DNA of 64,000 nucleotides from Maribacter sp. ACAM166. Lineage in GTDB: Bacteria; Bacteroidota; Bacteroidia; Flavobacteriales; Flavobacteriaceae. Both the position numbers and the translations under genes were made by a program. Within the stretch, counting starts at the first letter, position 1. Each line of letters begins with the position of its first letter. The notes beneath the pieces are model-generated. The model was not told the DNA's origin. It made no database searches and was given only the letters and a program-made list of their open reading frames with translations. The stretch lies in contig NZ_VAUW01000011.1 of NCBI RefSeq assembly GCF_005771495.1, positions 1 through 64,000 of the forward strand. The letters are read 5' to 3'. Shown piece by piece: positions 1-64,000 of the stretch.

Positions 1-234
1 ATAGTTATCGATTAAACAGGTCAATTCACAAACAAACCATTTTTGATAACCTTATTAAAAGAATGAGTAAACATCAACATGTTGGTTACAAGCAAATTAA
101 ACTAAGTACCTAACTTGACACCTCTAATAATTATAATGCAGGTTTTTTTACAAGTTTGCTTTTTAAAATTTTGATTAGAAGTAGTATTTAACATTACTAA
201 TATTTTCTATACTTTTAGGCAAAACTAAAAGAGA

Positions 235-2640
235 ATGAAAAAACAGTATGTACTCCTAGTTGGATTGACTTTGTTATTCGTGAATAGTATATCTGCCCAA
301 TTCAGTGCTAAGAAAAAGGATTTTGTTAAATATGAAGGCCTTTATGATTTCTATTATGATGAAGCCACTGACAAAATCTACCTAGAAGTAGATAGTGTAG
401 ATAAGGAATTTTTATACGTATACTCTTTAAGTAGTGGCATCGGAAGTAATGATATAGGTTTAGACCGAGGTCAATTAGGGAATGAACAAGTAGTATACTT
501 TAAGAGGGCTGGGAACAAGCTTCTGTTGGTACAGCCGAATTTGAAATATAGGGCTATTACAGATAATGAGCTAGAGCGTAAATCTGTAGAGCAGGCATTT
601 GCAAAATCAATTTTATTTGGTTTTCCTATTGAAGAGGAAAAAAGTGGTACTTATATTATTGATATCACCGATTTTTTGATGCAAGATGCCCATGGTGTTT
701 CAGAAACTCTTAAACGAACTGAGCAAGGTTCATACAGTTTAGATAAATCAAAAAGTGCCTTTGCCTTAGATAGAACAAAAGCATTCCCCAAGAATGTAGA
801 ATTTGATGTTACCTTAACTTTTAAGGGCGAACCAAAAGGAAGTTATATAAAAAGTGTAGCGCCTAACCCAAGCTTAGTAACGGTTGCCGAACACCATTCA
901 TTTATTGAATTACCAGACGATAATTACGAGAAGCGAGTGTTCGACCCAAGAAGTGGTTCGTATCCATTTTCCTATTATGATTATGCTACACCTGTAGAGT
1001 CTCCGATTCTAAAACAGTTCATTACAAGGCATCGGTTAACAAAGAAGAATCCTGATAAAGAAATAAGCGAAGCGGTTGAACCAATCATCTATTATTTAGA
1101 TAATGGTACTCCAGAACCAGTTAGATCAGCTCTATTGGAGGGCGGTCGTTGGTGGAACCAAGCATTCGAGGCCATAGGATATAAAGATGCTTTTCAATTG
1201 ATGATGTTGCCAGATGATGCCGATCCTTTAGATGTAAGGTACAATGTAATTCAATGGGTTCATCGATCTACCAGAGGATGGAGTTATGGAAGTAGTATTA
1301 CAGACCCAAGAACAGGTGAAATTATAAAAGGCCATGTTAGCCTGGGGAGTTTGCGTATTCGACAAGATTTTCTAATCGCACAGGCGCTTATGAACAAACC
1401 TTTTGCAGATCGCGACGATAATTATCAACCGATGTTAGATATGGCTATAGCGCGTATTCGCCAGTTATCTGCTCATGAAATCGGACATACTATTGGGTTT
1501 GCTCATAATTATGCGGCCAGTACCACAGATAAAGCATCGGTAATGGATTACCCTCATCCACAATTTTCTTTGACTAACGGAAAAATAGATTTTTCAAAGG
1601 CGTATGAAACAGGAATAGGGGATTGGGATAAGGTTACAGTTGCTTATTCATATCAGAATTTTTCTAAAGATGAGGAAAAGGAAGGTCTGAATAATATCTT
1701 GGATAAAGCCAAAGTCGATGGTCTTCGTTATATCACCGATCAAGATGCTCGACCTCAGGGTAGCGCTCATGTATTGGCTCATTTGTGGGATAATGGTACT
1801 AGTGTTAGTAAAGAGTTGGATGCTATGTTGAACGTTCGTAAAATTGCAATTAAGAATTTTTCAGTAGATAATATTCAAAATGGTACACCTTATTCGGTAT
1901 TAGAAGATGTCTTTGTTCCATTATATTTCTTTCATAGATACCAAACCGAAGCGGTAGCAAAGATTATCGGAGGATTGGAATATAACTATGCTGTAAAAGG
2001 AGATGGACAGGAAACTGTTGCAATTGCGGATAAAGCGTTGCAACAAGAAGCGTTGAAAAGTATTTTAACCACTTTGGATGCTAATGAAATTGCAATTCCA
2101 AAAGAGAAGCTTAATTTGTTCCCTCCAAGAGCTTTTGGCAATCCAAGAACTAGAGAGTCTATCAAAGGTAAAACAGGAGTGTCTTTTGATGCATTATCAG
2201 CTGTTGAAACTGCTTCAGATATGACATTGGTGTTTTTATTACATCCAGAGCGAGCTTCGAGACTGATTCAACAAAAGGCTATAGAGGTTAATAATTTGGG
2301 ATTGGAAGAGGTGTTAAGTGAGTTGGTGTCAAAAACCATTAATGCAAAGCAAAAGGATGCCTATTTAAATGCAGTACAAACAAGTATCAACTTTAGGGTT
2401 TTATTTCATGTCATGAACTTGGCGGGCCATACCGAGGTGCATCCACAAGTAAATGCAATTGCTTCACAAAAATTACGAGAATTGAGCATGCAGTTTGTTA
2501 AAGACGCTGCAACTAATGCTATACACGCCGAAATGCTGAAAAGAATTAAAGAATTTAATGAACATCCAGAATTATTCAAGGTAATTCCTTCAACTCAAAT
2601 TCCAGATGGGTCACCTATTGGAATGGGTTGTTTTCACTAA
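235..2640 (+). CDS. secreted zinc metalloprotease (metzincin-like, DUF5117/DUF4953 type)
   Basis: An exported zinc-dependent protease of about 800 aa. Residues 1-21 form a signal peptide (basic start, hydrophobic core, cleavage near ISA/Q). The zinc motif HEIGHTIGFAH (residues 414-424) fits HExxHxxGxxH, and a following SVMDYP with Met437 fits a Met-turn, both marks of metzincins. Length and layout match the large Bacteroidota family annotated as DUF5117/DUF4953 zinc-dependent metalloprotease, which is exported; its substrate is unknown. It appears monocistronic with respect to upstream sequence, and threonine aldolase follows 19 bp later on the same strand, so the two may be cotranscribed. 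No sign of truncation. Confidence 0.88.
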   Translation: MKKQYVLLVGLTLLFVNSISAQFSAKKKDFVKYEGLYDFYYDEATDKIYLEVDSVDKEFLYVYSLSSGIGSNDIGLDRGQLGNEQVVYFKRAGNKLLLVQPNLKYRAITDNELERKSVEQAFAKSILFGFPIEEEKSGTYIIDITDFLMQDAHGVSETLKRTEQGSYSLDKSKSAFALDRTKAFPKNVEFDVTLTFKGEPKGSYIKSVAPNPSLVTVAEHHSFIELPDDNYEKRVFDPRSGSYPFSYYDYATPVESPILKQFITRHRLTKKNPDKEISEAVEPIIYYLDNGTPEPVRSALLEGGRWWNQAFEAIGYKDAFQLMMLPDDADPLDVRYNVIQWVHRSTRGWSYGSSITDPRTGEIIKGHVSLGSLRIRQDFLIAQALMNKPFADRDDNYQPMLDMAIARIRQLSAHEIGHTIGFAHNYAASTTDKASVMDYPHPQFSLTNGKIDFSKAYETGIGDWDKVTVAYSYQNFSKDEEKEGLNNILDKAKVDGLRYITDQDARPQGSAHVLAHLWDNGTSVSKELDAMLNVRKIAIKNFSVDNIQNGTPYSVLEDVFVPLYFFHRYQTEAVAKIIGGLEYNYAVKGDGQETVAIADKALQQEALKSILTTLDANEIAIPKEKLNLFPPRAFGNPRTRESIKGKTGVSFDALSAVETASDMTLVFLLHPERASRLIQQKAIEVNNLGLEEVLSELVSKTINAKQKDAYLNAVQTSINFRVLFHVMNLAGHTEVHPQVNAIASQKLRELSMQFVKDAATNAIHAEMLKRIKEFNEHPELFKVIPSTQIPDGSPIGMGCFH

Positions 2641-2659
2641 TCTAAATTTATGAATTTTT

Positions 2660-3682
2660 ATGAAAATAAATCTAATTAGCGATACGGTAACAAAACCTAC
2701 GCCGGATATGTTAGATGCTATGATGTCGGCAGTCGTAGGGGATGATGTATTTAAAGAAGACCCTACCGTTAATGCATTAGAAGAAAAAGTAGCAAAACTT
2801 TTTGGTATGGAAGCCGCCTTATTCTTCCCAAGTGGCACCATGACGAACCAGACGGCCATAAAATTACATACCCAACCGGGCGAACAAGTAATATGTGATA
2901 AATATGCGCATATTTATAATTATGAAGGTGGTGGTGTTAGCTTTAATAGCGGTGTGTCCTGTAGATTAGTTGATGGTACTCGAGGTACAATGACTGCCGC
3001 CCAAGTGGAAGCCGTCATTAATCCACCAGACTTTTATCATAGTCCACTAACAACGTTAGTCTGTGTAGAGAATACGGCAAATAAAGGTGGTGGAACGTGT
3101 TGGGATTTTCAAGAGCTAAAGAAAATTAGAGAAGTCTGTGATAATAATAATTTAGGCTATCACTTAGATGGCGCTCGCTTATGGAATGCATTGGTTGAAA
3201 AGAATGAAACTACTATGCAGTATGGTCAGATGTTCGATACCATTAGTGTTTGTTTGAGTAAAGGCTTAGGTTGTCCTGTTGGCTCTTTACTTTTGGGAAC
3301 AAAAGCGCATATGGATAAGGCGATTCGAATTCGTAAGATTTTTGGCGGGGGTATGCGTCAATCTGGGTTTTTAGCTGCTGCAGCTATTTATGCGTTGGAT
3401 AATCATAGAGAGCGTTTAGCTGATGACCATAAAAAATCTAAGGAAATTGGCGACGCATTATCGACTCTATCATTTGTGAGTAAGGTAGAACCAATAGAGA
3501 CTAATATTGTCATTTTTGAAATCGATGAATCGTTTATGACCAGTGCTGAATTTGTAGATAAGTTAGCAGAAAAGGGTATTTTAATTATAGGTATGGGTCA
3601 AGGCAAATTACGAATGGTTACCCATTTAGATTATACAGATGATATGCATGAAGAACTTTTGACGCAATTGGCCAAGTTTTAA
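2660..3682 (+). CDS. ltaE: low-specificity L-threonine aldolase
   Basis: A PLP-dependent aldolase that splits L-threonine or L-allo-threonine into glycine and acetaldehyde in the cytoplasm. The N-terminus NLISDTVTKPTPDML is typical of the family. The DGARLWNA segment binds the cofactor, and SVCLSKGLGCPVGS carries the Schiff-base lysine (Lys201). At 340 aa it has full family length. It starts 19 bp after the metalloprotease stop and ends 3 bp before the convergent YegP-like gene. The symbol is by family resemblance; beta-eliminating lyases of the same fold are the main alternative, but the N-terminal and lysine motifs favour threonine aldolase. Confidence 0.9.
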   Translation: MKINLISDTVTKPTPDMLDAMMSAVVGDDVFKEDPTVNALEEKVAKLFGMEAALFFPSGTMTNQTAIKLHTQPGEQVICDKYAHIYNYEGGGVSFNSGVSCRLVDGTRGTMTAAQVEAVINPPDFYHSPLTTLVCVENTANKGGGTCWDFQELKKIREVCDNNNLGYHLDGARLWNALVEKNETTMQYGQMFDTISVCLSKGLGCPVGSLLLGTKAHMDKAIRIRKIFGGGMRQSGFLAAAAIYALDNHRERLADDHKKSKEIGDALSTLSFVSKVEPIETNIVIFEIDESFMTSAEFVDKLAEKGILIIGMGQGKLRMVTHLDYTDDMHEELLTQLAKF

Positions 3683-3685
3683 ATC

Positions 3686-4000
3686 TTATTTGAGTTCTGA
3701 TTCAAGGGTGTTCGAAATATTTAAAATTCCGTTTTCCATACCTGCTTCAGAAGAATAAAGACCACTAGAACCAATAATTTCACCAAAAGAGTTTTTTAAT
3801 TCGACTAAAAATTTACCCTCGGTGGTGGTTTTGCGTTCAAATAACTTGGCGTGAATTCCTTCGTTATTCTTAAGTACTTTTAAAGAGGATTCCATAGAAC
3901 CTTTACTAGTGAAAGGAATACTCCTTAAGAGTATTTTTCCCATTGGTGACTTGACAAGGAAGCGGTATTTATCTTTCTTGGTCTGTTTAAATTCAATCAT
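3686..4000 (-). CDS. YegP-like DUF1508 small protein
   Basis: A 104-aa cytoplasmic protein made of two similar halves: residues about 10-48 (KYRFLVKSPMGKILLRS...) and about 60-100 (KFLVELKNSFGEIIGSS.LYSSEAGMENGI). A duplicated strand-strand-helix unit of this type is the DUF1508/YegP fold. The function of the family is not established. It reads toward threonine aldolase, with the ends 3 bp apart, and no strong hairpin was seen between them. It could be cotranscribed with the YbaB gene upstream (65-bp gap). Confidence 0.85.
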   Translation of the reverse strand: MIEFKQTKKDKYRFLVKSPMGKILLRSIPFTSKGSMESSLKVLKNNEGIHAKLFERKTTTEGKFLVELKNSFGEIIGSSGLYSSEAGMENGILNISNTLESELK

Positions 4001-4065
4001 AGCAGTAATCTTTTAAACTAAAGATATGAAATTCACAAGAGATTTAAATTACTGCGATGACTTCA

Positions 4066-4392
4066 TTATTTGAAAAGTGAATCCATGCCTGGTATATTGG
4101 GCATTCCTTCTTTTGCAACGGCCGCTAATTCGATTTCATTGACCTTAGTTGCGTTTTGTATGGCTTTGTTCAAGGTCAACACAAGGTAATCCTCCAATTG
4201 TTCTTTATCCGCCAAGAGACGATCGTCAATCGCTATTTTTTTTATTTCTCTATTGGCGGTAATAGTTACGGATACTAAATCATCGTTTGATTTTTCTTCT
4301 AGTGTTACCGTATCCAATCTTTTTTTCGTGTCTGCTACTTTTTGTTGGGTCTCTTTAAGTTTGCCCATCATTCCCATCATATCTCCAAACAT
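4066..4392 (-). CDS. YbaB/EbfC nucleoid-associated protein
   Basis: A 108-aa DNA-binding protein of the YbaB/EbfC family, which form dimers shaped like tweezers and bind DNA in the nucleoid. The Met/Lys-rich first helix ([18 protein letters not shown]), the strand [18 protein letters not shown], and the ending [13 protein letters not shown] are characteristic. In many bacteria ybaB sits beside dnaX/recR; here it does not, which is common in Flavobacteriaceae. It is divergent from the oligopeptidase gene (123 bp between starts). Confidence 0.88.
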
Positions 4393-4483
4393 AATTATTT
4401 TTTTAAATTTGTCAGCAAAAATAACAAAAACGAAACCTACTTTTTCTTTTTGGAAATCTAAATAGGCTTCTTTGAATTAGGCT

Positions 4484-4491
4484 TATTTTTG
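4484..4491 (+). promoter_or_regulatory. TAnnTTTG -7 element before oligopeptidase B
   Basis: TATTTTTG matches the Bacteroidota -7 consensus TAnnTTTG and lies 24 nt before the ATG at 4516. I did not find a clear TTTG -33 element at the usual spacing, so this is a motif match only. Confidence 0.4.
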
Positions 4492-4515
4492 CCAACTTAA
4501 TATATCAAAAAGTTT

Positions 4516-6573
4516 ATGGTTCATAAAATAGCTCCAATTGCAAGGAAGATTCCAAAAGAATTGATTATTCATGACGACGTTCGGTTAGACAATTATTATT
4601 GGCTCAATGACAAGGAGAATAAAGAAGTCATTTCTTATTTAGAGGAGGAAAACACCTATTATGATGCCTTAACCGAACATACCAAAGAATTTCAAGAATC
4701 TTTATTTCATGAAATGAAGGGTAGAATTAAGGAAGATGATGCATCGGTTCCTTATAAACTTAATGGGTATTGGTATAGTACTCGTTATGAAATAGGAGGG
4801 GAGTATCCATTATATTCAAGATTTAAGGAGACTTTAGAGGCTTCTGAAGAAATTATCTTCAACGGAAATGAAATGGCCAAAGGGCATGATTATTTTAGTC
4901 TTGGAGGCATTGCAATAAGCCCTGATAATAAATTAGCAGCGTTTGGTGTAGACACTGTTTCTAGAAGGCAATATATCATGCAGATAAAAGACTTGGAAAC
5001 AGGGGTTATATTTGATGATAAAATTGAGAATACTACAGGTGGTGGCGTATGGGCTAACGATAATAAAACCTTGTTCTATACTAGAAAAGACCCAGTAACA
5101 CTTCGTTCAGATAAAATTTACAAGCATAAGTTGGGAACACCTACTTCTGAAGATGTGTTGATTTTTCATGAGAAGGATGATACCTTCAGTACCTTTATTT
5201 ACCGCACCAAGTCAAAGAAATATTTGGTGATAGGGTCATTTAGTACTTTGACTTCTGAATTTCAGATTTTACCAACGGATAATCCTGATGGTGCGTTTGA
5301 AATATTTTCACCAAGAAAACGTGGTTTGGAGTATACTATTTTTCATTATGAAGATTGCTTCTATATATTGACCAATAAAGATAAAGCTGAAAATTTTAAG
5401 TTAATGCGAACCTTTGAAGGGAAAACTACGTCTGAAAATTGGCAGGAGTTTATTCCGCACCGAGAAGATGTGTTGTTAGAGGATATTGATATTTTCAAAG
5501 AGTATTATGTGCTTTCTGAGCGTGAAAATGGCCTTAATAAGATTCGAATTATCAGATGGGACGGAACAGGTGAGTATTTTTTACCCTTTAAAATAGAAAC
5601 GTATACGGCGTATGTTGGTAGTAATCCCGATTTTAATACAGAGATTTTAAGATATTCCTACAATTCGATGTCCACCCCAAGTTCGGTTATCGATTTTAAT
5701 ATGAATACTAAGGAAAAGAACATAAAGAAGGAACAAGAAGTACTGGGGGGGTTATTTGATAAGGATAAATACACAGAACGTCGTATTTGGGCAAATGCAA
5801 GAGATGGAGAAAAAATACCTATGTCATTAGTGTATAGAAAAGATACTGTGTTAGATGAACGAACACCTGTTTTGCAGTATGCCTATGGATCGTATGGGGC
5901 AATTATAGATCCTTACTTTTCAACAGTACGATTAAGCTTATTAGATCGTGGGTTTGTATATGCCATTGCGCATATAAGAGGAGGAGAGTATTTAGGGCGT
6001 AGATGGTATGAAGACGGTAAGTTATTACAAAAGAAAAATACGTTTACTGATTATATAGATTGTTCTAAATATTTAATTGAACAAAAAATGACCAGTGCCG
6101 AGCATTTGTACGCCATGGGCGGGTCAGCAGGGGGGCTATTAATGGGGGCAATTATTAATATGGAACCGGACCTCTATAATGGTGTAATAGCTGCGGTGCC
6201 TTTTGTTGATGTTGTTACAACTATGTTAGATGATTCCATTCCACTTACCACTGGCGAATATGATGAGTGGGGTAATCCAAACGAAAAGGAGTATTATGAT
6301 TATATGAAATCCTATTCTCCATATGATAACGTGGTCGCTCAGAAGTATCCTAATATGCTAGTAACTACGGGGCTACACGACTCTCAGGTGCAGTATTTTG
6401 AACCTGCTAAGTGGGTCGCAAAATTAAGGGAATTGAAAACTGATGCTCATCAATTGCTATTTAATATTAATATGGAGGCAGGCCATGGTGGAGCTTCTGG
6501 TAGGTTTGAAGCATTACACGAAGTAGCTAAAGAATATGCATTTCTTTTAGATTTAGAAGGAAAAATCGTGTAA
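4516..6573 (+). CDS. ptrB: S9A-family serine peptidase, oligopeptidase B
   Basis: A prolyl-oligopeptidase-family peptidase (685 aa) that cleaves short peptides after basic residues. The N-terminal part is the gating beta-propeller. The C-terminal part, from about residue 420, is an alpha/beta hydrolase with the nucleophile in GGSAGG (Ser537), Asp622 in GLHDSQVQY and His657 in EAGHGG. The start IAPIARKIPKELIIHDDVRLDNYYWL is the standard oligopeptidase B N-terminus. No signal peptide, so it is probably cytoplasmic. Specificity for Arg/Lys is inferred from family resemblance. Confidence 0.9.
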   Translation: MVHKIAPIARKIPKELIIHDDVRLDNYYWLNDKENKEVISYLEEENTYYDALTEHTKEFQESLFHEMKGRIKEDDASVPYKLNGYWYSTRYEIGGEYPLYSRFKETLEASEEIIFNGNEMAKGHDYFSLGGIAISPDNKLAAFGVDTVSRRQYIMQIKDLETGVIFDDKIENTTGGGVWANDNKTLFYTRKDPVTLRSDKIYKHKLGTPTSEDVLIFHEKDDTFSTFIYRTKSKKYLVIGSFSTLTSEFQILPTDNPDGAFEIFSPRKRGLEYTIFHYEDCFYILTNKDKAENFKLMRTFEGKTTSENWQEFIPHREDVLLEDIDIFKEYYVLSERENGLNKIRIIRWDGTGEYFLPFKIETYTAYVGSNPDFNTEILRYSYNSMSTPSSVIDFNMNTKEKNIKKEQEVLGGLFDKDKYTERRIWANARDGEKIPMSLVYRKDTVLDERTPVLQYAYGSYGAIIDPYFSTVRLSLLDRGFVYAIAHIRGGEYLGRRWYEDGKLLQKKNTFTDYIDCSKYLIEQKMTSAEHLYAMGGSAGGLLMGAIINMEPDLYNGVIAAVPFVDVVTTMLDDSIPLTTGEYDEWGNPNEKEYYDYMKSYSPYDNVVAQKYPNMLVTTGLHDSQVQYFEPAKWVAKLRELKTDAHQLLFNINMEAGHGGASGRFEALHEVAKEYAFLLDLEGKIV

Positions 6574-6587
6574 TTGAAAAAAAATAG

Positions 6588-6595
6588 TAGCTTTG
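6588..6595 (+). promoter_or_regulatory. TAnnTTTG -7 element before the cysteine/cysteate synthase gene
   Basis: TAGCTTTG fits TAnnTTTG and lies 56 nt before the ATG at 6652, just after the oligopeptidase gene ends. A -33 element is not obvious. Confidence 0.4.
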
Positions 6596-6651
6596 CAACA
6601 GAAATTTTAACAAATTTTATTCTGAGTAATAACTAAACATTGATTCTCCTT

Positions 6652-7692
6652 ATGAAAAATGAGATCAGGGCTTATAACAACATATTAGAGCTAGTTGGTA
6701 ATACACCACTAGTTAAATTAAACAGAATTACTAAGGGTCTAACCGGTAATTTTTATGCCAAGGTAGAGTCTTTTAATCCAGGTCACTCTTCTAAGGATCG
6801 AATAGCGATTCACATTATTGAACAGGCTGAAAAAGCAGGCTTACTTACAGAAGATAGTACCATTATTGAGACTACATCCGGTAATACAGGTTTCAGCATT
6901 GCTATGGCAAGTATCATTAAAGGGTACGATTGTATTTTGGCGGTAAGTTCAAAATCTTCTCAAGATAAAATAGATATGCTTCGCTCAATGGGTGCAAAAG
7001 TATATGTATGTCCGGCACATGTTAGTGCAGACGATCCAAGATCTTACTATGAAGTTGCAAAAAGGCTACATAAAGAAACAAAAGGCTCCATCTATATCAA
7101 TCAGTATTTCAATAAACTGAATATGGAGGCGCATTATAAATCTACTGGTCCTGAAATTTGGGAACAAACAGGGGGACAAATAACGCATTTGATTGCTTGT
7201 AGTGGTACGGGTGGTACTATTTCTGGTACTGCACGGTACTTAAAAGAACAAAATCCAAACATTAAAGTTATTGGAGTAGATGCTTTTGGTTCTGTATTGA
7301 AAAAATATCACGAAACTGGAAAATTAGATACCAATGAGATTTATCCATACCGTATAGAAGGTTTGGGTAAAAACTTGATTCCAGGTGCTACAGATTTTAA
7401 AATCATAGACGAATTTATAAAAGTGCCTGATGCAGAAAGTGCACATACCGCAAGAGAAATTTCCAAAACGGAAGGTATTTTTGCTGGATATACCTGTGGT
7501 GCTGTGATGCAGGCCATCAAACAATTGAACGAATTGAATACGTTTGATAAAAATAGTAATGTTGTTGCTATTTTTCCTGATCATGGATCTCGCTATATGA
7601 GTAAAATATATAGTGATCAATGGATGGAGGATCAAGGTTTTTTAAATACCAGTACGGTTGAGGAAACACAGCAAATTCAATTTATTAAATAA
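6652..7692 (+). CDS. cysteine-synthase-family PLP enzyme, probable cysteate synthase
   Basis: A fold-type II PLP enzyme. NPGHSSKDR carries the PLP lysine (Lys48), TSGNTG (residues 75-80) binds the substrate carboxylate, and [14 protein letters not shown] holds the phosphate. The usual reaction is beta-replacement on an activated serine. The next gene resembles cysteate fatty-acyltransferases of sulfonolipid synthesis, so the nucleophile may be sulfite, giving cysteate instead of cysteine; that is inference from context. I chose ATG 6652 over a TTG at 6640 because it begins the conserved sequence and avoids a rare start. The C-terminal extension after the catalytic domain (about 40 aa) shows no CBS domain. 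Confidence 0.82.
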
Positions 7693-7711
7693 AAGGTATA
7701 GACGATAATAT

Positions 7712-7740
7712 AAAAAAGTGGGTTTGCAGCCCACTTTTTT
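7712..7740 (+). terminator. rho-independent terminator
   Basis: AAAAAAGTGGG and CCCACTTTTTT form an 11-bp stem around a 7-nt loop, ending in six T. It lies 20 bp after the cysteine/cysteate synthase stop and separates that gene from the acyltransferase. Confidence 0.85.
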
Positions 7741-7777
7741 GCGTTGTAAATAATTATGAATCCTTATCAAAATTATT

Positions 7778-7785
7778 TACTTTTG
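7778..7785 (+). promoter_or_regulatory. TAnnTTTG -7 element before the acyltransferase gene
   Basis: TACTTTTG fits the Bacteroidota -7 consensus 21 nt before the ATG at 7807 and directly downstream of a terminator, so this gene probably has its own promoter. The -33 position is weak. Confidence 0.5.
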
Positions 7786-7806
7786 CCAACAGAACCAAAT
7801 TAAGCA

Positions 7807-9066
7807 ATGAGAGACTTATTTGATAGAATTTTAGAGAATAAAGGCCCTTTGGGTAAATGGGCTTCACAAGCAGAAGGATATTTTGTCTTCCCCAAATTGG
7901 AAGGTCCCATTTCCAATAGAATGAAATTTCAAGGTAAAGAGGTTGTCACCTGGAGTATCAATGATTATTTAGGCTTGGCAAATCTTCCTGAAATTAAAAA
8001 GGTTGATGGAGAAGCAGCTGCAGAATATGGTGCTGCATATCCTATGGGTGCAAGAATGATGAGCGGTCATACTGAATTTCATGAGCAATTAGAGCAAGAA
8101 TGTGCTGCGTTTGTAGATAAGGAGGCGGCATATTTATTAAATTTTGGTTACCAAGGTTTTATGTCTGTGATAGATGCTTTGGTGACGAAAGATGATATAA
8201 TTGTTTATGATGTTGATTGCCACGCTTGTATTATTGATGGTGTACGTTTGCATATGGGCAAGCGATTTACTTTTGTCCACAATAATGTTGAGAGTCTAGA
8301 AAAAAACTTAGAGCGTGCCACTAAAATGGCAGATCAAACTGGTGGAGGTATTCTTGTGATTTCCGAAGGAGTTTTTGGAATGCGTGGAGAACAAGGTATT
8401 CTTAAAGAGATTGTAGCATTAAAGAAAAAATATAATTTTCGATTGTTAGTTGATGATGCACATGGTTTTGGAACTTTAGGTAAAACTGGAGCCGGAGCTG
8501 GACAGGAACAAGATGTTCAAGGTGATATTGATGTGTATTTGGCTACTTTTGCTAAATCAATGGCAAGTATTGGTGCTTTTGTAGCTGCTGACCAAGGAAT
8601 TATTGACTACCTAAAATATAATCTACGTTCACAAATGTTCGCTAAATCATTACCAATGGTTTATGTGAAAGGAGCATTAAAGCGATTAGATATGTTACGT
8701 ACCCAGCCAGAGCTTAAGGCTAAACTTTGGGAGAACGTAAATGCACTTCAAAACGGATTAAAAGAAAAAGGTTTTGATATTGGTACTACGACCAGTTGTG
8801 TAACTCCTGTTTATTTGAACGGTAGCATTCCTGAAGCAATGGCATTGGTAAAAGATCTTAGAGAAAATCATGGTATTTTCTGTTCGATTGTAGTTTATCC
8901 AGTAATTCCAAAAGGCCTTATTTTACTTCGTATGATACCAACGGCTACGCATACGTTACAAGATGTTGATGAAACTTTGACGGCATTTTCGGCTATTCGT
9001 GATCGCCTTGAGAATGGAACATATAAAAGACTATCTGCCGCTGTTGCAGCTGCAATGGGAGAATAA
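7807..9066 (+). CDS. alpha-oxoamine synthase family acyltransferase, probable cysteate fatty-acyltransferase
   Basis: A PLP enzyme of the AONS/serine-palmitoyltransferase family (419 aa), which joins an acyl thioester to an amino acid with loss of CO2. The PLP motif TFAKSMASIGAF gives Lys250; DDAHGFGTLGKTGAG holds the Asp and His that contact PLP. In Flavobacterium johnsoniae a homologue (Fjoh_2419) is the cysteate-fatty acyltransferase that makes 3-oxo-capnine for sulfonolipids and is needed for efficient gliding. The neighbouring cysteine/cysteate-synthase-like gene supports that role here. A biotin or sphingolipid enzyme is the alternative; no bio genes are nearby. Confidence 0.82.
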   Translation: MRDLFDRILENKGPLGKWASQAEGYFVFPKLEGPISNRMKFQGKEVVTWSINDYLGLANLPEIKKVDGEAAAEYGAAYPMGARMMSGHTEFHEQLEQECAAFVDKEAAYLLNFGYQGFMSVIDALVTKDDIIVYDVDCHACIIDGVRLHMGKRFTFVHNNVESLEKNLERATKMADQTGGGILVISEGVFGMRGEQGILKEIVALKKKYNFRLLVDDAHGFGTLGKTGAGAGQEQDVQGDIDVYLATFAKSMASIGAFVAADQGIIDYLKYNLRSQMFAKSLPMVYVKGALKRLDMLRTQPELKAKLWENVNALQNGLKEKGFDIGTTTSCVTPVYLNGSIPEAMALVKDLRENHGIFCSIVVYPVIPKGLILLRMIPTATHTLQDVDETLTAFSAIRDRLENGTYKRLSAAVAAAMGE

Positions 9067-9081
9067 TCCCAAGTCATTTTA

Positions 9082-9125
9082 AATTAATAAGCCCGGATTC
9101 ATGTATGAATCCGGGCTTATTAATT
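9082..9125. terminator. bidirectional terminator with very long stem
   Basis: Two 21-nt arms, perfect complements, flank a 2-nt loop. The core is GCCCGGATTCAT / ATGAATCCGGGC with A/T-rich ends. It sits between the convergent acyltransferase and GNAT genes and can serve both. Confidence 0.85.
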
Positions 9126-9129
9126 ATAC

Positions 9130-10251
9130 TTAATTAAGTGATTTCTTGTACGTTCTTCTGCGCTTATACACTACTGGGTCAAAATGTTTCCACATTTGTT
9201 TAATAGCAATATTTTCTTCTAGTTCTGGAGTTCTATAGCACATTTCTATACCTTTTTCGGTAAAGGTCTTATGATATTCATTAAAAATGACAGCGGTAAC
9301 CCCTTTATTTTGATATTCGGGATGAATACCAACGAGGTAAAAGATAACGTCTTTACTATTCTTTTTTGCTTTTAAAAGGTGGAACAATCCAAATGGGAAT
9401 AATTTTCCATTCGCTTTCTGTAGTGCTTCTGAAAACGAAGGCATCACAATGGCAAAAGCAATTAATTTATCTTCCTTATCTTTTATGAATTTGATATATT
9501 CAGGATTAATAAAACTGATATATTTTTTCTTGAAATAAGCTTTCTGTATTTCGGTAATAGGAACAAATGAAGAAAGACTCGCATAAGTCTCATTGAAAAG
9601 ATCGAACATTTCGTCAGCCATTGGCATAACTTCTTTAGTCTTTGTGAAATTAACTTCTTTTAATCCGTAACGTCTTTTTACCAAGTCGTTCAGTTTTGAA
9701 AAAAGTTTTGGATCTGCATTCTTTGCTGGAAATTTATTTTCCATGTATTCCTTCTCTTTTACAAAACCTAAATTTTCATAATGGTCTTTGTAGTAAGCGT
9801 GGTTGTACCATGTAATCATGGTGCCTATATGATCAAAACCTTCTACCAAAACACCTACTTTATCTAGATTGGAAAAACCTACAGGGCCTTCTATGTATTC
9901 TAGGTTGTTGTTCTTTCCAATTTCAGCTACTTTATCTAAAAGTGCCCTAGAAACATCTGGATTGTCTACAAAGTCAAACCAACCAAATCGCATCTTTTTA
10001 ACGTTTTGTTGATATACCTCTAGGTGATTAATGACCCCAGCAACACGACCTACTATTTTTGATCCCTCAAAGGCAAGGAAAAACCATGCTTCAGCATCCT
10101 TAAATACAGGGTTTTTATCTTTATCAAAACTCTCCAATTCATCATTGATAATAGGCGGAACCCAATAATCATTGTTTTTGTAAAGTGAAAAGGGAAAAGT
10201 TACAAAGCGCTTTAAGTCTTGCTTTGTTTTTACTTCTTGTATAGTAATCAT
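9130..10251 (-). CDS. GNAT-fold protein of unknown substrate
   Basis: A 373-aa protein that looks like an N-acetyltransferase-fold enzyme. The N-terminal part (WVPPIINDELESFDKDKNPVF) resembles large GNAT-related proteins found widely in Bacteroidota. FFLAFEGSKIVGRVAGVIN and, near the C-terminus, FYLVGIHPEYQNKGVTAVIF resemble the acyl-CoA binding segments (a loose Q/RxxGxG/A motif is QNKGVTA). No transmembrane segment. It lies back to back with the acyltransferase gene on the other strand. A role in N-acylating capnine, the last step of sulfonolipid synthesis, is only a guess from position. Confidence 0.7.
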   Translation of the reverse strand: MITIQEVKTKQDLKRFVTFPFSLYKNNDYWVPPIINDELESFDKDKNPVFKDAEAWFFLAFEGSKIVGRVAGVINHLEVYQQNVKKMRFGWFDFVDNPDVSRALLDKVAEIGKNNNLEYIEGPVGFSNLDKVGVLVEGFDHIGTMITWYNHAYYKDHYENLGFVKEKEYMENKFPAKNADPKLFSKLNDLVKRRYGLKEVNFTKTKEVMPMADEMFDLFNETYASLSSFVPITEIQKAYFKKKYISFINPEYIKFIKDKEDKLIAFAIVMPSFSEALQKANGKLFPFGLFHLLKAKKNSKDVIFYLVGIHPEYQNKGVTAVIFNEYHKTFTEKGIEMCYRTPELEENIAIKQMWKHFDPVVYKRRRTYKKSLN

Positions 10252-10339
10252 AATACTTCTTTAGAAGTATCAATATTAGGGATATTAATCAAAATAGGGA
10301 AGTAGGAACGAGCGAAATACAATTAACTTTTAAAACGTG

Positions 10340-11413
10340 TTAAAAGTCAATTTCGTTGGACTGCTTGTTCTTCTTTTTTTCTTTTTTCTTTAATTTTTTG
10401 AGTTGTTTTTTCGAAGGGCCTAAGTCTATATCTTCAGCGCCGTTACGCTTCTCCTTTTTCTTCATCATTGCATCCTTATCGATGGCGCCACCATTTTCGT
10501 CAGCCTTTTGATCTTCTATAGCTACTAAATCATCCTTATGAAAATCCATCCGATAAGAACCTCCTAAACCGATAAAAATGCGGGAAGGTGTATTTTTAAG
10601 ACTTGCTCCCATATGAAAGTCGAACTGTAGATTTTCTTTAAGTAGATGGGCAATTCCCCCTCGTAGCAGCGCATCTGCATACCTGTCACTTTGAATGCCC
10701 TGGTGTTCTAAAAATACACTCCATTTAGGATTTCTAAAAGCGTGAGATAAGGAAATCAAATAACTTAATTCTGGGTCATCGGTTCCTATGCGGTCGTAAG
10801 CAGTGTTGGTAATCAATACAAACCGCGGAGTCAAGCGACTTTGAGTAGCAATCATTCCTCGATAGGATAGGGTAGGTTCCCCGACATAAAAAGGGTTGTC
10901 TCCAAGAACGAAATTTGCTCCACCGTATAATGAAACCGCTGGTAAAAGATTCTTGAACTGAAATTTATTATTTGCTCTCCAACTATATAAATTTGGCTTA
11001 TTGGCTTCCTGATTCTTGAAAGGATCATAAACTAAATATTTAAGCCCTAACCGATTTCGTGAAAAGTCTCTTCGCTTGGCTAACAGATTAAAATTTGAAT
11101 AGGTTATATCTTGATCTTGAAAAGTACCCTCGAAATTAAGCTCTAGTCGCTCAAATAATAAGCCATAGCGTAAAGAAATATCGGTACCCCAAATATCCGA
11201 TTGGGTATTGAGAAGTGTATGATCACGTTGTTCGTAGAAAATACCTAATTCAGCTTGCACCACATTTTTACCGACGGCATATGCACTAACAGATAGACCG
11301 GGTCTATTGGAATTAATCACATCTGTATATTGTGAAATACCGACCCAAGGTAGAAATAGAAGAAGGCTTAATATGTGTTGATATGTTTTAGAGTAGGCAA
11401 ATAGACTATTCAT
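10340..11413 (-). CDS. outer-membrane transporter-like beta-barrel protein
   Basis: A 357-aa protein with an N-terminal signal peptide (hydrophobic ILSLLLFLPWVGIS, cleavage before QYTDVI). DVINSNRPGLSVSAYAVGKNVVQAELG followed by alternating strands is typical of the barrel family related to MetA-pathway phenol-degradation proteins. About 60 C-terminal residues are lysine-rich and low in complexity (KKKEKRNGAEDIDLGPSK, then repeated KKLKKK), which is unusual for a barrel end and may be a periplasmic tail. The substrate is unknown. It is divergent from the DUF4834 gene. Confidence 0.72.
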   Translation of the reverse strand: MNSLFAYSKTYQHILSLLLFLPWVGISQYTDVINSNRPGLSVSAYAVGKNVVQAELGIFYEQRDHTLLNTQSDIWGTDISLRYGLLFERLELNFEGTFQDQDITYSNFNLLAKRRDFSRNRLGLKYLVYDPFKNQEANKPNLYSWRANNKFQFKNLLPAVSLYGGANFVLGDNPFYVGEPTLSYRGMIATQSRLTPRFVLITNTAYDRIGTDDPELSYLISLSHAFRNPKWSVFLEHQGIQSDRYADALLRGGIAHLLKENLQFDFHMGASLKNTPSRIFIGLGGSYRMDFHKDDLVAIEDQKADENGGAIDKDAMMKKKEKRNGAEDIDLGPSKKQLKKLKKKEKKKNKQSNEIDF

Positions 11414-11499
11414 GAACGCGATTTTATATTTATTTTAATATTATGATTCTATTTATACAACGTGATAATTGTATTTTTGATATATATAAGTAGTAATAA

Positions 11500-11754
11500 A
11501 TGGCTTTTTTAAAAACTATATTGATTATTCTTTTGGTGTATTACCTACTAAAATTCTTAGTAAAGTTATTTGCACCTAGAATTTTAAGCTACGCAGCTAA
11601 GAAAACTGAATCACATTTCAAGCAAGCTTTTGATAATCAACGTACTGCAAGCGAGGAAAAAGTAGGAGATGTCATTATAAATAAAAAGACTTCCAAGAAG
11701 AAAGGGGATTCTAAAAAAGTAGGTGAATACATTGATTTTGAAGAGCTAGACTAG
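11500..11754 (+). CDS. DUF4834 small membrane protein
   Basis: An 84-aa protein with one N-terminal membrane helix (residues about 4-22, LKTILIILLVYYLLKFLVKL) and a charged, lysine-rich cytoplasmic tail ending in EYIDFEELD. That layout matches DUF4834, a short family found next to yfhO in Flavobacteriia. The function is unknown. It is 32 bp upstream of the YfhO gene on the same strand and is probably cotranscribed with it. Confidence 0.78.
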   Translation: MAFLKTILIILLVYYLLKFLVKLFAPRILSYAAKKTESHFKQAFDNQRTASEEKVGDVIINKKTSKKKGDSKKVGEYIDFEELD

Positions 11755-11786
11755 TTATCTTTGAAAAAACACTACCTATTTAGCAA

Positions 11787-14222
11787 ATGAAGCAAGGCTT
11801 AAAGTTCTTTTTTATCCATTTTTTTGTGCTAGCATTTTTTATAATTGCAGCTTTAGCGTACTTCAGTCCTGTACTGCAAGGTAAAGTGATGTATCAGCAC
11901 GATATTGCTCAGTATACGGGCATGGCCAAAGAGCAGAATGATTTCAGAAAATCAAAGGATCAAGAACCGTATTGGACAAATAGTGCTTTTGGTGGCATGC
12001 CTACCTATCAATTAGGTGCAAATTATCCTCATAATTACATTAAAAAATTAGATCGATTAATTCGGTTTTTGCCTCGACCTGCAGATTACCTTTTTCTATA
12101 TTTTATAGGTTTTTATATTCTACTTTGTTGTTTAAAAGTTGATTATCGTTTAGCCATCGTAGGCGCATTAGCTTTTGGTTTTTCTACATATCTCATCATA
12201 ATTTTAGGCGCTGGGCATAATTCTAAGGCACATGCAATAGCCTACTTGCCCGTGCTCTTGGCTGGTATTGTTCTTGTTTTCAGGAAGAAATACTTGTGGG
12301 GTTTTGTACTTACGGCACTAGCTATGGCACTTGAAATTACCGCCAACCATTATCAGATGACGTATTACTTTATGTTATTGGTACTTGTATTAGGTATTGT
12401 TTATTTGGTATATGCAGTAAAGGAAAAGCAGCTAAAACATTTCTTTATTTCAGTAGGAATCTTATTAGTTGCCGTAACCTTAGGTATTGCCGCAAACGCT
12501 ACCGGATTAATGGCTACTAAAGAGTATGCAGATTGGAGTACCCGTGGTAAAAGTGCATTGACGATTAATCCTGACGGTTCATCAAAAGTGAATACGGGAG
12601 GCCTGAGTAAAGATTATATTACAACATGGAGTTACGGTATTACAGAATCGTTGAATCTTTTTGTGCCACGACTTTTTGGTGGTGCAAGTCAAGAAAATTT
12701 GGGTGAAGATTCAAAGTCATTTAATTATCTGATTGATAAAGGCTTACCTAGATCAAGTGCATTAGATTTTGTAAGTGGTGTTCCATTGTATTGGGGCGAT
12801 CAACCTGGTACATCAGGCCCAGCGTACTTAGGTGCTGTTGTATTTTTTCTTTTTGTTCTAGGCCTGTTTCTGGTAAAAGGAAAGCATAAGTGGTGGCTGT
12901 TAATTGGTTCGATAGTGTCCCTGGTTTTATCATGGGGAAAGAATTTTAGTATGCTTACTGATTTTATGATTGACTACTTTCCGTTGTATGATAAATTTAG
13001 GGCTGTTTCATCCATACAGATTATATTGGAGCTATGCGTACCTATTCTTGCGATTTTGGCTTTGAAAAAATTATTAATGGATAAGGTTCCACGAACTGAT
13101 AAGCTAAAATCGTTGACGTTCGCAACCGGAACAATTTTGGGCTTAGGTGTATTGTTATTTTTATTTAAGGGAGCTTTTGATTTTGTTGGAGCTACAGATG
13201 GTAATTTAAGAATGACGGGGTTAGAAGAGCTTCCTGAAATGTTGAGATTAGACCGTAAAAGTGTGTATTCAAGTGACTTATTTCGGTCGCTTGCTTTTGC
13301 ACTCATTACCGCATTATTATTGTGGTTTTATTTAAAAGAGAAATTAAAGATCAATATCTTAATTATTGCGGTTGGTGTTTTAGTCGTTGTAGATTTAGTT
13401 GGAGTTGATTTACGGTATGTGAACAATGACAATTTTGTATCTAAACGTAAAATGTTAGAACCTTTTCAAGAAACACCGGCAGATAAACTTATAGCAAAAG
13501 ATGAAGGTGTTTTTCGTGTTTTTGACCAGACTGATGGTTTTGATTCTGCAAAAACGGCATATTTTCATCAAAGCATAACGGGCTACCATGCAGCTAAACC
13601 TGCTGGTATGCAAGATCTTTTTGATTTCCATATTTACAACGGTAATCTTTCTGTATTGAATATGCTCAATATTAAATACGTGATAAGAAAGGATGAAGAG
13701 GGAAAATCGTTTCCCATTGAAAACCCAAATGCCAACGGAAATGGGTGGTTTGTAAAGCAGTTAATACCTGTTGCTAATGCTGATGCCGAGATTTCTGCTT
13801 TAGATAGTTTAGACACTAAAAATAGTGCAGTTTTTAATACATCTAACTTCAAGGATATTAGGAAATTAGCATATAAAGTCGATGCTACAGCGTCGATATC
13901 TTTGATTGATTATGAGCCAAATCACCTCATTTATTCCTCAAAGAATAGTAATGAAGGTGTTGCTGTTTTTTCGGAAATGTACTATAAAAATGGATGGAAT
14001 GCTTATATAGATGGTAAAGAAAGTGATTACTTTAAAGTCGATTATGTTCTTAGAGGACTTAAAGTGCCATCTGGTAAACACAAGATAGAGTTTAAATTTG
14101 AACCAGAAGTAGTTACTCAAGGTAGTAAAATTACATTGGCAAGTACCATTTTATTAGGTCTTGTGATTGTTGGAGGATTGGGCTTTTCTTTTTGGAAATT
14201 TAAAAAAGAGGAGGAAGAATAA
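11787..14222 (+). CDS. YfhO-family polytopic membrane protein
   Basis: An 811-aa membrane protein with a dozen or so hydrophobic segments, the first at residues about 7-28 and one at the C-terminus (about 780-800). YfhO proteins are GT-C-like enzymes; in Gram-positives the family includes glycosyltransferases of lipoteichoic acid. In Bacteroidota they are thought to act on surface glycans. The large soluble part (about residues 560-770) precedes the last helix. Its stop overlaps the start of the glycosyltransferase gene by one base (TAATG), so the two are translationally coupled. The substrate is not known. Confidence 0.85.
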   Translation: MKQGLKFFFIHFFVLAFFIIAALAYFSPVLQGKVMYQHDIAQYTGMAKEQNDFRKSKDQEPYWTNSAFGGMPTYQLGANYPHNYIKKLDRLIRFLPRPADYLFLYFIGFYILLCCLKVDYRLAIVGALAFGFSTYLIIILGAGHNSKAHAIAYLPVLLAGIVLVFRKKYLWGFVLTALAMALEITANHYQMTYYFMLLVLVLGIVYLVYAVKEKQLKHFFISVGILLVAVTLGIAANATGLMATKEYADWSTRGKSALTINPDGSSKVNTGGLSKDYITTWSYGITESLNLFVPRLFGGASQENLGEDSKSFNYLIDKGLPRSSALDFVSGVPLYWGDQPGTSGPAYLGAVVFFLFVLGLFLVKGKHKWWLLIGSIVSLVLSWGKNFSMLTDFMIDYFPLYDKFRAVSSIQIILELCVPILAILALKKLLMDKVPRTDKLKSLTFATGTILGLGVLLFLFKGAFDFVGATDGNLRMTGLEELPEMLRLDRKSVYSSDLFRSLAFALITALLLWFYLKEKLKINILIIAVGVLVVVDLVGVDLRYVNNDNFVSKRKMLEPFQETPADKLIAKDEGVFRVFDQTDGFDSAKTAYFHQSITGYHAAKPAGMQDLFDFHIYNGNLSVLNMLNIKYVIRKDEEGKSFPIENPNANGNGWFVKQLIPVANADAEISALDSLDTKNSAVFNTSNFKDIRKLAYKVDATASISLIDYEPNHLIYSSKNSNEGVAVFSEMYYKNGWNAYIDGKESDYFKVDYVLRGLKVPSGKHKIEFKFEPEVVTQGSKITLASTILLGLVIVGGLGFSFWKFKKEEEE

Positions 14223-15493
14223 TGAGAAAGGTCCTGGTCATTACGTATTATTGGCCTCCCGCTGGCGGACCAGGTGTACAACGTTGGCTTAAGTTTGTTA
14301 AGTATCTCAGCGATTTTGATATCGAACCGATAGTTTATATTCCTCAAAATCCCCAGTACCCACTTATAGATGAAACATTTCTAAAAGACATACCAAAGGA
14401 TATTAAAATTTATACCCATAAAATTTTTGAACCCTATCGTGTAGCAAGTCTATTTTCAAGCAAGAAGACCAAGCGAATAAGCTCTGGTATCATTCAATCA
14501 AAAAATCAATCGTTCATCGAAAAGTCCCTATTATGGGTTAGGGGAAATCTATTTATACCTGATGCACGAAAGTTTTGGATTCAACCATCTGTAACTTTTT
14601 TAAAGGGAGTTCTGAAAAAAGAAGATATAGATACCGTAATTACTACTGGGCCGCCGCATAGTGTGCACCTCATTGGTTATTCTCTAAAAGAATCACTATC
14701 CCTTAAATGGATTGCAGATTTTAGAGATCCTTGGACATCTATAGGGTATCATAAAAAATTAAAACTCTCTTCATACGCAGAAAGAAAGCACAAAAATTTG
14801 GAATCGAAAGTGCTCAATTTTGCAGACAAAATAGTGGTCACTAGTAAAACGACAAAGAAAGAGTTCGAGAAAATTACCAATCAGCCCATTACAGTGATTA
14901 CAAATGGATTCGATGGAGAAAGAACAACGAATGCTACTCTTGATAAAAAATTCACGATTTCTCATATTGGGTCTATGCTTACTGGCCGTAATCCGACTAA
15001 TTTATGGCGCGTTTTATCAGTATTGATGAAACAGAATAATGAATTCAAGAATGCCTTACAACTCCAATTTATTGGGGTAGTCAGCGATGATGTTTTGCAA
15101 TCACTTACAGACTTTGGTTTAAAGGAAGTTTATAAAGTTATTGGTTATGTGTCGCATGAAGATGCTTTAAAATATCAAGAAACATCACAAGTTTTACTAT
15201 TGGCTGAGATTGATTCTCATGAAACCAAGGGTATTATCCCTGGAAAATTATTTGAATACATGGCTGCGCAGCGCCCTATATTAGGAGTAGGGCCTAAGCA
15301 TTGGGAAGTAGGGGATATCGTAGCAGAAACAAACGCTGGTCACATTTTTGAGTATGCTGATGAAATTGCATTGAAAGACCTACTTTTAACTTGGTTTGAA
15401 CTGTTTCAAAAGGGTGAATTATCAATATACTCTAAAGGAATTGACACCTATTCTAGAAAGGAACTTACCCGAAAACTGGCAGAATTTATCTAA
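14222..15493 (+). CDS. glycosyltransferase family 4-like
   Basis: A 423-aa GT-B fold glycosyltransferase. VITYYWPPAGGPGVQRWLKFVKYL is the family-4 N-terminus with the acceptor-side glycine-rich loop. TTGPPHSVHLIGYSLK, DFRDPWT and the C-terminal KLFEYMAAQRPILGVGP (donor-sugar site) are seen. It probably transfers a nucleotide-linked sugar to a lipid-linked or surface glycan. Its start overlaps the YfhO stop by one base, and its stop overlaps the flippase start by one base, so the three form a compact operon for surface-polysaccharide assembly. Confidence 0.87.
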   Translation: MRKVLVITYYWPPAGGPGVQRWLKFVKYLSDFDIEPIVYIPQNPQYPLIDETFLKDIPKDIKIYTHKIFEPYRVASLFSSKKTKRISSGIIQSKNQSFIEKSLLWVRGNLFIPDARKFWIQPSVTFLKGVLKKEDIDTVITTGPPHSVHLIGYSLKESLSLKWIADFRDPWTSIGYHKKLKLSSYAERKHKNLESKVLNFADKIVVTSKTTKKEFEKITNQPITVITNGFDGERTTNATLDKKFTISHIGSMLTGRNPTNLWRVLSVLMKQNNEFKNALQLQFIGVVSDDVLQSLTDFGLKEVYKVIGYVSHEDALKYQETSQVLLLAEIDSHETKGIIPGKLFEYMAAQRPILGVGPKHWEVGDIVAETNAGHIFEYADEIALKDLLLTWFELFQKGELSIYSKGIDTYSRKELTRKLAEFI

Positions 15494-16947
15494 TGGGCAT
15501 CGTACTAAAACAATCCTTAAACAACACGCTTGTAACCTATATCGGTTTTGCAATAGGAGCAGTTAATACCCTGTTTTTGTATACTAATTTTATGCAGCCC
15601 GATAATTATGGGTTGATTCAAGTAGTCTTATCTGTATCAGCTGTACTAATGCCGATTTTAGCCTTTGGGGTTCCCAATAGTCTAGTTAAATTTTATTCTA
15701 GTTTCAAAAAGGATAGTAGTCAAGATGGGTTTTTAACTTTAATGTTATTACTTCCGTTACTGCTCATTATACCTATAGCTTTACTTAGTTACTTTGCCAA
15801 TGAAACTATTGGAGATTTACTATCGAGGGAGAATCCGATAGTACGAGATTATGTTTGGCATATTTTTCTAATCGGTATGGCCTTGGCCTATTTCGAAGTA
15901 TTTTATGCTTGGGCTAGAATTCGAATGAAATCCATTTTCGGTAATTTCATGAAAGAGGTGTTTTGTAGAATTGCTCAAACCGTATTACTTATTTTGCTAT
16001 GGCTTAAATTCATTGATATTGATACTTTTATAAATGCACTGGTTGGGTGTTATCTTTTAAGAACAGTGGTCATGAAAATTTACGCTTTTCGGTTACGGAT
16101 GCCAAAGCTTAATTTCCACCTTCCTGCCAATTCCAAAAGCATAATAAAGTATAGCGGACTCATCATATTAGGTGGCTCAACTGCTATTGTTCTTATGGAA
16201 GTTGACAAAGTAATGTTGAACAACTTCTTGAAAATTGAAAATGTTGCTTACTATGCTGTTGCAGGTTTTATTGCGTCAACAATTGCTGTACCATCTCGTG
16301 CCATGCATCAGATAACCTATCCGTTAACAGCAGCCTATCTTAATGAAAAAGATAAACCTGCGCTAAAAAAGCTATACCAGAAAAGTTCGTTAACACTTTT
16401 CATAGTCTCCGGCATTCTTTTTTTATTGATTATACTAAACCTTGATGATTTATATAAATTGTTACCGAAAAACTATTCAGGTGGTTTCATGATTGTTTTT
16501 TGGATAGGATTAGCTAAAGTTTACGATGCACTTCTAGGGAACAATAATTCAATTTTATTCAATTCTGATTATTATCGTTCAATATTATTCTTTGGAGTAT
16601 TGTTGGCAGTTTTGGCTATTGTTTTCAACTTATGGTTGATTCCAACGTATGGTATCGACGGTGCTGCAATAGCTAGTTTCACTGCTTTTTTTATATATAA
16701 TACATTGAAATTGGGCTATGTAAAGGCAAAGTTTAAAATAGTTCCATTTACCCATGAAACTTGGAAAGTTCTTTCATTATTGATTATTGTAGGAGTCTTA
16801 TTCTCCACATATTCCTTTTCGTTTCATCCCGTAATTAATATTACATTGAAAAGTATATTAATGATAGCAATGTACGTAGGAATATTGTACCGATTCAAAA
16901 TATCAGAAGATGTTTATGGTGTATTAAACAAGTTCCTAAAACGTTAA
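15493..16947 (+). CDS. oligosaccharide flippase (Wzx/MATE-like)
   Basis: A 484-aa membrane protein with about 12-14 hydrophobic segments, of the polysaccharide-biosynthesis exporter family. The opening KQSLNNTLVTYIGFAIGAVNTLFL and SRAMHQITYPLTAAYLNEKDK are typical. The expected role is to flip lipid-linked oligosaccharide across the inner membrane. It is the third gene of the YfhO / GT4 operon and ends next to the convergent AI-2E family gene, with the ends abutting and no clear terminator. Confidence 0.87.
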   Translation: MGIVLKQSLNNTLVTYIGFAIGAVNTLFLYTNFMQPDNYGLIQVVLSVSAVLMPILAFGVPNSLVKFYSSFKKDSSQDGFLTLMLLLPLLLIIPIALLSYFANETIGDLLSRENPIVRDYVWHIFLIGMALAYFEVFYAWARIRMKSIFGNFMKEVFCRIAQTVLLILLWLKFIDIDTFINALVGCYLLRTVVMKIYAFRLRMPKLNFHLPANSKSIIKYSGLIILGGSTAIVLMEVDKVMLNNFLKIENVAYYAVAGFIASTIAVPSRAMHQITYPLTAAYLNEKDKPALKKLYQKSSLTLFIVSGILFLLIILNLDDLYKLLPKNYSGGFMIVFWIGLAKVYDALLGNNNSILFNSDYYRSILFFGVLLAVLAIVFNLWLIPTYGIDGAAIASFTAFFIYNTLKLGYVKAKFKIVPFTHETWKVLSLLIIVGVLFSTYSFSFHPVINITLKSILMIAMYVGILYRFKISEDVYGVLNKFLKR

Positions 16948-17985
16948 TTACAGCTTTAATTTTTCTTTTTTATGAGAACGTTGTATACCATAGTGTAGTT
17001 TGTAAATTTTCACGATAATTAGAAAAAGACTTATAATCAATGGACCAAAGATTAGCCCAACAAATCCGAATAAAGGAATTCCAACTATTACTCCTATCAA
17101 TGTAATCAGTGGATGGGTACTGTCTAGCTTTTTCAAAACAACCAATCGAATTAGATTGTCGGTCATACCAACTACTAAAATACCATACAGCAAAATTCCC
17201 CAAGCTTGAAAATCATTTCCACTCGCCAAGCTTAACACGAATACAGGTATAATACCAATGAAGGTTCCTATAAAAGGAATCATTGAGCCGATGGTTATAA
17301 TCACAAACCAAAACAAAGGATTTTCAATTCCAAATATAAGGAAGCCAATTAATGCAATAAAACCTTGAGCCAAGGCTACTAATGGAATTGCTATGGCATT
17401 TGATTTAACCACACTTTCTATTTCCTTACCTAAAATCACCAATGTTTTAGTACTCAAAGGAAGGTATACTAGTAATGAGTCCTTTAATTTCTGAGGACTT
17501 TTCAACATGTAATAGAGTATGAACAAGAGTAAACCAAGGGAAATTAGAATATTGAATGTACCGCTAGCGAAACCTTGAAGGTTATCTGTCAGCCAACCAG
17601 ATGCTTGTTTTGGGTCTATGGTGGAAGAAACGTCATATTCTACATATTTCTCAAGTTGATAAACTTGTTCTTTAAAAGCTTTAGTAACTTGCTCTGATTT
17701 ATCTGCTAAGTTCCCGATTTCTGCACTTAACATAAAAGCAGCTCCAGTTAAGGGTAAGAAAACACCAATTAGAGAAACAAAAATCAGTAATAACGCTGCC
17801 CACATTCTTTTCAAGCCTTTATTTAAAAGTTTTACCATCCATTTTCTTAGGATAACATAAAGTGTTAGGGCTCCTAGTACACCTGAAATGTACGGTAACA
17901 TATATTTTATTATCAATCCTCCTAGGAAAATAATAAGTGCAAGAATAATTACCTGCCTAATAATTTTATGATTTATTCTCTTCAT
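16948..17985 (-). CDS. AI-2E family (PerM/TqsA-like) transporter
   Basis: A 345-aa inner-membrane protein with about seven to eight hydrophobic segments, of the AI-2E transporter/PerM family. The middle soluble loop (residues about 70-145) and the C-terminal GILLYGILVVGMTDNLIRLVVLKK, followed by THPLITLIGVIVGIPLFG, are family hallmarks. Family members have been linked to AI-2 export and to sodium/proton antiport, so the substrate cannot be told from sequence. Confidence 0.85.
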   Translation of the reverse strand: MKRINHKIIRQVIILALIIFLGGLIIKYMLPYISGVLGALTLYVILRKWMVKLLNKGLKRMWAALLLIFVSLIGVFLPLTGAAFMLSAEIGNLADKSEQVTKAFKEQVYQLEKYVEYDVSSTIDPKQASGWLTDNLQGFASGTFNILISLGLLLFILYYMLKSPQKLKDSLLVYLPLSTKTLVILGKEIESVVKSNAIAIPLVALAQGFIALIGFLIFGIENPLFWFVIITIGSMIPFIGTFIGIIPVFVLSLASGNDFQAWGILLYGILVVGMTDNLIRLVVLKKLDSTHPLITLIGVIVGIPLFGFVGLIFGPLIISLFLIIVKIYKLHYGIQRSHKKEKLKL

Positions 17986-18130
17986 GAAATACCGTTTCCG
18001 GTTAGCTAAAAATTAGGTCAAAAGATAGAATTATATTTTTATAATAATTAACTCACATCCTATATTTTCTAATGCAAAAATTTACCTTGTAAAACTATTA
18101 TAATCTTGGCATGTTATTAGATGTTCCTGT

Positions 18131-19009
18131 ATGCAATTAAAAGAAATACATATTGTCAAAAACTTTAAGGAACCAATGCGTTTGCAGGAATATGGGGTAG
18201 GCATATTTAAGAGAATACCAACAAAATCTGCTTTAAAAAAAGCCATTAAGAAAGAATTGGTTTTTGTTGATGGTATTGTAGCATCTACAGGAATATTTAT
18301 TAAAGGAGGGGAAAAAATAGAATACGCTTATCAAATAGAAGATACTAATAGTACACGTCTCAAATTAAATCTAGAAGTCATCTACGAAGATGATTATTTA
18401 GCCGTGGTCAATAAGCCAGCAGGTATACTGGTTAGTGGTAATGGATTTAAAACAGTTGCAAATGCGTTAGGTCAAAATTTAAGGAGTAGCACTGCCTTTG
18501 ATTCGGTTAGGCCGCAACCAGTTCACCGTCTAGATTATGCAACCACAGGACTCTTGCTTGTCGGCAAAACAAATTCGAGTATAGTAGCATTAAATAAATT
18601 ATTTAAAGAGAAACAGATTCTTAAAACCTACTACGCCGTAACTATAGGTTTAATGACATCGAGTGGATCAATAGATTTTTTAATTGATGAAAAAATGGCT
18701 CTTTCAATTTTTCAAGTTATGGACTGCATACCTTCTAAAAGATTTTATTTTTTGAATTTGGTCAAATTAGACCCGCAAACCGGAAGACGACATCAGTTAC
18801 GCAAACACATGTTCATGAATGGGAATCCTATTTTAGGAGATGCTGCTTATTTTTTGGAAGGATTACAATTAAAAGGTAAGGGACTTTATCTGCATGCATA
18901 TTCGTTAAAGTTCGTTCACCCTGTTCTGAATAAAGAAATGTATATTATTTCAAATCTACCAAAGAAATTTGAAAAACTATTCCCTGGCAATATCCGAAAT
19001 AAAAAATAG
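18131..19009 (+). CDS. RluA-family RNA pseudouridine synthase
   Basis: A 292-aa pseudouridine synthase acting on rRNA or tRNA. The catalytic motif HRLDYATTGLLL gives Asp135. YLAVVNKPAGILVSG and the C-terminal GRRHQLRKHMFMNGNPILGD are standard family segments. The N-terminal 60 residues look like a small S4-like RNA-binding part. Which uridine it modifies cannot be told. It is read toward the Arg/Ser-rich gene, with a hairpin between them. Confidence 0.88.
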   Translation: MQLKEIHIVKNFKEPMRLQEYGVGIFKRIPTKSALKKAIKKELVFVDGIVASTGIFIKGGEKIEYAYQIEDTNSTRLKLNLEVIYEDDYLAVVNKPAGILVSGNGFKTVANALGQNLRSSTAFDSVRPQPVHRLDYATTGLLLVGKTNSSIVALNKLFKEKQILKTYYAVTIGLMTSSGSIDFLIDEKMALSIFQVMDCIPSKRFYFLNLVKLDPQTGRRHQLRKHMFMNGNPILGDAAYFLEGLQLKGKGLYLHAYSLKFVHPVLNKEMYIISNLPKKFEKLFPGNIRNKK

Positions 19010-19022
19010 GTTGTATAAAAAA

Positions 19023-19052
19023 GCGCCGTAATGAACGTATTCATTACGGCGC
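19023..19052 (-). terminator. rho-independent terminator, minus strand
   Basis: GCGCCGTAATGAA and TTCATTACGGCGC are perfect 13-bp arms with a 4-nt loop. On the minus strand the hairpin is followed by TTTTTT, so it ends the Arg/Ser/Thr-rich gene. On the plus strand the T-tract is absent. Confidence 0.85.
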
Positions 19053-19080
19053 TAAACAACTAACCAACCTAAAAACTATT

Positions 19081-20301
19081 TTAATTTCTTCTATTACTTC
19101 TAGTAGTCGCTGATCTAGAACTCGTACTTCTTGATGGAGCTTTGCTTACTGATCTAGAACGTGTACTTCTGTTAACGGTGCTTTTACTTCTGTTAGGAGC
19201 TTTAGTAGTGCTTCTAGCCGCACTGCTACGTTGCGTTCTTACAGTTCTGCTACTAGAAGTCGTACTCCTGGCTACGGGTTTTTTATACGTGGTAGTACTT
19301 CTTTTTACGCTTGTACTCCTAGGCGTTTTTACTGCCTCTCTTTTAGTTACAGTTCTACCTTGATTACTACGTGATGCCGAATTATTTACTCTTTTAACAG
19401 TACCTTTATTGACAGTACTTCTTGTAACCTCTCTTTTAGTTACGCTTCTACCTTGATTTTTGCGACCAGTACTTTTATTACGTTTTACGGTTGTAGATCT
19501 ATTTGCCGTAGCACTTCTATTGGTTCTTGCCGTATTATTTGAAGCTACTGTTCTGCCAGTTCTTAAGCCATTACCTCTTTTAGCAACACTTCTATTGCTT
19601 CTATAAGAATTATCTCTTATTGCAACACGTTTGTCATTCCTATAAATGCTAGCTCTTTCTCTTCTTACGTTATTATATCTATGTTGTTTACCAACATTTA
19701 CATAAGCTTTTCTATAATTATTTCTGTAGGGATTGTAGTAAGAATAACGTATTGGAGTGTAGTACCTTCTATACGGTCTGTTATATACTAAACATAAGCT
19801 AATAGACGGTCTAGCAAACCATCTATGGAATGGTTGGTACACATAGTTTCTGTTATAAATATTGATATAACCTGTATGGTAATCATAAAATCCACGGTTG
19901 TTGTAGTATACATTCATCCCTCCAACTCTACGTACACGATTATTTAAATAGTTAATATCTACATCACCTATGTGATTAACACGACCATAATAGTCATAAT
20001 AAATCGGAACATTTTCTACTTGAATTACAGCCCCGTAATCATCATACTGTGCATATGGACTATAATCATATCCGGAATTGAATGTGGTACCATTTCTATT
20101 TCCACTTACTTGATTCTCTATATAAAAGTCAAATTCGCCATCAGGGTATACAGAAAATGTAATTCCATTTTCAATAAAAATAAAGGAGTTATTAAATCTA
20201 TAAGTATTGCTGGTAGCAACCTTATCTTCATTAATACTTGTAGCGAAAACACCTGTGGTGCCTAAAAACAACGCCGTAAAAAGGAGTATTAATTTCTTCA
20301 T
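19081..20301 (-). CDS. exported Arg/Ser/Thr-rich low-complexity protein
   Basis: I do not recognise this 406-aa protein. The first about 20 residues form a signal peptide (MKKLILLFTALFLGTTGVFA). Residues about 25-190 are Tyr/Asn-rich with repeated YYDYYG, YYNNRG and YNRPYRRYY. From about residue 195 the chain is a basic low-complexity tail dominated by R, S and T (RSTTVKR, SRSVSKAPSRS and similar). An in-frame ATG 54 bp upstream (20355) would add a Pro/Arg stretch before the signal peptide, so I use 20301. A cell-surface or nucleic-acid-binding tail is possible. Confidence 0.75.
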   Translation of the reverse strand: MKKLILLFTALFLGTTGVFATSINEDKVATSNTYRFNNSFIFIENGITFSVYPDGEFDFYIENQVSGNRNGTTFNSGYDYSPYAQYDDYGAVIQVENVPIYYDYYGRVNHIGDVDINYLNNRVRRVGGMNVYYNNRGFYDYHTGYINIYNRNYVYQPFHRWFARPSISLCLVYNRPYRRYYTPIRYSYYNPYRNNYRKAYVNVGKQHRYNNVRRERASIYRNDKRVAIRDNSYRSNRSVAKRGNGLRTGRTVASNNTARTNRSATANRSTTVKRNKSTGRKNQGRSVTKREVTRSTVNKGTVKRVNNSASRSNQGRTVTKREAVKTPRSTSVKRSTTTYKKPVARSTTSSSRTVRTQRSSAARSTTKAPNRSKSTVNRSTRSRSVSKAPSRSTSSRSATTRSNRRN

Positions 20302-20317
20302 GATATAAGGTTTTAAA

Positions 20318-20333
20318 TCTGCCCGAGGGCAGA
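20318..20333 (-). promoter_or_regulatory. hairpin in the 5' leader of the Arg/Ser-rich gene
   Basis: TCTGCCC GA GGGCAGA is a short, perfect GC-rich inverted repeat just 17 nt before the ATG at 20301. As RNA it would fold close to the ribosome-binding region. A regulatory role is unproven. Confidence 0.35.
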
Positions 20334-20395
20334 GGTTTCGAATGTAACTATTCACATTCTCTTAGAATAATACAAACAACGTGCCAAAAAAATAT

Positions 20396-20438
20396 AAAAC
20401 CGATTAAAATATTGATTATCAATATTTTAATCGGTTTT
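20396..20438 (-). terminator. terminator of uvrA
   Basis: A perfect 21-bp inverted repeat with a one-base centre (core AAAACCGATTAAAATATTG). On the minus strand it is followed by ATATTTTTTT. It lies 38 bp past the uvrA stop. Confidence 0.8.
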
Positions 20439-20475
20439 AGTTGTTTGTGATTTAATTAAATTATAAGCTGGATTC

Positions 20476-23256
20476 CTAATTCAACTTCTCCTTTAAATAA
20501 TTGGCTGTAAATGATTTTTTGCTTTTTATGACTTCTTCAGGAGTACCTTCTGCCAATAATTGTCCGCCGTTTTCTCCACCGCCAGGGCCAAGGTCGATTA
20601 AATAATCGGCACATTTTATTAGTTCTATATTATGTTCAATGACAACAATGGAATGGCCTTTTTTGATTAAGGCATTAAAAGATTTTAAAAGTTTTTTAAT
20701 ATCATGAAAATGTAAACCTGTAGTTGGTTCATCAAAAATGAATAGCGCTTTATCTTTTGTGCTTCCTTTTATAAGGAAAGATGCTAATTTAATACGTTGT
20801 GCCTCACCACCCGATAGGGTAGAGGACGATTGGCCTAATGTTACATAGCCGAGTCCTACATCTTGTAACGGTTTAAGTTTAGTGACAATTTTCGTCTGTT
20901 CTCCTTTTTCAAAGAACTGAATGGCATCATCAATAGTCATATTAAGTACATCATCAATATTGGCATTATTGAATGCAACCTCCAATACTTCCTTTTTAAA
21001 ACGTTTGCCTCCACATGTTTCACATTCTAAATGCACATCTGCCATGAACTGCATTTCTACCGTTATCTCACCTTCCCCTTTACATTTTTCACAACGGCCA
21101 CCATCCACATTAAACGAAAAGTGCTTGGCTTGATAGTTTCTAATGTTGCTTAGCTTTTGATTGGCATACAAGTTTCTAATATCATCGTAAGCCTTTATGT
21201 AGGTTACTGGGTTGGAACGAGAAGACCTACCTATTGGGTTTTGGTCTACAAATTCAACATGCTTTATATGCTTATATTTTCCTTCTACAGATGAGAATTG
21301 TCCAGCTTTTTCGCCATAACCACCAACTGCTTTTAGAATTATAGGATACAGTAATTTTTTCACTAATGTACTTTTACCACTACCAGATACGCCTGTAACT
21401 ATCGTAAGCATATCTAATGGAAAAGTCACATCTATATTCTTTAGATTATGTTCTCTAACCCCTTTTATGGTAATATAATTTTTTAAAGTTCTTCGTTCTG
21501 TAGGGACTTTGATTTCCATCGTCCCATTTAAATATTGTGCTGTAAGGGATTTTGATTTCAATATTTCGCTTAAGGTACCTTGAGCAACAATATTTCCGCC
21601 ATGGGTACCAGCTTCCGGTCCAATGTCGATTACCATATCTGCGGCTTTCATAATATCTTCATCATGTTCAACGACAATAACCGTATTTCCTAAATTTCTT
21701 AAGGAAATCAATACCTCTATAAGGTTTTCTGTATCCTTAGGATGTAATCCTATACTTGGCTCATCTAAAATATACATCGAACCTACCAAACTACTACCTA
21801 ATGAGGTAGCAAGATTGATACGTTGGCTTTCACCACCTGAAAGTGTATTTGATTTTCTATTGATCGAAAGGTAATTTAGGCCTACCTTATTAAGAAACCC
21901 AAGTCGCGTATTTATCTCTATTAGTAACCTCGCTGCTATAGTTGCATCATTTTCATTGAGTTCTAGATTATTAAAAAATACAATGAGCTTTTCAATAGAT
22001 AAACCGACCAATGAGGATATTGAAGCTCCACCAACTTTTACGTAATCGGTTTCAGGTCGTAATCGTTTTCCATTACAGACGTTACATTTTGTCTTACCAC
22101 GATATCTAGACAACATAACCCTATTCTGAATCTTATAGCTCTTTTCCTCAAGCATGCCAAAGAACTTATGTAAACCGATGAAATGATCATTACCTTTCCA
22201 TACCAGTTGTTGCTGTTCCTCAGATAATTCAAACCAAGGCTTATGAATAGGAAAATCAAATTTATAGGCAGCGTTCACTAATTGATCACGGTACCAGCTC
22301 ATGCTTTCACCACGCCATGGAAAAATTGCATTTTCAAAAACTGAAAGAGCAGTATTTGGAACCACTAAATCTTGATCTATGCCAATTACGTCTCCATATC
22401 CTTCACATTTAGGACAGGCACCATAGGGATTATTAAAGCTGAACAAATGAACATTGGGTTCTAAAAACGTAATTCCGTCTAATTCAAATTTATTGCTGAA
22501 CGGTGTTTGCTTTTCATTTGCTAATTCTTCAATAATACAATCACCTTTACCTTCGAATAAAGCAGTATCTATCGCATTTGCCAATCGATTGTAAAAATCT
22601 TCATCATCTTTTGTGATAATTCGATCTATAACTAAATCAAATTTTTTCCCGATATTTTCTGGAACTTGGTCGATACGTAAAACTTTATTGTTGTATTTAA
22701 TACGCGCATACCCTTGTTTTGAGAATAATTCTAACGATTTAATCGCATCTCTATCATCTCGTATAGTAATCGGAGCAAGAAGTAAAAGTTTTGTTTGCTC
22801 TTCAAATGTTTTAACATGATTGACGATATCTGTAACGGTATGTTTTTTTACTAATTTACCTGATACCGGAGAATACGTCTTGCCAATACGTGCAAATAGA
22901 AGTTTTATGTAGTCATAAATTTCTGTAGTGGTACCAACCGTAGATCTAGGGTTAGTAGAGTTTACTTTTTGCTCAATAGCAATAGCAGGTGCTATACCTT
23001 TTATATAATCTACTTTCGGTTTGTCAAGCTTACCTAAAAATTGCCTAGCGTATGAAGAAAGACTTTCTACATACCTTCTTTGCCCCTCGGCATAGAGGGT
23101 GTCAAAAGCTAAACTAGATTTGCCAGAACCAGACAATCCAGTAATTACTACAAGTTTGTTTCTAGGGATAACAACATCGATGTTTTTAAGGTTGTGCAGT
23201 TTTGCTCCTTTAATTATGATGTTTTCTTTCGGATTTATTTGGGCTAGTGTAGGCAT
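20476..23256 (-). CDS. uvrA: UvrABC excinuclease subunit A
   Basis: The damage-recognition ATPase of nucleotide excision repair, 926 aa, which is full length. The first ATPase half has GLSGSGKSS (Walker A) and, later, [11 protein letters not shown] (signature) and [12 protein letters not shown] (Walker B). The second half has [21 protein letters not shown] and [12 protein letters not shown]. Zinc modules CPKCEGYG and CEKCKGEG...CETCGG are intact. It is a single-gene transcription unit with its own terminator. A TATCTTTG -7-like motif lies 18 nt upstream on the same strand (23281-23274). Confidence 0.96.
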
Positions 23257-23273
23257 ACGAATATCTAAGTCGA

Positions 23274-23281
23274 CAAAGATA
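23274..23281 (-). promoter_or_regulatory. TAnnTTTG -7 element before uvrA
   Basis: On the minus strand TATCTTTG fits the Bacteroidota -7 consensus and ends 17 nt before the uvrA ATG. No good -33 element at the usual spacing. Confidence 0.4.
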
Positions 23282-23371
23282 AGCTTTGCCTTTTTTCTTT
23301 GCTAAAAAATGTATTTCATCTAAAATAACGGAAGAATTTTTCACATAATTATAAGAGTATTTATTTTTTTC

Positions 23372-23379
23372 TATCTTTG
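23372..23379 (+). promoter_or_regulatory. TAnnTTTG -7 element upstream of first sigma-factor gene
   Basis: TATCTTTG lies about 120 nt before the sigma-factor start at 23500, implying a long leader if used. The segment CAACATTACTTTTTT at 23412-23426 inside that leader recurs upstream of the second sigma gene (CAACATACTTTTTT, 24598-24611). Confidence 0.35.
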
Positions 23380-23499
23380 GCTTTTAATAATAATTCAATT
23401 CGCCTATAGCGCAACATTACTTTTTTAAGTTAGGATAATAACCACTAGACCCTCATTCTTTGAATTTGGGACTACATTTTAACCCTTAAAGTAAAGTTT

Positions 23500-24081
23500 A
23501 TGGTAGTACAAGTTGAAGATTCCCAATTAGTTAAGCAATATATTCAAGGAGATGAAAGAGCGATTGAAGCACTTATCAATCGTCATAATTCTCGTCTAAC
23601 CGGTTTCATCTATTCTAAGGTAGGAGACCGAGAACTAACCGAAGATATTTTTCAAGATACTTTTATGAAGGTCATTCGCACCTTAAAAAAAGGTGCTTAT
23701 AATGAAGAAGGTAAATTTTTGCCTTGGGTTATGCGTATAGCACATAACTTAATTATTGATTATTTCAGAAAACATAATAGAATGCCAATGTATAATAGCA
23801 AGGAAAGCTATAATATCTTTTCATTATTAGGGGATGATAAATTGGATGCCGAACGGCAGTTGATTAAAGAACAAATAGATTCTGATTTAATAAAAATTAT
23901 AAAGGAGCTGCCTGAAGATCAACAAGAGGTTTTAGAAATGCGTATATATAAGGATATGAGTTTTAAAGAAATTTCTAATAATACGGGCGTGAGTATTAAT
24001 ACCGCATTAGGTAGAATGCGCTATGCTTTAATAAACCTAAGAAAGTTGGTAGAAGCAAATAGTATTGTTTTAACGAATTAA
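23500..24081 (+). CDS. RNA polymerase sigma factor, sigma-70 family (ECF-like), copy 1
   Basis: A 193-aa sigma factor. Region 2 (residues about 20-90) contains TEDIFQDTFMKVIRTL and GKFLPWVMRIAHNLIIDYFRKH; region 4 (about 130-185) has PEDQQEVLEMRIYKDMSFKEISNNTGVSINTALGRM, the -35 recognition helix-turn-helix. There is no anti-sigma gene next to it. It has exactly the same length as a second copy 1.2 kb downstream and each is followed by a 47-aa protein, so the pair arose by tandem duplication. Target promoters are unknown. Confidence 0.92.
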   Translation: MVVQVEDSQLVKQYIQGDERAIEALINRHNSRLTGFIYSKVGDRELTEDIFQDTFMKVIRTLKKGAYNEEGKFLPWVMRIAHNLIIDYFRKHNRMPMYNSKESYNIFSLLGDDKLDAERQLIKEQIDSDLIKIIKELPEDQQEVLEMRIYKDMSFKEISNNTGVSINTALGRMRYALINLRKLVEANSIVLTN

Positions 24082-24155
24082 TCGGTTACAGGTCGAGTTG
24101 ATCTACTATTTTCATTTATGCATCGTTCTTTAGTTGAACCTAAACAACAAGTACC

Positions 24156-24299
24156 ATGGAGAAAATTTACTTAAAGGATAAAAATAAATGCACAATAGTA
24201 AAAGCTAAACCAGAAACGATTGAGTTTTTACTAGCTTTTTCCAAGTCTTTACAATTAACAGAAGTAAAAGGTTTACAGTTTGAAAGTAACTTAAACTAA
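24156..24299 (+). CDS. 47-aa protein following sigma factor, copy 1
   Basis: A short gene starting MEKIYLKDKNKC and ending LQFESNLN, 74 nt after the sigma-factor stop. It has no signal peptide or membrane segment. It aligns without gaps with a second 47-aa product after the second sigma gene: both start MEKIY, share P-x-T-I-x-F-L-L in the middle, and end L-x-F-E-x-x-L-N (20 of 47 residues identical by my count). Conservation at this level suggests a translated gene; the function is unknown. Confidence 0.72.
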   Translation: MEKIYLKDKNKCTIVKAKPETIEFLLAFSKSLQLTEVKGLQFESNLN

Positions 24300-24314
24300 T
24301 ACAAATCATAAATT

Positions 24315-24350
24315 AAAGAAACCCTTAGGCCTTGGTCTAAGGGTTTCTTT
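24315..24350 (+). terminator. rho-independent terminator
   Basis: AAAGAAACCCTTAG and CTAAGGGTTTCTTT form a perfect 14-bp stem around an 8-nt loop, followed by a T-rich run. It closes the first sigma-factor / small-protein unit. Confidence 0.85.
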
Positions 24351-24359
24351 GTTTGTACC

Positions 24360-24712
24360 CTTTCTTATTGATGTTATTGTTTATTAAATATATAGCTGAA
24401 TATAATCATTGATTTATAAGCTTTCTTGTACAGCTTAGGCTTTAATTATCGGATAGTTAGAGATATTGAAGCTAAGTTTTGTTGTTGTAAGGGTAATCTT
24501 ACACCCTCTTCTTTTTGTCCGCAGAACTATCTGAATCCCTTTTTATTGTATGGAAACATACTTTTTCGATGTTTCACATCATAAAAGTGTGGTTTGACAA
24601 CATACTTTTTTGCACAGCAACCCTTTTCTATAGTTTTATATCAGATTTAAAAAGCAAACCAAACAGCTAAATGGATTTACCTAATCTAAAACCCTTAAAA
24701 AAAGTAACTCGT
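24360..24712. other. 353-bp intergenic region upstream of the second sigma factor
   Basis: No gene seen. It holds two copies of an AACATACTTTTT element (24555-24566 and 24599-24610), the second like the leader of the first sigma gene, so promoters or leader elements for the second sigma factor probably lie here. ACCCTTAAAAAAAGTAA just before 24713 resembles ACCCTTAAAGTAAAG before 23500. Confidence 0.5.
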
Positions 24713-25294
24713 ATGAAACTACAAATTGAAGACTCAGAATTAGTTAGGGATTACATCAGTGGTAACGAAAGTGCCCTTGAAGTATTAATCAACAGACACA
24801 ATCAACGTATTACTAGTTTCATCTATTCAAAGGTGTTAGATAGGGATATTACCGAAGATATTTTTCAAGATACTTTTATAAAGGTAATCAAAACGTTAAA
24901 GAAGGGTAAGTACAGTGAGGAAGGGAAATTTTTACCATGGGTAATGAGAATTTCACACAACCTCATTATTGATCACTTTAGAAGGAATAAAAGAATGCCC
25001 ATGTTTGAAGGTAGTGATGAATTCAATATTTTCTCTGTAATAGGGGACGATAAGTTGAATGCCGAAAAGCAATTGATAAAAAATCAAATCGATACTGATT
25101 TAAGACAATTGGTTGAAGAGTTACCAGATGATCAAAAAGAAGTTCTTTTAATGCGTATTTATAAGGATATGAGCTTTAAGGAAATCTCTGAAAATACTGG
25201 AGTAAGTATAAATACAGCTCTAGGAAGAATGCGTTATGCATTGATAAATCTCAGAAAAATAATAGATAAAAACAATATAGTGCTAACGAATTAA
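24713..25294 (+). CDS. RNA polymerase sigma factor, sigma-70 family (ECF-like), copy 2
   Basis: A 193-aa paralogue of the upstream sigma factor, with the same region 2 (TEDIFQDTFIKVIKTLKKG) and region 4 (KEVLLMRIYKDMSFKEISENTGVSIN). I start it at 24713, not at an in-frame ATG 42 bp upstream, because MKLQIEDSELV then aligns with MVVQVEDSQLV of copy 1, the two proteins become equal in length, and the bases before both starts match. Copies have diverged mainly in region 2 surface residues and the acidic linker, so promoter choice may be similar. Confidence 0.92.
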   Translation: MKLQIEDSELVRDYISGNESALEVLINRHNQRITSFIYSKVLDRDITEDIFQDTFIKVIKTLKKGKYSEEGKFLPWVMRISHNLIIDHFRRNKRMPMFEGSDEFNIFSVIGDDKLNAEKQLIKNQIDTDLRQLVEELPDDQKEVLLMRIYKDMSFKEISENTGVSINTALGRMRYALINLRKIIDKNNIVLTN

Positions 25295-25365
25295 TTGCAG
25301 TAGAAAATGGAATAAACAATATATATAAATTTCCGGCGTTATTTGAGTGTAACAACGTAGGAAAT

Positions 25366-25509
25366 ATGGAAAAAATTTACTCTAATTATCAAGAACAGAC
25401 TGGTTTTAATAAAGTATGTCCGAAGACAATCAACTTTTTGTTGAGTTATTCTCAAGCGCTTTATGAATTTGAGTATGAAGATTTAAGTTTCGAAACTTTT
25501 TTAAATTAA
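25366..25509 (+). CDS. 47-aa protein following sigma factor, copy 2
   Basis: The paralogue of the small protein at 24156, beginning MEKIYSNYQEQT and ending LSFETFLN, 71 nt after the second sigma gene. Equal length, equal position and a shared core (PxTIxFLLxxSxxL) argue that it is a real gene. It is acidic toward the end. A small regulator of, or adaptor to, the sigma factor is possible but nothing in the sequence proves it. Confidence 0.72.
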   Translation: MEKIYSNYQEQTGFNKVCPKTINFLLSYSQALYEFEYEDLSFETFLN

Positions 25510-25510
25510 T

Positions 25511-25537
25511 AAAAAACCCGCTTTTAGCGGGTTTTTT
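25511..25537. terminator. bidirectional terminator
   Basis: AAAAAACCCGCT, TTT loop, AGCGGGTTTTTT: a 12-bp stem with A- and T-runs on both sides. It lies between the second 47-aa gene and the convergent nth; the nth stop codon (25524-25526) is inside the hairpin. Confidence 0.88.
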
Positions 25538-26186
25538 TCTTTTTATAATATTCTGCTAAAACGGTCTTGCGACCTATGGTTTTTGTGATAATGTCTTTAT
25601 CCATATTCCAAGCCCTAGCAGGTGAATATTGTCTCCCATACCATATAATTTGTAGGTGAAGGTCGTTCCATATCTCTATTGGGAATAAACGTTTAGCGTC
25701 TTTTTCAGTTTGAACTACGTTTTTCCCATTCGTAAATCCCCATCTGTATAGTAATCGATGAATATGTGTGTCTACAGGAAATGCTGGTATACCAAATGCT
25801 TGAGATACAACTACACTTGCCGTTTTATGTCCAACAGCGGGTAATTCTTCTAAATATTCAAGTTCTTTCGGAACCTCACCATTATGCTTATCAATTAGTA
25901 TTCTCGAAAGTCCATGAATTCCCTTAGCTTTCATTGGTGATAAACCCACGGGTTTTATGATTTCTCTAATTTCCTCGACGCTTAACTTTACCATATCATA
26001 TGGGTTGTCAGCTTTAGCGAACAGTAGAGGAGTTATTTTATTGACGCGAACATCTGTACTTTGCGCAGACATCAAAACTGCAATTAGTAGTGTATAGGGG
26101 TCCTTATGCTCTAAAGGAATAGGAATCTCGGGGTAAATTTCCTGAAGTTTAGAAATTGTAAAAGCTATTTTTTCGGCCTTCGTCAT
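25524..26186 (-). CDS. nth: endonuclease III-family DNA glycosylase lacking the Fe-S cluster
   Basis: A base-excision repair glycosylase/AP lyase for oxidised pyrimidines, 220 aa. The helix-hairpin-helix-Gly/Pro-Asp region LEELPAVGHKTASVVV gives the Schiff-base lysine Lys121, and PVDTHIHRL gives Asp139. The four C-terminal cysteines that bind the [4Fe-4S] cluster in Escherichia coli Nth are absent; the whole protein contains no cysteine, and the end reads YSPARAWNMDKDIITKTIGRKTVL. I believe this is shared by flavobacterial homologues, so it is probably functional, not decayed. Confidence 0.88.
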   Translation of the reverse strand: MTKAEKIAFTISKLQEIYPEIPIPLEHKDPYTLLIAVLMSAQSTDVRVNKITPLLFAKADNPYDMVKLSVEEIREIIKPVGLSPMKAKGIHGLSRILIDKHNGEVPKELEYLEELPAVGHKTASVVVSQAFGIPAFPVDTHIHRLLYRWGFTNGKNVVQTEKDAKRLFPIEIWNDLHLQIIWYGRQYSPARAWNMDKDIITKTIGRKTVLAEYYKKKKTR

Positions 26187-26241
26187 TAAATGTTTAATTT
26201 TGATTCAAAATATTTAAACACAAATTTATAAAACTTGATGT

Positions 26242-26694
26242 ATGAATACGTTAAAAGTTGGTGATAAAGTTCCTTCATTTACAGCTAAGGACCAAGATGG
26301 AAATACTGTGAATTTAGCTGATTACACAGGGAAAAAGTTAATTGTATTTTTCTACCCAAAAGCAAATACACCTGGTTGCACTGCTGAGGCTTGTAATTTA
26401 AGGGATAATTATAAAGAATTACAATCTGAAGGTTATGAACTTTTAGGAGTTAGTGCAGATTCTGAAGCAAGACAAGCAAAATTTAAAAGTAAATATGAGT
26501 TTCCATTCCCTTTATTGGCAGATGAAGACCATACTATCCTTAACACGTTCGGTGTTTGGGGGCCTAAAAAATTTATGGGCAGAGAGTATGATGGTATTCA
26601 CAGAAAGACTTTTGTTATTGATGGCGACGCCCTAATTACTAAGGTAATAGATAAGGTGAAAACAAAAGATCATGCTGCCCAGATTTTAGAGTAG
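26242..26694 (+). CDS. bcp: thioredoxin-dependent thiol peroxidase (peroxiredoxin Q/BCP)
   Basis: A 150-aa peroxiredoxin that reduces hydrogen peroxide and organic peroxides using thioredoxin. The active site PKANTPGCTAEACNLRD has the peroxidatic Cys46 and resolving Cys51 five residues apart, as in the BCP/PrxQ class. The conserved LLGVSADS and KTFVIDGD follow. It is divergent from nth, with 55 bp between starts, and ends before a strong terminator, so it is a single-gene unit in the cytoplasm. Confidence 0.93.
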   Translation: MNTLKVGDKVPSFTAKDQDGNTVNLADYTGKKLIVFFYPKANTPGCTAEACNLRDNYKELQSEGYELLGVSADSEARQAKFKSKYEFPFPLLADEDHTILNTFGVWGPKKFMGREYDGIHRKTFVIDGDALITKVIDKVKTKDHAAQILE

Positions 26695-26717
26695 CCATTT
26701 AATAAAATATCATAATT

Positions 26718-26754
26718 AAAACGAGCGTCCATTTCTTAAATGGGCGCTCGTTTT
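26718..26754. terminator. terminator downstream of bcp
   Basis: AAAACGAGCGTCCATTT and AAATGGGCGCTCGTTTT, a 17-bp stem with one T-G mismatch and a 3-nt loop, followed by TTTTTG. It lies between bcp and a convergent gene and has A- and T-runs on both sides. Confidence 0.85.
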
Positions 26755-26798
26755 TGTTTATTTATAATCAACTGAATTACAATCGTCTAAAGCCAAAC

Positions 26799-28253
26799 TT
26801 ATTCAGTTTCTTGTTCTATACTCTTTCTACTGAAAAGATTTTTTTCCTTTATAATTTCAGCAATTCCTTCTGGTAACATTTTCTCCCAACCCTCTTCGTT
26901 GTTTATTATTTTTTTAAGAACGTCTCTTGAGAATATATGCATAATATCAGGTTCGTAATCGATGATGTCCATAACTTTACCATTGTATTTAAAGAATTTA
27001 TATAATTCTTTCATTCGTGGATGAACCTTCACGTTGTTACTAGTCATAATCTGACCTGTATCTGGATTTTTCATAGGGTATAGGTACACCTGTAAATCTT
27101 TAAAGAAGAGTTTACCAAATGCCTCAAGTATTCCACCACTTAAATGTCGATAGTATTTTTCATCAAAAATATCAACCAAATTGTTCACACCCATGGTAAG
27201 GCCAATTCTATTTTTGGTGAAGTTATTAAAGTATTCAACTAACTTGTAATACTCTTGAAATTTAGAAATCATTACAGAATGCCCTAGCGAACATAATAGT
27301 TCTGCTCTGTCCATAAAATCCTGCTCATCAATTTCTCCAGAAGCTCTTAAGTTTGAAAGGGTAATTTCAAAAATGACCATAGTATTGTTTTGGTCTACTT
27401 GTTTATCCCTAATGAAAATGTCATATGATTTCTCAAACATATCCAAATTCACTTTGGTAACAGGTCTAAAACTACCACGCAATGCCAAGATATTTTTCTT
27501 GTAAAGTACCGCTGCCGGTAAAAGGTTATTACCATCAGGACCGAACATAACAGCATCAGTCATATCGTATTTAATAAGTTGCAAACTCATTAATCGGTTG
27601 TCTACATCCTTAAAATTAGGACCTGAAAAGTTAACCATATCAATTTCCAAGGTATCCTTATCTATGTGGTCATATAGATATTTTAACATTTTCTTTGGCT
27701 TATGATATTTGTAAAAAGCACCATATATTAAGTTAACTCCAAGAATACCAAGGGTTTCTTGTTGTAGTCTAGCTTCATTTTGTTTAAATCGGATGTGAAG
27801 AATAATCTCATCGAACTCCTTTTGATTGGGATCTAGCTGATACCGAATACCAACCCAACCATGGCCTTTATATCGCTTAGAGAAATCAATAGTAGCAACC
27901 GTATTAGCATAAGAAAAGAACAATCGATCGGGATGGTTTTCACGACTAATACGTTCCTTCATCAATTGCATTTCATGAGAAAGCATAGTTTTAAGACGTG
28001 CCTGTGTCACATAACGACCATCGGTTTCAATACCATAAATAGCATCGCTAAAATCTTTGTCGTACGCACTCATTGCTTTGGCAATGGTGCCAGATGCTCC
28101 ACCGGATCTAAAGAAATGACGTGCAGTTTCTTGTCCTGCACCAATTTCGGCAAAGGTTCCATATATATCTGGATTTAGATTAATACGTAAGGTCTTTGCT
28201 TTGATCGAGGGAATGTTTTCAAAAACACTATCTCTTTTTAATACGGATGCCAT
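26799..28253 (-). CDS. conserved protein of unknown function, about 484 aa
   Basis: I cannot assign a function. The protein has no signal peptide or membrane segment. Near the N-terminus it has IYGTFAEIGAGQETARHFFRSGGASGTIAKAMSAYDKDFSDAIYG, a glycine- and serine-rich stretch that could bind a nucleotide or phosphate. HGWVGIRYQLDP and FGPDGNNLLPAAVLYKKNILALRGSFRP follow. I recall relatives in other Bacteroidota and in cyanobacteria under inconsistent names. It is monocistronic, convergent with bcp and divergent from the MBL hydrolase. Confidence 0.7.
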   Translation of the reverse strand: MASVLKRDSVFENIPSIKAKTLRINLNPDIYGTFAEIGAGQETARHFFRSGGASGTIAKAMSAYDKDFSDAIYGIETDGRYVTQARLKTMLSHEMQLMKERISRENHPDRLFFSYANTVATIDFSKRYKGHGWVGIRYQLDPNQKEFDEIILHIRFKQNEARLQQETLGILGVNLIYGAFYKYHKPKKMLKYLYDHIDKDTLEIDMVNFSGPNFKDVDNRLMSLQLIKYDMTDAVMFGPDGNNLLPAAVLYKKNILALRGSFRPVTKVNLDMFEKSYDIFIRDKQVDQNNTMVIFEITLSNLRASGEIDEQDFMDRAELLCSLGHSVMISKFQEYYKLVEYFNNFTKNRIGLTMGVNNLVDIFDEKYYRHLSGGILEAFGKLFFKDLQVYLYPMKNPDTGQIMTSNNVKVHPRMKELYKFFKYNGKVMDIIDYEPDIMHIFSRDVLKKIINNEEGWEKMLPEGIAEIIKEKNLFSRKSIEQETE

Positions 28254-28409
28254 TTTTTTCCTTTTTAGCTTTGAACAAAGTTATAAAGAATGGTCCTTAC
28301 AAAGGGCAATAGCCCGAAAAAAATGGAATAAGTTTCACGTAACTTTTTTAGCACAATTTAAATACTGCAATCTTATAATTTTCAAACCTTAATTTCACCA
28401 AAAAGGGAT

Positions 28410-28417
28410 TAAATTTG
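28410..28417 (+). promoter_or_regulatory. TAnnTTTG -7 element immediately before the MBL hydrolase start
   Basis: TAAATTTG ends 6 nt before the ATG at 28424. If it is used, transcription would begin at or next to the start codon, giving a leaderless or nearly leaderless mRNA. Confidence 0.45.
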
Positions 28418-28423
28418 TAACAC

Positions 28424-29200
28424 ATGACAGGCGATTTACGTGTTACTTTTTTAGGAACGGGAACATCTCAAGGAATACCAATTATTGGTAGTTCCCATCC
28501 TGTATGTTTAAGTGATAACCAGAAAGATAAACGTCTACGAGTATCTGTATTGCTTTCATGGGATGAATATAATTATGTAATTGACTGTGGTCCAGATTTT
28601 AGGCAGCAGATGCTACGCCATAATGTAAACAGCCTAGACGGTATTTTATATACCCATGAACATTCGGATCATACTGCCGGCCTTGATGATATTCGACCAT
28701 TTTTCTTTAGGCAAGGTAATATTCCTATTTATGCGCATAAAAGGGTCGTGAAGTCATTAAAAAATCGATTTGGGTATATTCTTAATGAGAAGAATAAGTA
28801 TCCAGGTGCACCATCGGTTCTAATTAACAAGGTGAAAAAGAATAACTCTTTTTCAATAGGTAATAAAGTAGTTATACCTATTAATGTTCTTCATAACAAA
28901 CTTCAAGTTTTTGGTTTTAGGGTGGGTGATTTTACGTACCTAACCGATGTAAAGTCGATTAAAAAGAAAGAGATAGAGAAGATTATAGGCTCTAAAGTAG
29001 TTGTTGTAAATGCCTTACGTATAGAGCCACATATCTCCCATTTTAATTTAGAGGAAGCACTAGCGTTTATTGATAAAGTAAAACCAGAAAAAGCTTATTT
29101 TACCCATATAAGTCATTCATTAGGTTTTCATGAAGAAGTGGAGAAACAGTTACCTAAAAATGTACATTTAGCCTTCGATAATTTAACCATTACCCTATAA
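28424..29200 (+). CDS. MBL-fold metallo-hydrolase
   Basis: A 258-aa metallo-beta-lactamase-fold hydrolase. FLGTGTSQGIPIIG opens the fold; THEHSDHTAGLDD (His78, His80, Asp82, His83) is the metal site. ISHFNLEEALAFIDKVKPEKAYFTHISHSL near the C-terminus supplies the last ligands. It resembles the PhnP-like phosphodiesterase/RNase Z side branch. No phn genes are near, so the physiological substrate is unknown. It starts at the only plausible ATG and is followed 2 bp later by a small membrane-anchored protein. Confidence 0.85.
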   Translation: MTGDLRVTFLGTGTSQGIPIIGSSHPVCLSDNQKDKRLRVSVLLSWDEYNYVIDCGPDFRQQMLRHNVNSLDGILYTHEHSDHTAGLDDIRPFFFRQGNIPIYAHKRVVKSLKNRFGYILNEKNKYPGAPSVLINKVKKNNSFSIGNKVVIPINVLHNKLQVFGFRVGDFTYLTDVKSIKKKEIEKIIGSKVVVVNALRIEPHISHFNLEEALAFIDKVKPEKAYFTHISHSLGFHEEVEKQLPKNVHLAFDNLTITL

Positions 29201-29202
29201 CT

Positions 29203-29697
29203 ATGAAAAGTAAAATATTTCTTTACCTGTTTCTATTTGTATCCCTAATCTGTTTATATCTATTTGTGAGCAGCGGTAATATGGTAGAGGCAAATACCAG
29301 TAAAATATCTAGACTAGAAAGTGAAATTGATTTGCTGAAAGATTCCGTTCAAAAATCTAATTTGAAGGTGATGGATATGCAGTACTTCTCGTTAGAAAAT
29401 AACGATGATGCTTTAGCCTACTATGATCATCTAGAATTAACTAATCCTGCGGGGTATATTGCTGATAAATTATTGGAAACTAATGAACAGAAAGGTGATA
29501 ATCCATTAATTCCTTATGAGGGAATGCAGAATGATTTTAAAATAAATAAAATTAAAATTTTGAACCATAAATGGATTCTGACCGATTTTTCTGATGGAAA
29601 ATATTGGGGTGAATTATTGATTAAGTACGAGTTAAAAGATGATTTGGGAGTAGATTTCACCCTTATCGATCATTTATTATACACCCGTAGCAACTAA
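29203..29697 (+). CDS. membrane-anchored hypothetical protein
   Basis: A 164-aa protein, not recognised. One N-terminal hydrophobic helix (residues about 4-23, IFLYLFLFVSLICLYLFVSS) anchors it, followed by a short coiled-coil-like stretch (SKISRLESEIDLLKDSVQKS) and an alpha/beta-type soluble domain outside the membrane. Located 2 bp after the MBL hydrolase gene, so it is in the same operon. Its end overlaps the convergent esterase gene by 4 bp. Confidence 0.68.
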   Translation: MKSKIFLYLFLFVSLICLYLFVSSGNMVEANTSKISRLESEIDLLKDSVQKSNLKVMDMQYFSLENNDDALAYYDHLELTNPAGYIADKLLETNEQKGDNPLIPYEGMQNDFKINKIKILNHKWILTDFSDGKYWGELLIKYELKDDLGVDFTLIDHLLYTRSN

Positions 29698-30353
29698 ATT
29701 TTACCGCTAATCCATTTCTTAAGCGCGTAGAAGTTTTGAGATGCAACACCGTGCCCAGCAGGAAACTCTTCATATACATGTTTGATACCTAAATCCTTCA
29801 ATAATTCAGGTGCCTTTCGTGCCCAATCAACGGGTATCACTTGGTCTACATCCCCGTGTGAACAATAGAAATTGAGGTTTTTGAAATTGTTTTCTTTAAA
29901 TGAATTCTTGAGTATAGCTTCATTTATATATCCGCTTAAAGCAATAACATTTTTAATTTTTTCTGGATAAGATAATGCTACTGCATAGCTAAGTATAGTG
30001 CCTTGACTAAAGCCTAATAAGTTTACGTTTTGTTCGTCTAAGCCATAAGTAGCGCAGGCCTCATCTATAAAAGCGTTAATCTTATCACGCGATTCAATTG
30101 CTTGGTCATCATCGCTCCATTTTCCTTTATCATCATCAAAATTTATAGCGTACCACGCATATCCGTTCGGCTGCAGAATATAAGGGGCCCGAACTGCAAT
30201 TATGCACAATTCTTCTGGTAATTCTGGAGCAAAGGAAAATAAATCTTCTTCATTACTGCCATAGCCATGTAACATAAAAAGCACAGGAGCTTTTTTATCG
30301 GTTAGGCTAGAAGGTCTAATGATGTGTTCTAAAGATAGGGGAGCTGTAGTCAT
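29694..30353 (-). CDS. alpha/beta hydrolase, phospholipase/carboxylesterase family
   Basis: A 219-aa serine esterase of the carboxylesterase/phospholipase (YpfH-like) family. FMLHGYGSNEEDLF is the oxyanion-hole strand; the nucleophile Ser116 is in LLGFSQGTILSYA; acid and base are in SHGDVDQVIP (Asp168 or Asp170) and AGHGVASQ (His201). No signal peptide. It is the last gene of a four-gene operon with BatA-domain protein, dihydroorotase-like protein and a small membrane protein, with gaps of 3-5 bp. The substrate is unknown. Confidence 0.85.
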   Translation of the reverse strand: MTTAPLSLEHIIRPSSLTDKKAPVLFMLHGYGSNEEDLFSFAPELPEELCIIAVRAPYILQPNGYAWYAINFDDDKGKWSDDDQAIESRDKINAFIDEACATYGLDEQNVNLLGFSQGTILSYAVALSYPEKIKNVIALSGYINEAILKNSFKENNFKNLNFYCSHGDVDQVIPVDWARKAPELLKDLGIKHVYEEFPAGHGVASQNFYALKKWISGKI

Positions 30354-30357
30354 TTAA

Positions 30358-30687
30358 TTATTGAATAAAAGTGAACCATTTTTGAAAGTAAGGCCCCACT
30401 ATTGGAACCTCTTGTTCTTTATTGCTTAATGCACCTAAAAAGCCATATATCCAAAGAACAATATAGCATAGGTATAGACCGTAAAGTGCATATTCGTTAA
30501 ACCAGACGCTTGAAAATAAGGCAAACCCATGAAACATTAGGTGTAATCCAAAAGCCTGCCGGGTATGAAATCTAGCAAAACGATACTTTGGTTCCTGATT
30601 CATAAAAAGGGCGATTATTGCGCCTAAAAGGGTTAAATATGCGATTATAGCTATAGTTTTGCCCGGTATAGTTGGGTTATCTTCCAT
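30358..30687 (-). CDS. small DUF4870-like membrane protein
   Basis: A 109-aa protein with three hydrophobic segments (about residues 9-27, 49-62 and 67-87). KTIAIIAYLTLLGAIIALFMN followed by FARFHTRQAFGLHLMFH matches small Tic20/DUF4870-like membrane proteins, in which the FHxRQA motif is common. The function is unknown. It lies between the dihydroorotase-like gene (3 bp) and the esterase gene (4 bp) and is certainly part of that operon. Confidence 0.75.
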   Translation of the reverse strand: MEDNPTIPGKTIAIIAYLTLLGAIIALFMNQEPKYRFARFHTRQAFGLHLMFHGFALFSSVWFNEYALYGLYLCYIVLWIYGFLGALSNKEQEVPIVGPYFQKWFTFIQ

Positions 30688-30690
30688 TAT

Positions 30691-31950
30691 TTAATTGTTT
30701 AAAACTAGTTGGTTGTTTGCAATCGTGCCTAGTACTTTTCCTTTCATTTTTTCGCCGAGTGCAATAGAATTTTTGGTAGAGCTAAAGATATGGTCTTCTG
30801 AAAAATGATACGAAGTATCAGGATTAAATAGTGTCAGGTTTGCTGGCTGACCTACTTCAAGTTGCGGTGAATCAATTCCAAAAATCGTTCTTCCTTTTGT
30901 TAGAAGTTCAACCGTCTCTTCAATACCAAGAATTTCGTTCAGCATACCGAATATACTCTCCAGACCTATAGAACCATAATCAGCATTGTCAAATTCTACA
31001 TGTTTAAGCTCAATGTTCAAGGGTGTATGGTCAGAGGTTACTAAATCAATTGTACCGTTTTTAATTCCTTTAAGCAATGCTTTAGTGTCTGCAGCAGTTC
31101 GTAATGGAGGCATAACCTTAAATTGTGTATCAAAATCTTCTAATACATCATCTGTAATCTTCAGATTGTGTACTGCAACACTACAGAAAACCTTTAAGCC
31201 TTTTTTCTTAGCTTCCGCTATTAATTTAACTGAATTTTCAGTTGAAATTGTTGGTACAAATAACTTGCCACCAGTATACTCTAATATAAAAAGATCTCTG
31301 GATAACTGAAGTTCTTCAGCAAGTGCCGGAATTCCTTTTAATCCCAATCGCGTGCTAGAAACACCTTCATTTACAATTCCTTTTCCAGAAATGCTTTTAT
31401 CCAATGGAAATGAAAAAACTAATCCGTCAAAATTTTGAGCGTACTGTAGTGCAATTTTTAAGAGATTTGCGTTAACTATTGGGTGTTTAAAGTCATAAAA
31501 CCCTAACGCTCCTGCATTTTTCATATCGAAAAGCTCAGCAAGGGCTTCGCCATCTCCCTTTGCCGTAAGGTTTCCTAGAGGATATAGATTGGTTAAATGA
31601 TCCTTTGCTGCATTTTTAAGGAAAACAATATCTGAAGACGAATCAGGAGTAGGAGTACTACTCGTGTTAAGAATCACATCTGTAAAACCACTTTTAGCGG
31701 CTGTACGTAATCCATTATCTATCGTCTCACGCTCTTCATACCCAGGTTCTCCAAAGCTAACACCACTATCGAACCAACCAATGGAAACATGCATGTTCTG
31801 CTGCTCAATGACCTTAGTATTGGCCGATGGTTCTAGTGTAGTTGCAATAGCATCTATTACTCCGTTTTTAATAAGGATATCCCTTTTCTTAAGGTGAAGG
31901 GCCTTGATATTCCCATGAACTATTGTAACTGATTTTAAGAGTATATTCAT
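30691..31950 (-). CDS. dihydroorotase-like protein lacking the metal-binding HxH
   Basis: A 419-aa amidohydrolase-fold protein related to dihydroorotase, the third step of pyrimidine synthesis. KKRDILIKNGVIDAI, MPPLRTAADTKALLKGIKNGTIDLVTSDHTPL and GLESIFGMLNE are family segments. The N-terminal metal motif DxHxH(x)REPG reads DSGVSFGEPG (residues 61-70), so both histidines are replaced by Gly63 and Ser65. It is therefore probably a catalytically dead homologue, like the scaffold PyrC' of Pseudomonas aspartate carbamoyltransferase. I use ATG 31950, where the conserved sequence begins, not an upstream in-frame start inside the BatA gene. Confidence 0.82.
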   Translation of the reverse strand: MNILLKSVTIVHGNIKALHLKKRDILIKNGVIDAIATTLEPSANTKVIEQQNMHVSIGWFDSGVSFGEPGYEERETIDNGLRTAAKSGFTDVILNTSSTPTPDSSSDIVFLKNAAKDHLTNLYPLGNLTAKGDGEALAELFDMKNAGALGFYDFKHPIVNANLLKIALQYAQNFDGLVFSFPLDKSISGKGIVNEGVSSTRLGLKGIPALAEELQLSRDLFILEYTGGKLFVPTISTENSVKLIAEAKKKGLKVFCSVAVHNLKITDDVLEDFDTQFKVMPPLRTAADTKALLKGIKNGTIDLVTSDHTPLNIELKHVEFDNADYGSIGLESIFGMLNEILGIEETVELLTKGRTIFGIDSPQLEVGQPANLTLFNPDTSYHFSEDHIFSSTKNSIALGEKMKGKVLGTIANNQLVLNN

Positions 31951-31955
31951 GGGGT

Positions 31956-33872
31956 TTATTTTAAGAATCTTTGAAGTAATGTTTCTATCAAAACAAAGGC
32001 CAATGCTAAAATAGCAAACCATTTCCAAAACTCGTTTATGGCGTTGTTTTTTTGGCTTTCCAAAAAGAAATTAGACAATGATGAATTGGCATTATTTTCT
32101 GGTAATCGTGAATAGATCAATTCGCTCTCTTTTCTATTATCGTTAAAACTGATATTTCTGATCATCTTTTCATTATGCATAATTGTATAGATACCTGCTT
32201 CTTTGGGGTTTTCTATAAACGTGAGTTGTACCTTTTTTGGGAATACGCGCTGCTGAGGGATAAATTCATTTTTTGCGTTCGATATTTTGATATTATCATC
32301 TTGCTGTAGCGTGATCGGCACTTCTATTTCAACCTCTTTGCCTAAACTCGCATATAAAGGCGGTAGCTTTAAACTGTTCAACCCCATATTGTAAAAAGTA
32401 GGAACGATTAAAGGAGAATTTTTAAAATTAGAATTCTCGTTTGCTAATGAAGCAGCGAAGAAATAAGCACCGGAAGTTCCTATTAAAAAAGGTTCCTTAG
32501 TTTGAAATTCAATGGCAACGGGAGCATTTGTTGTCATTTTATAGCGCTCTTCTACCGTTGGGAATTGAAAATTGGTCACTTTTTTTTCAAATACGTTTGT
32601 AAATAAAGAGTGTTCAGTTTTAACGGTCGATATCGCCATTTTTGAAACCACGGCATTTACATATCTAGTCGTGCTATACGTGTTCGATAATTGATTGTAC
32701 GAAGTCATATCGCCATCAATGCCAGGGATCAAAATAAAACTACCACCATTCGTTTTGAATGAATTGATAGCTGTGATGAGTGAACTAGGTAGTTGCTTTA
32801 TCTCATTGATAATCACTAGATTTTGATTATCAATCGTACTATAATTTAATTGTTCTAATGTACTTGATGTGATTTTAAACTCATTATTTAAGAATATTCG
32901 ATTTAAGAATTCTCCCGGGGTATTACCGATGACCAATACGTTTATTTTTAACTTTTCATTGATGTTGAAATAAAACTGATTATCGTAGTCCAATCCGGTA
33001 TCAAAGATGGCTACTTTTCCTAAAATGACATCTTTGGCATTCACTGTAAATCGAACTTCAGCATTTTTTATGCCATCAAACTTAGCAGCGGTTTTTGCTA
33101 TGAGCTCATCTCCATTGAATAAGGAAACGGGTAGAGTCTGTTCAGAAGAATTGGTAGATAGTTGAGCCACCACTTCTATTGTTTCATTATTTCTATCGCC
33201 AATAAAAACGGAGTCAATAGAACTATTTATAATTTTACTATTCGATGGTTTAAGGTAATGAATATTAATCTTATTAATAGTATCGTTAAGTTGTAGGTCG
33301 CCCATACGTTGCTGAAAATCTGAAATAAGAACAAGGTTTTTCAGCACCCCGGCTTCAGTAGAGAAATACGTGTTTCCTTTCAGTATTATTTCAGCAATAG
33401 CCAGTTGATCAGAAGAAACTGTAAGGTTCAGTAATTCATTTTGAATATCCCTTATTTCTACATCTTTAAACACCTGTTTATTGGTGAAAAGTGTAAACGG
33501 CTGGTTTTTTGGTATGCCCTTTATAAATTCTTGAACACTATTCTTAAATATATTGCCATTCTCATTTTGACCATTCATACTGAAAGAATCATCGAGGTAG
33601 AATACCGTTTCCTTTTCTTGAAGTGCAGATTCGTTTGCTAGAAATGGTTGAGCGAAAGCAATAACAAGCGCTGCAAGCAGACCTAATCGAGCCAGAAGCA
33701 AGAGCCACTTTTTTAGGGTGCTGCTTTTTCTCGATTCAGAAACAACCTGTTTTAAGAACTTTACATTGGTGAAGGGTGTTTTCTTAAAACGACGTAATTG
33801 AAAAAGATGAATTATAATAGGAATGAGTAGAAGAAAAAGACCCCAAAGTATTTCTGGATATTTAAATTGCAT
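31956..33872 (-). CDS. BatA-domain (aerotolerance-regulator-like) membrane protein
   Basis: A 638-aa inner-membrane protein. The N-terminal BatA domain has two helices (residues about 8-24 and 58-78) joined by FQLRRFKKTPFTNVKFLKQV. A von Willebrand-like region follows (EKETVFYLDDSFSMNGQNENG resembles a DxSxS MIDAS). The rest is a large extracytoplasmic beta-rich part with a final helix (about 616-635). Such proteins accompany MoxR/Bat systems; no MoxR is nearby. It is the first gene of a four-gene operon. Confidence 0.82.
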   Translation of the reverse strand: MQFKYPEILWGLFLLLIPIIIHLFQLRRFKKTPFTNVKFLKQVVSESRKSSTLKKWLLLLARLGLLAALVIAFAQPFLANESALQEKETVFYLDDSFSMNGQNENGNIFKNSVQEFIKGIPKNQPFTLFTNKQVFKDVEIRDIQNELLNLTVSSDQLAIAEIILKGNTYFSTEAGVLKNLVLISDFQQRMGDLQLNDTINKINIHYLKPSNSKIINSSIDSVFIGDRNNETIEVVAQLSTNSSEQTLPVSLFNGDELIAKTAAKFDGIKNAEVRFTVNAKDVILGKVAIFDTGLDYDNQFYFNINEKLKINVLVIGNTPGEFLNRIFLNNEFKITSSTLEQLNYSTIDNQNLVIINEIKQLPSSLITAINSFKTNGGSFILIPGIDGDMTSYNQLSNTYSTTRYVNAVVSKMAISTVKTEHSLFTNVFEKKVTNFQFPTVEERYKMTTNAPVAIEFQTKEPFLIGTSGAYFFAASLANENSNFKNSPLIVPTFYNMGLNSLKLPPLYASLGKEVEIEVPITLQQDDNIKISNAKNEFIPQQRVFPKKVQLTFIENPKEAGIYTIMHNEKMIRNISFNDNRKESELIYSRLPENNANSSLSNFFLESQKNNAINEFWKWFAILALAFVLIETLLQRFLK

Positions 33873-33979
33873 TCCTGTTTTTGATTACCTCAAAGATAAT
33901 TATTTTGAATGGAGAAGCTCAAAGGGATGCCACTAATATTTTACGGTGTTTAACTGCACGTTCAAAAGTAGGTTAGAAA

Positions 33980-34987
33980 CTAACAGAAGAAGAAATAATC
34001 TTGGGCTGGTAGTTGTCCTTTCTTATTAAAAAATGATTTTATAGATTGTTGTTCTTCTTCATTAGCTACGGTAATAATACATTGTGGTATTTCAATCGTA
34101 TTCAGATTTGAATAATGAACTAAGCATACGCCATAAATATCTTTTCCTATTTTCTTCGGATTATCACAAACCCATATAAACCTGATTTTTCGTTCCACAA
34201 GTGATTTGGCGATTGTTTTACCTTTTTTACCAGCTCCCCACACTACTAGTGTTTTTGATGGTTCATATTCTAATTTTAAAAAGTAGTGTAGTTTAATATC
34301 TAGAAAGTAATTTTGCGCATAGTGTTCACTGGTTCTTGAAGTACGCGTATCATAATCTCTCCAATAATGTAATATTTCAGTACACGAAATACAGGTTAGT
34401 CTCTTTTCGTAAAATCGGAAAGCAAGATCATAATCTTCTGGGTATCGATTAGAATTGAACGCACCACACATATCTAAATCTGTTCTATGCACCATCCAAC
34501 ATGGGGACGGAATCACGCACTCTTTATATATTTCCTGGTAATTTGTTCCGGTAACGGTCAACTGGTTCAGCCACTGTTCATACCGATGATAGCCATCGTT
34601 TATACCCTCTTTAGAAAAATAGCGAACCTGTCCAATAGCAATGGACCCTTTTCCCTTTTCCATCAATGATTTTACCATAGTGCTTATTCTATGGCCTGTC
34701 ATATAATCATCAGCATCCATTCTGGTGATGAATTCACCACTGCTATTCTTGTAGGCCTTTCGAAGAGCTGTAATAATACCCGATTCGTCGTTCGATAGTA
34801 TTTTAATTCGACTGTCCAAATTAGAAAACCCTTCGGCTATTGCTAAGCTGTAATCGTCAGAATGGTCGTTAACCGCCAGAACTTCCCAATTTTCATACGT
34901 TTGCTCACGAATTGAATTTAGGCATTCCTCAAAATATGCTGCTACATTTTTAAAAGGAATTAATATACTTACCAGTGGATTTGCCAT
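33980..34987 (-). CDS. glycosyltransferase family 2 with C-terminal Rossmann-like part
   Basis: A 335-aa protein. Residues 1 to about 225 are a GT-A glycosyltransferase: VSILIPFKNVAAYFEECLNSI, VLAVNDHSDDYSL and TRMDADDYM (DxD-type motif). From about 240 a second part begins, KTLVVWGAGKKGKTIAKSL, with a GxGxxG nucleotide loop and CDNPKKIGKDIYGVCLVHY, as in sugar-nucleotide-handling Rossmann domains. It probably makes surface glycans. It stands alone, 160 bp before the tRNA-Ser gene. Confidence 0.85.
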   Translation of the reverse strand: MANPLVSILIPFKNVAAYFEECLNSIREQTYENWEVLAVNDHSDDYSLAIAEGFSNLDSRIKILSNDESGIITALRKAYKNSSGEFITRMDADDYMTGHRISTMVKSLMEKGKGSIAIGQVRYFSKEGINDGYHRYEQWLNQLTVTGTNYQEIYKECVIPSPCWMVHRTDLDMCGAFNSNRYPEDYDLAFRFYEKRLTCISCTEILHYWRDYDTRTSRTSEHYAQNYFLDIKLHYFLKLEYEPSKTLVVWGAGKKGKTIAKSLVERKIRFIWVCDNPKKIGKDIYGVCLVHYSNLNTIEIPQCIITVANEEEQQSIKSFFNKKGQLPAQDYFFFC

Positions 34988-35103
34988 GTTGGCAAGGTAA
35001 TAAAAAACTGAATTTTGGGCTTTTCATTTGGTCAGAATTTGGGAAGGATGAAACGGGATGAAAATAAATTAAGAAAAGGCTTTAATAGGTAAGAAATCAT
35101 TTC

Positions 35104-35111
35104 TATATTTG
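35104..35111 (+). promoter_or_regulatory. tRNA-Ser promoter -7 element
   Basis: TATATTTG fits TAnnTTTG, with TTTA 19 bp further upstream (35081-35084) as a near-match to the TTTG -33 element. It lies 35 nt before the mature tRNA end. Confidence 0.55.
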
Positions 35112-35146
35112 CACCCGCATTCAGGGAATACCTGATGAGGCACTCA

Positions 35147-35231
35147 GGAGAAATGGCAGAGTGGTCGAATGCGGCAGTCTTGAAAACTGTTGAGGGTCAC
35201 ACCTCCGGGGGTTCGAATCCCTCTTTCTCCG
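35147..35231 (+). tRNA. tRNA-Ser (anticodon TGA)
   Basis: An 85-nt class II tRNA. Acceptor arms GGAGAAA (35147-35153) and TTTCTCC (35224-35230) pair perfectly; the anticodon loop CTTGAAA gives TGA (35181-35183, decoding UCA and related codons); a variable arm TGAGGGTCACACCTC and TTC-loop GGTTCGAATCC are present. CCA is not encoded. The 3' end is the integration site of the island downstream. Confidence 0.96.
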
Positions 35232-35232
35232 C
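35220..35232. other. attL of the genomic island (direct repeat in tRNA-Ser 3' end)
   Basis: CCTCTTTCTCCGC, covering the tRNA 3' acceptor, recurs in the same orientation at 56233-56245. A recombinase gene lies 238 bp inside. This is the classic pattern of tyrosine-recombinase insertion into a tRNA gene that leaves the tRNA intact. Confidence 0.85.
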
Positions 35233-35254
35233 GGAAAGTCCTATAAACGGCAAC

Positions 35255-35289
35255 AAAAACCCTCTAAATCATTGATTTAGAGGGTTTTT
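35255..35289. terminator. terminator after tRNA-Ser supplied by the island
   Basis: A 17-bp perfect stem (AAAAACCCTCTAAATCA and complement) with a one-base loop, ending TTTTTC. It lies just inside the island, so it now ends the tRNA transcript. Confidence 0.85.
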
Positions 35290-35342
35290 CATTTTTATTG
35301 ATTTCATTTAATATCAAATAATAGCAATCTAAAAGGGGTGAA

Positions 35343-35379
35343 TTTGGTGGACGTTTTGTCTTTTTAAAAAGGTCCACCA
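35343..35379. repeat. island-end repeat and inverted repeat near attL
   Basis: TGGTGGAC (35345-35352) and GTCCACCA (35372-35379) form an inverted repeat with a 19-bp spacer. The left arm is part of AAAAGGGGTGAATTTGGTGGACGT, which recurs, slightly altered, at 56150-56173. Recombinase or excisionase binding sites are likely. Confidence 0.5.
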
Positions 35380-35470
35380 GAAGCACGTAAAATTCTGTAA
35401 ATCAATTACTTAATATAAAATATAATTATTATATTTTGAGTACATTAGAGAAAGTAAACACTCTAAATGT

Positions 35471-36682
35471 ATGTCTCTTTCACTTTCCCTTCTATTTTTC
35501 ATTAAAAAAAGTAAAGTAAATGTATCAGGAAAAACTACAATCTTCCTGAGAATAACACTTGACGGACGTCGGTGCGAATTCAGCGTCCACCGTAAAATTA
35601 AGGTAGATTGGTGGAACTCCCGAACTCAACTTGCACTTGGAAACTCAATTGAAGCTCAGGAAATCAACAGGTATTTGAGTTTTGTTAAGAATAAAATATA
35701 TTCTATTCAGCAGAATTTTGAACGAGATAACATATCCTATTCAGCATCAAATATTCGGGATGCTCTTCTAGGAAAAGACAAAACTCAAAAAATGCTTTTA
35801 GAAATTTTCCAAGAGCACAACGATAAAGTAGAAAGTCTTATCGGAAAAGATTTTGCATCAGGAACGGCAGAACGGTATCGAACTTGCAAAAAACACGTTG
35901 CAGGGTTTATAAAGCAGAAATACAAGAAAAATGATATTCCTGTTCAGCAAGTAGACCATAAGTTCATTACTGGTCTTGAATACTACCTTAAAACTACTCG
36001 CAAGTGCGCTCATAACTCTGCTATTAAGTATATCACCAACTTTAAAAAGATTATCCGAATTGCGCATGCTAATGATTGGATAGACAAAGACCCTTTCTTA
36101 CATTGGAAAGCCAAACTTAAAATCGTGGAGCGTGAATTCTTAACAGAAGAAGAAATTCAGCGAATCATTGAATTGGATTTTAAGATGGAACGTCTTGACC
36201 AGGTTCGTGATATTTTTATCTTTTGTTGTTTTACAGGTCTAGCCTATGCAGATGTTAAAAAACTAAATAAAGTTGATATTGTTTTAGGCTCTGATGGTGA
36301 GGAATGGGTTAAAACAAAACGTTCAAAGACAGATACTAGAAGTAATATTCCTATTCTACCAATTGCTAAAGTAATTATCGAAAAGTATAAAGATAACCAG
36401 CTTTTGAAAGAAAAAAAGCTAGTTCTTCCAGTACTGAGCAATCAGAAAATGAATGCATATATAAAAGAGATTGCTACATTGGCCGGAATCACTAAAAATC
36501 TAACTTTTCATTTAGCCAGACATACATTTGCCACAACTGTGACTTTAACGAATGGTGTGCCAATAGAATCCGTTAGTAAAATGCTTGGTCATACCAATCT
36601 CAAAACAACGCAGCATTATGCTAAGATTTTAGATATGAAAGTGAGCAAGGATATGGAAATTTTGAGAAATAAGTTTAAGTGA
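35471..36682 (+). CDS. tyrosine recombinase/integrase (IntDOT-like Bacteroidota type)
   Basis: A 403-aa site-specific recombinase that would catalyse insertion and excision of the island. The N-terminal about 100 residues are an arm-binding domain, followed by a SAM-like core-binding domain (about 105-205) and a catalytic domain. Catalytic residues seen: Lys in KRSKTD, HLARH (His347, Arg350), His374 in LGHTNLKTTQHY and the nucleophile Tyr383. The first catalytic Arg is replaced: the segment reads CFTGLAYADV, as in many Bacteroidota recombinases including IntDOT, which also lacks it. It points away from the tRNA. Confidence 0.92.
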   Translation: MSLSLSLLFFIKKSKVNVSGKTTIFLRITLDGRRCEFSVHRKIKVDWWNSRTQLALGNSIEAQEINRYLSFVKNKIYSIQQNFERDNISYSASNIRDALLGKDKTQKMLLEIFQEHNDKVESLIGKDFASGTAERYRTCKKHVAGFIKQKYKKNDIPVQQVDHKFITGLEYYLKTTRKCAHNSAIKYITNFKKIIRIAHANDWIDKDPFLHWKAKLKIVEREFLTEEEIQRIIELDFKMERLDQVRDIFIFCCFTGLAYADVKKLNKVDIVLGSDGEEWVKTKRSKTDTRSNIPILPIAKVIIEKYKDNQLLKEKKLVLPVLSNQKMNAYIKEIATLAGITKNLTFHLARHTFATTVTLTNGVPIESVSKMLGHTNLKTTQHYAKILDMKVSKDMEILRNKFK

Positions 36683-36749
36683 TTGTTATGTTCTTAAAAC
36701 ATACGACACCTTACACTCACAGGGTAACTTCAATCAATAAAAGAAATAA

Positions 36750-37835
36750 TTAAGTCGATTCCAAAATAGCCATCAATCTTTGGTTAAGATATAGTTTTTC
36801 TTTACCAACCTTTTCAGAAACTAAAAAACCAGCTTTTTCTAATGCCATTAAATAATTACCTACGGTTTTAGGTGTGCCTAATTTGGCATCAATTAAAAAC
36901 TGTCTTTTTGTATAAGGTAGTTTAAATAAAATTTCAACTAATTCCTTGGTATAAACTTTTGGTAACGTTTCTTTAATTTCTATAGCCATTTGTTCCATTA
37001 AGACAGTTACCGCCTTTAAACGCAGTAATCCTTTTTTTGCAGTATAATTCACCATTTCAAGCATATAGAGTATCCACCCTTCCCAATCATTATTTTCGGT
37101 TACCTCACGTAATTTAGTATAATAGTCTGCTTTATTTTTAATGATATATTCACTTAAATAAATAGCAGGGGTATCCAGCAATTTTTCTAGCTTTAAATAG
37201 AGCAGCAACAAAATACGCCCTGTTCTACCATTACCATCGTTAAAAGGGTGTATGGCTTCAAATTGATAGTGCATTAGTGCCATTTTAATGAGGGGATCAA
37301 TAGCATCTTCACCATTTATGAAGGTTTCAAGGTTTGCCATCTTTTCTCTTATGACATCTTCACCTGTTGGTGGTGTGTATATAGTTTTACCATTGGCATT
37401 TTTTAAAGCAGTTCCCGGTGTTGTTCTAATACCTGCCGTATTTTTTTTTATACTTTGTACAATGTCAATACATAAGTTTGTACTTATAAAAGGGCGGCTT
37501 TCTATGTCACGCAAACCATTCCAAAGTGCTTCTTTGTAGCTTATAACTTCTTTTGTTGCTGGGTTATCAAACTTTTTATCTGCAACTAAAGATTTGTACA
37601 AATCGTCGTTAGTAGTTATTATATTCTCGATTTCAGAACTTGCTTTAGCTTCTTGTAAATGGATGGTATCTAAAAACAATGTTGGATTTGGTAGATTAGT
37701 AAGCATACCATTAAGTTGTGCTAATGCTCTACTAGCTTCAATTGTCTTCCGTAACACTTTAGTCGTTTCTAAAGTTGTTTTAGGTGGTAATGTTGGTAGG
37801 CTATTATAAGGTATGTTTCTATTAAATTTTGCCAT
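36750..37835 (-). CDS. Fic-domain protein with C-terminal winged helix, copy 1
   Basis: A 361-aa Fic protein, usually an AMP-transferase acting on protein hydroxyls. The catalytic motif HPFNDGNGRTGR (residues 196-207) is complete. An N-terminal inhibitory motif SSEIEN (Ser66-Glu70) puts it in the class with built-in autoinhibition, like Shewanella SoFic. The C-terminal 100 residues look like a winged helix-turn-helix (LPYTKRQFLIDAKLGTPKTVGNYLMALEKAGFL). The promoter region carries repeated TAACGAGGGTAAATA sites, suggesting autoregulation. Similar in plan to the Fic gene at the other end of the island. The target is unknown. Confidence 0.9.
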   Translation of the reverse strand: MAKFNRNIPYNSLPTLPPKTTLETTKVLRKTIEASRALAQLNGMLTNLPNPTLFLDTIHLQEAKASSEIENIITTNDDLYKSLVADKKFDNPATKEVISYKEALWNGLRDIESRPFISTNLCIDIVQSIKKNTAGIRTTPGTALKNANGKTIYTPPTGEDVIREKMANLETFINGEDAIDPLIKMALMHYQFEAIHPFNDGNGRTGRILLLLYLKLEKLLDTPAIYLSEYIIKNKADYYTKLREVTENNDWEGWILYMLEMVNYTAKKGLLRLKAVTVLMEQMAIEIKETLPKVYTKELVEILFKLPYTKRQFLIDAKLGTPKTVGNYLMALEKAGFLVSEKVGKEKLYLNQRLMAILEST

Positions 37836-37837
37836 TT

Positions 37838-37936
37838 TAAACGAGGGTAAATAGTACTTGCATTATCTTAACGAGGGTAAATATAATAAAATTTTACCTT
37901 TGTTTTTATGATAAGGGTAAAACTTACGCTCGTTAA
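37838..37936. promoter_or_regulatory. operator-like repeat array before fic copy 1
   Basis: ACGAGGGTAAATA occurs twice exactly 30 bp apart (37841-37853 and 37871-37883). GGTAAAA (37916-37922) and its inverse TTTTACC (37892-37898) form an inverted repeat, and CTCGTTAA (37929-37936) is the inverse of TTAACGAG. Spacing of three helical turns suggests a protein binding one DNA face. Confidence 0.6.
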
Positions 37937-38025
37937 TTTTAACCTTTTACCATAAATTCTTGCTTAATTTGGTAATCATACCACTTATAATCTGCGCCAA
38001 ATCCATTCAGTCTAAAAGATTCCCA

Positions 38026-38685
38026 TTATTTTTCATCTCTCATTTGCCTTAGATGATTTACATAGCCAGAAATTGGACTGGTCTTTTTAGGTTCTTCCAA
38101 CTTAAAATTGTTCTTCGCAAAAATTTTTGCTATTATTTGCCAATTCTCTGTTTTCCATTTTTTTAGTTTAATGTAGGTATAGAATTTTCTTGCTTCTATC
38201 TCTGGCCAATTATTCTTTTTAAAAAACAAAAAAACTTCATCTTCATTAAAAATAGCCAAGGCCTTTTTATTTAAGTTTTCTTTTGTTTTAAGTTTATTAT
38301 AATATACCAAATTTTGGCTGGGTTCTGGAACGTAGCTGTCCATATTCTGGACTTCCTGTGTCCCAGTAGTTGTACCATTTTTGGGACACACTATAGTTAT
38401 TTTAATTTTAGAACCTATCAAGGGATGATATGATGGGTAATAGGTAAGATATCCCCAATCATTAAGGTTATGCAAATGATTATGATAGGTTGTTTTAGAT
38501 TTTATTTTCGCTCGTTCCATTATCATTTCCCGATTGATAGTTAAGATTTCAGCGAAAAATTTACGATTCCATAAATGAAAAAATGCTAAGTACAAAGTAA
38601 TATGACCTTGTTTAATACGCTCATCGTTATGAAAACTTTCTAATACAATATTTAGGTGTGTAATGTAATTTACATTTTCCATCAT
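38026..38685 (-). CDS. helix-turn-helix protein of Bacteroidota mobile elements
   Basis: A 219-aa protein of a type I know from Bacteroidota mobilisable elements, where it sits beside mobilisation genes. Seen: YLAFFHLWNRKFFAEILTINREMIMERAKIKSKTTYHNHLHNLNDWGYLTYYPSYHPLIGSKI, a winged-helix-like region (residues about 30-95), then a low-complexity linker and a basic C-terminal half. It may control mobilisation genes or assist replication. Its start overlaps the stop of the upstream BtgA-like gene (ATGA), so the two are translationally coupled. Confidence 0.65.
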   Translation of the reverse strand: MMENVNYITHLNIVLESFHNDERIKQGHITLYLAFFHLWNRKFFAEILTINREMIMERAKIKSKTTYHNHLHNLNDWGYLTYYPSYHPLIGSKIKITIVCPKNGTTTGTQEVQNMDSYVPEPSQNLVYYNKLKTKENLNKKALAIFNEDEVFLFFKKNNWPEIEARKFYTYIKLKKWKTENWQIIAKIFAKNNFKLEEPKKTSPISGYVNHLRQMRDEK

Positions 38686-39113
38686 GTATCTATACTTGGA
38701 TTTTTGATTTCTTGAAAACCTCCCTCGCCGGTATTCAGACGTACATCTTTTTCTCTATCGGTATATTTTTTTTCTAATATCAATTGCTTTTTAGGTGGTT
38801 CAGCTTGCTCAAAAAGGGCATGTAGCATTGCAACTGTTGGTTTGGTCTGAGACTTTTCAATATCCTTCATTATCGCAATCATTCCATTCATCCGTTTTTT
38901 GATTAGCGCAGTAATTCTGTTTTCCAAAGTTTCCATTCTAGGTCCTAATCGCTCCGTCGGGGAAATTCCATTTTCATTAAAAAAATCCATCATTAGTAAT
39001 ATTGTCATTGATTGGGATTTCGAAAACATTTTACTAAATTCCCTAAATTGAACAGCTACTGAACTTTTGATTTTTAAAGTTTCAAATTTTTCCTTTTCAT
39101 ATCCTTTATCCAT
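38682..39113 (-). CDS. BtgA-like mobilisation accessory protein
   Basis: A 143-aa protein resembling BtgA/BfmA-type clindamycin-resistance transfer factors, small oriT-binding partners of a relaxase. The N-terminal VAVQFREFSKMFSKSQSMTILLMMDFFNENGISPTE resembles the ribbon-helix-helix-like family core, followed by a coiled helix (LENRITALIKKRMNGMIAIMKDIEKSQ). I start at ATG 39113 because the 24 residues before it look unlike the family; an upstream in-frame start at 39185 exists. No relaxase follows or precedes it, so the mobilisation module is incomplete. Confidence 0.65.
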   Translation of the reverse strand: MDKGYEKEKFETLKIKSSVAVQFREFSKMFSKSQSMTILLMMDFFNENGISPTERLGPRMETLENRITALIKKRMNGMIAIMKDIEKSQTKPTVAMLHALFEQAEPPKKQLILEKKYTDREKDVRLNTGEGGFQEIKNPSIDT

Positions 39114-39993
39114 GATTTTTAGTAAAATAGATGCCTGTTTATGGCGATTAACAAATGTTTTTACTAAAAAGCAGTGTATATTCATAAATTACAATAATTG
39201 AAGAAACACTGTTAAGCCCTATAAACAGTATGCTTATAGGAAAATGGAATAAATGTAACAGGGCGACTGCCCGTTACCCTCTTGCTATTCCATTCCTTCA
39301 TTTCATTTCAGAATCTTCATACTTTTCAACAGATGCTGATAAGCTATTTTAGACACATTTATTGCTATTGTTTTTTTAGTAATAAATTGAAGATAAATAA
39401 TTTTAATAACCTGAATATCAAATAAATAAACTATTTTATTTATTAATATTAGATGACTTGTTTTGGTGGAATTTGATATACTTTTCTTTTAAAATCACGT
39501 ACTTATTATATCTTGAGCGTTTTCCTTTTCTTTTGATGTTGAACGCTATTTATCCTCGTAATTACCAAGTTAATTTGTGGCAAAATGATACAGATTAAGG
39601 CTCAATTCAATTTTATTCACTTACTTCCCATAGCGCCATCGCCGTTACCTTTTCGGTTACCGACATAAAAATTGTGTGCGAGTAAGAACTTATAAAAGTG
39701 AAGCCTGCCCTGAGCGTAGTCGAGTGGGTGAGCGAACGGTTATGCAGTTCGTCTCGGGCAGAATTTTAAACTTTGTGTAGAAATGGGTGTGGTATCTTTT
39801 TTTAGGCGAACGCTGTCGCTTTTTCCGCAACTGGGTTCAAGATAGGGTAGTGAACCTCTTTTCTCGTAATGTAGCTTTTCGCGAAATGTAGGGGAATGGG
39901 GTGGAACGGGTTGTAATTTCTTTGCCTAATTTATTATTATGAACCGATTAATATTGTTATTCGTCTCATGATTAACAGTATTGATCCAAGTAA
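39114..39993. other. 880-bp non-coding region with possible oriT and decayed sequence
   Basis: No convincing gene found. At 39218-39293 there are nested inverted repeats: CCTATAA/TTATAGG; outer ATGGAATA (39244-39251) and TATTCCAT (39286-39293); inner TAAC...GTTA around GGGC/GCCC (39261-39272). Placed directly upstream of the BtgA-like gene, this is a candidate transfer origin. Further right, CTGCCC (39705-39710) and GGGCAG (39756-39761) flank a TGAGCGTAGTCGAG segment like dispersed flavobacterial repeats. The missing relaxase gene may once have been here. Confidence 0.5.
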
Positions 39994-40722
39994 TTAATAA
40001 CCCCAATCATTATGAACTATAGGTAGACTATTAAGTTCATCTCTATACATCCTCCACTTTGGCATAAACTGATTCATAAGTGAAATAAAACGTGCATTAT
40101 GATTTCTTTCATGCAAGTGAACTAGTTCGTGAACTAGTATATATTCTAAACAAATCGTTGGCTTTTTGGCTAGTTCCAGATTTAACCAGATACGCTTAGC
40201 GTCTACATTACATGCGCCCCATTTGGTTTTCATTTGCTTTACGCCCCAATCATTGGATTGAACTCCGATGATTTTCTCCCATTTTTCAAGTAGTTCTGGA
40301 ATTTGACTTTTTAATTGCTTACGATACCACTCTTTAATTATGTGCCCTTTTTCATCTACTGTTGCACTAGGCTTTACCCAAAGTTGGATTTTATTTGCTC
40401 CTGTAATCTCTACTTTGTTATACCCATTATGATGGTTAACGTTTAATAAATACCGCTGACCTTTAAAGTAATGGCTCTCACCAGAAACGTAATCACGTTT
40501 TGTTTCTCTAGCTTGCTGTTTAAAATTCTTTACATTCTTCTTTATCCAACCTAATTTTGAAATGGCAAAAAGGCGTAATACTTCCTCATCTGTTTTAGTA
40601 GGAACAGATAACTTTATTGCTCCATTTGGAGGATAAACGGCAAGGTGCATATTTTTTATATCCTTACGTATCACCTCTACTTCGACATTTGCAAATGCAA
40701 TAGTTTCTGTCTTAATATTCAT
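39994..40722 (-). CDS. SprT/YgjP-like zinc metallopeptidase (DUF45, M48-like)
   Basis: A 242-aa protein with the zinc motif HELVHLHERNH (HExxH) near residue 200, and the upstream strand MKTKWGACNVDAKRIWLNLELAKKP typical of DUF45/YgjP. In many genomes this gene follows hsdR, and its function in restriction is unknown. Here its start overlaps the hsdR 3' end by 11 bp, so it belongs to the same operon and is the last gene. No signal peptide. Confidence 0.85.
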   Translation of the reverse strand: MNIKTETIAFANVEVEVIRKDIKNMHLAVYPPNGAIKLSVPTKTDEEVLRLFAISKLGWIKKNVKNFKQQARETKRDYVSGESHYFKGQRYLLNVNHHNGYNKVEITGANKIQLWVKPSATVDEKGHIIKEWYRKQLKSQIPELLEKWEKIIGVQSNDWGVKQMKTKWGACNVDAKRIWLNLELAKKPTICLEYILVHELVHLHERNHNARFISLMNQFMPKWRMYRDELNSLPIVHNDWGY

Positions 40723-43700
40723 TCTGCGCCTTTATAATTTCCATGATATGCAATGTAGTATCAATATCGTTAACTACTTTACCTACGGCTAGCATTAATT
40801 TCTTTTCTTTAATACCACCATCACGCCAGCCGTCAAGTTTATTTTCAATAATAGTAGAGTGAACTGTGATTGCTAGGTGTTCATTACTCTCTAAGTTGTC
40901 ATAAAGTGCTTGCTTTGCTCTTGTGTCTAGATTACTAGGGTAATTAGAACTGCTTGATGGTGTTACTACTTTACCAGCTAGTTCTTTGATTTTCTCCAGA
41001 TATTCTGCATAAGAAATTGCCTCCTCTTTTCTAAGTAATATGAGCTCATCTAATAATGCAGACATCTTCTCGTAGTACTTGGGATTTGCCTTTGCTTCTT
41101 CTACAATTGCCTTTCTTACGTTATTCTCAATAGTTTCTGCAACTGCCTCTCTTCTGTTTTTTGATTGATATTCCGCACTTGGTTCTGAAACGTGTACAAT
41201 TAAATCTACCAGTGATTTATTCTCAAAGTCAGATATTTTTTTACTCGATTTTGCATCAAGATACATATCCATTAATTGACGCATACCAGGTTCAAATCTC
41301 TTAAGATCAATGTAATCGCCACTAGCTCTTTTTATTGTTTCTCGTAAATCAGAATAGTATTTTACTTCTTCCTTAATTTCTTTTGCTTCCTTATCACTAT
41401 ATCCAAGTTTGTGAATTTCGTTTGCAACATTTGCGTATGCTCTTATTAAACTTACTACTGCTTTATATAAACCAACACGCTTATCTTCGGTAGCTTTTAT
41501 ATCTAATGGATCCTCGGTATTGCCGCAGAAAAATTTAATATAAGTAGGTTCATCTTTAGGATGCACAGGTTCACACATAGCTCTCAAAACCTCTAAAGCT
41601 GTTTCAAGACGTTCTTTGCTTTCTGTGAATCTATCTTTCAACAATCCTTTTACATCGTCTTCATCATAACCGTCAAAAACTTCTGAAGTATAATCACCTA
41701 TAGATTTTTGTAGACTTTTAAATAAATCTTTATAATCTACGATATACCCATAGTCTTTATCTTCTGTATCTATTCTATTTACACGACAAATTGCTTGAAA
41801 TAAGCCGTGGTCTTGCATATTTTTATCAATGTAGAGATAAGTGGCAGATGGTGCATCAAAACCTGTTAAGAGCTTATCTACTACGATAAGCAATTTCATT
41901 TTATTTGGCTCATTTATGAATTGTGCTTTAGCCAAAGCTTCAAAATCTTCTGTAGATTTCCCTTTAAGCATTTTAGTATATACCTCATACTTTAAGAGCT
42001 TGTCTGTAGGACTTTCTTCTCCTGTTTCTTCTCCTTTAATGTCACCGTGATGTGGTTGATAAGAGGTAATAATGGCACAGTTCTTAAAACCTGCATTTTG
42101 AAACAACTCATAATATTTACAAGCTTGATATACAGAACCAGACACGAGCATCGCGTTTCCTTCACCTGTATATAATCGAGGCTTTGTATCAAAATCGTGA
42201 ATAATATCGTTGACTATTTTTGCTAACCGAGACTTAGATCCTAAGACCTTCTGCATCGTTCCCCATTTTTGTTTTAATTGAATTTTAGCAACGTCTGTAA
42301 GACCTCTAGTTTTAACATCAAACCATTCGTCTATCTTGTCTTGGTCTGTGATAAATTGCTCTACGTCTCTAGCTTCGTACAATAAATCGAGTACCACGCC
42401 ATCTTCTACTGCTTCATCAAATTTGTATGGATCACCTATGTAGGGACCAAAAACCTCTATACTCTTTTGCTTGTCTTTTTTAAGTAATGGTGTTCCTGTA
42501 AAACCTATAAATAGAGAACCTGGTAAAATAAGTTTCATTGCATCGTGCAACTTTCCAGATTGTGTACGGTGACATTCATCTACAAAAACATAAATATCAC
42601 CTTTGGCTTTAAAGTCACTACCTAAACTAGCTCTAAGTTCTTCTATGTACGTGTCATAATCACCTTCATCAGATTTTCTGCCAAATTTATGCACGAGACT
42701 ACATACTAACATTTCTGTTTTTTGGTCTAGCACATTTATAAGATCGCGACCGCTCTTTGTTCTGTAAATATTTTCATCTACACCCGTATACAGTTTTTGT
42801 ATTTGGTCATCGAGTTCTTGTCTGTCTGTTATAATTAAAACACGACTATCTTTTACATTCTCGCGTATCCATTTAGTAAGCCATACCATCGTAAGGCTCT
42901 TACCAGAACCTTGGGTATGCCATAAAATACCGCCTGTTTTTGTCTTAATGTGCGTTTGTGCCGCTTTAATACCAAAGAACTGATTAGGACGACATAGCTT
43001 TTTTGTGCCTTTATCGAACACAATAAAATCGTGGATGAGTTCTAGTAATCGCGATTTCTCACATAATTGGCTTATGTGTTTATCAAGCAAATAATCATAC
43101 TCCTTAGTACTTTCTTCTTTCCATTTAAGATAATACTTCTCTGAGGTCTCAATAGTACCATAACGTAAGCCCTGGGTATCATTACCAGCCATTACTAGCT
43201 GCATTGTGGTGAAGTACTTTTGTATAAACTCTGGTTTCTGGTTGTCTAAGTTTTGGCGTATTCCTTCTGATACGCCTACTTTACTTCTTTTTAACTCTAT
43301 AACACCTAATGCAATACCGTTTACAAAAAGCACTACATCTGGTCGCTTAGTATGTTTTCCTTTTACGGTGACTTCTTCTGCAACTGCAAAATCGTTATTG
43401 TTTGGATTTTTCCAGTCTATAATCCAAATGGTTTCTTTGGGCTGTCCTAACTCTTCACGTACGGTAATACCATAACGTAATAATTTATAGACTTCTTTAT
43501 TAGTTTCATATAAATCATCAGATAGGCTCGTTGCGGTCTTAACCAACTTATCTACTGCTTTTTGAGCAAGCGTTCTTGAATACTTCCCATCTTTAATTAG
43601 ATAATCAAAAAGTAAGTGTTCTTCTATGGGTCGATTGCGTTCTTGTTCTTCCCAATCTCCTAAATAAGCATAGTTGAGTTCTTTTTGAAAAAGCTGTATG

Positions 43701-43744
43701 ACTCTGTTTTGAGATTTGCGTTCTGACTTGCCTATGTGGTTCAT
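40712..43744 (-). CDS. hsdR: type I restriction enzyme R subunit
   Basis: A 1010-aa motor and nuclease subunit that translocates DNA and cuts away from the recognition site when it is unmethylated. The N-terminal nuclease has RPDVVLFVNGIALGVIELKR (D...ExK). The helicase has WHTQGSGKSLTM (Walker A, about residue 280), VFVDECHRTQSG (DECH box) and a later LLTGFDAP and CRVNR. It is separated from hsdM/hsdS by five inserted genes (49,128 to 43,754). Intact reading frame. Confidence 0.95.
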   Translation of the reverse strand: MNHIGKSERKSQNRVIQLFQKELNYAYLGDWEEQERNRPIEEHLLFDYLIKDGKYSRTLAQKAVDKLVKTATSLSDDLYETNKEVYKLLRYGITVREELGQPKETIWIIDWKNPNNNDFAVAEEVTVKGKHTKRPDVVLFVNGIALGVIELKRSKVGVSEGIRQNLDNQKPEFIQKYFTTMQLVMAGNDTQGLRYGTIETSEKYYLKWKEESTKEYDYLLDKHISQLCEKSRLLELIHDFIVFDKGTKKLCRPNQFFGIKAAQTHIKTKTGGILWHTQGSGKSLTMVWLTKWIRENVKDSRVLIITDRQELDDQIQKLYTGVDENIYRTKSGRDLINVLDQKTEMLVCSLVHKFGRKSDEGDYDTYIEELRASLGSDFKAKGDIYVFVDECHRTQSGKLHDAMKLILPGSLFIGFTGTPLLKKDKQKSIEVFGPYIGDPYKFDEAVEDGVVLDLLYEARDVEQFITDQDKIDEWFDVKTRGLTDVAKIQLKQKWGTMQKVLGSKSRLAKIVNDIIHDFDTKPRLYTGEGNAMLVSGSVYQACKYYELFQNAGFKNCAIITSYQPHHGDIKGEETGEESPTDKLLKYEVYTKMLKGKSTEDFEALAKAQFINEPNKMKLLIVVDKLLTGFDAPSATYLYIDKNMQDHGLFQAICRVNRIDTEDKDYGYIVDYKDLFKSLQKSIGDYTSEVFDGYDEDDVKGLLKDRFTESKERLETALEVLRAMCEPVHPKDEPTYIKFFCGNTEDPLDIKATEDKRVGLYKAVVSLIRAYANVANEIHKLGYSDKEAKEIKEEVKYYSDLRETIKRASGDYIDLKRFEPGMRQLMDMYLDAKSSKKISDFENKSLVDLIVHVSEPSAEYQSKNRREAVAETIENNVRKAIVEEAKANPKYYEKMSALLDELILLRKEEAISYAEYLEKIKELAGKVVTPSSSSNYPSNLDTRAKQALYDNLESNEHLAITVHSTIIENKLDGWRDGGIKEKKLMLAVGKVVNDIDTTLHIMEIIKAQNEY

Positions 43745-43753
43745 ACTATTTTT

Positions 43754-44593
43754 TTAAGTTAGCTTATCAGGATTTTTACCCATTTTCTTTGATTCAGAAC
43801 TCACGCGCCTTTCAAGTTTTTTAAGGTCTTCTTCGGGAGGTAATTCTTCTGGTTTTATACCTCTATTTAAAAGAATGTTTCTAACGCCACGATTATTGGT
43901 AATATGTTCAGCTGAAATTTTTCGTTCTGTTGAAAGACCTTTTTCTTTAGTGTTAAAAACGGTTATCTCAGTAGCGAAATCTTTTGCTTTAATAGTTATT
44001 GTAGGCAAAAAATCGGCGAGTGCTCTACCTTTTGGAACACCCAGTTTTTGTTTCATCTGTTGCGTTGATTTTCCAAAAAGTGCTGCATCTCCTTTACTCC
44101 TTATTAACCCAAAATTTTTATCGTTACCAGTTTGCTCATATATAAGTTCTGAAAGCTCTTTCTCAGACAGTGTTAATTTTTGTCTTGCCTGTAATCGCTC
44201 CCAGTCCTTAATTCTTTTTTCAATTTCTTCAAACTTTCGTGTTTGGATTGCAAAATAATTTTGAGCAAATGCAATTTGTTCTTTTCGAGGGTCTCCATTT
44301 TGAGCTATAACATAACAGGCGTATCTTGTTAACATTATATCTTCTATTTCTCTTTCACTTCCTGAACCCAATGGAACCATTTTGTTGACGTCAACAAAAT
44401 GGTCTGTAACCAGATTACCTATAGCCTCGCAAGTAATCTTTGCTTTTACGATAACCTTTTGAAAGTTTCTCCACTCAGCATAACCGAGTAAATGCTGAAT
44501 ATCTCTCGCAAACCAAAATTCAATCCCATTTTCTGTGGTTTGAGAATGGTCTTCAAAAGTATTTGCAAGTGATTTTATAATTTCTGATTTCAT
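43754..44593 (-). CDS. dinD: DinD-like DNA-damage-inducible protein D
   Basis: A 279-aa protein of the DinD family, similar in length to Escherichia coli DinD (274 aa), which is SOS-induced and inhibits RecA filaments. FWFARDIQHLLGYAEWRNFQKVI (BRO-N-like) and DIMLTRYACYVIAQNGDPRKEQIAFAQNYFAIQTRK are family segments. Its presence in restriction operons is common, where it may limit damage from self-cutting; that is inference. The start is 61 bp after mcrC and the stop is 9 bp before hsdR. I see no LexA-like box. Confidence 0.85.
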   Translation of the reverse strand: MKSEIIKSLANTFEDHSQTTENGIEFWFARDIQHLLGYAEWRNFQKVIVKAKITCEAIGNLVTDHFVDVNKMVPLGSGSEREIEDIMLTRYACYVIAQNGDPRKEQIAFAQNYFAIQTRKFEEIEKRIKDWERLQARQKLTLSEKELSELIYEQTGNDKNFGLIRSKGDAALFGKSTQQMKQKLGVPKGRALADFLPTITIKAKDFATEITVFNTKEKGLSTERKISAEHITNNRGVRNILLNRGIKPEELPPEEDLKKLERRVSSESKKMGKNPDKLT

Positions 44594-44654
44594 ACTCTGA
44601 ATTTAAAAGTTTCCTACTATTTAGCAGACATTTAAAATCTACTATTTGTTCAAA

Positions 44655-45944
44655 TTATTTTACTGGTAATTCTATTCCTATTTTATAAAATCGATTGTAT
44701 TCTTTTTCTTCCTCAATAGGAAAATTATCTCCTGTAAAATCACTTCTATTTGAATTTTGATTTGAGTAAATAACAAGGCAATCTATAACCTCATGATAAT
44801 CACATTTCAAAAAATCATACACTTTTTTCAATCTTGCATAACCGCTTATCTGTCTAATATCCTCTGTACTGATGTTGCTATTTTCGTACCTAGGTTTATA
44901 TTTGGCATCTACAATCATTTTAATTAAGCCATCATTTGTTTTTACTATGAAGTCAGGTTCTAAATAATTGAATTTCTTATGATAGGTTACCTCTTGATGT
45001 TGTGTAAATCGTTCTTTAAGTTTAGCATACACATATAATTCAAACAGCTTACTCATATCAATCCAAAATGGTGGCGTTTTAACTATTTCATTAGTAGCAT
45101 TTGAAATATTGTAACCATATTTTTTCAAAATGGTTTTGGCTAATTTTATAGCAATACCATATTCTTTATACAAAATATTGGGCTTAGTGTTTTTAAGTAA
45201 TCTTATATCAACATAACTATCTACATTGGCAAAAGCAGGATTAATATAATTAATGATATTATGTGCTGAAGAAATATCTATGCCTTTTAAGTTTTGTATA
45301 GCTGAAACAGAAAAAAGCAATGCTTTTTTCAAGACCTTGTTTTCTAAACTGTTTACACCAAATTCATTATACTGGCAGTAACTATCAAAAGTATTTCCTT
45401 TGAAATGGTTATTTCTAATCGTTTGATTTATTAGAATTTTCCCTTTTACTTTTGCATTTAGGTTTTTGGTTACTTGGTAGTATGATTTTTTTAATCCTTT
45501 CTGAACAATCTTTTTTAAAACATTTAAAAATTGAATTAAGAGTAATGGAGTTAATAAATCCTGCGATTGCTGTATTGAAATACTTGGTTTGTTAAAATCA
45601 ATTTCACAAAGTTGGTCTAGGTGATTATAGTTTTGTGGTTCTTTTAATAATGCAAAAAGCATTTTTAAATAATCTACTTCCTGAATAGTATCATCTAATT
45701 TAGGATAAACGTAAATGGGTAATTCGTTCTCAACAATCCAATCTACGCCTACGAAATAAGAGGTCTCGAAACGGTAGGGATTCTCATCATTTTCATTATG
45801 TGAAATATTGAAGCAATAGGCTTTATTCTGACCACGCTGTATAGATTTATAATATGCTTTACCGTTTAACAATTCAGTAAAATTATTAATATCATCAATT
45901 ACTCGTGGGTTTTTATAACCGTATTGCTCGCAAAGTTGTATCAT
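44655..45944 (-). CDS. mcrC: McrC-like nuclease subunit of type IV restriction
   Basis: A 429-aa McrC-family protein. The C-terminal PD-(D/E)xK nuclease is seen in LEPDFIVKTNDGLIKMIVDAKYK (Asp...Asp-Ala-Lys). It partners McrB to cut DNA bearing modified cytosine. It begins 2 bp after mcrB, the standard order. The presence of type IV restriction inside a type I operon gives protection against both unmodified and cytosine-modified foreign DNA. Confidence 0.88.
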   Translation of the reverse strand: MIQLCEQYGYKNPRVIDDINNFTELLNGKAYYKSIQRGQNKAYCFNISHNENDENPYRFETSYFVGVDWIVENELPIYVYPKLDDTIQEVDYLKMLFALLKEPQNYNHLDQLCEIDFNKPSISIQQSQDLLTPLLLIQFLNVLKKIVQKGLKKSYYQVTKNLNAKVKGKILINQTIRNNHFKGNTFDSYCQYNEFGVNSLENKVLKKALLFSVSAIQNLKGIDISSAHNIINYINPAFANVDSYVDIRLLKNTKPNILYKEYGIAIKLAKTILKKYGYNISNATNEIVKTPPFWIDMSKLFELYVYAKLKERFTQHQEVTYHKKFNYLEPDFIVKTNDGLIKMIVDAKYKPRYENSNISTEDIRQISGYARLKKVYDFLKCDYHEVIDCLVIYSNQNSNRSDFTGDNFPIEEEKEYNRFYKIGIELPVK

Positions 45945-45946
45945 AG

Positions 45947-47755
45947 TTACAAGGCATTTATTTCAACCATTGCACTTTGCTTTAAGATACCATCATTTAC
46001 GTATTCTTTTAAAATAGGGATGATTTCATAGTTTTTCCTAATACTAAAATCACCATTACCGTTTATAAAATAACTATGTCCTAGCCATACATCTTCTGGT
46101 CTAAACTCTTCTGATAAATGCTCTGAGGGTTTTAAAACAACAGCATCATTTATCTTGTACTCATCATAATTTTTGATAAATAAATTAGATACTTTCTCAA
46201 ATAATTCAGTTTCAAAATTATCAATTGGAAGCGCCTTTGGTAATTTGTCGACAAATGCAAACCTTCGTCTAATAGCATAATCAATATGTCCTACACTGCG
46301 GTCTGAGGTATTCATTGTACCTATAATCAAAAGATTTTCTGGCAATAGTAAAGTATTACCATCTTCTGGCGTAGCATACATACTTTCTACTTTCTCTCCA
46401 CGATATTCTAGGGCATAAATTAACTCACCTAAAACCGCTGGCAAATTTGCTCTGTTTATTTCATCTATAATAAGAACGTAAGGTTTGTTTGAACTTATCT
46501 CTTTAGGTGTTACGTAATCCTGTAGTTTATATTTACCCTTAGGGTCTTTTAGATATTTAAGAACAATTTTTTGATAAGTTTCATATTTTAAATCTGTCTC
46601 ACCAAACTTATACAATTCATAAGTCTTTTCATACGTTGCTACTGGTGAGTTGAACTTGATGTTTTCTTGAGAATTGATGCTTACGGGAACATTACTGCTT
46701 CCTATTTTAATAACTGTACCATCGTTGATGTCCTGAACTAACTCGTGCCACGCTATATCAAAATCATCTGTACCACCAGATAAGTTGCTTTGGTTTGCTT
46801 TTTTAGCAAAAGCACCTAAAATTTTATTAACGGTTTTGTATTCTGGTGTGGTACTAACATCTGTTTTTACAACGATACCACGCACAAAATCTTCATAGGA
46901 ATAGGCAGGATGAAACTGAACCAGTTTAAATTGCTCAGATTTTTCTAAAATGGCTTTTTGTTCTTTTTTATCATCTGTCACAGTTCCAAAAATTAACTGC
47001 TCAGCAATATCTTTTGCTTCTCTCGTTTTACCTGTTCCTGGCGGACCTTGTAAAATGATTTGCTTCTTTTGGTTAAGTACCTCTACTATTTCCATATTAG
47101 TAATTCTATTTTGTACTGATTTTATGTTGGTATATAATCTATCAATAAAAGTTCTTGATTTCCATTCTACTTCTTTGGCAAGAGAAGAACGCTCTCTAAC
47201 TGAATTTTTATCTCCATCCCATTTAAAAACAAGTCGTGAAAAATATTTTTTATCTATCGCTGCACCTTTATTGTCAATAATTTGCTTGATAAGTAAAATA
47301 ATATCGTGCCAGTGATTATTATTCTCAAAATTATGATGGTATTGCCCTGATTTTCCATCAGCTGTAATTCTTTGTATAAACCCTGTTTTCTGATTGTTGG
47401 CAAGCTTCTTTAAAAATTTTTTAAAATTAGTATCATTAGGATAAGCAATTTCATCAATTACAATTTTTTCAAGCTCTGCCTGACCGCTACCTTTAGCCCA
47501 ATCATTTACTAGGTTGTCTAACCAAAATACTGGATTACCAAAATAGTTGATGATTTTTTTAGGTTTTCTTACACTATTCTGATATAGAATATTCTTGTAA
47601 TATAGTCTTTGTGTAGTAAAATATTTTCCGTTAAATGAATATACCACTTCAACAACCATCTGGTTATTTTGAAGTTCTGCTACTGTTGTAATATCGTTTT
47701 CAGTAACCTGTAACTCTTTAAAAAAACTTATACATTCTAGTATGCTTTCCCCCAT
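45947..47755 (-). CDS. mcrB: McrB-family AAA+ GTPase-like subunit of type IV restriction
   Basis: A 602-aa McrB-type AAA+ protein. Residues 1 to about 220 are an unrecognised DNA-binding N-terminal domain with no match I know. QIILQGPPGTGKTREAKDIA (Walker A near residue 240), LIIDEINRANLPAVLGELIYALE (Walker B, sensor) and IGTMNTSDRSVGHIDYAIRRRFAFVDK follow; MNTxDRS is the McrB signature. I start at ATG 47755, which overlaps the stop of a 27-codon micro-ORF (TGATG), instead of a GTG one codon earlier. Confidence 0.88.
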   Translation of the reverse strand: MGESILECISFFKELQVTENDITTVAELQNNQMVVEVVYSFNGKYFTTQRLYYKNILYQNSVRKPKKIINYFGNPVFWLDNLVNDWAKGSGQAELEKIVIDEIAYPNDTNFKKFLKKLANNQKTGFIQRITADGKSGQYHHNFENNNHWHDIILLIKQIIDNKGAAIDKKYFSRLVFKWDGDKNSVRERSSLAKEVEWKSRTFIDRLYTNIKSVQNRITNMEIVEVLNQKKQIILQGPPGTGKTREAKDIAEQLIFGTVTDDKKEQKAILEKSEQFKLVQFHPAYSYEDFVRGIVVKTDVSTTPEYKTVNKILGAFAKKANQSNLSGGTDDFDIAWHELVQDINDGTVIKIGSSNVPVSINSQENIKFNSPVATYEKTYELYKFGETDLKYETYQKIVLKYLKDPKGKYKLQDYVTPKEISSNKPYVLIIDEINRANLPAVLGELIYALEYRGEKVESMYATPEDGNTLLLPENLLIIGTMNTSDRSVGHIDYAIRRRFAFVDKLPKALPIDNFETELFEKVSNLFIKNYDEYKINDAVVLKPSEHLSEEFRPEDVWLGHSYFINGNGDFSIRKNYEIIPILKEYVNDGILKQSAMVEINAL

Positions 47756-47838
47756 CACACCAATCGCTTTTTATCAGTAAGTAACCCCTGTATCATATCT
47801 TGTTTAAGGAGCCCGTAATTCTCTTTTTTATTTTCCAT
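47755..47838 (-). CDS. 27-codon micro-ORF, diverged copy of the hsdS 3' end
   Basis: An ORF of 27 aa plus stop, beginning MENKKENYGLLKQDMIQGL and ending LTDKKRLV. It aligns without gaps with the last 27 residues of the HsdS at 49128 (LAAKKEKYEHIKQGM... LLTGKTRLV). By my count 62 of the last 75 bases match. Its ATG overlaps the preceding gene's stop (TGATG) and its stop overlaps the mcrB ATG (TGATG). I read it as a relic of hsdS left by cargo insertion that also keeps ribosomes coupled to mcrB; it may be functional only as a coupler. Confidence 0.75.
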   Translation of the reverse strand: MENKKENYGLLKQDMIQGLLTDKKRLV

Positions 47839-48338
47839 CACTTCTCAAAATTTTTAAAAAATTGCTCATCCTTTTTCAAGTAAAAAGATTGATGTCCAAA
47901 ACTCTTGTATTCTTCTTTCCAAGCCTCTCTAATAATAGCGTGATTATCATACCAAGAATTCATGCCAACTTCCCAAGACTTCCATAATTCTTCATCGATA
48001 CGTCCATTTTTATACCAATAGTATTCTTCTGCACATAAATTGAAGTAGTCATTAAGTTTATTTCTTAGAAAAGGATACTTATTAGGCTTTTTATCCATTA
48101 AATATTCCATAGATTCATGCTTAGTTATTTTTTCTAAATAACCATTAAGCACATCATAACGCTTATTATATTCTCCGAAAAGCTCCTTTTGAAGTTGATG
48201 ACTTGCAATGTCAGATTGATTTTTATTGTATTTATTAGTCGAGATCAAAACTGCCACTCCCAAAAAAAACGTAACCAAAACGCCTAAAACGTTTGTAATA
48301 AGTTCCCAGTCTATATTTAAATTATTAATTTCTTCCAT
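47838..48338 (-). CDS. unknown membrane protein in the defence operon
   Basis: A 166-aa protein, not recognised. One transmembrane segment (residues about 13-33, LITNVLGVLVTFFLGVAVLIS) after a short N-terminus, then a helical soluble part rich in Asp, Glu, Trp and Tyr (LNDYFNLCAEEYYWYKNGRIDEELWKSWEVGMNSWYDN). The layout resembles DUF4760-type proteins. Placement between hsdS-tail micro-ORFs in a restriction operon suggests cargo; an abortive-infection effector acting at the membrane is possible, unproven. Confidence 0.62.
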   Translation of the reverse strand: MEEINNLNIDWELITNVLGVLVTFFLGVAVLISTNKYNKNQSDIASHQLQKELFGEYNKRYDVLNGYLEKITKHESMEYLMDKKPNKYPFLRNKLNDYFNLCAEEYYWYKNGRIDEELWKSWEVGMNSWYDNHAIIREAWKEEYKSFGHQSFYLKKDEQFFKNFEK

Positions 48339-48379
48339 TACACTAACCGTGTTTTACCATTCAATAACTCTTGCATCAT
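48338..48379 (-). CDS. 13-codon micro-ORF, copy of the hsdS 3' end
   Basis: MMQELLNGKTRLV followed by TAA. The hsdS end reads MMQELLTGKTRLV; 35 of 42 bases match by my count. It starts inside the stop of the preceding nuclease-like gene (ATGATG over TGA) and its stop overlaps the start of the membrane-protein gene (TAATG). It is one of three tails in a row and separates the two unknown genes. Too short for normal annotation but clearly homologous to hsdS. Confidence 0.75.
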   Translation of the reverse strand: MMQELLNGKTRLV

Positions 48380-49128
48380 TTTTTATTTAAAATTACTTTG
48401 AGCACTTCTGTATCTCTCTTTTTATTTCTTACCAATTTCTTTTGAGAAGTAACCTCAAACAAAGAATAGTCTAGCTCCACTAATTGTATTCCGTTTTCTG
48501 GTAATAAGTCTCTTCTAAGTTGTTCGTATTTGGCGCGTTGTTCACCTCTATGCACTCCACTAACAGTCATTTTGTTGGGTTTGTCAAAATGACTTACAGC
48601 CTCGGTATGCTGTCTTTCGTGAAACTCAATTACTAGATTTTTTGGCGCATAATACCCATCAACTGGTAGTTTAGTTCTTAAAACACCATTAGAGTGTAGG
48701 TCTCCTTGCAAGAAATCAAATCGATGTTGCCTTGAGGCTTTTATTCCTAATATCTCATCGCATAAATCAATGATATAATCTTCATCCTTATGCTTCTTTT
48801 TGGTTGTTGATTTACTTGTCGTCGCCAGCCGTTTAACTTTTGGAGTTGCTCTAATTACTTTAGGAATTGATTGATTTGATGGAATAAAAAACCAATTTGT
48901 ATTCTTTGTTTTTTGCACACCATGAGCAAATGGTATTAAATGCAGTTGATTGCTCGCTTTTAAATTTCTCAGCACTTTTCTAATAGGTAGCCCATTTCTG
49001 TGGTCTTTTATAAAAATGCCTGCTTTTATGAGTTCAGGCATTAGGTCTTTGGCTGGTACCATAACCCAATCTTTATTTTTTTCAAAATAAGACTGGACTA
49101 CCTTGTTAATTTGGGCTGTTTTCTCCAT
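48376..49128 (-). CDS. unknown nuclease-like protein inserted after hsdS
   Basis: A 250-aa protein I cannot name. Residues 1 to about 85 look like a winged helix (NGLPIRKVLRNLKASNQLHLIPFAHG); about 95-115 is a Lys/Thr-rich linker; the rest resembles a PD-(D/E)xK-type fold: LPVDGYYAPKNLVIEFHERQH (Asp157, Glu168, His170), then GVHRGEQRAKYEQLRRDLLP and LVELDYSLFE. A nuclease with a DNA-binding domain is my inference. I start at ATG 49128, which overlaps the hsdS stop (TGATG), over a GTG one codon upstream. Confidence 0.65.
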   Translation of the reverse strand: MEKTAQINKVVQSYFEKNKDWVMVPAKDLMPELIKAGIFIKDHRNGLPIRKVLRNLKASNQLHLIPFAHGVQKTKNTNWFFIPSNQSIPKVIRATPKVKRLATTSKSTTKKKHKDEDYIIDLCDEILGIKASRQHRFDFLQGDLHSNGVLRTKLPVDGYYAPKNLVIEFHERQHTEAVSHFDKPNKMTVSGVHRGEQRAKYEQLRRDLLPENGIQLVELDYSLFEVTSQKKLVRNKKRDTEVLKVILNKK

Positions 49129-50366
49129 CACACTAACCGCGTTTTACCAGTAAGCAACTCCTGCATCATACCTTGTTTAATATGCTCGTATTTCTCTTTT
49201 TTGGCGGCTAACTCCTCAAGTTCTTTATCCATATCAGATAGGATTTCTGCAATTCTATTTTGCTCATCGATATCGGGAAAGGAAATTTCAAATTTTGAAA
49301 GAGCCTCTTTAGTTATAGTTTTTATGATACCACCAGGCGCATTTTCTTTTTCAATCTGAAATTTGAGCCATACAGAAAGCATAAAGAAATATTTACTTAT
49401 ATCTGAACTAATTGACTCAAAAATCAGCAAAGTTCTGTCCACATAAGCATCATACTGAGTAATACAAATGCGACCAATAGACCCTTGAAGAGTTAGTATT
49501 ATTGTTCCTTTTTCTACAAAAACACTTTTTTTCGAACCTTCAAGACTGATTTTTTGTTTTGTCTCAGGTTTCAGTTTGTTATTCTTATCTACATCCACAA
49601 CTTGAACGAAAGGCATTCCATTTATATCATCATACCATTTTGATAATCCATAAGGTTGCGGAAAACTACCTCTCCTGTAGGTTGCTAGCTCTTTAATAGT
49701 TTTTGTTTCCCATTTTTCATCTGGCGTTAACAACTGCTGCATCGCGCCTTGTTTTATGGCTTTCTTTTTTGCGATAAGGTCGTCTAGGTTGGTTATCAAA
49801 TTATCTACATCGCTTAATGCGGTGGCGATGGCTTTTTGTTCTTCTAGGGTTGGTGGTAGTGCAATGGTTACTTTAGATAGATATCTTCCGTTGGTCAAAG
49901 CTCTGGTAGTAAATGAACTTTTGGCTATTATTTGTGTTCTTACATAATCTGGTATAAAACAGTATTGAAAGTATTCAGATGCCACTTTTTTATTTACTGG
50001 ACGCCCGCGTAAAACAAATCCACTAAAAACACAATTATCTATATTTTCTAAAAGTACAGCAGATACACCAATCTCTTCTTGAGTTTCAGAAGTTCTAGTA
50101 AAAAATACATCGCCTTTTCTTGCTGAAAAATTATTTAGCTCTTGTGAATTCAAAAAAACTTTACCTTTTATATCCGATTTTGTCAGACCAAAGTTTTTAA
50201 AAACATCCATATAATTAATTATAGGAGTTCCGTAACCAAAAAACTCACTTTCCTTGTTTAGCCCGTTCTTAAATAATAAAGAGTCTCCAATTTTTATTGT
50301 TTCCCAATCCTTTGGAATAATCCCAATTTCAGTCTGCTTATAGCCTTCCTTTAAAGTTAATTCCAT
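49128..50366 (-). CDS. hsdS: type I restriction specificity subunit
   Basis: A 412-aa DNA-recognition subunit with two target-recognition domains, each followed by a conserved helix. The first half ends LDDLIAKKKAIKQGAMQQLLT and the second ends AAKKEKYEHIKQGMMQELLTGK, the internal repeat that gives HsdS its two-fold symmetry. It sets the target sequence for both HsdM and HsdR. It overlaps hsdM by 10 bp at its start. Its 3' end is the source of the repeated tail found twice more downstream. Confidence 0.93.
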   Translation of the reverse strand: MELTLKEGYKQTEIGIIPKDWETIKIGDSLLFKNGLNKESEFFGYGTPIINYMDVFKNFGLTKSDIKGKVFLNSQELNNFSARKGDVFFTRTSETQEEIGVSAVLLENIDNCVFSGFVLRGRPVNKKVASEYFQYCFIPDYVRTQIIAKSSFTTRALTNGRYLSKVTIALPPTLEEQKAIATALSDVDNLITNLDDLIAKKKAIKQGAMQQLLTPDEKWETKTIKELATYRRGSFPQPYGLSKWYDDINGMPFVQVVDVDKNNKLKPETKQKISLEGSKKSVFVEKGTIILTLQGSIGRICITQYDAYVDRTLLIFESISSDISKYFFMLSVWLKFQIEKENAPGGIIKTITKEALSKFEISFPDIDEQNRIAEILSDMDKELEELAAKKEKYEHIKQGMMQELLTGKTRLV

Positions 50367-52780
50367 ACCAATCCCATTTTTTCAAGATGACCAGCTACTT
50401 TTTCTTCTAGTTCGGTGTTGCTCGTATCAAGTTGTCCTAATGTATTTTCATAACGCTCTGCCAGTTCTTTAATACGACCAGTAAGACGTTGTGAGATACT
50501 GTCTATCTCGCTTTGCATAGCAGCGCTTATGGTGGTAAGCCATTTATCATCTACTACCAAAGTTCTAACTTCTGGTTCGGTGAGTTTGCCAAATTGCTTT
50601 AAAGTACTTGCATCCAGTTCTTGTTCTGCAACTTTAATTTGTTTTTTTAGTGTGGCTTCTTTTGCGAAAGCGGTCAATAGTTTGTTTCCTAAATCGTAGG
50701 CTTCTTTTTCGCTCTTGTCCCCTTTTATACTTTTAAGGTATTTGGTGAGTGTGGTTTTAGTAATGGTACCTTTATCATTTGTAGCATCACTCAATAATCC
50801 TTCTTCACCAGCATGTTCTTCATTATAGGTAGTGATTTCGGCTTGTTTGGTTTCTAGTTGTGCTACTAGGTCATTAAGTGCTTGTTGTTCGCTTGCTAAG
50901 TATTTGTCTATCACTAGCTGCTTAGGGATTAAATCGCAGGTCCAGCCTTTATCTACTTCTTTTCCTTTGCTATTTTTTTCTAGTATGCGTTTGGTTTTAG
51001 CTACCCAACCATCTTCTGCCAGTAGGTACACATCATCTTTCATCATCGCATCCCAGTAATCCATAAAATGTTGGTACATCGCATACTGGTTTACGAGTGG
51101 TTTGCCATCATACTCGTGCAATAAGGCTTCTGCAATACGCTTTTCTAATTTTTTAGGTGCGGTTTGCTCATTAATGCCTTGTAAATCTGCATAGACTTTC
51201 TCTTTCCAACTTTCAAAAACCAAAGCTAGCTTATCGCTATAATTGGTAAACTCAGGATGCGAATAAATGGCATTTTTAATATCACTAGCCGCTACATTGA
51301 GTTGTGAGTAGTTTTCGCGAAAGCGAGAAAATAAATGTGCTTTAAGGTTAGGGTATACTTTCCAGAATCTACTTAGCCCTTCTATATCTTTATTAGGGAT
51401 GCCACCATTAAGGTGTGCGTTTAAATCTTGTATATCTTCCTCTTCCTGCGTATCCACATAACGAGGGATGTTAAGGTTGTACTCATTTTTTTCAATCTCG
51501 TCAAAAGGCACAAAGCGTGCATATTTCTCCACCTCAGTTTGTGTATTAAACACATCTACTATCTGGTGAATGTCTTGCTCTCGTAGTCGGTTTTTGTTTC
51601 CGTCTTTAATAAAGCCTTTACTTGCATCCATCATAAAGATTCCATCACGCTCTTCTGTATGTTCTTTATCTATCACAATAATGCAGGCAGGAATACCAGT
51701 ACCGTAAAATAAATTTGCTGGTAAACCTATCACGCCTTTAATCCATTTACGCTCTATAATATTCTGGCGTATTGCAGCCTCTGCATTACCGCGAAACAAC
51801 ACACCGTGCGGTAAAATAACAGCACCTTTACCTGTACTTTTTAAGGATGCGAGAATATGTAATAGAAAAGCATAATCTCCGTTTTTATCTGGTGGCACGC
51901 CAAAACCTCTAAAACGATTATATACATCATCTAGGGGTACAATACCAGTATCCCAATTTTTTATTGAAAATGGAGGGTTTGCAACTACAAAGTCAAAACG
52001 TTTTAACTGTCCGTTTTCTGTAAACTGTGGTGACGCAATGGTGTTCTTGCCAGCAATAGAAGCCTCAGGGTACCCGTGCAGCCACATATTCATAATGGCA
52101 AGTCCTTTAGTTGCCACATCTTTTTCTTGTCCGTACAATGTTAAACCGTTAGGTGCCTCGCCAGCTACCTTTAATAATAGCGAACCAGAACCACAGGTTG
52201 GGTCATAAGCGCTATACGAAGGTTTATCTGCTTTGTGTACATCTATCACTTTAGATAAGATTCTAGACACCTCAGCAGGCGTGTAAAATTGTCCTTTGCT
52301 CTTACCAGATTCGGTTGCAAAGTGACGCATTAAAAACTCGTACGCATCACCTAGAACATCATCATCTTCGGCACGATTGTTTTTAAAGTTTAAGGCAGGG
52401 TTCTCAAAAATGGCAATGAGCTTAGAAAGTAGCTCCACCTTTTCTTTATCGCTACCTAGCTTCTCGTCATCATTAAAATCTACAATCTCTAGTGAACCAC
52501 CTAAACCATTAGAGTCAAACAGTGGTCGTAGTATTTCTTTATTGATACGGTCACCTATATCTGGCTGACCTTTTAACGCCACCATATCTTCAAACGAAGC
52601 TCCTTTAGGAACTTCAATTAAACTCATAGCATTACCAGCATATTTATCGCTCACATACTTCACAAAAAGCATTGTAAGTACATAATCTTTATACTGTGAG
52701 GCATCCATTCCTCCAGCACCTCTTAACTTATCACAGCTTTCCCAAAGGGATGAGTATAATTCTGATTTTTTAATTGCCAT
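50357..52780 (-). CDS. hsdM: type I N6-adenine DNA methyltransferase subunit
   Basis: An 807-aa methyltransferase, larger than the usual 500-550 aa. After an N-terminal helical domain come YDPTCGSGSLLLKVAG (SAM site) and FDFVVANPPFSIKNWD (catalytic NPPF). The C-terminal about 350 residues include a long coiled-coil-like part (about 620-800, ending LEEKVAGHLEKMGLVWN) that probably contacts HsdS. It starts 28 bp after abiEii on the same strand. Methylates adenine in the HsdS target. Confidence 0.95.
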   Translation of the reverse strand: MAIKKSELYSSLWESCDKLRGAGGMDASQYKDYVLTMLFVKYVSDKYAGNAMSLIEVPKGASFEDMVALKGQPDIGDRINKEILRPLFDSNGLGGSLEIVDFNDDEKLGSDKEKVELLSKLIAIFENPALNFKNNRAEDDDVLGDAYEFLMRHFATESGKSKGQFYTPAEVSRILSKVIDVHKADKPSYSAYDPTCGSGSLLLKVAGEAPNGLTLYGQEKDVATKGLAIMNMWLHGYPEASIAGKNTIASPQFTENGQLKRFDFVVANPPFSIKNWDTGIVPLDDVYNRFRGFGVPPDKNGDYAFLLHILASLKSTGKGAVILPHGVLFRGNAEAAIRQNIIERKWIKGVIGLPANLFYGTGIPACIIVIDKEHTEERDGIFMMDASKGFIKDGNKNRLREQDIHQIVDVFNTQTEVEKYARFVPFDEIEKNEYNLNIPRYVDTQEEEDIQDLNAHLNGGIPNKDIEGLSRFWKVYPNLKAHLFSRFRENYSQLNVAASDIKNAIYSHPEFTNYSDKLALVFESWKEKVYADLQGINEQTAPKKLEKRIAEALLHEYDGKPLVNQYAMYQHFMDYWDAMMKDDVYLLAEDGWVAKTKRILEKNSKGKEVDKGWTCDLIPKQLVIDKYLASEQQALNDLVAQLETKQAEITTYNEEHAGEEGLLSDATNDKGTITKTTLTKYLKSIKGDKSEKEAYDLGNKLLTAFAKEATLKKQIKVAEQELDASTLKQFGKLTEPEVRTLVVDDKWLTTISAAMQSEIDSISQRLTGRIKELAERYENTLGQLDTSNTELEEKVAGHLEKMGLVWN

Positions 52781-52808
52781 AGTTAGTTTTAAATAATATA
52801 GGTATCTA

Positions 52809-53600
52809 TTATAGTTTCTTTACAACCTCATTCTTTAGCCATTCAAAGGCTGCATTTTGGTCATATTTAATTTCGGGTCGTAACAAGGCTTCCATATCCC
52901 CAGTAAAATTTGGGTCTTGCTCTTTTTCTTCAATATTTAATAAAAATTGTTTTTGACTTGGTGGTCTCTTACCAGTTGAGAATGTGGTGTATTCCTTAAA
53001 ACATTTAATAATTTGTTCTGTATCTAATTGCAAATTCAATCTAGAATAATCCAAATCAAACAAATCGCGACCTTTGCTACGTTGGTATAATGCCCTAAGC
53101 TTAGTACCTAAAAGTTCATTGATGTTGTACGTTCGAATATTAGCACTTCCTTTAAACCAATCGCTTTGCACCTCAAAAGGAAATTCAACCCATGTTAGTA
53201 CATTAAAATGCTCTTTACAATTAATTTCTAATTTTAAGCGCAGTCTAATATCTTCATATTCAGAAGTAAAACGATATAATGCTTTTGCTCCATGTCCTCC
53301 GATTTTAGTGCTTCTTTTTTCTTCAAAAAATGTAATGACTTCATTGAGACGTTGCATTATTGGTTTTATTGGACCTTCTTTAATTTGAACCAAATCGATA
53401 TCTTCAGAATATCTTGGCGCAGGATTTAGATACAACTTATGCAAAGCAGTACCACCTCTAAAAGCTAGGTTTTCTCTTAGAAAATCATCAGAGAAAATTT
53501 CTACTAATGCTCTGCTAATTACAAGGTCTTGTTCTACTTGATAAAATTGTTTCCAAGGGGCTTGTTCTTGCCATTTTGCTATGTAGGGCTTTGGAATCAT
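52809..53600 (-). CDS. abiEii: AbiEii-type nucleotidyltransferase toxin
   Basis: A 263-aa toxin of the type IV (AbiE) system, of the DUF1814 family. LAFRGGTALHKLYLNPAPRYSEDIDLV carries the nucleotidyltransferase site (GG-TAL, then RxSEDIDL). LRALYQRSKGRDLFDLDY is the family C-terminal motif. AbiE aborts phage infection by killing or arresting the cell. Its start overlaps the abiEi stop by 4 bp, a normal antitoxin-toxin arrangement. Confidence 0.88.
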   Translation of the reverse strand: MIPKPYIAKWQEQAPWKQFYQVEQDLVISRALVEIFSDDFLRENLAFRGGTALHKLYLNPAPRYSEDIDLVQIKEGPIKPIMQRLNEVITFFEEKRSTKIGGHGAKALYRFTSEYEDIRLRLKLEINCKEHFNVLTWVEFPFEVQSDWFKGSANIRTYNINELLGTKLRALYQRSKGRDLFDLDYSRLNLQLDTEQIIKCFKEYTTFSTGKRPPSQKQFLLNIEEKEQDPNFTGDMEALLRPEIKYDQNAAFEWLKNEVVKKL

Positions 53601-54388
53601 AAATCGCTTTCCAGTTTTATATTCACATCAACTTTCCAGTCATTATTAATGGCTCCAGGTCTCTCTTTTGATTTTGGACTCAATAACACCGGATAGTATT
53701 TTGATGCCTTTAAGCATTCCATAATTGGTACATATAAATTAGATTCAACTTGTAGTGCTGACTCTAACAAAAAACCAAAACGTTGTAGGGTGCTTTTGTG
53801 AGGATACCAACTTAATAAGTCTTTTATGTCTTGAACGGTAATCTCTTCTGATAACTCTTCGAGAATGGCTAACATTCTATTAATGCCACCCAACTTGGTT
53901 TGATGACTAATTAAATCTGCTGCGGTTAGCGCTGGACTTGAAATTTTAAAAATACCTGCGTCCGATTTTTTTTCTAAAATGTTTTTTGTTGGCCATTTTG
54001 AAGTTGTAAAAAAATGGATGTCCAGCGATGATTTTTTAATGTTAGGAAATTGGTTATCCGTCATCACATATTCCCGTTGCACTTGTTGATGTCCTGCACC
54101 GTGAAATTTTGCAGCGGAATAAAAGCCCAGGTAATACTTACTATCCAAATAGTTAAAAAGTTTATCTGCAAATAATTGTATAGGAAGCTGTTCTTGTTTT
54201 GAATATCTTGGTGGAATGATTAGGTAAAATCCTTTTCTTAAATTTATAATTTCCTTTTTTGCTACCAATCGGGAGAGCTCTCGCGTTAAAGCAGTTTCTG
54301 TTTTATGACACTTTTGAATAAGTTCATCCCAGGAAAATGAGTACTCTTCAACCGATTGTAATTGCTTTATGTAGTCTGAAATATCCAA
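53597..54388 (-). CDS. abiEi: AbiEi-type antitoxin/transcriptional regulator
   Basis: A 263-aa antitoxin with an N-terminal winged helix (residues about 1-60, SWDELIQKCHKTETALTRELSRLVAKKEIINLRKGFY) and a C-terminal domain. AbiEi proteins repress their own promoter and counter the AbiEii toxin. An imperfect inverted repeat, ATACC...GGTAT, sits 25 nt before the start (54413-54429). All genes of the restriction operon downstream read in the same direction with short gaps, so this promoter may drive part or all of them. Confidence 0.82.
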   Translation of the reverse strand: MDISDYIKQLQSVEEYSFSWDELIQKCHKTETALTRELSRLVAKKEIINLRKGFYLIIPPRYSKQEQLPIQLFADKLFNYLDSKYYLGFYSAAKFHGAGHQQVQREYVMTDNQFPNIKKSSLDIHFFTTSKWPTKNILEKKSDAGIFKISSPALTAADLISHQTKLGGINRMLAILEELSEEITVQDIKDLLSWYPHKSTLQRFGFLLESALQVESNLYVPIMECLKASKYYPVLLSPKSKERPGAINNDWKVDVNIKLESDL

Positions 54389-54412
54389 TTTAAAAGTAAA
54401 TTTTTTAGAAAG

Positions 54413-54429
54413 ATACCATTTTAAGGTAT
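54413..54429. promoter_or_regulatory. operator-like inverted repeat before abiEi
   Basis: ATACC-ATTTTAA-GGTAT. TACCATT also recurs at 54843-54849 in a perfect palindrome, and TTACCA/TGGTAA at 54883-54900. A shared repressor binding these sites is possible. Confidence 0.45.
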
Positions 54430-54512
54430 TAATCTCATTATTTTACTATGATATTTTTAGATTTAATCAATAGCAACGATTGCCTGTAAACAAGAAAGAG
54501 TATCAATTTAAT

Positions 54513-54839
54513 ATGAAAATCCTCTTTATATGCTCCGCAAACAAACAACGCTCTAAAACTGCTGAGGACTATTTTTCTTCAAAATTTCCAGAGCACGAGT
54601 TTTTGAGTGCAGGAACCAATTTTAGGATTTGCAGAAAAGAAGGAACTACTGAGCTAACTGAGGATTTATTGAAATGGGCAGACAAGGTCTATGTTATGGA
54701 AAAGAAACATCTCGGTCAGATTCAAAAACATACCGGGTCAACATACTATTCAAAAATAACAGTATTACATATTCCAGATATTTATCAATATTATGACAAA
54801 GCGTTAATAAGAATTCTGGACGAGAGAATTATGCTTTAG
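54513..54839 (+). CDS. small low-molecular-weight-phosphatase-like protein
   Basis: A 108-aa protein opening MKILFICSANKQRSKTAE. CSANKQRS (Cys7, Arg13, Ser14) fits the Cx5RS phosphate-binding loop of LMW protein tyrosine phosphatases, with HIPDIYQYYD possibly supplying the general-acid Asp. It lacks about 40 residues of the usual 150. I start at ATG 54513 and reject a TTG 33 bp upstream. It is divergent from abiEi and flanked by operator-like palindromes. Substrate unknown; relatives occur in defence islands. Confidence 0.75.
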   Translation: MKILFICSANKQRSKTAEDYFSSKFPEHEFLSAGTNFRICRKEGTTELTEDLLKWADKVYVMEKKHLGQIQKHTGSTYYSKITVLHIPDIYQYYDKALIRILDERIML

Positions 54840-54842
54840 AAT

Positions 54843-54858
54843 TACCATTATAATGGTA
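54843..54858. promoter_or_regulatory. perfect 16-bp palindrome, operator-like
   Basis: TACCATTATAATGGTA just after the phosphatase stop. A related repeat TTACCA...TGGTAA follows at 54883-54900. Both lie between the phosphatase gene and the convergent fic gene, so they may be operators or weak terminators. Confidence 0.4.
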
Positions 54859-54882
54859 GATTTATAGAACATATCGTCTTAT

Positions 54883-54900
54883 TTACCAAAATAATGGTAA
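54883..54900. promoter_or_regulatory. TTACCA/TGGTAA inverted repeat
   Basis: Two 6-bp arms spaced by 6 bp, 13 bp before the 3' end of fic copy 2; related in sequence to 54843-54858. Confidence 0.35.
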
Positions 54901-54913
54901 TTAGTATACAGGT

Positions 54914-55987
54914 TTAACTTTTCAATAACTCAAAAAGCTTCACATTAAGATACAAATTTTCTACCCCTACTTTCTGGGATTTCAATACTCCAATTTCTTC
55001 TAGCGCATTTAGATATTCCGCAGCGGTTTGTCTCTTTGCAATATCGTTATCAACCAAATATTTTACTTTGCTATAAGGCTGTTCAAATAGAATTTCAATC
55101 AGCTCCTTGGAATACACTCTTTTTGGCAAATTTGTTTTTGCAAACGCAATAGTTTCTTGCATTAAGCTATTAATATCGTTTATCTTGTTTAGTGTGTATC
55201 TAGCGGTTTCTTCAATTCCTTTGAGCATAAAAAGCACCCAATCTTCCCAAGCTTGCTGTTCCGTAACGTTTCTTAGAAGTCGGTAATATTCATTCTTGTT
55301 TTCAATGATGAACTTGCTCAGATATAGAATAGGTTTATCCAATAACCCCTTTTCTACAATATAAAGCATATTGAGCACCCTACCTGTTCTACCATTCCCA
55401 TCAAAAAATGGATGTATGGCCTCAAACTGATAATGCATCAGGGCCAACTTTACTAAATGGTCAATAGTATCGTCCTCATGAATAAAATTTTCTAAATTTC
55501 TCAATAAATCTCGAATTGTTTCCTCTCCCACAGGTGGCGTATAAAGTACCTTATTATTGCTAGAGATAGTAGTGCCTGGTGCATTACGTATTCCAGAATT
55601 ATTTTCTTTAATGGTTTGTACAATCTTTATGAACGAATTTGTTGAAAGCGGTCTATTTTTCAAATCATTAAATCCCTCCCACAGTGCTTGTCTATACCTT
55701 AAAACTTCTTTTGTTTGTGCATCAATTCCTGAGGTATTTGAAGAAAAAGCTTTATACAGGCTATCTTGTGTTGTAATGATGTTTTCAATTTCAGAACTGT
55801 CCTTCGCTTCTTGCAATGTAATGGCATTAACCAGCATTGACTGATTTGGAATTTCGTCTGCCCGTCCTTTTAACTCCGCTAAAATTTTATTTGAAGCGAT
55901 GGCTTGCTTCAATATTTTTTTAGTCTCAACTTCTATAGCTGGCGGTACTAATGGTAAATTGTTATAGGGTTTTTCAGGATGGTACAT
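54914..55987 (-). CDS. Fic-domain protein with C-terminal winged helix, copy 2
   Basis: A 357-aa Fic protein paralogous to the one at 36750. HPFFDGNGRTGR (residues 192-203) is the catalytic motif and SSEIEN (Ser64-Glu68) the autoinhibitory motif. The C-terminus (QPYSKVKYLVDNDIAKRQTAAEYLNALEEIGVLKSQ) looks like a winged helix. Its promoter has four TGTCGA/TCGACA half-sites, a different operator from copy 1. Thus the two share plan but likely bind different DNA. A Fic protein stands near each end of the island. Confidence 0.9.
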   Translation of the reverse strand: MYHPEKPYNNLPLVPPAIEVETKKILKQAIASNKILAELKGRADEIPNQSMLVNAITLQEAKDSSEIENIITTQDSLYKAFSSNTSGIDAQTKEVLRYRQALWEGFNDLKNRPLSTNSFIKIVQTIKENNSGIRNAPGTTISSNNKVLYTPPVGEETIRDLLRNLENFIHEDDTIDHLVKLALMHYQFEAIHPFFDGNGRTGRVLNMLYIVEKGLLDKPILYLSKFIIENKNEYYRLLRNVTEQQAWEDWVLFMLKGIEETARYTLNKINDINSLMQETIAFAKTNLPKRVYSKELIEILFEQPYSKVKYLVDNDIAKRQTAAEYLNALEEIGVLKSQKVGVENLYLNVKLFELLKS

Positions 55988-55990
55988 GCA

Positions 55991-56047
55991 ATCGACATAT
56001 TGACGTTAGTATGTCGATAATTTCGACACAATGCAAATATATGTCGA
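55991..56047. promoter_or_regulatory. operator-like repeat array before fic copy 2
   Basis: ATCGACATA (55991-55999) and TATGTCGAT (56010-56018) form a perfect 9-bp inverted repeat; TGTCGA (56012-56017) and TCGACA (56023-56028) form another; TGTCGA recurs at 56042-56047. Four half-sites within 57 bp directly upstream of the ATG (55987) suggest autoregulation. Confidence 0.65.
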
Positions 56048-56149
56048 AATTTTATTGTTTTATAGACATATTTTATTATTTACCTTGTTGATTGTATGTA
56101 AATGATATCAAATAGGCTTTATAATGACATGTTTCATAAACTTTTGTTA

Positions 56150-56173
56150 AAAAGGGGCATATTTGGTGGACGT
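56150..56173. repeat. island-end repeat near attR
   Basis: AAAAGGGGCATATTTGGTGG and following ACGT match AAAAGGGGTGAATTTGGTGG...ACGT at 35331-35354 with a few changes. Same orientation as at the left end. CCTATAAAC also occurs near both ends (35240-35248 and 56197-56205). Confidence 0.5.
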
Positions 56174-56232
56174 AAAATATGAAGAGGCTTTTAATCCCTA
56201 TAAACACTACTAAAATAAGATTTTGGTTAGTT

Positions 56233-56245
56233 CCTCTTTCTCCGC
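56233..56245. other. attR of the genomic island
   Basis: CCTCTTTCTCCGC, identical to the tRNA-Ser 3' end at 35220-35232. No other part of the tRNA is repeated. Confidence 0.85.
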
Positions 56246-56256
56246 TTAGAGCAAAG

Positions 56257-56285
56257 CTCAATATCTAAAGATATTGGGTTTTTTT
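56257..56285 (+). terminator. displaced original terminator of tRNA-Ser
   Basis: CTCAATATC and GATATTGGG pair over 9 bp (one G-U) around TAAA, then seven T. It lies 12 bp beyond attR. Before the island arrived it would have been just downstream of tRNA-Ser, so it supports the att assignment. Confidence 0.65.
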
Positions 56286-56521
56286 CTTTTATATAATGTT
56301 CAAAATACTGTTTTGATACATGGAATAAATGGAAAATCCTGAAATGGAATTGCCATTTTGAGATTTATTATCAGGTTTTGGGATTGAAGGAATATACACA
56401 GTGATGACATACTCTCAATAATACCAAATGACTATATTTTGGTGTATTCATCTTCTAGAGTAATTGTCGGCTATTTTTACTAGTTCTTTTTCAAAAGTGC
56501 TTGTTGGTTGAGTACGTTATT

Positions 56522-57014
56522 TTAAAAATTTCCAAAAATTTTGTTGGTGATTACTTGTACTTCTGTTTTGTATGTTTCAATAAAAGTTTTAGGAATTTTG
56601 ACTTTTATTTTTGGATTCCATTTTATTTCAAAGCCTGTAATTATTCCTGCTTGTTCCTCTACATAAACAATTTCTTGCTGTTGCACAGTTCGCTAAAAAT
56701 AACCATTAGCTAGTGAGCTATTATAGGCATTATGTTTAAGTCGTTCTGCAATTAAAAAATTCTACCAAAGATTGCCTTTGTCCTGTCGTACCTAGGTTAC
56801 CAATTATCATATTTCTCACGCCGGTATCGTAGAAAAATATTTTTTGATTCGTTTTTATTTCGTTTCGCAATTTTTTGCTAAAACTAGGCAGTTTGAAAAT
56901 CAAATAGGCTTGGCAAAGCAAATCGATATAATTAGAGACTGTTTTCTTATAAATACCTAACAATTGCGTCAGTTCGTTATAACTTGTTTTATAGGTGTCA
57001 AAACACCACCACAA
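56522..57014 (-). pseudogene. decayed AAA ATPase with DUF4143 domain (5' part missing)
   Basis: Remains of an ATPase of the AAA_14/DUF4143 type. On the minus strand SNYIDLLCQAYLIFKLPSFSKKLRNEIKTNQKIFFYDTGVRNMIIGNL is intact. A frame change after LVEF then gives IAERLKHNAYNSSLANGYF, a TAG where TGG (Trp) is expected, and RTVQQQEIVYVEEQAG...IKWNPK, with a stop at 56522-56524. The N-terminal ATPase half is absent, cut off near the start of the 57053 gene. Clearly non-functional. Confidence 0.8.
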
Positions 57015-57052
57015 TCTAATTTGATTAATTTTGTTTTTAAATAAAATTCTTT

Positions 57053-57865
57053 ATGTTCAAAAAGACAGTTCTACTCCTAATTATTCTTTTTCACTTTAGT
57101 GTATCATCCCAAGAACCCATCAGCCTAATCTCATGGAATATTAGAGATTTCGGCAAAACCAAAAACAGCGACGAATTAGATAGAATTGCAGACATAGTCA
57201 GAGACGCAGATATTGTTGCTATACAAGAAGTTGTAGCCGGATACGGCGGTGCGCAGGCAGTTGCCAAACTTGCGGATAACCTGAATAGAAAAGGGAGTAA
57301 ATGGGATTATGTTATTAGTGACCCTACCAATAGTACTAACTATGTAACGGAGCGCTATGCATTTATTTGGAAGACTAAAAACATAAAAATTAAAAATAGA
57401 GGTCTACTAATCGCAGACTTGGATTCACTTGTAGACCGAGAACCTTTTTTTATCGATTTTTATATAAAAGGTCGGAAGCTAACAGTTCTTAATTTTCATT
57501 CTAGGCCACATGATAAAAATCCGGAAAGAGAAATACTGGCTATTACAGATTTTTTGAAGATAAACGCATCACAGCACCCAATTATTTTGGCGGGAGATTT
57601 TAATGTTAATGAACAGGAATTAGTTTTTGATGGGTTAAAGACATTAGGCTATAATGCTTCAATATCAAATGATAGAACCACGCTAAAGCAAGGTTGTGAC
57701 GGCAATAACTATCTAAACTATGCGATAGATAATATATTCTACTCCAAGAACATAACCAAAGTGGAGAGTTCAACAATTGATTTTGTAAGGGTTTGTGAAA
57801 ACCTTGATGATGCAAGAACGTTGTCTGACCATTTGCCTGTAGTTCTGAGATTTAGTATACAGTAA
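57053..57865 (+). CDS. secreted endonuclease/exonuclease/phosphatase-family protein
   Basis: A 270-aa DNase I-like fold protein with a signal peptide (residues 1-19, VLLLIILFHFSVSS/QEP). ISLISWNIRDFG, IVAIQEVV, ILAGDFNVNEQE and LSDHLPVVL supply the metal-binding Glu, Asp, Asn and His residues of the family. It could be an extracellular nuclease or phosphodiesterase; sequence does not say which. The upstream flank is the pseudogene, so it may have gained a new promoter there. Confidence 0.85.
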   Translation: MFKKTVLLLIILFHFSVSSQEPISLISWNIRDFGKTKNSDELDRIADIVRDADIVAIQEVVAGYGGAQAVAKLADNLNRKGSKWDYVISDPTNSTNYVTERYAFIWKTKNIKIKNRGLLIADLDSLVDREPFFIDFYIKGRKLTVLNFHSRPHDKNPEREILAITDFLKINASQHPIILAGDFNVNEQELVFDGLKTLGYNASISNDRTTLKQGCDGNNYLNYAIDNIFYSKNITKVESSTIDFVRVCENLDDARTLSDHLPVVLRFSIQ

Positions 57866-58126
57866 TGAACAACTATTCACCATAGCATAAAATGCATGAT
57901 TCTACCAAACTGGTAATTAGAGAAATATTATTTTTATAATAGACAGAATGCCAAATACTATGCAGGAATACATTAGGATTAATAACGCAAGATGTATTTT
58001 TTTTTCTTTAGGACTCATTTTGAATAGGTGTTTTCCTGAATGTCTGCTGTTTTAAGAAATTTTTTTTTGGTACGATTTTCTAAAATAGAAACGACTAATA
58101 CTTTTTGGTTTAGTATAGCACAGAAT

Positions 58127-58852
58127 TTATTTGTCTTCAAAAAAGAACTTATGTAGCTCAATTAAGCTGCTACGTTTTATCTGTACCAAATCTTGCGTGT
58201 CCTTCAGGAAAATACCTAGAGAACGTTCATTGTAAATGAATTTCATCTCATTAGAATAATCTGTTACTACATACATATCTCCTGATAGTTGATAAAAAGG
58301 AATGGTCATTTTACTCTTTACTTTCACCCCTTTATTTACAATTTTTCCATCCCTCAAATTTGACTGAACATTTGTGTCGTTATTTTCTCCTGAGGCTACT
58401 TTAATATAGGCAACCATCATTTTTGTCCATTCTGCTTCATCAAGTAAAAACCATTTGATTTTATTAAAGTCTATCCCATATTCATTAATCCAGCCATAGC
58501 TCGTAAATCCAAGTAATACCTGTTTTTTACCATCCAATTTGGGTTTATCACTTGGTATAAATTCTTGAATTTTAAAAGTAATTACCGAAGCAGAAGACAT
58601 ATCCTTCAATTTTTTACCATCGAAATCTATTGTTTTTAATGAAAAACTGTTAATCTCAGGATTGTTGGCCAATATCCATTCCGTAGCTGTTAATTCTGCA
58701 CGCTCTTTCATTTGCTCGACGGCAGCTATTCCTACTCCAATCGCTGCGAGGGCTCCAACTGCTCCTGCGATAGCGGCACCTTTGTCTTGAGCGTTACCTA
58801 GTTTAGGAATTAAGATAAATACTATAAAAAAGGCTACTATAGAGTTTTTCAT
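58127..58852 (-). CDS. exported hypothetical protein
   Basis: A 241-aa protein, not recognised. Residues 1-21 are a signal peptide (IVAFFIVFILIPKLGNA/Q). A Gly/Ala-rich stretch follows (GAAIAGAVGALAAIGVGIAAVEQ), perhaps a glycine-zipper membrane segment. The rest is a beta-rich domain with no known motif. It has its own unit: 276 bp separate its start from the response-regulator gene's end region. Confidence 0.65.
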   Translation of the reverse strand: MKNSIVAFFIVFILIPKLGNAQDKGAAIAGAVGALAAIGVGIAAVEQMKERAELTATEWILANNPEINSFSLKTIDFDGKKLKDMSSASVITFKIQEFIPSDKPKLDGKKQVLLGFTSYGWINEYGIDFNKIKWFLLDEAEWTKMMVAYIKVASGENNDTNVQSNLRDGKIVNKGVKVKSKMTIPFYQLSGDMYVVTDYSNEMKFIYNERSLGIFLKDTQDLVQIKRSSLIELHKFFFEDK

Positions 58853-59029
58853 AAATATATATTAATGTTTTAACAATAGGTGTTTTGTTTAAAAAGCCAA
58901 ACCTACCAAATCAGATAGTTCCCCCGAACACCTCTTCAGTAGGCTGGCCTTAAATCAATAGGATGTAGATTTTTATTTATTTTTTTAGGGGTAATTGTTT
59001 TCATATTTCAAACCTAGGTCCTTAAAAGG

Positions 59030-59061
59030 AAAACCCCTTACGGGAATCCGTAAAGGGTTTT
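59030..59061 (-). terminator. terminator after the two-component operon
   Basis: AAAACCCCTTACGG and CCGTAAAGGGTTTT form a 14-bp stem with one mismatch and a GAAT loop. On the minus strand it is followed by TCCTTTT, a moderate T-tract. Confidence 0.6.
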
Positions 59062-59082
59062 AAAAGATTAAAAAATAGAGTA

Positions 59083-59748
59083 TTAAATAAGCCCTAAATC
59101 TTTGACTATCGCTACCAAATGAATGGCATTATTGGCATTGAATTGAATGCGTAGTTTGTTAAGCCGTTTCTCTATAGCACTTAAGCTTGCGGGTGATATA
59201 TGATGTTTCTTATACAAGGCACTAATTTCTTCCTGTGATAATCCATTACTAAGATTGTCCAAAAGTGAAATATCATAATCGTCAATTTCCAGATTATTAG
59301 TAGAACTAAACGCATTAGATACCTCTGGAGAAAGGTATGTGGTATTTTCGTATGCTGCGTGAATAGCCTTGGTAAGGTTTTTTAATCCAGACCTGCTCTT
59401 ACATACATAGCCATGTATATGATGTTTATTGAAAAGGTTCCTTACCGGTTGCAATCGGTCCTCGACAGAATAGACAATTACTTTTAAGGTAGTAAACTCG
59501 CTTTTTATTTTTTCGACCAGCGCTTCACCTGAAGGATATTTTTGGGAGCGATGGTCCGCTTTAAAGGAAAGATCGGTGATAACCAACTCAAAGGGATCAT
59601 TGTCCAATACGGATCTTTTGATCTTCAGGTAAGCATCATCACAATATTGCACTTGTTGAATATCGGGCACACCTAATTCGGTCAATAGGGTGTGTACTCC
59701 TTTATTGATGTCTTCCATATCCTCCGCAATCAAAACCTTTTTGAACAT
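59083..59748 (-). CDS. response regulator with C-terminal helix-turn-helix
   Basis: A 221-aa response regulator. The receiver domain (residues 1 to about 125) has VLIAEDMEDIN and the phospho-acceptor Asp59 in LVITDLSFKAD. The C-terminal 60 residues (NGLSQEEISALYKKHHISPASLSAIEKRLNKLRIQ) resemble a LuxR/NarL-type helix-turn-helix with variations. It lies 3 bp after the histidine kinase gene and is its likely partner. Output genes are unknown. Confidence 0.87.
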   Translation of the reverse strand: MFKKVLIAEDMEDINKGVHTLLTELGVPDIQQVQYCDDAYLKIKRSVLDNDPFELVITDLSFKADHRSQKYPSGEALVEKIKSEFTTLKVIVYSVEDRLQPVRNLFNKHHIHGYVCKSRSGLKNLTKAIHAAYENTTYLSPEVSNAFSSTNNLEIDDYDISLLDNLSNGLSQEEISALYKKHHISPASLSAIEKRLNKLRIQFNANNAIHLVAIVKDLGLI

Positions 59749-59751
59749 ACT

Positions 59752-61416
59752 CTAAATTGTTATCGTTGCCTTAAATCCATCATTTTTCTTCGATTCAAAA
59801 TTAATCGTTCCATTAATCGATACGATACGGGATTCCGTATTTTGCAGACCATTTTTTTTTAAAAGGTCACATCCTATTCCATTATCACGATATTTTACTT
59901 CAATTTTAGAACCTTCTTTCGAGAAAATAAGAGCGACTGAAGAAGCCATGCTGTGTTTTCGCATATTGGTCATCAGTTCTTGTAGCACTCGGTAAATAGC
60001 AGTTTTTTTAATTTCTGTAACGGCTTCCCAATCAATTTTTGAAAGATTACGAGTTACAATGGTTACTTCTTGGTTAGTATAGCCCAACAGTAAGTCGTTT
60101 AACTGTAGCCCAAAATTATGGTGAAGGTCTATAGCACTATTTTCCCTAGAAATATCTCTTGTTTTTGAATAGATTCTCTCCATTTCATCCAGTACTCCAT
60201 TCTCTATTCCAGGAGTATTCTCAAGTGATGTCATCATCTTATACATATCATTGGCTACTTCATCATGTACTTTTTTGGCGATTCTAGTTTCGGTCTTATA
60301 GATTTCTTCAATTTTTGCTTTTCTATATCGATAGCTATAGATAAAATAGGAAGCGATTAATAGTAATAGAATGAACAAAGCTAAGAATTGATATACCAAG
60401 AGTTTTCGAGATTCTACTTCTTGTAACAGCTTGCTTGCTTGGGTTTTCTTTTGCTCCTCGGCTACGTTATATTTTAAAAAGGCGTTTTTGTTTTCGGCAA
60501 GTTGCTTGGCATCTGAGATACTATCCGTTAATCGTTTATATTCATTAACGATAGGGTTTTCGTCTAATCGCATAAGTAGTGAAAGCGCATCCAATTTAAG
60601 GGAACTGCTATTTATGGTATGTGCCAATGCCAACGCCTTCTTCGAATACGCTCTTGCTTGAGCTGTGTCATTTCTATCTAAGTAGTATTCCGAAAAATGG
60701 TTATTGCTTGAATGTAAGCCGACCAAATAGTTTTTATGCGTTCTAATATCCAATGCCTTTTTTAAGTTTTCTAGTGCTTCTGGTAAGTTTAGTTTAGATT
60801 GTACGTAGCCTAAATTGTCTAGTACAAGGGCCATCTGTAAACTATCTTGGCTTTTTATACCTTTTTCATAGAGTAACGAATAGATGTCCATTGCATTAGT
60901 GTAATCCAGTTCATCTTTATAAACATTCGCCTTGTTATTGAGAATAATGATGCTGTCTTTGGTTTCTTGTGCAATTGCCAAAGCTTCGTTAAAGGAGTTT
61001 ATTGCAGCGGTGGGGTTACGCGAGGCTCTATAAATTCTACCTAATTGATTATAAAGGCCAACTTTTTCATTAAATAGGGTATCATTCGATGACATTGATT
61101 TGATGAGATTTAAGGCCTCAACAATGTAGTTTTCACTGTTATAACTATTGCCGATTTTAAACTCACCAATAGCGATTAATCTTAAATTTCGTATAGCACT
61201 TAGTGTATCTTTTTTAATTAAAGCGGATTGCTTTTTTTTAAGATAAAAATTTATTCCAGCCGGAAGATTTTCTGGTTTTTCGGGGTCTACAATGGCTTTA
61301 TAGTACAAGAGTGTACTGTCTTGCCTCGTTTGTGCGAAAGACATAGTAGACAGACATAATCCTAATAAAATATGAAGGGAACAATAAAAGAGGAATGAAA
61401 ATTTAATGTGTTTCAT
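59752..61416 (-). CDS. TPR-containing sensor histidine kinase
   Basis: A 554-aa kinase. Residues 1-28 are a signal peptide; about 70-300 are TPR-type helical repeats in the periplasm; 338-361 is a transmembrane helix. The cytoplasmic part has the phospho-acceptor His384 in ARIAKKVHDEVANDMY (HisKA_3-like), and the ATPase domain VLQELMTNMRKHS (N box) and YRDNGIGCDLLKKNGLQNT (G1/G2 box). A periplasmic TPR part suggests peptide or protein signal sensing. Preceded by a tiny lipoprotein-like peptide gene 27 bp upstream. Confidence 0.9.
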   Translation of the reverse strand: MKHIKFSFLFYCSLHILLGLCLSTMSFAQTRQDSTLLYYKAIVDPEKPENLPAGINFYLKKKQSALIKKDTLSAIRNLRLIAIGEFKIGNSYNSENYIVEALNLIKSMSSNDTLFNEKVGLYNQLGRIYRASRNPTAAINSFNEALAIAQETKDSIIILNNKANVYKDELDYTNAMDIYSLLYEKGIKSQDSLQMALVLDNLGYVQSKLNLPEALENLKKALDIRTHKNYLVGLHSSNNHFSEYYLDRNDTAQARAYSKKALALAHTINSSSLKLDALSLLMRLDENPIVNEYKRLTDSISDAKQLAENKNAFLKYNVAEEQKKTQASKLLQEVESRKLLVYQFLALFILLLLIASYFIYSYRYRKAKIEEIYKTETRIAKKVHDEVANDMYKMMTSLENTPGIENGVLDEMERIYSKTRDISRENSAIDLHHNFGLQLNDLLLGYTNQEVTIVTRNLSKIDWEAVTEIKKTAIYRVLQELMTNMRKHSMASSVALIFSKEGSKIEVKYRDNGIGCDLLKKNGLQNTESRIVSINGTINFESKKNDGFKATITI

Positions 61417-61443
61417 TCCTCAAATGTAAAAACAATTTATGTA

Positions 61444-61593
61444 TTAATTGGTTGGAGGAGGAGGTGGAATGTCTTCACCATCGCTACAACAAGCCTGTAG
61501 TTCAATTTCATTCTCTGCTAAATCTTCTGGATTACAGGAAAAAAAAGCTGAATTGAGGATAACTGTAAGTAAAACGATATATATTTTCTTCAT
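61444..61593 (-). CDS. 49-aa Cys/Pro-rich lipoprotein-like peptide
   Basis: A short gene of 49 codons. MKKIYIVLLTVILNSAFFSC is a signal sequence ending in a possible lipobox cysteine (Cys20). The mature part is about 30 aa and acidic, has a Cys-Cys pair (Cys35, Cys36) and ends CSDGEDIPPPPPTN. The gene sits 27 bp upstream of the histidine kinase on the same strand. I recall similar short exported CC/proline peptides beside kinases in flavobacteria, but not their function. Confidence 0.72.
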   Translation of the reverse strand: MKKIYIVLLTVILNSAFFSCNPEDLAENEIELQACCSDGEDIPPPPPTN

Positions 61594-61973
61594 TTTGTTA
61601 ATTGTTTCCGAACATACCAATGGCCGTCCGAGTTTTTACTCAGTGATTTTTTGCGATGTATATCGCGTCGTAAAATGAAGGGACGTCTCCCAAGCTTGAG
61701 AAGTAGAAATCCAAATGTGGTAGTGCATAACCTACCTCTCAATCGGGTTATTTACTGACCGTATTTTAGATTTCCGAGAGACTGATGTTTTATAAGACTA
61801 TGGGAGCAAAGCAAAGTCTAAATCAATCTGAGACAAAGAAAAGTAACGATGGGAGTTCTAGTCTAGACAAAGCTTAGACTTGTAGTAGACATTTGTTCGA
61901 CACTATTAAAATCGGGCTTTATGAAGATTTAATGTGTTTTTTTTAACGTCGAAAAAATCATTATTTTAACAGA
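61594..61973. other. 380-bp intergenic region
   Basis: No gene or RNA recognised. It contains short inverted repeats (AGTCTA/TAGACT near 61871-61891) and must hold the divergent promoters of the small peptide gene and the 61974 gene. I found no convincing TAnnTTTG element at useful distance. Confidence 0.4.
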
Positions 61974-62702
61974 ATGGAACGCAATAGGAAAGAAGAAATA
62001 ATAAAAAAAGCATTTGACAAGGCAAAAAGAAATAGCGTTTCACAAGCGAAAAGTACCCTGGCAAAATTGATTGCAGAAGAAATATCTGAGCGTTCTGATT
62101 ATATAGCGGCTAGAACTATAGAGCGGGCATATGATAAATATGTTCTTAATGATACATCGAAAGGAGAACCAAACCCTGATACAATTCATCTTTTATGTAA
62201 TTATTTAAGCTTTGAAAATTATGGTGATTTTATAAAGAACCAACCGGTAAATGCATTACCTGTAGGTGATGCTTCTATTTTTATAAATAGGAAGAATATT
62301 ATTTGGTTCGTTGGTGTTGTGATTATAGGTCTTTCATTCTTCTGGTACAGGGGTAACGACACCCTTTCTGAAAGTACTAATACTAGTTGTATGGTTTGGA
62401 GAGAAACACACTATAAAAAAATAACTTGTACTAATGCAGCTGACTTATACATAGAACCTTTAAATCTAGCAAAACTCACTAATTTTAAAAAGGTGAAAGT
62501 CAATGTGGCTACTGCCTTTTTTGATGAGTCTACCCGTCAACCTATGATCTGGTATTATAAGAAGGATACAGATGAAATAGATTATTTTACTGCTCCTGGT
62601 TTACATCCAATTAATGGAAAAACGCTTAAAGTTATTACACCTTATATTGTTAAAAAGTATGTACCCAAACATATTTATAATGAAAATTCTTTCACTGAAT
62701 AA
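61974..62702 (+). CDS. membrane protein with N-terminal helical domain, unknown
   Basis: A 242-aa protein. Residues 1 to about 90 are helical and charged (KEEIIKKAFDKAKRN, YIAARTIERAYDKYVL) and resemble a cytoplasmic DNA-binding or signalling domain I have seen in Bacteroidota proteins of unknown function. A single transmembrane helix (108-125, IIWFVGVVIIGLSFFWY) is followed by an extracytoplasmic domain containing Cys138 and Cys150 that may pair. A trans-membrane regulator is possible. It stands divergent from the two-component operon. Confidence 0.68.
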   Translation: MERNRKEEIIKKAFDKAKRNSVSQAKSTLAKLIAEEISERSDYIAARTIERAYDKYVLNDTSKGEPNPDTIHLLCNYLSFENYGDFIKNQPVNALPVGDASIFINRKNIIWFVGVVIIGLSFFWYRGNDTLSESTNTSCMVWRETHYKKITCTNAADLYIEPLNLAKLTNFKKVKVNVATAFFDESTRQPMIWYYKKDTDEIDYFTAPGLHPINGKTLKVITPYIVKKYVPKHIYNENSFTE

Positions 62703-63013
62703 TCATCATCATAATTTTCTGATTTAGGATTGTTCTCAATTAAAAATTTAAAAGAGAAATAAGTCGTATTGTGAACATACTATATTTGACTACGACACCA
62801 AGTTAAGAGCATATTGGCTGTTTTATACAATATTTAAATAAAGGCGTTTAGTCAAAAAAGTTGCCGCTTTATTGTGGCTTACTTTATTGTTACGGGTCTA
62901 AGATTTAACCGAGTTATAAGATACACTTATTTACTGTGGTGTGGGGGGAGCACACCGTCAATTAATGGTTCAAACATCCGCTCGACTATCTGAATTGATT
63001 TTTTTTCTTTCAA
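62703..63013. other. 311-bp intergenic region
   Basis: No gene, repeat or RNA identified. TATATTTG at about 62785 fits the -7 consensus but no gene follows on that strand. The final 30 bases include a T-run after the stop of the convergent oxidoreductase. Confidence 0.35.
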
Positions 63014-63937
63014 TCAGTTACTCAATACTTTGTTTAAAATAGTTTCGCACAACTTATGGGTTTCCCAAATATCTTCAATTGATTCATGAGTGAATTTCCT
63101 TTCTTGTAAAACATTTATCCAATCTTCAATCATATTTACAAACCCTCTTTTGTGAAGAGTAGATTCCCAATTATCAAATTTCAATGTGTTCTCTTCTTCT
63201 TTTGTAAAATGAGTTCCCGAATCTAAATTATGAATCACCCATTTATTTCCTTCTGTGAAATACTCGGTTCTTTCTTCGGTAATACCACTAATTCTATTCA
63301 TTCCACCGAGTAAAAGTGTTTCTCCTTGCTGCCATTGAACTTGAATATTCTCGAGCTTTTCATTTTTAACTCTAGAAACAACATTTATATTCTGGATTGA
63401 TCCCTTTCCTAAAAAACGAAGACTATCAATTACATGAATGAAATCATCAAAAATAAAAATTCTTGGATTTCCAGCTAAATCGACTCTATTTTTTTGCCAT
63501 CCTATTTGAATAGGATTTGGTTCTTCTGATAACGATTTTATTAAAGGTGCAAACCTTCTGTTAAATCCTAAGTAAAGAGGCAATTTGTTTTTTGAGGCTA
63601 ATTCTAATATTTTTTCAGAGTCCTCAAGTGAATAGCTTAGTGGTTTATCTACAAAAACAGGAATCTTTGCTTTTAATAATTTAGATAAAATAAGTGCATG
63701 ACTTTCAGTTGAACTATGAACCATTACTCCATCTGGCTTTGCTAAAATTAGTTCATCTAAACTCGCATAGGCTTCAGTTATTCTGAATTGATTTGAAAGT
63801 TTCTTTAAAGTATGAGTATTTCTTGTGCAAAGAATCGGTTCGATTTTCGAGTGATTTGCTAAAATTGGCAAATAAGCTTTTTGAGCAATACTCCCTAATC
63901 CAACTAATGCAATTCTTATTTTTGGTTTATTTGACAT
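63014..63937 (-). CDS. Gfo/Idh/MocA-family oxidoreductase
   Basis: A 307-aa NAD(P)-dependent oxidoreductase. The Rossmann domain starts IRIALVGLGSIAQKAYLPIL (GxGxxA type), and VFVDKPLSYSLEDSEKIL has the conserved Lys-Pro motif after the EKP-type position (here DKP). The C-terminal domain binds a sugar or related substrate, but nothing shows which one. The gene lies complete within the window and reads left. Confidence 0.87.
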   Translation of the reverse strand: MSNKPKIRIALVGLGSIAQKAYLPILANHSKIEPILCTRNTHTLKKLSNQFRITEAYASLDELILAKPDGVMVHSSTESHALILSKLLKAKIPVFVDKPLSYSLEDSEKILELASKNKLPLYLGFNRRFAPLIKSLSEEPNPIQIGWQKNRVDLAGNPRIFIFDDFIHVIDSLRFLGKGSIQNINVVSRVKNEKLENIQVQWQQGETLLLGGMNRISGITEERTEYFTEGNKWVIHNLDSGTHFTKEEENTLKFDNWESTLHKRGFVNMIEDWINVLQERKFTHESIEDIWETHKLCETILNKVLSN

Positions 63938-64000
63938 GTAACGAATCTAAAAAAATTAAACTGGTTTGTAAATTTACCATGATTTTTTTATTTGTTCATT

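What the first reader, a model, noticed from the sequence alone, without database searches (positions are those of the whole stretch)
47755..49212. Three tandem copies of the hsdS 3' end, each coupled to a new gene
Seen directly: the hsdS end (coding MMQELLTGKTRLV then TGA) is followed by the nuclease-like gene, then a 13-codon copy (MMQELLNGKTRLV), then the membrane-protein gene, then a 27-codon copy, then mcrB. The copies are about 83% identical to hsdS at base level by my count. Every junction keeps a stop/start overlap (TGATG, ATGATG or TAATG). The copies differ from each other, so they are not one fresh tandem duplication; they look like tails of different hsdS alleles. HsdS C-termini are conserved across families, so this segment may serve as a short homology site at which defence genes from other type I loci insert. 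Each insertion would restore hsdS and keep translation coupled. I know of no described system of this kind.
Basis: partly seen in the sequence, partly recalled or inferred. Interest (0 to 1): 0.85.

Follow-up and report, generated by a model that had tools for sequence, protein, structure and literature searches.

The report
Insertion scars inside a restriction-modification operon
Short leftover copies of a restriction gene's end sit between newly added (probable) defence genes, and similar leftovers in other bacteria and archaea suggest they are scars showing how extra genes get slotted into restriction-modification operons.

Summary
Downstream of hsdS the minus strand reads Nuc | 13-codon hsdS tail | Memb | 27-codon hsdS tail | mcrB-like, with a stop/start overlap at every joint. 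Orphan hsdS tails recur in nine further loci beside cargo or other non-RM genes. But the hsdS tail is not special: hsdM tails and hsdS or hsdR heads are duplicated around cargo elsewhere. Credible scars lie in 9 of 69 cargo-bearing intervals of one sample and 2 of 64 distinct ones of a second; wrong-end, antisense and reversed controls gave none at the same cut. Six of six starts of one AAA-ATPase cargo follow an hsdS end at the same overlap: two behind intact hsdS, one behind a frame-broken hsdS, three behind orphan or truncated ends. So an orphan tail marks where an hsdS once abutted the downstream gene. Best reading: stepwise insertion or module replacement anchored at conserved RM gene ends, akin to 'insertion with long target duplication', then trimming. 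A dedicated hsdS dock is not supported; whether the mini-ORFs couple translation is open.

The parts
50357..52780 (-). hsdM (807 aa)
   Evidence: Pfam N6_Mtase/HsdM_N, PADLOC MTase_I
49128..50366 (-). hsdS, intact; its last 30 codons (49131-49220) are the parent-type tail
   Evidence: Pfam Methylase_S; sequence
48376..49131 (-). Nuc: cargo ORF, 251 aa (ATG start 49128); 'nuclease-like' not proven
   Evidence: no Pfam/PADLOC hit; homologs in hsd loci L049, L051, L172; fold search without a match at E<=0.001
48338..48379 (-). scar 1: orphan hsdS tail MMQELLNGKTRLV + TAA; start overlaps the Nuc stop (ATGA), stop overlaps the Memb start (TAATG)
47838..48338 (-). Memb: cargo ORF, 166 aa, one likely N-terminal membrane segment (by eye)
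   Evidence: no family hit; homologs L038, L039, L051, L090, L105, L203
47755..47838 (-). scar 2: orphan hsdS tail MENKKENYGLLKQDMIQGLLTDKKRLV + TGA; TGATG overlap at both ends
45947..47755 (-). McrB-like AAA gene (ATG start 47755; a GTG lies at 47758)
   Evidence: Pfam AAA_5; NCBIfam McrB model E 1.6e-31 but below its cut-off
44655..45944 (-). McrC-like gene
   Evidence: Pfam McrBC PF10117
43754..44593 (-). Bro-N protein, DNA damage-inducible protein D family, PADLOC candidate PDC-S13
40712..43744 (-). hsdR (1010 aa)
39994..40722 (-). YgjP-like metallopeptidase that usually follows hsdR in this RM family
   Evidence: HsdR and YgjP frames found in 58 each of the 81 loci, order

Best explanation
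The two orphan tails are recombination scars. Cargo genes entered the hsdS-hsdR slot one after another. In each event incoming DNA was probably anchored by homology at a conserved end of an RM gene (here the hsdS 3' end) and rejoined the resident locus a little way inside the same gene end, so that a short direct copy of that end (about 13-55 recognisable codons) was left beyond the new gene. Viable products are those that leave the upstream gene's end and the downstream gene's overlapping start intact; trimming under selection for a compact coupled operon gives the gapless joints. The tail next to mcrB would be the older scar, the tail next to Memb the younger. Shown: recurrence, cargo association, use of several gene ends, and the match between orphan tail + downstream gene and intact hsdS + the same gene elsewhere. 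Inferred: the anchor-plus-illegitimate-join mechanism, the order of events, and the selection.
For: Credible scars in 9 of 69 cargo-bearing intervals of the 81-locus set and 2 of 64 distinct ones of a second set; self-end scores >=55 in 11/138 and 2/130 trials against 0/136 and 0/82 wrong-end trials and none antisense or reversed. Same pattern at four gene ends: hsdM tail (L055, L057), hsdS tail (window, L090, L082, L160, L172, L015, L117, L118, L119, L121), hsdS head (L049, L110), hsdR head (L061, L132). One AAA-ATPase cargo (Pfam AAA_21 in L160) follows an hsdS end at the same overlap in 6 of 6 loci: intact hsdS in L146 and L150, frame-broken in L120, a ~105-codon hsdS piece in L117, orphan tails in L119 and L160. 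In L117 two hsdS ends, 95% identical over 120 nt, flank that cargo as direct repeats (next best tail 78%). Cargo ORFs beside the gapless scars are full length compared with homologs. E. coli L209/L210 cargo blocks differ between the hsdS end and the hsdR start codon. Precedents: RM-linked insertions with target duplications of order 100 bp (PMC3874152, one passage); single-crossover partial gene duplications of 109-950 bp in E. coli (PMC3240628, passages).
Against: No empty/filled pair of closely related strains was found, so no junction was seen at base resolution and microhomology could not be tested. Most cargo intervals show no scar (122 of 133 distinct). The second sample's rate (2 of 64) is lower than the first's. 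hsdS directly next to an McrB relative was not seen: McrB hits in 5 of 329 genomes incl. the own one; none of the four relatives' upstream stretches holds a tail above 8 bits, though in one (L220) an hsdS-like gene (by eye) lies three genes upstream. E. coli cargo variants had no scars (0 of 7 loci). L117 has no full hsdS, and for several scars relics of a larger deleted gene copy would look the same.
Confidence: 0.58

Rival explanations
1. Relics of a second full gene: the locus once had hsdS-cargo-hsdS (or two RM modules in tandem) and deletion removed all but the last codons of the second copy.
For: Some remnants are longer and decayed (L118, L121, L015, L055: about 35-55 codons, several with stops or frame breaks), and in L117 an hsdS piece of ~105 codons stands without the rest of the gene. 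Duplicated hsdS genes are described in other systems (title of PMC7394358, search listing).
Against: Each of the 71 loci of the 81 in which an hsdS frame of at least 280 aa was recognised has exactly one. In the self-comparison hsdM and hsdR gave no long remnant with more than about 31% identity (long matches at 20-31%, e.g. L090, L058, L042, were taken as chance). In the window and L090 the scar is flush with the cargo stop, with no leftover DNA.
Confidence: 0.2
2. One reading: the hsdS 3' end is a dedicated short docking site where cargo from other type I loci inserts, restoring hsdS each time.
For: hsdS tails are highly conserved across the relatives; a foreign-allele tail occurs (L160); E. 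coli cargo blocks differ between the hsdS end and the hsdR start.
Against: hsdM tails and hsdS/hsdR heads show the same scars; no recombinase among the family hits of the window's cargo genes; overlap frequency is equal on both sides of the cargo.
Confidence: 0.1
3. The tail mini-ORFs are kept because they work: ribosomes leaving a cargo stop re-initiate on the tail and are delivered to the next start, so the tail is a selected coupling linker rather than a passive scar.
For: Frames run open to a stop that overlaps the next start in the window (both), L117, L119, L121, L160 and L057; the short window tail differs from hsdS by 4 synonymous and 1 non-synonymous codons.
Against: The long window tail has 12 non-synonymous against 3 synonymous codon changes, as expected of decay; L015, L118, L172 and L055 lost the overlap or carry stops; overlaps are common in these operons without any tail.
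Confidence: 0.1

Closest known systems
Insertion with long target duplication (Nobusato et al. 2000; Furuta et al. 2010; not seen, only as cited in passages of PMC3874152, PMC3031569, PMC1643837, PMC2749054)
   Same: Direct repeats of order 100 bp at RM-linked insertions
   Different: As cited there, the RM genes are what inserts; here cargo inserts into an RM operon, at gene ends, repeatedly and stacked
Homology-facilitated illegitimate recombination and single-crossover partial duplication (PMC3240628, passages)
   Same: One homologous anchor and a second join nearby; partial duplication of the anchor gene (109-950 bp)
   Different: Microhomology and the donor molecule could not be seen here
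Defence genes embedded in type I RM operons: DarTG2 (PMC12255303), TgvAB (PMC11411939), PrrC (PMC12707154); passages only
   Same: Cargo inside the RM operon, for DarTG2 between hsdS and hsdR; PMC12255303 calls that site a potential recombination hotspot
   Different: No scars were described in the passages read; the window's Nuc and Memb match no family searched
Phase-variable hsdS loci (search listing only)
   Same: Extra partial hsdS sequences beside hsdS
   Different: Here direct orientation and short; no recombinase hit and no second hsdS frame in the window's operon

Membership tests
Insertion with long target duplication | Direct repeat of order 100 bp flanking the insert | tested here: met
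   Window repeats about 42 and 84 nt incl. stop; L117 135 nt, L055 162 nt and L057 138 nt
Insertion with long target duplication | Seen as a presence/absence polymorphism between close strains | tested here: inconclusive
   No close empty/filled pair among the loci; E. coli variants differ by block exchange without scars
Insertion with long target duplication | The inserted unit is an RM system | tested here: not met
   The inserted units are cargo genes between hsdS and hsdR
Homology-facilitated illegitimate recombination | 3-10 bp microhomology at the illegitimate junction | not testable with these tools
   Needs the parental sequences
Embedded defence cargo of type I RM operons | Non-RM genes on the same strand inside the hsd operon | tested here: met
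   Window; 47 of 64 loci with hsdS and hsdR seen in the 81-locus set have a gap of at least 200 nt between them
Embedded defence cargo of type I RM operons | Cargo shown to defend against phage | not tested
   Nuc and Memb have no credible family hit; McrBC-like and PDC-S13 by profile only
Phase-variable hsdS shufflon | Second/silent hsdS copy with inverted repeats and a recombinase | tested here: not met
   One hsdS frame in the window's operon, tails in direct orientation; no recombinase family hit among the ten window genes tested
Site-specific integrative element restoring a gene 3' end | Integrase encoded in the insert and a fixed core site | tested here: not met
   Nuc, Memb and the McrB-like gene have no recombinase hit; remnant lengths vary from 13 to about 55 codons

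The most novel reading that the evidence does not exclude
Gene boundaries of type I RM operons are general docking points for defence cargo. Each acquisition duplicates the flanking RM gene end, which preserves the overlapping start of the next gene. The stacked scars therefore form a readable order-of-arrival record ('growth rings') of the operon, and the mini-ORFs are retained as translational couplers.
Probability: 0.25. Interest if true: 0.75.

Novelty: new variant of a known kind. Interest (0 to 1): 0.55.

Why it matters
That defence genes sit inside type I RM operons is in print; in the papers and passages I saw, how they get there is not explained. Scars at gene ends give a sequence-only test of the mechanism and an order of arrival, and they can flag recently acquired, still unnamed candidate defence genes (here Nuc and Memb). 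If the coupling part holds, they also show how a newcomer is put under the operon's expression at once.

Tried and rejected
Rejected: a unique oddity of this genome (nine further loci carry orphan hsdS tails). Rejected: chance tails (antisense, reversed and wrong-end controls; at the looser cut of 50, one search has 13/138 self-end against 1/136 wrong-end scores, at 45 14 against 4). Rejected as special to hsdS: the hsdM and hsdR end controls gave the same kind of scar.

Corrected on re-check: I first took L117's 312-aa hsdS frame for a whole gene; only its last ~105 codons match other HsdS, so L117 shows two truncated hsdS ends around cargo, not a copy of an intact resident gene. L160 has no hsdR in the fetched stretch and is not in the interval counts. 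L029 in the second sample is the same locus as L042 in the first, so 65 intervals become 64 distinct. For these reasons I lowered the main explanation from 0.62 to 0.58 and raised the relic rival from 0.17 to 0.20.

Rows dropped. One search printed about 150 rows, down to E about 1e-4, and says more are not listed, so weaker orphans in those 395 genomes were not seen. Of 16 listed rows from other genomes with an open frame under 160 aa I fetched 14 (L116-L129; not G437:C66 and G714:C25, both at contig starts) and keep four: L117, L118, L119, L121. L116 and L129 are cut by a contig end; L120 is a frame-broken hsdS; L124 and L128 match the hsdS central repeat; L122 and L127 adjoin a shorter hsdS frame and look frame-broken; L123, L125 and L126 (18-23 bits) were not examined further. 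In one search I dismiss three self-end scores >=55 as coiled-coil-like (L058 64, L048 58, L050 57); the L082 score there lies on a local repeat and its tail rests on the 12.4-bit profile hit and the sequence. L094 is a direct repeat around cargo whose place in the hsdS reading frame is uncertain; it is counted in the 9 of 69. L061's 13.0-bit tail hit past YgjP and two 8.1-bit hits are taken as chance. L023 (broken hsdS) and L033 (contig edge) are not counted. Sub-threshold, tail-like stretches in L135, L144 and L174 (scores 39-41) are not counted. Long hsdS-like self-matches upstream of hsdM in several loci of other families (L018, L020, L021, L031-L034) lie outside the cargo intervals and were not analysed.

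Led nowhere: hsdS-McrB adjacency; plasmid search for Memb (no match); plasmid and viral searches for Nuc, which gave relatives of its C-terminal half, not examined for hsdS tails; the fold of Nuc (mean pLDDT 73.7, no match at E<=0.001; Vsr only at rank 29). Papers: no description of such scars was seen in the listings. Nobusato 2000 was not seen; Furuta 2010 is not held; the Payne 2024 preprint was not seen.
Full report
What is there. The finding lies in a type I RM operon on the minus strand, contig 11 of a 4.9-Mb genome. The order is hsdM, hsdS, Nuc, Memb, mcrB-like, mcrC-like, a Bro-N/DinD protein (PADLOC PDC-S13), hsdR, and a YgjP-like gene. Two short orphan copies of the hsdS 3' end sit exactly between Nuc and Memb (13 codons) and between Memb and the mcrB-like gene (27 codons). 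The four gene/tail joints and the hsdS-Nuc joint are all stop/start overlaps. Against the intact hsdS tail the short copy is 83% identical over 36 nt and the long copy 74% over 78 nt. A tail profile scores them 26.8 and 29.8 bits; nothing reached 8 bits on the antisense strand of the 81 loci scanned.

Is it unique? No. A 30-residue tail query over 199 family genomes returned, besides the window's two, one further short-frame tail: L015, between a 279-aa ORF and an SLFN_AlbA_2 gene. Among these plus the window, orphan hsdS tails occur in the window (two), L090 (Arenibacter) and L082, where the tail is fused in frame to the end of a PDDEXK_3 protein. A tail profile over 395 phylum genomes listed 16 rows from other genomes with frames under 160 aa; I fetched 14 and keep four as orphan tails next to other genes (L117, L118, L119, L121). 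A further 60 hsdS loci taken from the same list, plus 21 fetched earlier, gave L160 and L172 as new cases. In all, ten loci with eleven orphan hsdS tails. In L118 the upstream neighbours look like conjugation genes (by eye) and no hsdS is near; L117 and L121 hold no whole hsdS in the stretch fetched.

Is the hsdS tail special? Controls say no. The same scan with the HsdM tail found orphan HsdM tails in two cyanobacterial loci, both after cargo and shortly before hsdS (L055, L057). A self-comparison found the mirror image: heads of hsdS (L049, L110, and less clearly L094) or of hsdR (L061, L132) left upstream of cargo while the intact gene follows it. Recognisable remnants are about 13-55 codons. 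In the 81-locus set 22 hsdM-hsdS and 47 hsdS-hsdR intervals have at least 200 nt of extra DNA. Local alignment of each locus's own gene ends to its own interval scored 55 or more in 11 of 138 trials, against 0 of 136 wrong-end trials, 0 of 274 antisense and 0 of 274 reversed. I dismiss three of the eleven as coiled-coil-like, and L082's score lies on a local repeat; L090 (50) falls below that cut; L090, L082 and the short window tail rest on the profile. Counting all credible scars, 9 of 69 intervals carry at least one: 5 of 22 hsdM-hsdS (L055, L057, L049, L110, L094) and 4 of 47 hsdS-hsdR (window, L090, L082, L061). A second sample of 86 loci gave 65 such intervals (3 and 62), one of them (L029) a repeat of L042; 2 of 130 self-end trials reached 55 (L132, L172) against 0 of 82 wrong-end trials and none antisense or reversed among 212. 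Together 11 of 133 distinct intervals. L160 is not in this count because no hsdR lies in its fetched stretch.

Whose tail is it? I compared each orphan with 132 hsdS tails from frames of at least 250 aa. The window's long tail is closest to its own hsdS (rank 1, 74%; next 69%), with 12 non-synonymous and 3 synonymous codon differences, as expected of an untended copy. The short window tail (rank 2), L090 (rank 4), L015 (rank 3) and L119 (rank 3) do not decide. In L117 two hsdS ends 95% identical over 120 nt (next best 78%) flank an AAA-ATPase and a 235-aa ORF as direct repeats, but neither belongs to a whole hsdS: the first is only about 105 codons long. L160's orphan is foreign: 61% to its own hsdS (rank 76) but 88% to L146. 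In L146, and in L150, an intact hsdS directly overlaps the start of an AAA-ATPase gene; in L160 the orphan tail sits at the same overlap with the homologous gene. Six starts of this gene were found in the held loci, and all six follow an hsdS end: L146 and L150 intact, L120 frame-broken, L117 the 105-codon piece, L119 and L160 orphan tails. So an orphan tail goes with the downstream gene and marks where an hsdS once ended. I could not show this for mcrB: 5 of 329 family genomes, the own one included, had a McrB hit, and the upstream stretches of the four relatives hold no tail above 8 bits; in one (L220) an hsdS-like gene (by eye) lies three genes upstream on the same strand.

What kind of event? 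The cargo ORFs in front of the gapless scars (Nuc and Memb in the window, the Memb homolog in L090) end where their homologs end, so whole genes were placed and the joints are close to exact; other scars have roughly 15-240 nt between cargo and tail. Stop/start overlap is not peculiar to hsdS: hsdS-to-cargo joints overlap in 23 of 47 loci, cargo-to-hsdR joints in 24 of 47 (by a simple ORF rule). In E. coli, 260 of 5,426 genomes matched the distant HsdM query. Loci L209 and L210 lie at the same chromosomal site with the same neighbours; blastn finds no match between their cargo blocks from shortly before the hsdS stop, after a shared 128-bp stretch, to the hsdR start codon, where identity resumes at 91%; parts of hsdS differ too. 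I read this as exchange with gene ends as homology arms. No scar was seen in seven E. coli loci, two of them with a broken hsdS. I infer two outcomes of one process. Homology at both ends gives clean cargo exchange. Homology at one end and an illegitimate join at the other gives a short duplicated gene end, i.e. a scar. Published parallels are RM-linked insertions with target duplications of order 100 bp (PMC3874152, one passage; also cited in passages of PMC3031569, PMC1643837 and PMC2749054) and single-crossover duplications of 109-950 bp of a gene end in E. coli (PMC3240628, passages). Embedded defence genes in type I operons are known, and one paper calls the hsdS-hsdR place a potential recombination hotspot (PMC12255303, passages; TgvAB in PMC11411939, passages).

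What remains open. No close empty/filled pair was found, so neither microhomology nor the order of events is shown. Relics of a deleted second gene copy remain possible for the longer or decayed remnants and for L117, although each of the 71 loci with a recognised hsdS frame of at least 280 aa has only one. Whether the mini-ORFs couple translation is untested: several keep an overlap with the next start (window both, L117, L119, L121, L160, L057), others do not (L015, L118, L172, L055; L090 has a 1-nt gap). Nuc has an N-terminal helical part and a C-terminal alpha/beta part in the model, but no structural match at E<=0.001, so 'nuclease-like' is unproven. Names of genes outside the window rest on Pfam or record annotation where so cited, otherwise on my reading of the sequence.

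Verdict. The explanation as a dedicated hsdS dock is too narrow. Scars of stepwise cargo insertion at RM gene ends fit best, a variant of a known kind of event in a setting where I saw no description (listings).

Noticed in passing
L140, L168, L176 (hsdS frames of 611, 613, 627 aa): HsdS frames that run on about 200 residues past the usual RLV end, as if a cargo domain had been fused on.
   Followed up: no
L061:15584-16072: A 162-aa ORF made of an hsdR head joined in frame to a stretch with weak HATPase_c_4 and winged-helix hits, just upstream of the intact hsdR.
   Followed up: partly
L132:3708-4461: A 201-aa ORF without Pfam hit (transposase-like by eye) overlaps a 52-aa hsdR-head mini-ORF that differs strongly from the resident hsdR head.
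   Followed up: partly
L117 (minus strand): Two ORFs, one upstream of the first hsdS piece and one downstream of the second, end in nearly the same 30 residues: a larger direct repeat may enclose the whole cargo block.
   Followed up: no
L118:7329-7430: Orphan hsdS tail beside conjugation-like genes (by eye), upstream of an 1169-aa NTPase-like gene, with no hsdS nearby.
   Followed up: no
L018, L020, L021, L031-L034: hsdS-like self-matches upstream of hsdM in loci of other RM families.
   Followed up: no
L203:1525-1947: A Memb homolog lies between the end of an upstream frame that appears to be hsdR and a YgjP-like gene, a further cargo slot of this operon.
   Followed up: no
L209:15620-15660: The hsdS end runs through a stretch resembling the intergenic sequence and ATGG in front of darT in L208, perhaps a trace of an earlier neighbour.
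   Followed up: no
window 52809-54388: AbiEii-type gene (Pfam, PADLOC) directly upstream of hsdM on the same strand, with a further 263-aa ORF overlapping it that may be its partner (by position only).
   Followed up: no
Actinobacterial plasmids: The C-terminal half of Nuc has relatives at 38-50% identity in 11 plasmid records, in 10 of them annotated as hypothetical proteins.
   Followed up: partly
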